From assembly GCA_026417375.1 (NCBI GenBank), contig JAOADJ010000058.1:1-32873 (forward strand): a stretch of 32,873 nucleotides of DNA, written 5' to 3'. The position numbers and the translations under genes are program-made. Below the pieces are notes generated by a model, which saw nothing but the letters and a program-made list of their open reading frames with translations, did not search any database and had not been told where the DNA came from. Below, one piece after another: positions 1 to 32,873 of this stretch (within the stretch, counting starts at the first letter, position 1; each line of letters begins with the position of its first letter). Source of the stretch: Melioribacteraceae bacterium. GTDB taxonomy: Bacteria; Bacteroidota; Ignavibacteria; Ignavibacteriales; Melioribacteraceae.

Positions 1-126
1 TTGGGTTTGGGTTTTGATTTAGGTTTATTAGAAATTAATATTGGCTCGCCTGATTTTCAAAATGTTATAAGTCCAAACTCAGCAAAAAGAGTTACACTAG
101 CATTTGATTCAAGATGGAGATTTTAA
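1..126 (+). CDS. C-terminal end of an outer-membrane beta-barrel protein (partial)
   Basis: The frame is open from the window edge to TAA at 124-126 and encodes 41 residues. They alternate polar and hydrophobic residues, and the chain ends RVTLAFDSRWRF, with a terminal phenylalanine. A final amphipathic strand ending in Phe is the usual BAM-recognition signal of outer-membrane beta-barrels, so the product is probably an outer-membrane protein. The rest of the gene lies outside the window, so the family cannot be named. It is followed directly by the palindrome-rich repeat block. Confidence 0.55.
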   Translation: MGLGFDLGLLEINIGSPDFQNVISPNSAKRVTLAFDSRWRF

Positions 127-135
127 ACAGAGTTT

Positions 136-445
136 GTAGAGACGCGCTATAGCGCGTCTCTGCATGTTTATAATTTGTTGAAATGTATTCGTAGAGACGT
201 TGCATGCAACGTCTCTACATCTAAAATGTAGAAGTAAATATTTTAATTAAAAAAAATTACTCATTACAATTACAGTTCACTTTAGTGAACTGAAAATAGG
301 TAATAGATAGATAAAAATGGCTTTAGCCGCATAAGAAAAAATGAGGCTAAAGCCTTTAATTTCTCTATATTAAATTGATCACTTGGCTGAAGCCAAGTGC
401 TATAAGAGAAAAATATTTAATAAAATTGTAGTTCAATTCAGCTTC
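136..445. repeat. Tandem palindromic repeat block, copy 1
   Basis: This ~310-bp unit contains four unrelated palindromes in fixed order. They are a 24-bp perfect palindrome with core GACGCGCTATAGCGCGTC (138-161), a 28-bp perfect palindrome with core GACGTTGCATGCAACGTC (191-218), the hairpin CAGTTCAC-TTTA-GTGAACTG (273-292), a GGCTTTAGCC/GGCTAAAGCC stem-loop (319-328 with 345-354), and CACTTGGCT-GA-AGCCAAGTG (380-399). The same order recurs in copy 2. The block holds no convincing reading frame. Palindromes of the GTAGAGACG type are widespread intergenic repeats in Bacteroidota and cyanobacteria (recalled, not searched). A MITE- or REP-like origin is inferred. Confidence 0.85.
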
Positions 446-747
446 GTAAAGACGCGCTATAGCGCGTCTCTACATGTTTAAAATTTGTTGAAATGTATTC
501 GTAGAGACGTTGCATGCAACGTCTCTACATCTAAAATGTGGAAGTAAATATTTTAATTAAAAAAATTAATCATTACGGTTCACTTTAGTGAACTGAAAAA
601 AGGTAATAGATAGATAAAAATGGCTTTAGCCGCATAAGAAAAAATGAGGCTAAAGCCTTTAATTTCTCTATATTAAATCGATCACTTGGCTGAAGCCAAG
701 TGCTATAAGAGAAAAATATTTAATGAAATTGAGTTCACTTCAGCTTC
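446..747. repeat. Tandem palindromic repeat block, copy 2
   Basis: This is a second copy of the 136-445 block, offset by 302-310 bp and nearly identical. The GACGCGC palindrome lies at 446-473 (one mismatch in its left arm), the GTTGCATGCAAC palindrome at 501-528, the GGCTTTAGCC stem starts at 622, and the CACTTGGCT hairpin starts at 683. The differences are small indels and single bases, such as the loss of a few bases in the A-run before the TTCAC hairpin. This fits a fairly recent tandem duplication. Confidence 0.85.
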
Positions 748-775
748 GTAGAGACGCGCTATAGCGCGTCTCTAC
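748..775. repeat. Third copy of the GTAGAGACGCGC palindrome
   Basis: A perfect 28-bp palindrome, with arms GTAGAGACGCGC and GCGCGTCTCTAC around TATA, starts a third unit that is not completed. It lies 12 bp beyond the stop codon of the leftward permease gene, so it could also act as that gene's transcription terminator. That role is an inference. Confidence 0.8.
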
Positions 776-787
776 ATATTATTTTAT

Positions 788-2197
788 TTATTTAGTTCTA
801 TTAAAATATTTCCAGAACAAATAAAATGGAACTCCGCTTAACACAAGAATTAATCCCATCATTGCATTCTGAGTATCTGACACAATTGAGTTAATCAAAA
901 ATAAAAATGCAAACAAAACAAAAATTGCAGGAGTAAAAGGATAACCCCAAACTTTATAAGGGCGAGGATGATCCGGCATTTTTTTCCGAAGAACAAAAAC
1001 ACCAAAAGCACCTAACATGTAAAACAACCATGATGCAAAAATTACATAATCCGTAATTGTATCGAATGAACCGGATAAAACTAAAACACAAGACCAGAAT
1101 CCTTGCACCAGCAAAGCGATATGTGGTGTTCCAAATTTTGGATGAACTTTTCCTAAACTTTTAAAAAATAATTTTGCACGGGACATTGCAAACGGAACTC
1201 TTGCAGTTGAAAGAATACTTCCATTCAAAGCACCAAAAGTTGAAATAATAACTGCAATAGAAATTAAAGATGCTCCATAATTTCCAAATATTTTTTCTGC
1301 TGCTGTTGCTGCAACCAAGGGTGATTTTGCCATTTCATCAATTGGTAATACATAAAGAAAAGCAATGTTAATTAAAACATAAACAGCAATTACAATTAAT
1401 GTTCCATAAAAAAGTGCAAGCGGTACATTTCTATTTGGATTTTTCACTTCTCCTGAAACAAATGTTATATTATTCCACGCATCATAAGCCCAAAAAGCTC
1501 CTGCAAAAGCCAAGCCCAAAACACTTATTAAACTTGCCGGTGATTGATGAGGAAAATTAAATCCAGTATAAATATTGTCAACACTTCCGTTTCCTAAAAT
1601 CAAAAGGAGAAATGTTATAAGTAGAATTGAAATTATTTTAATAAATGTAACAACAGTTTGAACACTTCCGCCAAATATTACACCAATGTAATTAACTATT
1701 GTTAAAAAAAATGTAACGCTTATAGCAACTGCTTTGGTACCAAAATCTGCAAATGGATGAATATTTCCAACTAAAGGGACAAAGAAAGAAAAATCCTGTA
1801 GTGATTTTGGAATTTCCGGATATTTTATAAAGTAACCAAGATATTCTGCAAAAGCATAGGCAATTGCAGCCTGGCTTCCGGTTTGAATTACAGAAAGTAT
1901 TGACCATCCATAAATATACGCTGTAAACTCACCATACATTTTTCTGAAATAAATATATTGACCACCTGTTGCATCAATCATTCCGGCAATTTCTGCATTA
2001 ACTAAAACAGCAATTAAAGTAATTAACCCGGCGGCAATCCAAACAAAAATTAAAAGTTCTGGTGAATTTAGTTGACTTGCCATTGTTGCAGGTTTTCTAA
2101 AAATACCTGAACCAATCATTGAACCAGCAACAATCATCATTGCAGCAGTTAAACTTAACCCCCTAACAAGTTCAGTTTTCTTTTCTTTTTGTTCCAT
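788..2197 (-). CDS. APC-family amino acid permease
   Basis: This 469-residue integral membrane protein has about twelve hydrophobic segments. The N-terminus carries the APC-superfamily signature in TM1 (MIVAGSMIGSGIFRKPA, residues ~21-37), where the unwound G-S/T-G-I-F turn binds the substrate backbone. The GGQYIYFRKMYGEF segment after TM2 and the FWAYDAWNN segment in TM6 are typical of the LAT/SteT-like amino-acid exchanger branch. It probably imports or exchanges amino acids at the inner membrane; the substrate cannot be read from sequence. The start is ATG at 2195-2197 and the length is normal for the family. It stands alone on the minus strand, divergent from the kup unit. Confidence 0.9.
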   Translation of the reverse strand: MEQKEKKTELVRGLSLTAAMMIVAGSMIGSGIFRKPATMASQLNSPELLIFVWIAAGLITLIAVLVNAEIAGMIDATGGQYIYFRKMYGEFTAYIYGWSILSVIQTGSQAAIAYAFAEYLGYFIKYPEIPKSLQDFSFFVPLVGNIHPFADFGTKAVAISVTFFLTIVNYIGVIFGGSVQTVVTFIKIISILLITFLLLILGNGSVDNIYTGFNFPHQSPASLISVLGLAFAGAFWAYDAWNNITFVSGEVKNPNRNVPLALFYGTLIVIAVYVLINIAFLYVLPIDEMAKSPLVAATAAEKIFGNYGASLISIAVIISTFGALNGSILSTARVPFAMSRAKLFFKSLGKVHPKFGTPHIALLVQGFWSCVLVLSGSFDTITDYVIFASWLFYMLGAFGVFVLRKKMPDHPRPYKVWGYPFTPAIFVLFAFLFLINSIVSDTQNAMMGLILVLSGVPFYLFWKYFNRTK

Positions 2198-2415
2198 TTA
2201 TTTCATTTTAAAGTTGTGGCAAAATAATCAATCATATTTAATTCTCAAATTTTTTCTTATTAATCTTTTAATAATTATTTAAATGATTTAAAAAAATTAA
2301 TTGATTAAAAATATTTTTCATTCAACCAAAATATTTATCTATTAACTTTTATTTCAATCTATAAAAAATTTATTTATCTTAGAACAGCACAATAAAAATC
2401 TCTTTTGGAGAAAAA

Positions 2416-2538
2416 ATGGAACAAGAAAAAAAGAAAGAAAAATTAGATACAATTGGTTTCTACTTTTTATTAGGCATACTCGGATTAAGCCTTCTCTTTT
2501 TATTTGGGTATATAATTTATTCTTCAATTTTTGGATAA
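2416..2538 (+). CDS. 40-residue single-pass membrane protein upstream of kup
   Basis: ATG at 2416-2418 is preceded by a good ribosome-binding site (TTTTGGAG, 2403-2410), and the frame ends at TAA 2536-2538. The product has a charged N-terminus (MEQEKKKEKLD), then about 25 hydrophobic residues (FYFLLGILGLSLLFLFGYII, then YSS), and ends IFG. It ends 32 bp before kup on the same strand and is probably co-transcribed with it. No family is recognised. Small single-pass subunits such as KdpF stabilise potassium pumps, so an accessory role for Kup is possible, but only the position supports it. Confidence 0.6.
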   Translation: MEQEKKKEKLDTIGFYFLLGILGLSLLFLFGYIIYSSIFG

Positions 2539-2570
2539 AATCTATCGAATAACTCTTCTAGTAATTACTA

Positions 2571-4406
2571 ATGGAAAAAGGAAAAACCGAACAAACAAAG
2601 TTCGGTGAAATAATAAAAGCTATGGGACTTGTTTTTGGTGATATTGGAACAAGTCCAATCTACACATTAACTGTTATCTTTCTTGTAACACCACCTACTG
2701 TTCAAAATGTATTTGGAGTACTTTCCCTTGTTTTTTGGACTATGATTATTCTTGTTTCAATTGAATATACTATTCTTGCTATGAGTTTAAGTTCCAAAGG
2801 GGAAGGAGGAATTGTTGTTTTAAAAGAAATTTTAAGTAGCTATGTAAAGAATGGTCGCTCTGTAACAATTATTGCTTATTTAAGTTACATCGGGGTTTCT
2901 CTTCTAATGGGAGATGGTGTTATTACTCCGGCAATAAGTATTCTTTCTGCTGTTGAAGGGCTTCAATATATTCCGGGAATGGGACATATAGGAGTAACTG
3001 AAATAGTAATTATAACTATAATTATTACTATCATTTTATTTTCTGTTCAATCAAAGGGAACAGATAAAGTTGCAACATCTTTTGGTCCAATAATGGTTTT
3101 GTGGTTTTCGTCTTTGTTTCTTTCCGGAATAATCTCTTTATCGAACAATCCAAAAATTTTATTTGCAATTTCTCCACACTATGCAATTGATTTTATGCTT
3201 CACAATGGATTTACCGGTTTTATTGTATTATCTGAAGTAATATTGTGTGCAACAGGGGGAGAAGCTCTTTATGCTGATATGGGGCATCTTGGAAGAAAAC
3301 CAATTAAAACTTCCTGGTATTTTGTTTTTGTTGCATTGGTTATAAATTATTTTGGTCAGGGTGCTTTTGTTTTATCTTTGAGTCAAAATGAAGTTACAAA
3401 GCTTAATGTTTTATTTGGAATGGTAAAAAGTCAACAGCAATTTTTATATATACCTTTTTTAATTTTAACTTTGATGGCAACTATAATTGCATCGCAAGCA
3501 ATGATAAGCGCAGTTTTCTCTTTGGTTTATCAGGGAATCAGAACACACATTTTTCCTTTGTTTAGGGTTAGTTATACATCTTCTCATTTGAAGTCGCAGA
3601 TTTATATTAATTCGGTTAATTGGGCTTTGATGTTTGCTGTAATTTTTATGGTTCTTTTATTTAAAGAATCAAAAAATCTGGCTGCTGCTTATGGCTTTGC
3701 TGTTACTGCTACAATGACTTTAAGTACAATTTTTATGATTTGGATTTTTTCAAGACAAAAAGAAAAGTTAAAACTATTACTGGCTCTTTTTGTAATTATA
3801 ATTAATATAAACTTTCTGATTGCTGTATTTACAAAACTTCCTCATGGTGGTTATTGGTCTGTTGTAATTGGTGCTATTCCATTTTTAACAATTTATATTT
3901 GGATAAAAGGAAACAAAACTGTTTTCAAATCGTTTCGTTCGCTACCAATTGATACATATATAATTAGTTATGAACAAATTTATAATAGTCAGAATACTTT
4001 ACCCGGCACCGCACTATTTTTTACAAAAAGTTTAGATATGATTCCTCCATATATGGTTCATAGCACAATTCGTGGTGGAATTATTTATGAACAAAATGTT
4101 TTGATTTCTGTTATTACAATGGATTCACCTCGCGGAATTCAAAAACTTTATGTTCCGGAAATTGCAGAGGGTTTAAGTGGTTTAGAAATTCAAGTTGGTT
4201 ATATGGAAAGATTGGATATTCCAAAAATTTTAAAAGAAACTGATATTGACGCAAAAGTTATGTTTTATGGTGTTGATGATATTAGAGCAAAGAAATTTTA
4301 TTTGAAAATTTTCTCACTCATTAAAAAAGTAACTCCTAATTTTGTTCAATTTTTGGAGTTGCCTTATCATAAACTTCATGGTGTACTAACAAGAATTGAA
4401 ATTTAG
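2571..4406 (+). CDS. kup: Kup potassium uptake transporter (KUP/HAK/KT family)
   Basis: This 611-residue protein is close to the length of E. coli Kup. The family signature MGLVFGDIGTSPIYTLTVIF lies at residues ~18-37. About twelve membrane segments follow up to residue ~440 (including VSLLMGDGVITPAISILSAVEG and the GGEALYADMGHLG stretch), then a ~170-residue soluble C-terminal domain. Kup proteins take up K+ with protons across the inner membrane. ATG at 2571 has no strong Shine-Dalgarno sequence, in contrast to the small ORF just upstream, which hints at coupled expression. The 3' end overlaps the convergent dehydrogenase gene by 4 bp. Confidence 0.95.
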   Translation: MEKGKTEQTKFGEIIKAMGLVFGDIGTSPIYTLTVIFLVTPPTVQNVFGVLSLVFWTMIILVSIEYTILAMSLSSKGEGGIVVLKEILSSYVKNGRSVTIIAYLSYIGVSLLMGDGVITPAISILSAVEGLQYIPGMGHIGVTEIVIITIIITIILFSVQSKGTDKVATSFGPIMVLWFSSLFLSGIISLSNNPKILFAISPHYAIDFMLHNGFTGFIVLSEVILCATGGEALYADMGHLGRKPIKTSWYFVFVALVINYFGQGAFVLSLSQNEVTKLNVLFGMVKSQQQFLYIPFLILTLMATIIASQAMISAVFSLVYQGIRTHIFPLFRVSYTSSHLKSQIYINSVNWALMFAVIFMVLLFKESKNLAAAYGFAVTATMTLSTIFMIWIFSRQKEKLKLLLALFVIIININFLIAVFTKLPHGGYWSVVIGAIPFLTIYIWIKGNKTVFKSFRSLPIDTYIISYEQIYNSQNTLPGTALFFTKSLDMIPPYMVHSTIRGGIIYEQNVLISVITMDSPRGIQKLYVPEIAEGLSGLEIQVGYMERLDIPKILKETDIDAKVMFYGVDDIRAKKFYLKIFSLIKKVTPNFVQFLELPYHKLHGVLTRIEI

Positions 4407-5212
4407 TTAAGATGTTTTTTTACCATTTCAAAAGAGACATCCCAAAATTTGGAATAAACATTTTTATCATAAGTTAATCTAAGTGATGGGGAAACTTTTT
4501 TGTCTATAAAATATTCACCCGAATATTTCTTTATGTTCTCTGATATTGCAAGATAAACAGAAGTAGCAGCCCCTTTTTCTAAACTTTCTCCTGTAATATT
4601 AAATCCCTGCATTAATAATTTTGTTGAAATTACTCCCGGATGTAATGAATATGTTGTAACATTCATACCTTTAATTTTATCGTTTAATTCTTTTGTAAAT
4701 AAAATATTTGCAAGCTTGGAAAGTGCATAAGCATAATATGGTTCATAAAATTTTTCTGCATTTAAATTATCCCAATCAAGTTGTGCATTTTGATGAGCAA
4801 TTGAACTTACATTTATTATTCTTCCATCATCACTTTTTTTAATTAATTCAATTAAAAGATTAGTCAATAAAAAATGTGAGAGATGATTTACCTGAAATGT
4901 TGTTTCGAATCCATCTTTTGTTAAAACTTTTTTATTCATATAAACACCAGCATTATTTATTAAAACATCAATTTTTTCAAATCTGTTTTTAATTTCATTT
5001 GCAAATTTTTTAACATCAGACAATGAATTAAAATCACTTACAAATCCATCAACATTTGTTTTGTATTTTGACTTTATTTCTGAAACCACATTTTTAATTC
5101 TTTCAATATTTCTTCCATGAATTAAAACAGCGTAACCCATTTTTGCTAACTCAATTGCTGTTTGTTTTCCTATTCCATCTGTTGAACCGGTAATTAAAAC
5201 AACTTTTTTCAT
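4403..5212 (-). CDS. Short-chain dehydrogenase/reductase (retinol-dehydrogenase-like SDR)
   Basis: This 269-residue classical SDR has a Rossmann cofactor-binding motif TGSTDGIG near the N-terminus (residues ~8-15), the structural NNAG motif (residues ~86-89), an active-site serine in INVSS, and the catalytic YxxxK (YALSK). An arginine right after the second strand (HGRN) suggests NADP(H) preference. The overall pattern (DGFETTFQVNHLSHFLLTNLL, LHPGVISTKL) is that of the RDH11-14/WWOX-like group. The physiological substrate is unknown. The stop codon overlaps the kup stop tail to tail. Confidence 0.85.
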   Translation of the reverse strand: MKKVVLITGSTDGIGKQTAIELAKMGYAVLIHGRNIERIKNVVSEIKSKYKTNVDGFVSDFNSLSDVKKFANEIKNRFEKIDVLINNAGVYMNKKVLTKDGFETTFQVNHLSHFLLTNLLIELIKKSDDGRIINVSSIAHQNAQLDWDNLNAEKFYEPYYAYALSKLANILFTKELNDKIKGMNVTTYSLHPGVISTKLLMQGFNITGESLEKGAATSVYLAISENIKKYSGEYFIDKKVSPSLRLTYDKNVYSKFWDVSFEMVKKHLN

Positions 5213-5353
5213 ATTATTTCCTTCTAATGAAATTAAATTTTAATTCTCTTATTGAGTTCTATTAATCTATTTTTTAAAACCAATTTAAAGACAAATAAAT
5301 TCTTTATTTTAAACAAAAGAAAAAATTTTAATAACAAAAATTAGTGGTTGATT

Positions 5354-7579
5354 ATGAATTCAAAAATTTTTTGGACAAAAACAGATGAAGCACCTGCACT
5401 TGCAAGTTATTTTTTGCTTCCTGTATTAAAATCATTTACAAAGAATACCGGCATTGAGTTTATCGAAAAAGATATTTCTCTTGCCGGAAGAATATTAGCT
5501 TCTTTTCCTGAATACTTAACTGATGAGCAAAAAATTTCTGACCACTTAGCTGAACTTGGAGAAATCACGCAAGATCCAAACGCAAATATTATTAAACTAC
5601 CAAACATCAGTGCCTCTGTTCCACAACTAAAAGCCGCTATAAAAGAACTTCAGGAAAAAGGTTATAAAATTCCCGATTATCCGGAAGATCCCCAAAATGA
5701 TGAGGAGATAAAAATAAAAGAGAGATACTCAAAAGTACTCGGCTCGGCTGTTAATCCGGTTTTAAGAGAAGGAAATTCCGATCGTCGTGCTTCGTTATCA
5801 GTTAAAAAGTTTGCACAAAAATATCCACATAAGATGATGAAACCCTGGCCGAAAGAAGGTTCAAAAACACGTGTTGCTCATATGACTCAAAAAGATTTTT
5901 TTGGCTCTGAAAAATCTTTAACTATTGATAAAAATGATGTTGTAAAAATTGAATTTGTTGATGCAAAAGGAAATCCAAAAATCTTAAAAGAAAATTTAAA
6001 ACTTTTGCAAGGAGAAGTTATTGATTCTGCTGTAATGAACGTTAAAGAACTTAGAAAATTTTATGCTGCTCAAATTGAAGAAGCAAAAAAAGATGATATA
6101 CTTTTATCACTTCATTTAAAAGCCACTATGATGAAAGTTTCTGATCCGGTTATGTTTGGTCATGCTGTTTATGTTTATTTCAAAGAAGCTTTGGAAAAAC
6201 ACTCGGAAGTTTTAAAAGAAGTTGGAGCTAATGTTAATAATGGTTTGATGGATGTTCTGGAAAAAATAAAAAAATTGCCTGATGAAAAAAGAAAAGAAAT
6301 TGAAGATGATATTAATAAAGTATATGAAACACAGCCGGAACTTGCAATGGTTGATTCAAGAATTGGTAAGACAAATCTTCACGTGCCAAACGATGTTATT
6401 GTTGACGCTTCGATGCCGGTTGTCATTCGGGATGGTGGAAAAATGTGGAACAGAAAAGATGAGCTTAAAGATTGTATCGCAATGATTCCAGACAGAAGTT
6501 ATTCAAGAATGTATCAGGCAATGATTGATGATATAAAAATTAATGGTCAATTTGATCCGGCTACAATGGGTGCTGTTTCAAATGTTGGATTGATGGCACA
6601 GAAAGCAGAGGAATATGGATCTCATGATAAAACTTTTATTATGAATGATAGTGGTATTGTAAGAGTAATTAATTCTGATGGAAAAATTTTAATGGAACAG
6701 TATGTTGAAAGTGGTGATATTTTCAGAATGTGTCAAACAAAAGATGAAGCAATTAAAGATTGGGTTAAACTAGCTGTTAATAGAGCAAAAGCATCATCAA
6801 CACCAGCAATTTTCTGGCTTGATGAAAATCGTGCACATGATCGCGAAATAATTTCTAAAGTAAAAAAATATTTACCAGACCATAACACCACCGGATTGGA
6901 AATAAAAATTCTAAGTCCGGTTGATGCAATGAAATATACAATTGAAAGATCTCGTAAAGGATTAGATACAATTTCTGTAACCGGAAATGTGCTCAGGGAT
7001 TATCTTACTGATTTATTTCCAATTCTTGAATTAGGCACAAGTGCAAGAATGCTTTCTATTATTCCATTGTTAAAGGGTGGAGGATTATTTGAAACTGGTG
7101 CTGGTGGTTCTGCCCCAAAACATGTTGAACAGTTAATAAAAGAAAACCATTTACGTTGGGATTCTTTAGGTGAATATTGTGCATTAGTTCCATCTTTTGA
7201 AATGGTTTACGATAAAACCAATAATCAAAAAGCAAAAGTTTTAACTGAAACATTAGATAAAGCTATTGGCAATTATCTTGAAAATGGCAAAATGCCATCA
7301 AGAAAAGTAGGTGAACTTGATAACAGAGGAAGCTCATTTTATTTAACTTTATATTGGGCAAATGCTTTGGCCGAACAGAATGACGACCTTGAATTAAAAA
7401 CACGTTTTGAAAAAATTTATAATTCTTTAAAAGAAAATGAAAATACAATATTGAATGAACTGAATTCTGTTCAGGGAAAACAAGTTGATATTGGTGGTTA
7501 TTTTAAACCAGATGATGTAAAAGCAGAAACCATAATGAGACCAAGTAAAACTTTTAATTTAATTATTGATGCAATGTAA
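5354..7579 (+). CDS. icd: NADP-dependent isocitrate dehydrogenase, monomeric type
   Basis: This 741-residue protein has the length of monomeric IDH (~740) and no resemblance to the dimeric ~45-kDa enzyme. It opens with the family hallmark [20 protein letters not shown]. The substrate-loop serine region [16 protein letters not shown] and the stretches [18 protein letters not shown] and [10 protein letters not shown] are all conserved features. It decarboxylates isocitrate to 2-oxoglutarate in the TCA cycle and yields NADPH in the cytoplasm. ATG at 5354 is preferred; an upstream TTG at 5348 would add two residues. The gene ends just before a strong hairpin terminator. Its promoter presumably lies in the 141-bp divergent gap with the SDR gene. 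Confidence 0.95.
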
Positions 7580-7593
7580 AAATTACTATTATT

Positions 7594-7634
7594 AAAATTG
7601 TCAGCCTTTTCTTTTTAGAGGCTGACAATTTTTA
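7594..7634. terminator. Rho-independent terminator, probably bidirectional
   Basis: A 13-bp perfect stem, AAAATTGTCAGCC (7594-7606) with GGCTGACAATTTT (7620-7632), encloses a 13-base loop. It is A-rich on the left and T-rich on the right. It sits between the convergent isocitrate dehydrogenase and VOC genes, so it can terminate both transcripts. Confidence 0.85.
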
Positions 7635-7653
7635 ATCTGCCAAAAAATGTTTT

Positions 7654-8541
7654 TTATATTTCTTTCAACTTATCAATTTCAAATTTTTTCATCTGTAAAT
7701 ATGCTTTTGTTACTTTTTCTTTTTTAGTTTCATCAAGCAATAGTTCGTTTAATACTTTTGGAACAACCTGCCATGAAACGCCATATTTATCTTTCAGCCA
7801 ACCACATTGAACTTCCTGTCCACCATCGGTTAATTTTTGCCAATAGTAATCAATCTCTTTTTGATTATTGCAATAAATGATAAGTGAAATTGCTTCGTTG
7901 AAATCAAATTTGTGTTCAACAGTTCCGCCGCTCATTACATTAATTAAATAATCATTAAGTTTTAGTTGAGCAAAAAGCAAAGTTCCTTCTTGTAAATCTT
8001 CTGATTTTGGAAAAGGATATTCAAAAATTGTTTTTGAATTTGGAAATATTGATGTGTAAAAATCGGCAGCTTCTTTAACTTTTGAAAATTTTTGATTTGC
8101 AAAAAGTAATGTTGGTAAAATTTTTTGTTCAGAATTTATTTTATCAATATCTAATTGCCACGAAACACCATATTTATCTTTAACCCAGGCATATTTAGAA
8201 CTCCAATCATATTTATCAAGAGGCATTAATATTGAACCTTCTTTCGAAAAAATATTATAGAGTCTTTCAATTTCTTCGTTGCTTTCACAGTAAACAAAAA
8301 AGGAAACTGCTTCATTGAATTTGAAAATCGGACCACCATTTAATGCCAAAAATTTCTTTCCTAATAATTCAAAAGAAATTGTCATTATAGAATTTTCTTG
8401 CATCTGATGAATTTCAAATCCGGCTTTTGTATATCTAATAATGTTTTCTATTCTTGAATTATGAAAAACAGAGGTATAAAAATTAACGGCTTCTTCGGCG
8501 TTGTTATCAAACCAAAGACAGGGAACAATAATATTATCCAT
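7654..8541 (-). CDS. Tandem VOC-domain protein (PhnB / 3-demethylubiquinone methyltransferase-like)
   Basis: The 295 residues form two homologous halves of ~135 residues. Each begins with a PCLWFDNNAEEAVNFYTSVF-type strand-helix (second copy LLFANQKFSKVKEAADFY) and ends with a conserved YGVSWQ segment (WVKDKYGVSWQLDI; WLKDKYGVSWQVVP). This is the PhnB-like branch of the vicinal-oxygen-chelate superfamily, usually met as single ~140-residue subunits; here two are fused. The substrate and reaction are unknown. It is the last gene of a leftward operon (gap to the YCII gene 9 bp). Confidence 0.85.
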   Translation of the reverse strand: MDNIIVPCLWFDNNAEEAVNFYTSVFHNSRIENIIRYTKAGFEIHQMQENSIMTISFELLGKKFLALNGGPIFKFNEAVSFFVYCESNEEIERLYNIFSKEGSILMPLDKYDWSSKYAWVKDKYGVSWQLDIDKINSEQKILPTLLFANQKFSKVKEAADFYTSIFPNSKTIFEYPFPKSEDLQEGTLLFAQLKLNDYLINVMSGGTVEHKFDFNEAISLIIYCNNQKEIDYYWQKLTDGGQEVQCGWLKDKYGVSWQVVPKVLNELLLDETKKEKVTKAYLQMKKFEIDKLKEI

Positions 8542-8550
8542 TTTTTCCTT

Positions 8551-9000
8551 TCACGGTTTTGTTTTCCAAATTTTATCTGCTGTTTTCAGGTATTCTTTTA
8601 AAGCGGCAGAGCCATACCAAGGAATGATTTCAACATCAAAAATTTTTTCTTTGATTGTAGGATCTTCCTCTAAACATTTTTTAACTTCTTCGATTGATGT
8701 TAAATCAAAAATAAAAAGTCCACGATAATTCAAATTATTTTTGCCAAAAGGACCAGCAACAATTAATTTTTTTTCATCAGCAAGTTTTTGAATGTTTTTC
8801 ATATGTCCTGCAAATAAACTATCGCGCGTTTTTTTGTCTTCAATTTTTGACGGACCTGTTTTAAGCAAAACGAAAATGTAATTTTTCATTCCAAAATCAT
8901 CGGCTCCAAGTTCTCTGGCAATTTGTTCATCATAGTTTTTATTTTGAGCTTGTATGCAATGTGCTAAAAAAGTGAAAACAAGAAATAAAATATTTTTCAT
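8551..9000 (-). CDS. Exported YCII-domain protein
   Basis: A 149-residue protein with an N-terminal signal peptide (MKNILFLVFTFLAHCIQAQ, probable cleavage after the AQA-like end) is followed by a YCII-like ferredoxin-fold domain. Its typical core is HMKNIQKLADEKKLIVAGPF, then GLFIFDLTSIEEVKKCLEED. YciI-like domains are small dimeric alpha/beta barrels often linked to catabolic enzymes. Export to the periplasm is less common for the fold. The function is not known. It lies between the sufE-like and VOC genes with gaps of 8 and 9 bp. Confidence 0.8.
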   Translation of the reverse strand: MKNILFLVFTFLAHCIQAQNKNYDEQIARELGADDFGMKNYIFVLLKTGPSKIEDKKTRDSLFAGHMKNIQKLADEKKLIVAGPFGKNNLNYRGLFIFDLTSIEEVKKCLEEDPTIKEKIFDVEIIPWYGSAALKEYLKTADKIWKTKP

Positions 9001-9008
9001 AGAATTTT

Positions 9009-9434
9009 CTATTGTTTACTTAATGTTTTGAATGCTATAGCATACATTTGAATTTGTTTCATCATGGCTCCCAAACCATTTTTTCGTGTCGGAGAAAGAT
9101 GTTTATCAATTCCAATATTTTGTAAAAATGTCGGAGGGTTAGATAAAATTTCATCCGGAGTATGCCCGGAATAAACGCGAATTAAAATTGCAATTAATCC
9201 TTTTACAATTGCTGCATCGCTATCCGCTTCAAAATAAATTTTCCCGTTTTCAAATTTGGCATTAATCCAAACCTGACTTTGGCAACCATTTAATTTGTAT
9301 TTATCTGTTTTAATTGAATCATCAATGGCTGATAATTTTTTGCCAATTTGAATTATATGAGAATATTTTTCTTCCCAATCTGTAAATTGTTCAAATTCTT
9401 TTTCCAGTTCGCTTTGTTTTTCTTTTATAGTCAT
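9009..9434 (-). CDS. sufE: SufE-family cysteine desulfuration protein
   Basis: This 141-residue protein has the normal SufE length. The active-site loop LNGCQSQVW places the sulfur-accepting cysteine at residue 51, the same position as E. coli SufE Cys51. SufE accepts persulfide sulfur from the desulfurase SufS and hands it to the SufBCD scaffold for Fe-S cluster assembly in the cytoplasm. No other suf gene is in the window. It sits in an operon with a DUF3078 outer-membrane protein upstream (6-bp gap) and YCII and VOC proteins downstream. Confidence 0.9.
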   Translation of the reverse strand: MTIKEKQSELEKEFEQFTDWEEKYSHIIQIGKKLSAIDDSIKTDKYKLNGCQSQVWINAKFENGKIYFEADSDAAIVKGLIAILIRVYSGHTPDEILSNPPTFLQNIGIDKHLSPTRKNGLGAMMKQIQMYAIAFKTLSKQ

Positions 9435-9440
9435 AAATTT

Positions 9441-10289
9441 TTAAAGTAAGTTAAAAACTAATCCAACTTGTAAAGCTTCTTTTATTTGTGTTTTTGGTGA
9501 TTGTACTTTTTCATAAACAACTAAATAATTGAAATTAACCGAAATAATTTTTGAGACTTTTGCGGCAATAATATTATCAAACCGCACATCCCATACATCT
9601 AAACTTTTGAATTGTGAAAACAATCGGAGTTTACTTTTATAAATTATATTTTCATCTAATTTAAAATCAAAATCTGTTACAGATTCAATTCCGGTTTCAA
9701 ATTTGAATTTTTCTGTTTTGGTCGTTGTAAGATCATCCGAATATTGGTTGAATCTATTTGTAATAACTTCTTGCAATCCTATTCCCAACCTTGTGATTAT
9801 ATTTGAATATTTATCATAAGTAAATCCAAGTGTTTGGGTTATATAACCCGGATCGAATAAATCACTAATTTGTTTTGCGGGGGAAGTTTTATAATCATAG
9901 CCCTTTGTAACTTGTGTTCTGATCGAATTAGAAATAAAAGGACTAACCGCCCACCCAACATTATACGACGCTAAATTTTCAATGTACAAATCATTATCCG
10001 TTGTTATGTATCTACCACTACCAATTTTCGATCTTCCATAAGTTGCTTTAATAGAATTTTTGAACGTCCATAAATCGCTAATGTTGTTATAATGAAAATT
10101 TGTAAGGATTGACCACGCAATAGAGTTTTCGCCACCCTTTACCCAATTTGAAAATGCAATTTGATTAAACCCAATATTTGTAACCAAAGAAGGTATCCAT
10201 TTACCTTTTAATGAATCCGGAATTTGTGCCGTTACATTTATTGTAGCAAACAATACAAAAAGCAATATTATTTTTTTCATTTTAATCAT
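9441..10289 (-). CDS. DUF3078 outer-membrane protein
   Basis: This 282-residue protein has a signal peptide (MKKIILLFVLFATINVTAQ). Alternating beta strands follow to a C-terminal VGLVFNLL, as expected for an outer-membrane beta-barrel. The region GFNQIAFSNWVKGGENSIAW is characteristic of DUF3078 proteins of Bacteroidota and relatives, whose function is unknown. Two starts are possible, ATG 10287-10289 and ATG 10278-10280; the second starts MKK and makes the more usual signal peptide. It is the first gene of the four-gene leftward operon and is divergent from uvrB. Confidence 0.8.
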   Translation of the reverse strand: MIKMKKIILLFVLFATINVTAQIPDSLKGKWIPSLVTNIGFNQIAFSNWVKGGENSIAWSILTNFHYNNISDLWTFKNSIKATYGRSKIGSGRYITTDNDLYIENLASYNVGWAVSPFISNSIRTQVTKGYDYKTSPAKQISDLFDPGYITQTLGFTYDKYSNIITRLGIGLQEVITNRFNQYSDDLTTTKTEKFKFETGIESVTDFDFKLDENIIYKSKLRLFSQFKSLDVWDVRFDNIIAAKVSKIISVNFNYLVVYEKVQSPKTQIKEALQVGLVFNLL

Positions 10290-10405
10290 CTATTTTGTTT
10301 TTGTAAAAATAAGAAAATGTTACAACGAATTTTTTATAAAATGGAATTAATTTCAAAACAAAGATTGTTATTATATTAACAGGTTAATTTTTCGATAAAG
10401 TTTAT

Positions 10406-12421
10406 ATGAATAAATTTGAATTAGTATCAAACTATCAACCATCTGGCGATCAACCGAAAGCAATAAAAGAATTGGTTGAGGGTTTAAATCGTGGCGACAA
10501 ACATCAGGTTCTTTTGGGTGTTACCGGAAGCGGCAAAACCTTCACCATGTCTCACGTAATAAAAGAATATAACAAACCAACATTAATTATATCACATAAT
10601 AAAACTTTGGCAGCTCAGCTTTATTCGGAATTTAAATCATTCTTTCCATATAATGCTGTTGAATTTTTTATTTCATATTATGATTATTATCAACCGGAAG
10701 CTTATGTAGTAAAAAGAGATTTATACATTGAAAAAGATTTTTCTGTAAATGAAGAAATCGACCGCCTTCGGTTAAAAGCTACAACTGCATTAATAGAGGG
10801 AAGAAATGATGTAATAATAGTTGCAAGTGTTTCATGTATTTATGGTATTGGAGCTCCTGATGAATACGCACGACAAATTTTATTTTTAAGAAAAGGACAG
10901 AATATTGAAAGAAAAAAATTATTAAGAAATTTAATTGATATATATTTTATTCGTAACGATGCTGATTTTACACGAGGAACATTCCGCGCCCGTGGTGATG
11001 TAGTTGAAATTATTCCCGCTTATCAATATGAAGAAGCTGTTCGTGTTGAATTTTGGGGAGATGAAATTGAAAGACTTTCTATCATAGATTCAATAACCGG
11101 CGATGTAATTCGCGAAGTTGATTCAGTTCCTATTTATCCCGCAAAATATTTTGTTACAACTAAAGATCAGGTTAATCGTGCAATTATTTCAATTGAAGAA
11201 GAATTAAGAGAAAGATTAAAATATTTATGGTCGCAAGAAAAATATGTTGAGGCACAAAGATTAGAACAAAGAACAAGATTCGACATTGAAATGATGAGAG
11301 AAATTGGTTATTGCTCGGGAATAGAAAACTATTCGCGACATATGGATGGAAGACCGCCCGGTTCTCGTCCTTATTGCTTGTTCGATTATTTTCCGAAAGA
11401 CTATTTATTAATAATAGATGAATCGCATGTAACAATTCCGCAAATTCGTGGAATGTATAATGGCGACCGCGCAAGAAAAGAAGTTTTGGTTGAATATGGT
11501 TTTAGATTACCAAGTGCATTAGATAATCGTCCACTTAAGTTTGATGAATTTGAAGCAATGGTAAATCAAGCTATTTACGTTAGTGCAACTCCGGCAGATT
11601 ATGAATTAGAAAAAAGCAAAGGTGTTTTTGTTGAACAAATTATTCGCCCAACCGGATTGCTCGATCCCGAAATTGAAGTTCGTCCTATCAAAGGACAAAT
11701 TGATGATTTAATTAATGAAATTCGAAACCGCGTCGAAAAAAAAGAACGTGTTCTTGTTACAACTTTAACAAAAAAAATGGCAGAGGATTTAGCAGATTAT
11801 CTCGACAAATTAAAAATAAAAGTTCGTTACATTCACAGCGATATTGATGCTCTTGAAAGAGTTGAAATAATCCGCGATTTAAGAATCGGTGATTTTGATG
11901 TTTTAGTTGGTGTAAATCTTTTACGCGAAGGTTTAGATTTGCCAGAAGTTTCATTAGTTGGAATTATTGATGCTGATAAAGAAGGATTTTTAAGAAGTGA
12001 AAGATCTTTAATGCAAACCGCCGGAAGAACCGCCCGAAACGTCAACGGCAAAGTAATTATGTATGCAGATAAAATTACTGAATCAATGAGAAAAGTAATT
12101 GATGAAACTAACAGAAGAAGAAAAATTCAAATGGAATACAACGAACTACACGGAATTAAACCAGAAACTATTTATAAAAGTGTAGAAGAAATTTTATCAT
12201 CAACCTCTATAGCAGAATTAAGAAAGAAAGATTACGAAAAAGAAGAAGCTACTTTTACAAAAATTGCTGAACCTGTTATTAAATATATGAGCAAAGAAGA
12301 ACGTGAAGAATTAATAGAACAAATGACAGAAGAGATGCTTGCTGCAGCAAAAGATCTGGAATTTGAAAGAGCCGCATTTTTACGCGACGAAATTGAAAAG
12401 CTGAAAAAACTGATAAAATAA
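10406..12421 (+). CDS. uvrB: Excinuclease ABC subunit B
   Basis: This 671-residue protein matches UvrB (673 in E. coli). It has Walker A GVTGSGKT (residues ~38-45), the damage-probing beta-hairpin ([11 protein letters not shown], then EIDRLR), the Walker B/DE-H motif IIDESH, and helicase motif [11 protein letters not shown]. The C-terminal UVR coiled-coil domain ([20 protein letters not shown]) binds UvrC. UvrB verifies lesions after loading by UvrA and forms the pre-incision complex. The start ATG at 10406 gives the canonical N-terminus [20 protein letters not shown]. It is followed by a umuD-umuC-SRAP operon, so the region is a repair island. Confidence 0.98.
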
Positions 12422-12436
12422 AAACCTTTATAAATT

Positions 12437-12499
12437 TTTGTAAAAGCAATTTCTTTATTAATAACAACATCTCTGCTTTTTTTAATACCCTTTTACAAA
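12437..12499. promoter_or_regulatory. Nested inverted repeats between uvrB and umuD
   Basis: TTTGTAAAA (12437-12445) is the exact reverse complement of TTTTACAAA (12491-12499). Between them AAAAGCA (12442-12448) can pair with TGCTTTT (12474-12480), which is followed by T residues. The left arm can therefore form two alternative stems. The inner one could be a weak uvrB terminator. Function is inferred only from position. Confidence 0.3.
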
Positions 12500-12577
12500 C
12501 TAATTTGAATTTTAAAAAGAATATGAGCAATATTACAGTAGAAAATTTCATTGTTCTATTCACGAAAGGTTTTTTCA

Positions 12578-13024
12578 ATGTCTCTCAAACTTCATTCAAG
12601 TAAAGTAATAGATATTTATTCAGCGCTAACAGATTCCGAACTGGAACTACCCGTAGTTAGCGGCGGAATTAGTGCCGGGTTCCCATCGCCAGCATTGGAT
12701 TTTGTTGATATTAGTATTGATTTAAATAAACATTTAATTAAACATCCATCAGCTACTTTTTATGGAAGAGTTAAAGGGCATTCATTAAAAAATGCCGGAA
12801 TTGATGATGGCGATCTTTTAATTATTGACAGAAGCCTTGAACCACAAAGCGGTAAAATTGCAGTTTGTTACATTGATGGAGAATTCACCGCAAAAAGAAT
12901 TAAAATAAAAAAGAATGAAATTTGGTTAATGCCCGAAAACGAAAACTATAGCCCCATAAAAGTTGATAAAGATAATGACTTTTTGGTTTGGGGAATTGTT
13001 ACACACGTAATAAAATCATTTTAA
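12578..13024 (+). CDS. umuD: UmuD-type SOS mutagenesis protein (S24 peptidase)
   Basis: This 148-residue protein aligns well with E. coli UmuD, sharing GFPSPA and IDLN..LI.HPSAT. The self-cleavage site is Ala33-Gly34 (SAGFPSPA), where E. coli UmuD has Cys-Gly. The catalytic dyad is Ser69 (KGHSLKNAG) and Lys106 (EFTAKRI). RecA-filament-stimulated cleavage yields UmuD', a subunit of the translesion polymerase Pol V. ATG at 12578 is chosen because AAAGG (12564-12568) precedes it and residues align from there; an upstream TTG at 12551 is unlikely. It is separated by one base from umuC. Confidence 0.93.
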
Positions 13025-13025
13025 A

Positions 13026-14285
13026 ATGTTTGCATTAATTGATTGCAATAATTTTTATGCTTCTTGCGAAAGAGTTTTCCGCCCCGATCTTAATGGAAAA
13101 CCGGTTGTTGTTTTATCGAATAACGATGGCTGTGTAATTGCAAGAAGCAATGAAGCAAAAGCCCTTGGAATTCCAATGGGAGCGCCTGCTTTTCAATATG
13201 AAGATGTTTTTATAAAATATAAAGTTCATGTTTTTTCTGCTAATTTTGCTTTATATGGAGATATGAGCCATCGTGTAATGTCCATACTTTCAGAATATTC
13301 GCCCGAAGTTGAAATTTACAGTATCGACGAAGCATTTTTAAATTTAACCGGTTTAGAACATCTTAACCTTCTAAAGTATGGCAGTGAAATAAGAAAAAAA
13401 GTTTTAAAATGGACCGGCATCCCAATTAGTATAGGAATTGCCCCCACAAAAGCTTTAGCTAAAGTTGCTAATCGTATCGCAAAAAAATTCCCCGAGAAAA
13501 CAAATGGAGTTCATATTCTTGATAATGATGAAAAAATAACTAAAGCTCTTAAATGGCTTGCTGTTGAAGATGTTTGGGGAATCGGAAGGCAACACAGCAA
13601 ACGCCTGAAAGCAATCGGTGTAAAAACCGCTTATGATTTTATTCAACTTGATGATAATTATGTGAAAAGAAAAATGACAATTGTTGGGCTTCGTTTGAAA
13701 CATGATTTACAAGGTATTCCAACAATTAAAATGGAAGATGTTCAACCAAAAAAAAATATTGCTACAACAAGAACTTTTGAAAAAAATTACACTGAATTCG
13801 ATCAGATAAATGAACGGGTAGTTACCTTTGCTGTTTCGTGTGGCGAAAAATTAAGAAAGCAAAATTCCTGTTGCAATGCGCTAATGGTTTTCGTTCACAC
13901 TAATCATCACAGAGAAGATTTACCGCAATACAGCAGAAATATTGTTATTAAACTTCCTTTTCCAACTAATTCGAGTATCGAGCTTGCAAAATTTGCTTCT
14001 CAGGGCTTGAAACAAATTTTTAAACATGGTTATTATTATAAAAAAGCTGGTGTTATTGTAATGGATTTTACTCCGGCAGATATTCCTCAATATGATTTAT
14101 TTGAAAATAGCGACGAGCGACATAAACCATTGATGAAAGCCGTTGATAAAATTAATATGAGATATGGGCAACACAAAATTCGCCTTGCCGCACAAGATCA
14201 AAAACGTGTCTGGAAAATGAAACAAGAAAAACTATCACCACGCTACACAACTAAATTATCCGATATAATAACAATTAATTTATAA
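13026..14285 (+). CDS. umuC: DNA polymerase V catalytic subunit UmuC (Y family)
   Basis: This 419-residue protein matches UmuC in length and motifs. It begins [18 protein letters not shown] (metal ligand Asp6), continues with [22 protein letters not shown], and has the catalytic SIDEAF with Asp101-Glu102 at the E. coli positions. Helix-hairpin-helix, little-finger and C-terminal UmuC domains follow ([17 protein letters not shown], residues ~185-201). It performs error-prone lesion bypass with UmuD'2. The start lies one base after the umuD stop, implying translational coupling. The C-terminal end is followed 11 bp later by the SRAP gene. Confidence 0.97.
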
Positions 14286-14296
14286 TAAATAATAGA

Positions 14297-14899
14297 ATGT
14301 GTTTCTTTTCAAAAATATCAAAAACCGCACAGGAACTTGAAAATCGTTTCAACGCAAAGTTTGATGATGCTCAGGATTTTAAACCATCTTTTTATAATGG
14401 CTTTCAGTTTCCAAAAACTCCTGTTATTGCAAATAACGATTTGGAAAAAATTAAACTTTTTCAATGGGGATTAATACCGGGCTGGGCAAAAGATGACAGC
14501 ATAAAAAAATATACTCTTAATGCAAAAATTGAAACACTAAAAGAAAAACCATCATTTAAGAATTCTATCAACAAACGTTGTTTGGTTATTTCGGATGGTT
14601 TTTTTGAATGGCAGTGGCTTGATGAAAAAGGAACCAGAAAGCAAAAATATCTTGTATCACTTCCGAACAAAGAACTATTTGCTTTTGCCGGACTTTGGAG
14701 TGAATGGACAAATAAACAAACAAATGAAAAACTTTTTACTTATACAATTATAACAACCGAAGCAAATGAACTGATGAGCAAAATACATAATTCAAAAAAA
14801 AGAATGCCTGTTATTTTAGACATTGATAACGAAAAAGATTGGCTTACCGGAAATGAATTAAAAATGCAAAACGATAGATTAATTGCTGTTGAATTCTAA
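14297..14899 (+). CDS. SRAP/HMCES-family abasic-site shield protein
   Basis: This 200-residue SRAP (DUF159, YedK/HMCES) protein starts Met-Cys, so removal of Met exposes the nucleophile Cys2. The other active-site residues are visible: Asn75 (TLNAKIET), Glu104 (GFFEW) and His164 (KIHNSKKRMP). The family forms a thiazolidine DNA-protein cross-link with abasic sites in single-stranded DNA and protects them during replication. It follows umuC by 11 bp, so it is probably co-expressed with polymerase V. The start is fixed by the need for Cys2. Confidence 0.93.
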   Translation: MCFFSKISKTAQELENRFNAKFDDAQDFKPSFYNGFQFPKTPVIANNDLEKIKLFQWGLIPGWAKDDSIKKYTLNAKIETLKEKPSFKNSINKRCLVISDGFFEWQWLDEKGTRKQKYLVSLPNKELFAFAGLWSEWTNKQTNEKLFTYTIITTEANELMSKIHNSKKRMPVILDIDNEKDWLTGNELKMQNDRLIAVEF

Positions 14900-14926
14900 T
14901 TTCTCAAACATTTGAAAGTTTTTCAG

Positions 14927-16210
14927 ATGAAAAAATTTTTTTCTCTATTACTTCTTATTACCAATTTAATTTCTCCTCAGATTAAATTTGAAAAATCGCC
15001 CGTTGTTCGTATCAGAATTATAAATACTTTGGACTCAATAAAAGTTATTTTTAATAATTCATGGAAAGCAAACAAAGATGATATTAAATTTTCAAAAAAC
15101 AATGAGGCTCTTTTTTTTGTTGATAACGATGAAATAAAAATTGTTTATGATGATAAAATTATTTCTGCGGGTAAAGATATTTTTTTTCAAAGCGATGATA
15201 AAGGAACATTAAAAATCAAAAATGTTCCTTTTGGTGTTGGATGGTGGTGGCAAAATAAAGAAGACAGAACTTACGAAGGAGAAATTCATTTTTATTTAAA
15301 TAAAGAAAAAAAGATTGAAGTTGTAGTTCATTTGCCTTTGGAGCAATATTTAAAAGGTGTTGTTCCTTACGAAATTGGAAACGATTCGCCACTCGAAGCA
15401 TTAAAAGCACAAGCCGTTGCGGCTCGTTCAGAAGCAATAATGGCTTTACAATCAAAAATTTTTAGCGGCGAATATCATGATTTAACTTCTGATGTTGAAT
15501 GTCAGGTTTTCAGCGGAAATGATAAAAGAAATTTAATAACCGATAAAGCTGTTGAAGAAACTTATGGATTAATTCTTTCTGAAAATGGAAAACCAATCAA
15601 TGCATTTTATTCCTCAAATTGTGGTGGTCATTCAGAGTTAATTAAAAATGTTTGGGGAGACAGACCTGTTTCCGAAAGTTATAACGTCGCACATTTTGAT
15701 TGGGAAGATTCAACATTTTTAGATTTAAGCATTGAACAAAATATTCACGACTGGATTTTATCAAATCCCCCCGCTTTTTGTAATCCAAACATTCATTCAG
15801 ATTTGCCCAGCTGGACAAAAAATAATTTCAGATGGAAAAGAGAGTTTACCGTTGAATCTGTTTCTCAAATGTTAACTAAGAAAAAAGATTTTGGAAATTT
15901 AATTGATATTAAAATTTTAAAAAGAGGAATTTCCGGAAGAGTTGTTCATGCTAAATTTATTTTTGAAAAAGATTCAATTGAAGTTAAAGGAGAATTGAAA
16001 ATAAGACAATTATTTTCTCCGCCATTGAGAAGTGCGGCTTTTATATATGAAAAAATTGATAACAATTTTATTTTTTATGGAGCTGGCTGGGGACACGGAA
16101 TTGGTATGTGTCAATCGGGTGCAATTACAATGGCTAATAATGATTTTTCTTTTATCGAAATCTTGAAACATTATTATAGAAAAGCAGAATTAATTAAAAT
16201 TTATGATTAG
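14927..16210 (+). CDS. SpoIID/LytB-domain protein, exported
   Basis: This 427-residue protein has a signal peptide (MKKFFSLLLLITNLISPQ). An N-terminal beta-rich region (to ~120) precedes a SpoIID catalytic domain, recognisable by LEQYLKGVVPYEIG, the helix SPLEALKAQAVAARSEA (Glu in YEIG is the expected catalytic acid), AFYSSNCGGHSE and the C-terminal GWGHGIGMCQSGA. SpoIID is a lytic transglycosylase acting on glycan strands stripped of peptides. Homologues are common in Gram-negative bacteria that do not sporulate, so the name does not imply spores. ATG at 14927 gives the signal peptide directly; a TTG at 14912 would add five residues. It overlaps no neighbour and is 6 bp from the GH3 gene. 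Confidence 0.88.
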   Translation: MKKFFSLLLLITNLISPQIKFEKSPVVRIRIINTLDSIKVIFNNSWKANKDDIKFSKNNEALFFVDNDEIKIVYDDKIISAGKDIFFQSDDKGTLKIKNVPFGVGWWWQNKEDRTYEGEIHFYLNKEKKIEVVVHLPLEQYLKGVVPYEIGNDSPLEALKAQAVAARSEAIMALQSKIFSGEYHDLTSDVECQVFSGNDKRNLITDKAVEETYGLILSENGKPINAFYSSNCGGHSELIKNVWGDRPVSESYNVAHFDWEDSTFLDLSIEQNIHDWILSNPPAFCNPNIHSDLPSWTKNNFRWKREFTVESVSQMLTKKKDFGNLIDIKILKRGISGRVVHAKFIFEKDSIEVKGELKIRQLFSPPLRSAAFIYEKIDNNFIFYGAGWGHGIGMCQSGAITMANNDFSFIEILKHYYRKAELIKIYD

Positions 16211-16216
16211 GTTTTT

Positions 16217-17269
16217 ATGGTTTCGGATTTTTCTTTAGATGAAAAAATTGGCCAGATGATTTTAACTGGTTTTCGGGGAAAGCAGGTTGACAAAAACTCC
16301 ATTATTGTTAAAGATATAACTAAAAACAAACTTGGTAATGTTTGGATTACAGATAACGAAAACTCTGATAACAAACCTATAGGTAATATTGAATCAAAAG
16401 AGCAGTTGAAAAAATTAATTGATGATTTACAAAATTTTTCTCATTACAAATTATTTATTTCCGCTGATGTTGAAGGAGGAAATGTTGTACGATTAAAAGA
16501 AAAATATGGTTTTCCTAAAACTTACTCGGCAAAATTTTTAGGAGACAAAAACGATTTGTCATTCACAAAAGAAACGGCTTCCTTGCTCGCTCAAACATTA
16601 AAAGAAGTTGGAATAAACTTAAACTTTGCACCTGTTGTGGATTTAAACATTAACAAAGAATTAAACATCATTGGAAGAAAAGAAAGAAGTTTTTCAGAAG
16701 ATCCAGAAATTGTTTTTCAACATGCAAAAGAATTTATAATTGCACACAAAGAAAAAAACATAGCAACTTGTTTAAAACATTTTCCCGGTCATGGTAGTGC
16801 TTTATCGGATACACATGCTGGTTTTGTAGATGCAACTTTTCAATGGAGTGAAAAAGAATTAATTCCCTATAAACTTTTAATTAAAGAAAATCTTGTTGAT
16901 GCAGTTATGATTTCTCATATTTTTAATCAAAAGCTTGATAATAAATTTCCCGCATCTCTTTCAAAAAAAACTATAACTGATTTACTGCGAGATAAATTGT
17001 TTTTTGATGGAATTGTTTTCACTGACGATTTAAATATGAAAGCCATTAATGATAATTTCCATTTAGAAAAATCAATTGAACTTGCTATAAATGCAGGAGC
17101 CGACATTTTAGTTATCAGCAATATTAAAAATCCTCTTGCCAATTTTGTGGAAAGAACTATATTTCACATTAAAAATTTACTTGAACAAAATATTATTTCC
17201 GAAAAAAGAATTGATGAATCATTTGAAAGAATAAAGAAGTTAAAAATGAAAATTGGTTTATTTAATTAA
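16217..17269 (+). CDS. Glycoside hydrolase family 3, NagZ-like beta-N-acetylhexosaminidase
   Basis: This 350-residue protein has the single-domain NagZ length. The family loop KHFPGHGSALSDTHAG carries the Asp/His acid-base dyad, and the nucleophile is the Asp in FTDDLNMKAI. The sugar-binding ADVEGGNVVRLK and GRKERSFSEDPE segments are also present. No signal peptide is seen, so it is probably cytoplasmic. NagZ removes GlcNAc from anhydro-muropeptides during wall recycling. Adjacency to the SpoIID-like transglycosylase (6-bp gap) supports peptidoglycan recycling or turnover. Confidence 0.9.
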   Translation: MVSDFSLDEKIGQMILTGFRGKQVDKNSIIVKDITKNKLGNVWITDNENSDNKPIGNIESKEQLKKLIDDLQNFSHYKLFISADVEGGNVVRLKEKYGFPKTYSAKFLGDKNDLSFTKETASLLAQTLKEVGINLNFAPVVDLNINKELNIIGRKERSFSEDPEIVFQHAKEFIIAHKEKNIATCLKHFPGHGSALSDTHAGFVDATFQWSEKELIPYKLLIKENLVDAVMISHIFNQKLDNKFPASLSKKTITDLLRDKLFFDGIVFTDDLNMKAINDNFHLEKSIELAINAGADILVISNIKNPLANFVERTIFHIKNLLEQNIISEKRIDESFERIKKLKMKIGLFN

Positions 17270-17280
17270 AGGAAAATAAA

Positions 17281-17709
17281 ATGGGTGAACCAAAAACAAA
17301 AAGAACAAGTGAATCAGTTGAAGATTTTTTAAACAAAATTAAAGATGAAAAAACAAGAAAAGATTGTTTTAAAATTTCATCTGTTATGAAAACAGTAACA
17401 AAAAAAGAACCTAAAATGTGGGGAGATTCAATTGTTGGTTTTGGTTTATATCATTACAAATCCAAAAGTAGTCAGGAAGGAGATTGGTTTGTAACAGGTT
17501 TTTCTCCACGGGTTGGAAAAATTTCTGTTTACACAATGTGCTATCTGGAAAATCAAATGGATTTACTTACAAATCTTGGAAAATTTAAAAACAGTAAATC
17601 GTGCATATATATAAAATCAATTGATGATATTGATGTAAATATTTTAAAACAACTTATAAAAAGATCAATCGAACATGTTAAAAAAACTTATGGTAAGATT
17701 TCAGATTAG
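17281..17709 (+). CDS. DUF1801 (YdhG-like) domain protein
   Basis: This 142-residue soluble protein has a DUF1801-type core. Characteristic features are the early VEDFLNKIKDEKTRKDCF helix, MWGDSIVGFG, the aromatic/Gly strand YHYKSKSSQEGDWF and the C-terminal IKSIDDIDVNILKQLIKRSI. The biochemical function of the family is unknown. A ribosome-binding site (AAAGGAAAATAAA) precedes ATG 17281. It may be the last gene of the unit that begins at umuD or SpoIID, since a 95-bp AT-rich gap separates it from the signalling operon. Confidence 0.8.
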   Translation: MGEPKTKRTSESVEDFLNKIKDEKTRKDCFKISSVMKTVTKKEPKMWGDSIVGFGLYHYKSKSSQEGDWFVTGFSPRVGKISVYTMCYLENQMDLLTNLGKFKNSKSCIYIKSIDDIDVNILKQLIKRSIEHVKKTYGKISD

Positions 17710-17804
17710 CTATTTGTTGTTTTATGAATTTTGTGTTTCTTTTAATTAACTGCATTAATTAATATATTCACACACAAAATTTAAATTATTTATTAAAAAC
17801 AGAT

Positions 17805-18170
17805 ATGGAATTTAAATCAGAAAAAATTGGTGAAATTACAGTAGTTCATGTTTATTTAACAAGAGCAACTTTAGCAAAAGCTGTTTCATTTAAAGATTTT
17901 GTCGGCGATTTAATAAAAGAAGGTAATGTTAAATTTGTTATAGATCTTACTGTTTGTGAATATATTGACTCAACTTTTTTAGGCGCAATGGTTTCGCTGC
18001 TTAAAAAAGTTAATTCGTTAAATGGAGATTTGAGATTAGTATATGCCAAAGAAACCCCCGACTTGGTTTTTGTATTAACAAGAATGGATAAAGTATTTAA
18101 AATATTTCAAACTTTGCAGGAAGCAATTGATAGTTTTGCCCCTCCAAAACCTAAACTAACTTGGAAATAA
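17805..18170 (+). CDS. STAS-domain anti-sigma-factor antagonist (first copy)
   Basis: This 121-residue single STAS domain has the phospho-acceptor motif YIDSTFLGA, with the predicted Ser56, matching SpoIIAA/RsbV-type antagonists. In the partner-switching scheme such a protein is phosphorylated by an RsbW-like kinase and dephosphorylated by a PP2C phosphatase. It opens a five-gene operon with a histidine kinase, an NtrC-type activator, a second STAS and a receiver-PP2C protein. It is clearly paralogous to the STAS at 21568 (shared RATL, DSTFLG, LTR, LQEAI..F). Its C-terminus ends PPKPKLTWK. Confidence 0.9.
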   Translation: MEFKSEKIGEITVVHVYLTRATLAKAVSFKDFVGDLIKEGNVKFVIDLTVCEYIDSTFLGAMVSLLKKVNSLNGDLRLVYAKETPDLVFVLTRMDKVFKIFQTLQEAIDSFAPPKPKLTWK

Positions 18171-18205
18171 AACCGTAATAAAAATAGAACTCGGTGACTT
18201 TGTTA

Positions 18206-20167
18206 ATGAAAAAAATTACTTCACAAATAAAAAATAAATCAAATAAAAAAGTCACAACAAAAAAAACTTCAAGTATAAAAAAAGACACTAACTTTAACTT
18301 TTTTATTAAATCATTAGCTCCAATAATTGTTATTGGAAAAAATTACAAACCGGAATTCGTTAATGAATGTTTTGCTCAATTATTTAATAAATCGAAAAAA
18401 GAAATAACAAAAGATTTTCTTTTCAAATTAAATTTTTACGACTTTGCTAATCATAAAATTCAATTTGAAAACTTACCTTTTATTACTGCGTTTAATGAAA
18501 AGAAAAATGTGATTGATTCTGAAATCAAATATGTTGATGAAAAAAATAATGAAACCTGGTTCAGAGTAAATTCTTTTATTGTTCCTAAAAACAAAAAAGA
18601 ACATAGTGTACTAACATTTTTTACCGATATTACAAAAGAAGCTGATCTTGAAAATATTTTCAGAGAAACAATTAGTAATATTTCAACTGTTCTTTTTTCA
18701 ACATCTTATGATGGTTCTGAACTTAATTTTATTTCAGAAGCTGTTCGTGTTGTTTATGGTTATTCACCAAATGAAATTTATCAAAACAAATTAAAACTGC
18801 TTCGCTCTATTAAACCAAATTATTTTAACAACTTTAAAAATTTTATTAATACACTTAAAGAGGGGAATGAAAGCTCAGTTGAATATTTAATGGTTGACCG
18901 TTTTGGTAAAGAACATTGGGTTCGTCATACTGGCGTTCCAATATTCAGAAACAATAAAGTTGTACGAATCGTTGGAATGATCCAGGATATTACCGAAGAA
19001 AAAATCACTCAACTTAAACTCGAACGCTCTGAAGAAAAGTTTAGATTATTAATTGATACCGCCGATGATTTGATTTTTACGCTTAATGGTTTTGGTTATT
19101 TCAACATGGTCAATAAAAATGGTGCAAATGCTTTAGGCTACACACCTGAAGAAATGATCGGGCGACACTTTTTAGAATTTATAGATAAAGATGACGAAGA
19201 AAAAGTTGCCGAAGCATTTTCCAAAATTTTAAACTCATCTGGCATTACAATTTTTGAAGCTCTTTTTTTAGATCGGTTTGACAAAAGTGTTCTTTTTGAA
19301 ATTCATGCTAAACCGATTATTCTTGATGGTGAAGTTTCTGGAATGTTAAGCATTGGTAGAAATATTACAAACAGAAAAAATGATGAACAAAAAATTAAAG
19401 AACTAAATGCAAAATTAATTGAAGCAAACAGAATTATATCTATTGAAAGAGAACGGGCAAGAAACAAAATAACCGTACTCGAAGAGTTAAACAAACTTAA
19501 AAGCGAATTCATTTCAAACGTTTCACACGAATTAAGAACTCCACTTGCTTCTATTGTAGGTTTTGCTGAAACTATAACTTCAGATGCTGACTTGCCAAAA
19601 GAAACTATGAATGAATTTGTAAATATAATTCTTAGTGAAGGAAAACGTCTTGCAAAACTAATTAATGATTTATTAGATTTTTCAAAACTAGAATCCGGCG
19701 AAGATGAATTACACAAAGAACAATTTAGTTTTATAAAAATTACTGAAGAAGTTATTCAACATTTTGAAAAATCTATCCTTGAAAAAAATCTAACGTTATC
19801 AAAAGAATTTCCACAAAATGATATTATTATAAACGCCGACAAAGAAAGAATAAAAAAAGTTATTTCAAATATTTTATCAAATGCAATTAAGTTTACAAAT
19901 TCAGGTGGAAGAATTTCAATATTAATTCAGGAATTTGGTAAAGAAGTTGAAATTGCAATTAGTGATACCGGAATAGGAATTCCGGAAAATCAAATTCACA
20001 ATATATTTCAGAAGTTTGCAAAAATTACCCGCCCGGGTGCTCAAATAACCGGCGCTGGTTTTGGATTGGTAAGTTCTAAACAAATTGTAGATTTACATAA
20101 AGGATTTATTAAAGTCCGTTCCGAAGAAAACAAAGGAACAACATTTATTATTCGTTTACCAAAATAG
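18206..20167 (+). CDS. Soluble PAS-PAS-PAS sensor histidine kinase
   Basis: This protein is ~653 residues from ATG 18206 (a GTG at 18194 would add four). A lysine-rich start is followed by three PAS-like domains (residues ~25-150, ~160-275, ~280-400). The second ends IVGMIQDITEEK and the third ends SIGRNITNRK. A coiled coil then leads to HisKA with phospho-acceptor His441 in SNVSHELRTPLASI. The HATPase_c domain shows N box NILSNAIKFT, G1 DTGIGIP and G2 TGAGFGLV. No membrane span or signal peptide is seen, so it should sense a cytoplasmic signal. The NtrC-type regulator 12 bp downstream is its likely partner. Confidence 0.92.
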   Translation: MKKITSQIKNKSNKKVTTKKTSSIKKDTNFNFFIKSLAPIIVIGKNYKPEFVNECFAQLFNKSKKEITKDFLFKLNFYDFANHKIQFENLPFITAFNEKKNVIDSEIKYVDEKNNETWFRVNSFIVPKNKKEHSVLTFFTDITKEADLENIFRETISNISTVLFSTSYDGSELNFISEAVRVVYGYSPNEIYQNKLKLLRSIKPNYFNNFKNFINTLKEGNESSVEYLMVDRFGKEHWVRHTGVPIFRNNKVVRIVGMIQDITEEKITQLKLERSEEKFRLLIDTADDLIFTLNGFGYFNMVNKNGANALGYTPEEMIGRHFLEFIDKDDEEKVAEAFSKILNSSGITIFEALFLDRFDKSVLFEIHAKPIILDGEVSGMLSIGRNITNRKNDEQKIKELNAKLIEANRIISIERERARNKITVLEELNKLKSEFISNVSHELRTPLASIVGFAETITSDADLPKETMNEFVNIILSEGKRLAKLINDLLDFSKLESGEDELHKEQFSFIKITEEVIQHFEKSILEKNLTLSKEFPQNDIIINADKERIKKVISNILSNAIKFTNSGGRISILIQEFGKEVEIAISDTGIGIPENQIHNIFQKFAKITRPGAQITGAGFGLVSSKQIVDLHKGFIKVRSEENKGTTFIIRLPK

Positions 20168-20179
20168 ATTGGTGATAAA

Positions 20180-21562
20180 TTGGAAAAATTAATTTTTATA
20201 GTTGATGACGAAGAATCAATTTTAAAGATGTTAACTCACTGGGTTAAAAACCAATGGGGATATAATGTAAAAGCATTTACAAATGGAGCAGAAGCTTTAA
20301 ATTCTCTTTACGAAAATCCCGATTTAATTTTGCTTGATATAATGCTCCCCGATATAAATGGAAATGAAGTATTAGGAAAAATAAAACAACGTTACCCAAA
20401 TCTTCCTGTAATAATGCTTTCTGCTCAGGGTAGTGTTGAAGTTGCTTTAGAATCTGTTCGACTTGGTGCATTTGATTATTTTCCTAAACCTGTAGATAAA
20501 AACCGTCTTGAACCAGCAATCAGAAATGCAATAAAAAATTATGACCTTGAACGGGAATTAGAAAATCTAAAAGAAAACATTCATAAAGAATATAGCTTCG
20601 ATAATATTATTTCTGCTGATAAAAAAATGCAAGAAGCTTTTAAAATGATTTCAAAAGTTCTTGATAATGATATAACTGTTTTAATAACAGGTGAAAGCGG
20701 AACAGGAAAAGAATTAGTTGCCCGTGCAATTCATTATAACGGAAAAAGAAAAAGTGCTCCATTTGTTGTTGTCAATTGTGCTTCAATTCCACGTGAACTT
20801 TTAGAAAGTGAATTATTTGGCCACGAAAAAGGATCTTTCACTGGTGCTCATCAAAGAAAAATTGGAAAGTTCGAATTAGCAAAAGGTGGCACCATTTTTC
20901 TTGATGAAATTGGTGAAATGGAAATGTCGCTTCAAGCAAAAATTTTAAGAGTCATTCAACAAAAAGAATTTGAAAGAATTGGTGGTAACGAAACAATAAA
21001 AACAGATGTCAGAATTATTTCTGCAACAAACAGAGATTTAAAAATTGCAGTTGAGAATAAACAATTCCGAGAAGATCTTTATTATCGCTTAAGTTCTTTT
21101 CCTATTCATATTCCACCATTACGCGAAAGAAAAGGTGATATAATTGTTTTAGTAGATCATTTTATCAAACAATTCAACGAAAAATTAGGAAAGCAAATTA
21201 AAGGAGTAAGCAAAAAAACATTAAAGTTGTTTTATGATTATGACTGGCCCGGTAATGTTCGCGAACTCGAAAATTTACTTGAAAGATGTTTAATTCTTAC
21301 AGATGGTGAATTAATTGAACCTGATGTTTTGCCACCAAATATCAACACAACTTCAGGAACAATAAAATATTCAAGTGTGGATAATTTATTTACAGATGAT
21401 TCTCCGATTATTCCTTTTGAAAAACTTAAAGAAGAAGCAATTAAACATGCTTTAAGAGTAACCGGTGGAAACATAGTTGAAGCCGCACGTAAATTAAAAA
21501 TTGGTAGAGCTACACTTTATAGATTAATGGATAAATACAAAATTGAATCACCAAAAGAATAA
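20180..21562 (+). CDS. NtrC-family sigma-54-dependent response regulator
   Basis: This 460-residue protein has a receiver domain (acidic D9/D10, phospho-acceptor Asp53 in LLDIMLPD). Its AAA+ domain has Walker A GESGTGKE, a GSFTGA loop in place of GAFTGA (a frequent variant), Walker B FLDEIGEM and an arginine-finger region. A Fis-type helix-turn-helix lies at the C-terminus (GGNIVEAARKLKIGRATLYR). It should activate RNA polymerase with sigma-54 after phosphorylation. The start codon is TTG at 20180, preceded by GGTGAT; no nearby ATG fits. Its target promoters were not found in the window. Confidence 0.94.
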   Translation: MEKLIFIVDDEESILKMLTHWVKNQWGYNVKAFTNGAEALNSLYENPDLILLDIMLPDINGNEVLGKIKQRYPNLPVIMLSAQGSVEVALESVRLGAFDYFPKPVDKNRLEPAIRNAIKNYDLERELENLKENIHKEYSFDNIISADKKMQEAFKMISKVLDNDITVLITGESGTGKELVARAIHYNGKRKSAPFVVVNCASIPRELLESELFGHEKGSFTGAHQRKIGKFELAKGGTIFLDEIGEMEMSLQAKILRVIQQKEFERIGGNETIKTDVRIISATNRDLKIAVENKQFREDLYYRLSSFPIHIPPLRERKGDIIVLVDHFIKQFNEKLGKQIKGVSKKTLKLFYDYDWPGNVRELENLLERCLILTDGELIEPDVLPPNINTTSGTIKYSSVDNLFTDDSPIIPFEKLKEEAIKHALRVTGGNIVEAARKLKIGRATLYRLMDKYKIESPKE

Positions 21563-21567
21563 AACAA

Positions 21568-21909
21568 ATGGAAATAATTGAAGAAATAATTGATGATATC
21601 GTTGTTGAAATAGTTAATCTTGACAGAGCAACTCTGCGGGAAGCGGAAGATTTAAAATATAAAACAACCTCAAAGATAAACGCTGGTTATAATAAATTTA
21701 TAATTGACTTATCAAATGTAGAATTTATTGATTCAACTTTTCTTGGTGTAATAGTTGGAACACTTAAAAAAGTTGTTAAAAGTGGTGGCGATTTGAAATT
21801 AATCGGCTTTCAACCAAATGTTCGTTCTATGTTTGAATTAACAAGACTTTTCAGAGTTTTTGAAACTTATACAGAATTGCAAGAAGCAATAAGAAGTTTT
21901 CATAAATAG
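21568..21909 (+). CDS. STAS-domain anti-sigma-factor antagonist (second copy)
   Basis: This 113-residue STAS protein has FIDSTFLGV and predicted phospho-acceptor Ser56, at the same position as in the first STAS. The two share the RATL start, DSTFLG, LKKV, LTR and LQEAI.SF blocks and are therefore paralogues. The gap to the NtrC-type gene is 5 bp and to the receiver-PP2C gene 35 bp, so translation and function are probably linked. The likely phosphatase is the receiver-PP2C protein just downstream. Confidence 0.9.
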   Translation: MEIIEEIIDDIVVEIVNLDRATLREAEDLKYKTTSKINAGYNKFIIDLSNVEFIDSTFLGVIVGTLKKVVKSGGDLKLIGFQPNVRSMFELTRLFRVFETYTELQEAIRSFHK

Positions 21910-21944
21910 TTTTTTAAGTAAGTAATTCTTTTTGGAGATTTCCT

Positions 21945-23084
21945 GTGGCAGAAACAAAAGCAGCAAATAAAATTTTATTAGTAGAAGATGAATTTAACAT
22001 TGCAAAGCTTTTTAGTTATAACTTAACAAAAGCCGGCTATCAATGTGAAGTTGCAACCAATGGTCGCGAAGGTTATGAAAAAGCAATTTCTTTTCAACCT
22101 GATTTAATTATAAGCGATGTTATGATGCCCGAAGTTGATGGTTATGAGTTTAGAAAAATGCTTCTTCAAAATGATGAACTTAAAAAAATTCCATTTGTTT
22201 TTTTAACTGCCAAAGGGGAAGAGGATGATATTCTTCAGGGTTACGATTTAGAAATTGAGGATTATATTCTAAAAACCTCAAGCCCAAAAGTTGTTCTTGC
22301 AAAAGTTTCTGCTATTCTCAAAACATTAGAAAAAGAAAGATCAAAAGTTGTTGACGAAGTTTCTAAAGCTGCTGATTCAATGGGTGTGAAAGTTGTTCCT
22401 GAAGATTTTCCAATATTCGATGGATTTGAAATTAAACATTGGCATCAGCCACATAAAAATGTTCCCGGTGGAGATTTTATAGATTACATAAAAATTGATG
22501 ATGACAATATTGTAATTGTTCTTGGCGATACAATGGGAAAAAGATGGGGTGCGTGGTATTTTGCTGTTGCCTATGCGGGTTATGTTCGTAGTGCAACACG
22601 TTTTGTTCTTGAAGCTACAAAAGATTATAAACCCAGCACTATTCTTCAAAAAGTAAATGAATCTGTATTTAAAGATGAAAGAATTTCAGATGTGTTTATT
22701 ACTTTATCTATTGTTATTATAAACAAATCACAAAAAATTGCTCACTACTCCGGAGCTGGTGATTTACCTCTTTTTCTAAAATCAAAAAGTGAAGTTAATT
22801 CATTTATTTCAAATGGCTTGCTTTTAGGATTTAGTCAATCAGGAGAATATCAGGATCATGAATTAAATCTTCAAACAGGTGATGAAATATTTTTGGTAAC
22901 CGATGGCATTACCGAAGCAAGAAATTCAAATGGCGAAATGTTTCGGGAAGAAGGATTTATTGAATTCCTGAAAAATGTTTCTCAAAATCAAGATACTTTA
23001 GAAGAGCTGAAACTAAAAATGCAAGAGTTTACTTCCGGTAATTATGATGATGATGTTAGTGTTATAAAAATAAAAGTGATTTAA
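21945..23084 (+). CDS. Response regulator with PP2C/SpoIIE (RsbU-like) phosphatase domain
   Basis: This 379-residue protein starts with GTG at 21945, preceded by TTTGGAG. The N-terminal receiver has E14/D15, phospho-acceptor Asp58 (IISDVMMPE) and Thr in FLTAKG, though the conserved Lys-Pro appears as KTSSP. The C-terminal PPM-type phosphatase domain shows GGDFIDY (Asp177), LGDTMGK (Asp195), VTDGITEA and a terminal DDVSVIKI. Such proteins dephosphorylate STAS antagonists when their receiver is activated. The GKRWGAWYFA segment replaces the usual GKG..A pattern. It is the last gene of the operon. Confidence 0.9.
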   Translation: MAETKAANKILLVEDEFNIAKLFSYNLTKAGYQCEVATNGREGYEKAISFQPDLIISDVMMPEVDGYEFRKMLLQNDELKKIPFVFLTAKGEEDDILQGYDLEIEDYILKTSSPKVVLAKVSAILKTLEKERSKVVDEVSKAADSMGVKVVPEDFPIFDGFEIKHWHQPHKNVPGGDFIDYIKIDDDNIVIVLGDTMGKRWGAWYFAVAYAGYVRSATRFVLEATKDYKPSTILQKVNESVFKDERISDVFITLSIVIINKSQKIAHYSGAGDLPLFLKSKSEVNSFISNGLLLGFSQSGEYQDHELNLQTGDEIFLVTDGITEARNSNGEMFREEGFIEFLKNVSQNQDTLEELKLKMQEFTSGNYDDDVSVIKIKVI

Positions 23085-23093
23085 TTTTTTTAT

Positions 23094-23531
23094 TTATTGA
23101 GTTAATAATCTTGTAAAAGATAAAGAACCTAATTTCCAATTATTGTTTTCTTTAATATAAACCTCTGTAACAATAAAAGGATTTGTAACTTCCCTTCCTC
23201 CAACTTCTGCTAACAACGTTATTCAGTTTAATAATATTGCTGTGTTATCAATTAATTTAACTGAAACATTATGAATTTCTGTTTTTTTATACCAAATACC
23301 ACCGCTTTTAATAATATTAATTTCTTCTACTTTTCCCCAGCTACCACCCATATGAACAAATACAGATTTTTCATGAAATAATTTTTCAAGCTCTTCAATA
23401 TTTTTTTCAGCCATCCATTCCCATTTTAATTTTGAAAGATTTATAATTTCATCTTCGTTACTATTGTTTTGAGAGTATAAATAATTAAAAGTAAATGGTA
23501 TCATTAATAAAGCAAAAAAAATCTTTTTCAT
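23094..23531 (-). pseudogene. Exported NTF2-like (DUF4440) protein interrupted by in-frame TGA
   Basis: The frame opens at ATG 23529-23531 (AGGAATTAAT upstream) with a signal peptide (MKKIFFALLMIPFTFNYLYS). It has NTF2-like features (WEWMAEKNIEELEKLFHEKS, VHMGGSWGKVEEIN) and hits TGA at 23223-23225 after AILLN. Beyond it the same frame continues without any other interruption for 42 codons (ITLLAEVGGREV, TNPFIVTEVYIKEN, NNWKLGSLSFTRL) to TAA 23094-23096. This is exactly the C-terminal half expected of the fold. One nonsense mutation is the simplest reading. Readthrough is possible but unsupported, since tryptophan is coded by TGG elsewhere in the window. A truncated product of 102 residues would lack two or more sheet strands. 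Confidence 0.75.
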
Positions 23532-23590
23532 ATTAATTCCTAAGAATTATTTAAAGTCATTATAATTTTTTCAAAAAATATAAACGAAAT

Positions 23591-24544
23591 TCATTTTAAT
23601 TTTTTTCTGTAACTTTTTTTATCATTGCTCAACTTATTTAACCAAACTGCTGTTAACCAACCAAGAAATATCATTGATATAATGAAAAGTGAATAAGAAA
23701 CCTGCCAGGGCACACCTTGTGTCATCATACTAAATTCCGACATACCACCAATGCTTGCTATTAAATTTAATGGTAAAAATATTACGTTGATTACTGTAAG
23801 TTTTTTTAACAACATATTCATATTGTTGTTTATTAGGTTTCCTCTTGCATCCATTAATCCACCAAGTATAGTTGAATAAATCTCAGCTTGTTTTAAGCAT
23901 TGATTTCCTTCAATAATTAAATCGTCAAGCAATTCTATTTCATCAGTTGAGAAACCTAATTTCTGTGCATTGTTTTTTATTTTGATTAGCACTGTATTAT
24001 TTGCATTAATTGCATTGATATAATAAACAAGGCTTTCACTTAAGTTAAACATTTGAACTAAATATTTATTTTCAAGTGATATTGTAATTTTTTCCTGAAG
24101 TTCTTTTGACATCATATTAATTGCTTTAATGTGTTCAACATAATGTCTGATTGTATAAAATAATATTTTTAATAAATAATCAACTAAAGAATTAATTTTT
24201 TTATACTCTTTTCTATCGTATAAATCATATTCTTCATTCATTATTACAATTATTTTGTTGGTTGTAAGAAATATTCCAATAGATGAAACATTAAACTGAA
24301 GTTGTGTATCAAAAGAATAATTTTTTGGACATTTCCAAATTATGAAAGTATAATCTTTCTCAAACTCTACGCGTGAAATTTCATCGGGGTCAAGTGCTGA
24401 TGATAAAGCGTGTTCATCAAAATCTAAATTCTTTAATATGCTCTGTTTTTCTTTTTCATCCGGATTAATAAAAAAATCTATAAGATTGTTTTCATTTTCA
24501 GAAGGAACTATGGATTTATCAACAATATCAAACTTTTTATTCAT
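23591..24544 (-). CDS. CorA-like divalent-cation transporter with a GMS motif
   Basis: This 317-residue protein has a large N-terminal soluble region. Two C-terminal membrane helices follow (residues ~246-266 and ~282-304) and a basic tail (KKSYRKKLK). The CorA family's pore loop has a Gly-Met-Asn signature; here the equivalent position reads GGMSEFSMM (GMS, 267-269). CorA channels pass Mg2+, Co2+ or Ni2+ and work as pentamers. A ribosome-binding site (AAGGAGAAC) precedes ATG 24542-24544. The gene is monocistronic in the window and downstream of the broken NTF2-like gene on the same strand. Confidence 0.85.
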   Translation of the reverse strand: MNKKFDIVDKSIVPSENENNLIDFFINPDEKEKQSILKNLDFDEHALSSALDPDEISRVEFEKDYTFIIWKCPKNYSFDTQLQFNVSSIGIFLTTNKIIVIMNEEYDLYDRKEYKKINSLVDYLLKILFYTIRHYVEHIKAINMMSKELQEKITISLENKYLVQMFNLSESLVYYINAINANNTVLIKIKNNAQKLGFSTDEIELLDDLIIEGNQCLKQAEIYSTILGGLMDARGNLINNNMNMLLKKLTVINVIFLPLNLIASIGGMSEFSMMTQGVPWQVSYSLFIISMIFLGWLTAVWLNKLSNDKKSYRKKLK

Positions 24545-25117
24545 TTCAGTTCTCCTTCTTTAATGGTTTAAAATTTATTTGATTAATTATAATTAGCTTT
24601 GTTTTTAATTTGATATCATCTAATATGGATTACAAGAATAGAACATATTGATAACCAAAATTAATAAAACAATTTTTAATACATAAAACATCCTTATAAA
24701 TACATTTTATTTTTCTGCTGTTTTTGGTGTGTAATTATGTTTGATTAATACTTCCTGCAATGAAAACTATTTTTTTAATTATTCCCTAAACATGAATTGA
24801 GTTGGTAATTTTTTAAATATTGTTACAGAAGGAAATATAATTGAGAAAGAGAACAACAAAATATTTTTCCGCCACGATTTAGAAATCAAATAATTCGTAT
24901 ACAATATTTATTTTAAGTGTAAAATAACTCTAGTCGGTTAATGTTTAAACATAATACAATATAACAAGTAAAAATTGCAACCTAAATTATTAATAAAACT
25001 TATTAAGTAGATAAAAGCTTTTACAGTATAAAAATTTTACAATTTATTAAAATTAAATACAAACATTTTTATAGTTGAAGATTGGGTCTCAATTCAATCT
25101 GATATAAAAGTATCTAT
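24545..25117. other. Gene-free AT-rich stretch
   Basis: These 573 bases lie between the CorA-like gene and the ABC permease stop. No open frame of useful length with a start and ribosome-binding site, no strong hairpin and no known element was seen on either strand. The corA-like promoter must lie near its right-hand start, and the left end of the ABC operon's terminator presumably lies here. Confidence 0.5.
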
Positions 25118-26326
25118 TTATTCAGTTGATTTACTTAACCAATTAGATATTTCTTTCCAGGATGGTTCTTTTCCATACAATAGAATAGAAAGAGAAAAAA
25201 TTTTACCCGCAGCTTTTCTTAAATACCATGTTGATATTATTATTAATGCTAATGAAATGATTATTTCTATAATATTAACTTCTGTTAAAACCATTCTTAC
25301 AGAAATAACAGGCGTTGATGTAAGAGGAAAAAATGATAATATTTTCATAATAAATGAATCGGGATTTCCAAGTGCGAAAAATGCAATTCCTACCGGTAAA
25401 ACAGGAGCCATCATTAAAGATCCTCTGGCTGAAGTATTGGGATCGTTAATGGTTGCTGCAATTGCAGAAAATAAGGTGTTCCAAAAAATAAACCCTGTTA
25501 TAGAAAAAACAAATAAACCAATTATTAACAATGGATTGGTAATAGTAATAGGTATATTCCAACCACTACCAAATAAGTTGGATATTAATATAAACACTAC
25601 CGTTGTTAATATATATGTGATTAGTAATGACATAGATAAAAATGATATGCCAATAATTTTACCATCAATCCACGTTTGAGGACTTATAGCAGAAATAATA
25701 ACTTCTGTAATTCTAAGCTGCTTTTCGCCGGTTATTGCAACAAACTGATATGCTAATCCTAAAAATATACCCAATAACATAAGTGCTATAAATATACCAG
25801 CAGCCAATTTTTCACCAGTTCCTGTTTTCTCTTTTTGTTGTTGAGTGTAGTTTAATTTAATATTTATCTGTTTAAAAATATCAGTTAGCTTCTCTCTTGA
25901 AATATTAGATTCCTTTATTTTAATCTGCTGTCTTGCATTTGTTAAATTTTCTTGTATAATATTTAACCAGGCTGGTTCTTTATTTACTATAAGTTCAGCA
26001 TTATCAATATCATTAATTATAAGTATGCCATCAATTTTGTTTTCATTTAATAATCTTTTCAGTGAATCTATTTGACCGATTTCATATTTAAATAATTTTA
26101 TATTTGTTTTCTTATCAAGTTTTAATTCAAGATTAGAATTATTAATAATTGCAATTTCTGTTTGTTTATCTGATATTTTTAATAAAATGGACTTTCCTCC
26201 GAAAATTAATAAACTTATTAATGCACTTATAATTAATGTAATTACTTGTTCTTTTATTTTAAACCAACGTTTGAATTCCCACTTGGCTACTTCAAAAACC
26301 AGTTTCAAATTTTTATCAACTTTCAT
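25118..26326 (-). CDS. ABC-2 type exporter permease (NatB-like)
   Basis: This 402-residue protein has an amphipathic start (KWEFKRWFKIKEQV), one membrane helix (ITLIISALISLLIFGG, residues ~29-44), and a ~120-residue external domain. A cluster of about five helices follows (GIFIALMLLGIFLGLAYQF and onward, residues ~175-385). The pattern and the paired ATPase match ABC-2 exporters of the NatAB type, but the substrate (sodium, drug or other) cannot be read. Its start overlaps the ATPase end by 11 bp, so the two are translationally coupled. Confidence 0.85.
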   Translation of the reverse strand: MKVDKNLKLVFEVAKWEFKRWFKIKEQVITLIISALISLLIFGGKSILLKISDKQTEIAIINNSNLELKLDKKTNIKLFKYEIGQIDSLKRLLNENKIDGILIINDIDNAELIVNKEPAWLNIIQENLTNARQQIKIKESNISREKLTDIFKQINIKLNYTQQQKEKTGTGEKLAAGIFIALMLLGIFLGLAYQFVAITGEKQLRITEVIISAISPQTWIDGKIIGISFLSMSLLITYILTTVVFILISNLFGSGWNIPITITNPLLIIGLFVFSITGFIFWNTLFSAIAATINDPNTSARGSLMMAPVLPVGIAFFALGNPDSFIMKILSFFPLTSTPVISVRMVLTEVNIIEIIISLALIIISTWYLRKAAGKIFSLSILLYGKEPSWKEISNWLSKSTE

Positions 26327-27257
26327 TTTCTTTCTCTTTATCCTGCTTTACTTTTTCTATAAATATGTCGTGTAAAGTTATATGTTCAGTTGTTATAGAA
26401 TTTATTTTAAAAATAGAGGAGGCTTTAATTAATAATTCGGATAATGATTTATTCTGTTTTAATAAAATTTTAATCTCCCCGTCAGATATTTTTTCAATTC
26501 TTTCTACTGCTACATCATTTTGAAAAAAATTAAAATCGGGATTACCCTCAAATTTTAAAATAAGTTTTTCACTTGCAATATTTTCTTTTTTTAATTCTTC
26601 TATAGTACCACTTGCTATACTTTTACCATTATTAATCAAGAGAACTTTATCAGCAATTTTTTCAACTAAGTGCATTTGATGAGCGCTCAATAAAATTGTA
26701 GTTCCTTTTTCACTAAGCTCTTTAATTATCATTAAAAATATTTCTTGGTTTATCGGGTCAAATCCTGTAAAGGGTTCATCTAAAATTGCAAATGAGGGAT
26801 TGTGTAAAACAGAAGAAATAAACTGAATTTTTTGTTGATTACCTTTTGATAACGCACTTAATTTTTCATTTTTTCTATCAAGTAAATCTAATTTAGAGAG
26901 CCACATTTCAGATGCTTTTCTTGCATCAACTTTGTTCATACCTCTTATTACACCCATATATTCCAATGTTCTAATTATAGGTATTTCTTGATAAAGTCCT
27001 CTATCTTCTGGTAAATAACCAAGTTGTGAAGCGGATGGCAATCTTGATGCTGCAGAGTTATCAAAGAAGTATTCGATGGTTCCATAATCTGGCTTGATGA
27101 TGTTCAGAAGCATTCTAACAGTTGTAGTTTTTCCGGCGCCGTTTGGTCCGAGTAATGAAAATATTTCCCCTTTTTCTACATTAAATGAAAGGTTGTTTAC
27201 CGCATTTATTTTTCCAAACCTTTTAAAAATCGAATCTACTTTAAGAATAACTTTCAA
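26316..27257 (-). CDS. ABC exporter ATP-binding protein (NatA-like)
   Basis: This 313-residue ATPase has Walker A GPNGAGKTT (37-45), signature LSKGNQQK in place of LSGGQ, Walker B FAILDEP, and the D-loop/H-loop (ILLSAHQ). The C-terminal extension of ~90 residues is typical of the ABC-2 exporter class. The start appears to be TTG at 27255-27257, preceded by GAAGGAG eleven bases away; no ATG aligns with the family N-terminus. It forms a two-gene operon with the permease downstream. Confidence 0.9.
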   Translation of the reverse strand: MKVILKVDSIFKRFGKINAVNNLSFNVEKGEIFSLLGPNGAGKTTTVRMLLNIIKPDYGTIEYFFDNSAASRLPSASQLGYLPEDRGLYQEIPIIRTLEYMGVIRGMNKVDARKASEMWLSKLDLLDRKNEKLSALSKGNQQKIQFISSVLHNPSFAILDEPFTGFDPINQEIFLMIIKELSEKGTTILLSAHQMHLVEKIADKVLLINNGKSIASGTIEELKKENIASEKLILKFEGNPDFNFFQNDVAVERIEKISDGEIKILLKQNKSLSELLIKASSIFKINSITTEHITLHDIFIEKVKQDKEKENES

Positions 27258-27551
27258 TTATTGTTATACTCCTTCTATTTTTTATACTTTCATCTATTAA
27301 CCAACAATTTAATAAAAGGAAGATTTAATGAATAGAAATAAAGGTGTTGTTTAAATTAACTTTTAAATACAAATCATCATTTAAAAAACTTAGTTTAAAA
27401 TACTAAATTCAATAGTTATAACTCTGCCTATTTATATTATAATAATAATTTATAAAAACTTTTTTAACCTCCACTTTGAAAGAATAAAAAAAGTAAAAAA
27501 AACAAACGAACAACTTTCTTTTAAATCATTTGCAACTACAACCAGTAAAAA

Positions 27552-28118
27552 CTATTTAATCCCGTCATCATTTATACCATAGTTATTAACTGATGTTACT
27601 ATGGTAACTTTAACGGAATTAATTTTACCTTCCAAAATAAAATCGGGGCTTTCAAATAATAATGGATTTTTACCAGTTTTACTGCCAAATGTTATTGGAG
27701 ATTTTAATCCATTATCAATAATAAAATTTACATGAATTGTAGAATTAATTAATTGTGCTTGTTTAGACCATTCTTCAATTTTCCCGGGCAGCTTACAATA
27801 TATTCGATATTTACCTTGTGGTACATTTTCAAATGAACAAATGCCTGAATTATCAGATAAACACTTTATACCATCTTTATATTCATTCAATTTAGAAGAA
27901 ACAAGATAAATCTCTGTTTTAACAACATAACCATTATTTACAAATTTCATAGGATCCGAACTTGCTATAGCAACCATTCCATTCATGCTTGTAGTGCTAT
28001 TGACTGTGACATTTTTATCTTTTTTTGATTTAGTATCTTGAGAAAAAATAATATGACTACTAAGTAAAAAAATTATTGTATAAAGAAAGAATGTAGAGTT
28101 TAATTTAATCGTTTTCAT
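27552..28118 (-). CDS. Exported protein with transthyretin-like segment, unknown function
   Basis: This 188-residue protein has a signal peptide (MKTIKLNSTFFLYTIIFLLS, then SHIIFSQ). The middle SGICSFENVPQGKYRIYCKLPG has the Gly-rich turn and FENVPxGxYxI pattern of carboxypeptidase-regulatory/transthyretin-like domains. The C-terminal half is beta-rich without a recognised motif. It is probably periplasmic or extracellular; no function is assigned. The ribosome-binding site TTGGAGAAGTC is strong. A 54-bp gap separates it from the 155-residue secreted protein upstream, and the two are probably one operon. Confidence 0.65.
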   Translation of the reverse strand: MKTIKLNSTFFLYTIIFLLSSHIIFSQDTKSKKDKNVTVNSTTSMNGMVAIASSDPMKFVNNGYVVKTEIYLVSSKLNEYKDGIKCLSDNSGICSFENVPQGKYRIYCKLPGKIEEWSKQAQLINSTIHVNFIIDNGLKSPITFGSKTGKNPLLFESPDFILEGKINSVKVTIVTSVNNYGINDDGIK

Positions 28119-28172
28119 GACTTCTCCAATTTTTAATAAGTTCTTATTAAAACAAAAATAGGAGCAATCATT

Positions 28173-28640
28173 TTAGGTGCTACTTTTTCCACTAACTGCA
28201 AAGCTTCCTTTATTTTGAGCCTTCTGATCTACCAGCCATGTTAATACATACCGAAGAACAATATTGCCATTTTTTAATACTTTGCCATCTTTGTTTTTAT
28301 CAAATTTGACCTTTGCTTTCTGAAATTTTTTATCAACAATATTATACTTTATTGCAAAACTTTTAGGAGGTTTTATTGTAAAGACAAAAGTACCAATTGA
28401 TGGAAGGTTATTAATATTTGGTAGATTATTTCCGCCGTTTGAAAATACTATTTCAAACTCACCATTTTGATCTGTAGTAATATTTGCTATTGGTTCATCA
28501 TCGGGTTCAAGTTCGATATAAATTTCTGCACCGGGAACTGGTTCGCCCATTGCTTTTGATTGTGCCTGAACTTTGTTGATGCAGAAAAATGCAACTAGAA
28601 TAGGAAGTAGCAACATTGACATTGTGTTTCTTGTAAACAT
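28173..28640 (-). CDS. Exported beta-sandwich protein, unknown function
   Basis: This 155-residue protein has a signal peptide (MFTRNTMSMLLLPILVAFFC, then INKVQAQ). A segment PGAEIYIELEPDDEPIANIT, then DQNGEFEIVF, has the prealbumin/carboxypeptidase-regulatory fold pattern. A lysine/asparagine-rich C-terminus follows. It shares architecture, though little sequence identity, with the 188-residue protein encoded next. No function is known. The RBS AAAGGAGTGG is good. The next genes to the right begin the cassette-like region. Confidence 0.65.
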   Translation of the reverse strand: MFTRNTMSMLLLPILVAFFCINKVQAQSKAMGEPVPGAEIYIELEPDDEPIANITTDQNGEFEIVFSNGGNNLPNINNLPSIGTFVFTIKPPKSFAIKYNIVDKKFQKAKVKFDKNKDGKVLKNGNIVLRYVLTWLVDQKAQNKGSFAVSGKSST

Positions 28641-28693
28641 TCTACCACTCCTTTTTTTTATTTTGTTGAATTAAACCAACCGTATCGAATTTA

Positions 28694-28725
28694 TCCACCT
28701 CAGGCTGCGATGCGGATGAGTAGGA
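28694..28725. other. GC-rich imperfect inverted repeat
   Basis: TCCACCTCA (28694-28702) pairs imperfectly (7 of 9) with TGAGTAGGA (28717-28725) across the GC-rich GGCTGCGATGCGGA. It stands out from AT-rich surroundings and lies 3' of the gene at 28775-29407, where an attC site would be expected. It lacks clear core sequences, so its identity is uncertain (attC relic, terminator or other). Confidence 0.3.
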
Positions 28726-28774
28726 GATATCCTGTGTTTGTAAATAAGTTTAATATACTTACAGTCAAAAACCA

Positions 28775-29407
28775 TTATATTTTTGAAATACGACGAACTG
28801 TTAATACAAAATATTTTGCAAATTGAATTGCTCGAGATACAAACAATATTTCAAGAACACTAAAGGTCAAAATCAACAAGTATTCTTGTTTAAAAATTGA
28901 AATAATAATACAGATGAGTGAAACAATACTTAAGTTTTTAAATAAATCATTCATGATATACCAATATTCGGCATAAGAATAATTATTTTCTTTTTGGAGT
29001 TTCGCACATAAACACCAAAAATCATCAACTGTTGAATATTTAGGCTCACCAAATTTTGATTGTTGAATAGCGTGATAAGAAATTCTTTGTCTATATAATA
29101 ATATTTCACTTAGTTTCATGAAAATTTTGATGATAATATTTTTGTTATTTTTTAGTTTATTATACATGAAACAGTAGTATTTCATAATGAGCGTATCAAC
29201 CATACCGATTAAATGCCCTAAAATATAAATAGTGGATATAGTAAATACAGTAATAAGAATAGAATATTCTTTTGCGAATTCAATTTGATAAAAATTAGAA
29301 CACAAAAACAAAGGATTAGTCCAATATATCAAAGCAAGTCCAAGCAGAAACGAAATCCCTGTTAAAAAATAAACTATAAAATCTCTAAAAGTGAAATTTA
29401 CGTTCAT
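28775..29407 (-). CDS. Four-helix membrane protein of unknown function (cassette-borne)
   Basis: The preferred start is ATG 29405-29407, with RBS ATAGGAAAA upstream, giving 210 residues; an upstream TTG at 29468-29470 gives 231. Two hydrophobic pairs (FIVYFLTGISFLLGLALIYW with ILITVFTISTIYILGHLIG; then LSIVSLICIIISIF with YLLILTFSVLEILFVSR) flank a ~60-residue soluble segment rich in aromatic residues (FWCLCAKLQKENNYSYAEYW). No family is recognised. It is oriented left like its neighbours and is preceded by a candidate degenerate cassette boundary. Confidence 0.55.
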   Translation of the reverse strand: MNVNFTFRDFIVYFLTGISFLLGLALIYWTNPLFLCSNFYQIEFAKEYSILITVFTISTIYILGHLIGMVDTLIMKYYCFMYNKLKNNKNIIIKIFMKLSEILLYRQRISYHAIQQSKFGEPKYSTVDDFWCLCAKLQKENNYSYAEYWYIMNDLFKNLSIVSLICIIISIFKQEYLLILTFSVLEILFVSRAIQFAKYFVLTVRRISKI

Positions 29408-29461
29408 AATTTTCCTATAATAACATTTTATACATAATTTATTAAAGTTGTAGATTACCCA

Positions 29462-29627
29462 TCCTAACAATCTATACTGTTTTTTTGCTCGTCTTATATT
29501 TTATTTAATAAATCACTTTTAAAAATAAATCCTCTTTTCGCAACAAATTAATTCTGAAATGTTAAAAATAAATACGACTCCATTAGATTACTAATACTTA
29601 AAATTAGTTCTTGATGCTTTGTTAACT
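29462..29627. repeat. Candidate degenerate attC (weak)
   Basis: The core-like GTTAACT at 29621-29627 lies just 3' of the RDD gene stop. Two possible partners exist, TCCTAAC at 29462-29468 and CGCAACAAA at ~29540-29547. AACAA/TTGTT arms pair in both, but the inner stem is poor and consensus positions deviate. It is listed because a cassette boundary is expected here. Confidence 0.25.
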
Positions 29628-29629
29628 AA

Positions 29630-30190
29630 TTATTCTTGTACGAATGATTTTTTATATTTCACCCACTCATCTACATAAATGACCTGGGTTTTTGCAATTA
29701 AATCCCCAATCCTTTTCCCATCTGGGGATAAAACAATTCTTAGTATATCGACCAAAAAAAGTATTACTGATACAATCACGTAAACAATTAGTATATTAAA
29801 AATATTTGAAAATAAAAGCGAAATTATTATTGCGATTATATCTAATATAATATTTCTAATAAATGAACGAAAAATTGTACAATCTTGAAAAGTATCTGTG
29901 CAAATAACTAATATATTTCGTATCTCTTTGCCCCAATTTGCCCCACCAACTATTCCATCTCTTAATAAAAACCAACCTTGTGCAATTATCATAGCGAAAA
30001 AATTACTAAAAGTATGTGGTAGGGGTAGGTAGAATAATTTAAATATTAATAAAAACAAAAGAGTCGATAACATATAAATTCCTACCATTTTTATAAAATC
30101 ATAAAGTCTTGCTAAAAACCTGTCTTTTAATGAAACTTTCGTAAATTTATACAAGTTCAGATCATTTGAATTATTAAGTGCATACAACAT
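29630..30190 (-). CDS. RDD-family membrane protein
   Basis: This 186-residue protein has the RDD pattern. An Arg/Asp start RFLARLYDF (residues ~24-32) precedes four hydrophobic segments, and the conserved C-terminal SPDGKRIGDLIAKTQVIYV closes the domain. RDD proteins are integral membrane proteins; some move ions or protect against osmotic and alkaline stress, but most are uncharacterised. The RBS is AAGGGATTTC before ATG 30188-30190. It lies immediately downstream of the attC-like site at 30252-30343 in the direction of transcription, as expected of a cassette gene. Confidence 0.8.
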   Translation of the reverse strand: MLYALNNSNDLNLYKFTKVSLKDRFLARLYDFIKMVGIYMLSTLLFLLIFKLFYLPLPHTFSNFFAMIIAQGWFLLRDGIVGGANWGKEIRNILVICTDTFQDCTIFRSFIRNIILDIIAIIISLLFSNIFNILIVYVIVSVILFLVDILRIVLSPDGKRIGDLIAKTQVIYVDEWVKYKKSFVQE

Positions 30191-30251
30191 AATATGAAAT
30201 CCCTTTTAATGAATAACTTTTTAATTTAAAAAACGCTCGATTACAAACTAA

Positions 30252-30343
30252 TTAGAACAAGATAGCCGAACCGTAACCACAACCTTTTAAATTACACAAA
30301 TGCCAAATGCGAAAAAGCTTTCGGCTTGAGGCACTTGTTAGGC
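30252..30343 (-). repeat. attC-like recombination site (integron cassette boundary)
   Basis: On the minus strand it reads GCCTAACAAGTGCC at 30343-30330, then CAAGCCGAA, a ~50-base central stretch, then TTCGGCTATCTTGTTCTAA at 30270-30252. The GCCTAAC core fits RYYYAAC, and the AACAAG/CTTGTT and AGCCGAA/TTCGGCT arms pair with a bulge. The stop codon of the upstream gene lies inside GCCTAAC (FNA then TAA), a hallmark of cassette genes. The distal core GTTCTAA departs from GTTRRRY. Confidence 0.65.
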
Positions 30344-31471
30344 GTTGAACGATAATTTATTTCTAATATCATTTGAAAATTCATAAAATGAAAAACCAAT
30401 TCTATCAATAGTATTTTTATTTCTAAAATAAAATAAATCGTCATTTGTTAGCCCAGTAAGACCAAGCGCAAATTCCATATAATATGGTTTTAAATGTTTA
30501 TTTAGTTTTGAAGCCATAAATGCACCGGCAATTGCTCCTCCAATACCGCCAATTAAAGTTCCAGGTCCGGGGAAAATTGAACCGGCGGCTGCACCACCCG
30601 ATGAACATACCGTGGTGCAGACAATGCTAACACCAAAACGTGATAATAATACTATAGTTTTTACAGCAGATAATTTTGTCTTATCGGCTACTGAAACCGA
30701 CTTAAAATCTCTTTGAACACTAATCAAATCTTTTATTAATCTTATTCCAAGAATAATTTCACTTAGATAAGGAATTATTTCGCCAATACTATCTGGTATG
30801 TCGATACCAAGGTTATCTGCTAAAAGCTCAAGATCATGATTGACCTCCGCTGTAAAATCATAATTTGACAGATCAACATTTACAAATTGATCCGCCAGTT
30901 CAGGATGAGAAGATAAAATGCTATCTCGGATTTCATTACTTGTAGCAAAAAGAACATCTGGATTGTCTTGCATTCTTTCTAATACATCTGAAACATAACC
31001 AGAGCCACCCATTTTTGCTTGAATAAGTATTGATTCCCCTCTAGAAGAATTACCAATTATATCCCACACTGGCTGTGTTGGGTCACTAGCTATTTCAAAG
31101 CTATAATCTGGAAACTGATTTTCCAATAGATCAGGTAACCTTAATTCAAACAACTTTCCTTTTATAGTTCCAACAAAGCTACTTACGCTTTCTGGACTTT
31201 TATCAACCATTTCGGAATATCTTTCAAAAAGAGATTGATCCATTGAAACGTTTGAAAATGCTGTATTATATGCTTGTTGCAAATCGTCAGGTATATTCCT
31301 TTCGGTGAATATTGTGCTAAAAGCACTTTCCAAACCCACTACTGTTTCAATTACAAAGTAATCGCAATGGATCTGAAACATTTCTTTTGCAATGGATTGA
31401 AATGAATAATGCTTATGTTCTTTTTTCAGAGGTATTTTTTCTAATTCTTTTATTAAAATGGATGACTTCAT
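30338..31471 (-). CDS. PD-(D/E)XK-like nuclease / glycine-zipper membrane protein (candidate effector)
   Basis: This 377-residue protein has no recognised family name. The N-terminal half is soluble. In it, GKLFELRLPDLLENQFPDY (Glu109), PVWDIIG (Asp137) and ILIQAKMGG (Gln151-x-Lys153) reproduce the E...D...(E/Q)xK order and spacing of restriction-endonuclease-like cores. After a helical linker, residues ~267-290 form a hydrophobic span. Residues ~291-322 form a Gly/Ala-rich glycine zipper (GGAAAGSIFPGPGTLIGGIG, GAIAGAFMA), a membrane-inserting feature. The start overlaps the stop of the gene upstream in an ATGA (31468-31471). The stop lies in the attC core. The nuclease assignment rests on motif reading only. 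Confidence 0.6.
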   Translation of the reverse strand: MKSSILIKELEKIPLKKEHKHYSFQSIAKEMFQIHCDYFVIETVVGLESAFSTIFTERNIPDDLQQAYNTAFSNVSMDQSLFERYSEMVDKSPESVSSFVGTIKGKLFELRLPDLLENQFPDYSFEIASDPTQPVWDIIGNSSRGESILIQAKMGGSGYVSDVLERMQDNPDVLFATSNEIRDSILSSHPELADQFVNVDLSNYDFTAEVNHDLELLADNLGIDIPDSIGEIIPYLSEIILGIRLIKDLISVQRDFKSVSVADKTKLSAVKTIVLLSRFGVSIVCTTVCSSGGAAAGSIFPGPGTLIGGIGGAIAGAFMASKLNKHLKPYYMEFALGLTGLTNDDLFYFRNKNTIDRIGFSFYEFSNDIRNKLSFNA

Positions 31472-31899
31472 ATAATGAGTCCCAAAATAAAGATTGTTAT
31501 AAGAAGTGAAACTAAGGCAATTAGCGATGCAGCATATATTAGAATTTTATATTTTTTAGGGAATATTATTGAATTTAATTTTGTTGTTACCTCTACTTCC
31601 AACGCATTTAATTTTTTTTCGAAAATTACTGTTGCCTCATTTAACGATTTTATATTGCCTTCAAGAGTTACAATACTAATATTTAGATCGCCACTTATTT
31701 TAGCTAAATCTTCTTTAATATTTTTTTGGATTCGAGATTCAGAAAAAGATATTTTTTTATCAACTTCACCAAGTTGTGTTGTTAAACTCTTTATAGAATC
31801 GTTCATCTCAATTAGTCTGGGAATAACTACTTGATTTATTTTGTCTTGCTCTTCCCAAAATTTAACTTTTTCAGCAATTGGTGGAATATTATTTCCCAT
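31468..31899 (-). CDS. Tail-anchored coiled-coil membrane protein
   Basis: This 143-residue protein has long helical heptad-like segments (residues ~15-110, e.g. LTTQLGEVDKKISFSESRIQ and LEGNIKSLNEATVIFEKKLN). A single hydrophobic C-terminal span follows (YKILIYAASLIALVSLLITI, then FILGLII). A cytoplasmic coiled coil with a C-terminal membrane anchor is predicted. RBS GAAGGTG precedes ATG 31897-31899. Its stop overlaps the next gene's start by 4 bp, so the two products are made in a fixed ratio and probably interact. The gene starts ~40 bp after the attC boundary to its right. Confidence 0.65.
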   Translation of the reverse strand: MGNNIPPIAEKVKFWEEQDKINQVVIPRLIEMNDSIKSLTTQLGEVDKKISFSESRIQKNIKEDLAKISGDLNISIVTLEGNIKSLNEATVIFEKKLNALEVEVTTKLNSIIFPKKYKILIYAASLIALVSLLITIFILGLII

Positions 31900-31935
31900 T
31901 AAACACCTTCTATTTTTTTAGATATTTTAGTTGAC

Positions 31936-32007
31936 GCTTAACAAAACGCTCACAGGCTGGCAATGGAGAGCAAATGATTTGCCGTCGGATGCAGCGGTTT
32001 GTTAGAT
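31936..32007 (-). repeat. attC recombination site (integron cassette boundary)
   Basis: On the plus strand it reads GCTTAACAAAACGCT (31936-31950) to GCGGTTTGTTAGAT (31994-32007). Both outer cores obey the consensus: GCTTAAC is RYYYAAC and GTTAGAT is GTTRRRY. The arms AACAAAACGCT and AGCGGTTTGTT pair with one mismatch. Inside, GCAAATGATTTGC is a small hairpin. The 72-bp length is normal for attC. It begins three bases after the stop codon of the gene to its right. Confidence 0.85.
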
Positions 32008-32009
32008 AC

Positions 32010-32735
32010 TTAATATTGACTTTGTATAACTAAGCTATTTGCCATTAGGTGAAACAGTGATTCAAACTTTGAAATCTTTGTTTTTAGTGTATCCTCTGTA
32101 TCATCTGGCAATTTTGCAACATGACATTGCAAGAAAATCATGTAATTCTTGTATATGACTAAATATGTCCTGTTGTAGATCGTCAATGTGAGGTCTAACC
32201 GCTGTTGATCACTTAAAAACTCAAGCATCGCTCCTGGCCAGCGATCCAACACCATTTTTTTAGTGGTTATGTTACGGACATTGGTCATGCCCATACCTTT
32301 CGCCATCTCTCTAAGACCACTTTCTGAAAATAATTCCGAGGCTATCTCCTTACTTCCTTCAAGTGTCTTGAGAGCTTTGATTTCCTCACGTGTTAATTCT
32401 CTTTGTGCTTCTTTTATGAGGTCTCGTGTCATTATCAACGCAGAAGCAGGACCTCTTCCGTTGTTGCTACTGAAAACCTGAATGATGTTCGGTCTTTTTC
32501 CTTCACGTAGAGACCAACTTTTTGGATATTCGATCTGAAAATCTAATCCCTTGGCTTTAGGATGTCCCTTTGTACGGTAAGTTGCCTTGAATCCACGAAT
32601 AAATTCATCAGATGGTCTTTCTTCGAACTCATAATTCAAAAGGGTTTCAAGCATTGGAGAAGGTATATTTCCTTTGGCTCTTTCCGCTACCTCATCAAGA
32701 AATTTTACAGCAGTCTCTTGAGTTATTTCTTGAGA
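32010..32735 (-). pseudogene. PsbP/DcrB-like protein, 5' end removed by an insertion sequence
   Basis: The frame runs open from the IS boundary (32735) to TAA 32010-32012. It reads LSQEITQETAVKFLDEVAER, AKGNIPSPMLETLLNYEFEE and on through FQIEYPKSWSLREGKRPNI, an edge-strand pattern of the PsbP/DcrB-like fold. An ATG at 32652-32654 exists but has no ribosome-binding site close by, and upstream residues look equally coding, so the true start was probably lost with the insertion. The reading frame meets a stop inside the IS end. Composition is more GC-rich than the neighbours, suggesting foreign origin. If the internal ATG is used, a 214-residue product is possible. Function is unknown. Confidence 0.6.
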
Positions 32736-32873
32736 GAGGCCGTCTCAAAAGTAAATTTGAGACGGCATTTCATTTTTACAAAAATATGTACAAATATTTT
32801 TCATGCCGATATTGTTGCCCATTTTGATAAATTATGAGCCAGTGCAACCAACCCGATTTCAACGGTTACTTTT
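32736..32873 (-). mobile_element. IS1182-family element, right-hand end (partial)
   Basis: It starts GAGGCCGTCTCAAAAG at 32736, resembling known IS1182-family ends (GAGGCTGTCTCAAAA, recalled). An 11-bp perfect hairpin, GCCGTCTCAAA (32739-32749) with TTTGAGACGGC (32756-32766), lies at the end. The transposase reading frame terminates 65 bp inside. The element runs past the window edge, so its size and target duplication cannot be seen. Confidence 0.75.
32801..32873 (-). CDS. IS1182-family transposase, C-terminal end (partial)
   Basis: The frame from the window edge reads KVTVEIGLVALAHNLSKWAT, then ISA and TGA at 32801-32803. The GLVALAHNLSKW stretch is the characteristic end of IS1182-type DDE transposases (VEIGLLALAHNL in relatives). 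Only 23 residues are inside the window, so the catalytic residues cannot be examined. It is oriented like the cassette genes to its left. Confidence 0.75.
   Translation of the reverse strand, partial: KVTVEIGLVALAHNLSKWATISA

Follow-up and report, generated by a model that had tools for sequence, protein, structure and literature searches.

According to the available text of PMC7918605, in-frame stop codons are widespread in bacterial genes and usually persist only at the scale of population polymorphism; the paper also argues that many do not mark pseudogenes. In-frame UGA codons are also a feature of recoding systems, in which they are read as selenocysteine or tryptophan. For the latter, the available part of PMC13092985 names two routes, a tRNA-Trp(UCA) or a tRNA-Trp with a 4-bp anticodon stem. 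Among solved protein structures, 2r4i (CHU_1428 from Cytophaga hutchinsonii) exemplifies the DUF4440/SnoaL-like NTF2-like fold.

The gene described here lies in a window of 32,873 nucleotides, the whole stretch of DNA analyzed, from a Melioribacteraceae bacterium (contig JAOADJ010000058.1). Its read-through protein shares the fold of 2r4i; unlike 2r4i and the DUF4440 relatives, however, the window copy carries a stop at codon 103. An in-frame UGA is common to this gene and the recoding systems, but the window genome showed none of the recoding factors or signals sought. As far as the available text of PMC7918605 describes its nonsense alleles, the window gene resembles them in carrying a stop in a conserved gene, in a single genome and with an undecayed 3' region. 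Those stops were judged by persistence and dN/dS across strains, whereas the window case is known from one genome per species. The best reading of the locus is that it probably represents a recent private nonsense allele, a young pseudogene, in a non-essential gene.

A single TGA within a DUF4440 gene

The gene is located on the minus strand, which the first-pass annotation had left unstated, and occupies 23531..23094 with 145 codons as one frame. As that annotation had recognized, its sole interruption is a TGA (23223..23225, minus strand) at codon 103, and the rest of the frame is open. The first ORF (23531..23223) extends for 102 codons from an ATG, with residues 98-102 (AILLN) directly preceding the TGA. 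The segment encoding residues 1-102 (23226..23531, minus strand) begins with a hydrophobic N-terminus that by eye resembles a signal peptide, and the gene probably encodes a small secreted or exported protein. Downstream of the TGA, 42 further codons follow in the same frame with no frameshift needed (23222..23097, minus strand), again as first noted. They contain no ATG and are closed by a TAA (23094..23096, minus strand), within a few codons of which close relatives also end. The gene's upstream neighbor on the minus strand is CorA-like (23591..24544), and a response-regulator/SpoIIE-phosphatase gene (21945..23084, plus strand) converges on the 3' end with 9 bases between them. Scans of positions 22900-24800 gave promoter-like sites not above those of shuffled sequence and found no terminator.

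The G+C content of the host genome is 28%, and by our own arithmetic from base composition the chance of a 42-codon open run is about 3%. At least 40 open codons followed the stop in 7 of the 55 TGA-ended gene-like ORFs, the window gene included, within 419,720 sampled bases. Taken alone, such a run would not be rare, and it is homology that decides the one-gene reading. The Pfam profile DUF4440 (PF14534) matched the first ORF alone at 39.8 bits over profile positions 9-73 of 107. The 42-codon remainder alone aligned with positions 81-107 below the cut-off (13.1 bits, E = 0.14), and the read-through protein reached 63.4 bits over positions 9-107. The gathering score of 25.2 bits was exceeded by both the first ORF and the read-through protein. 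Because the joint match completes the profile, the first ORF and the remainder were regarded as one gene, which bears out the earlier view that the TGA splits an NTF2-like gene. An NCBIfam search assigned no family to four proteins, the window's among them.

Predicted structure and the truncated product

A structure model of the read-through protein was built from a 38-row alignment comprising the window protein and 37 homologs, with a mean pLDDT of 89.1. The best match among solved folds was 2r4i, with TM-scores of 0.73-0.77 normalized by query length over its four chains; together with the DUF4440 match, this upholds the NTF2-like assignment made at first pass. A complete NTF2-like α+β fold was found in the predicted model of the read-through protein only. 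In this model, the stop at residue 103 cuts the strand formed by residues 97-110, and the strands 113-128 and 131-141 are lost. The codons after the stop (23097..23222) therefore encode what is left of the cut strand plus the two final β strands, as the first-pass annotation had supposed from the letters alone. Judging from the model, a 102-residue product without the last two sheet strands probably does not fold or work.

That the 102-residue product is nevertheless functional as such, or that two pieces are made separately and associate, is hardly credible. The first ORF does have a start codon and a likely signal peptide, and one homolog (L169, genome G135) is also without the last residues of the family, from about residue 118; against this, the cut falls within a core strand of the model, and the 3' piece, with no ATG, would be without a signal peptide. 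Homologs naturally ending at residue 102, which had been named as grounds for abandoning the split-gene proposal, were not encountered among the copies whose sequence was examined. The alignment reached residue 142 or beyond in 77 of 78 homologous loci (the window's own two excluded; L047 and L078 are the same gene), and the sole exception, L076, is itself frameshifted. In later match tables, partial matches ended early in G656 (residue 83) and in G1124 (residue 85, at a contig end).

The interrupted codon in homologs

To define the residue replaced by the stop, a counting alignment of 96 rows was drawn from 109 loci with a match at the stop position. Omitted before the count were the broken copies L043, L076 and L167, second copies of kept genes (L077, L078, L142, L145 and one further duplicate), and partial or long fused frames (L151, L158, L161, L163 and L169). 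In this alignment, the column contained a sense codon in all 95 other rows, with 53 Arg, 20 Asp, 15 Lys, four Asn, and one each of Ile, Thr and Gln; it was never a stop, and never Cys or Trp. The window thus carries a stop where its relatives have a sense codon, as expected of a nonsense allele. Among the omitted broken copies, L043 and L167 read Arg at this column. In the frame-broken L076, the tblastn frame shows a stop at the column, whereas the family-matching frame shows Asn.

Among the rows with a sense codon are Stygiobacter electus (L047; Melioribacteraceae, Ignavibacteriota according to NCBI), the same-genus genome G066 and the family member G037. The copy of the same-genus genome G065 is identical to that of S. 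electus. A literature search under this one name of the lineage found no paper naming Stygiobacter. The TGA allele was seen in one genome only, with one genome compared per species, and had no match in viral contigs.

Sequence conservation downstream of the stop

Of the strongly conserved columns, the window protein retained 33 of 34 ahead of the stop and 18 of 19 beyond it. No residue private to the window occurred in the 39 compared columns after the stop, against two in the 75 columns before. With the topology fixed, the terminal branch of the window amounted to 0.169 of a total tree length of 24.36 (0.7%) after the stop and to 0.287 of 22.68 (1.3%) before it. The tree came from a fast method without support values and groups the window and S. 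electus with L068, a copy from Alistipes, so that its finer branching is not trustworthy. The usual mark of a pseudogene is relaxed selection after the stop; the 39 columns tested show none, which agrees with a recent event. When neutral decay of the 39 codons was simulated, the probability of acquiring no new unique residue or stop fell from 0.13 (3% divergence) to 0.03 (5%) and 0.003 (8%). Since a clean 3' part becomes unlikely beyond about 5% neutral divergence, the stop would have to be young if the gene is dead. More generally, the unrelaxed 3' part leaves three options, namely a recent stop, an error or readthrough.

In the recent nonsense allele scenario, a nonsense mutation would have interrupted a small NTF2-like (DUF4440) gene in a Stygiobacter-like bacterium. 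Translation would end at the TGA and yield a 102-residue product without the last two sheet strands, which would probably fail to fold or work, and the downstream codons would still be intact because there has been too little time for decay. Three parts of this account are inferred: a genuine base at this position, efficient termination there and an inactive product.

An intact 3' part is equally expected from readthrough or from a base-calling or assembly error. The TGA could be a mistake in the consensus or the assembly, or the assembler could have chosen a minor strain variant; in either case the gene would be intact in the population. This explanation ranks second, ahead of functional readthrough, and is unlikely. 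The gene is otherwise faultless with an unrelaxed 3' part, and the genome exists as a 58-contig draft, both of which suit an error. No positive sign of one was seen, however. Within 419,720 bases, 37 long coding-like extensions past a stop were identified, the window gene being one, under a criterion of at least 90 codons before and at least 25 after the stop that would miss a split near the gene start. Inspection of the other 36 by eye (for 24 of them, of the first residues only) turned up no second candidate for a gene divided by a single stop; they resembled same-frame neighboring genes, short non-coding tails or spurious antisense ORFs. Single-base substitution errors are rare in short-read consensus sequences, which would count against an error if the assembly was made from short reads.

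Recoding and readthrough machinery

The genome was also searched for factors by which a UGA codon could be decoded. No selB match over the cut-off was found in any of the six genus genomes, the window's own included, two of the six being only 75-77% complete. The best selB score in its own genome was 191.1 bits against a cut-off of 242.25, and this match is probably elongation factor Tu, as its 401-residue frame indicates. None of the 25 tRNA-Sec matches listed for its own genome was over the cut-off. The 61 nt from the TGA onward folded no better than shuffled sequences (z = 0.37; 121 of 200 shuffles at least as good). Given these results and a stop column without Cys, selenocysteine incorporation was rejected; a structured readthrough signal was rejected on the folding result.

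TGA is a normal stop in the host genome. It ends 55 of 314 gene-like ORFs in the 419,720 sampled bases (window included). The 314 were selected on length and codon usage; a few of them are spurious antisense ORFs, at least two of which are among the 55, as is the window gene. RF2 is present, and all 40 tRNAs over the cut-off were read without finding the anticodon TCA, in a set that is incomplete, since Ala tRNAs and an Ile tRNA with anticodon GAT are missing from it. A suppressor tRNA may lie in the unassembled part of the genome. Genome-wide UGA reassignment was rejected in view of RF2, the wide use of TGA as a terminator and the anticodons of these 40 tRNAs. The single tRNA-Trp identified forms all five pairs of its anticodon stem, carries A9 and G24 (in our own numbering) and is without the readthrough features named in the available part of PMC13092985; an altered tRNA-Trp was rejected on these grounds.

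We give little chance to the idea that the TGA is read through often enough for a useful full-length protein, whether through misreading by a near-cognate tRNA or as a switch that keeps expression low. It would account for downstream codons conserved as in intact relatives, and the available text of PMC7918605 describes in-frame stops under purifying selection as widespread in bacteria, with lowered expression as their proposed effect. That paper's argument that many such stops do not mark pseudogenes is the fairest point against the pseudogene reading. The lack of selB and tRNA-Sec matches over the cut-offs, a column that is never Cys or Trp in 95 rows, the lack of a TCA anticodon among the 40 tRNAs, the ordinary tRNA-Trp and the unremarkable folding from the TGA onward all weigh against readthrough. 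Moreover, a stop at codon 103 was present in no other copy compared, so this is not a conserved site. The gene would gain importance only if a full-length protein were produced; it would then serve as a simple natural experiment on basal UGA readthrough in a lineage that has received little study.

Distribution and integrity of the gene family

The distribution of the gene is patchy. It was matched in four of 79 family genomes and in three of six genus genomes, the window's own included, though completeness is only 75-77% in two of the three genomes that lack it. No shared neighborhood was detected at S. electus, where among the ORFs of at least 90 codons in 12.3 kb (L047) only the gene itself matched a window protein. 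The window CorA gene had same-genus matches of 45-47% identity in three of the five other genomes, with none at E <= 1e-40 in G065 and G067. Our count over the match tables gave 176 distinct matched places (E <= 1e-15), five of them with in-frame stops. The other 171 were without one, so that the family is mostly kept intact where present, a point against the pseudogene reading. The patchiness, the absent shared neighborhood at L047 and the low-rate breakage together fit a dispensable gene.

The five stop-bearing places are the window (G000, TGA), G185 (TGA), G844 (two TGA), G687 (TAG) and G1059 (TAG). In the three other copies whose sequence was read, the stops fall at positions other than the window's, at codons 37 and 39 in G844, 37 in G185 and 9 in G687. 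Differing positions, with both TGA and TAG, are as would be expected of independent nonsense mutations. That the family instead puts up with leaky in-frame stops, or exploits them to dim expression, is very improbable; were it so, the window TGA, the TGA pair of G844 and the TAG copies of G687 and G1059 would mark genes still read through at a low level rather than dead ones.

A recent nonsense allele is favored because the 3' codons are conserved, the recoding factors sought are absent and other family copies are broken. Of the young pseudogene, assembly error and readthrough site that the first-pass annotation had left side by side, the first therefore fits best. As a pseudogene the window copy is ordinary, one more private nonsense allele, and a reminder that the 102-residue protein which automatic annotation would report here is in truth a fragment.

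Several individual copies deserve mention. In L043:6001-6432 (plus strand), two TGA codons two codons apart both stand at positions where relatives have Trp (KWxWM), and about 105 intact codons follow. The G844 copy (L182) has the same sequence, and G680, from the same genus, holds a family copy without a stop. The G185 copy (L167:1498-1824, minus strand) has a frameshift followed directly by a TGA at the first of the KWxWM Trp positions. A single in-frame TAG lies within the signal-peptide region of the G687 copy (L207:1501-1926, plus strand), and the match table shows one in-frame TAG in G1059 (C13:372657-373043). Several frameshifts break the copy of Chitinophaga sp. YR627 (L076:6001-6384, plus strand), and a second G195 copy is split over two frames. 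The G135 copy (L169:1504-1794, minus strand) departs from the family sequence after about residue 117, with a stop soon after. Furthermore, two diverged tandem copies were found in several genomes, among them L182 (G844), G156 (C4:611404-612299) and G658 (C1:961542-962450), and in these three the matches lie 63-85 bases apart.
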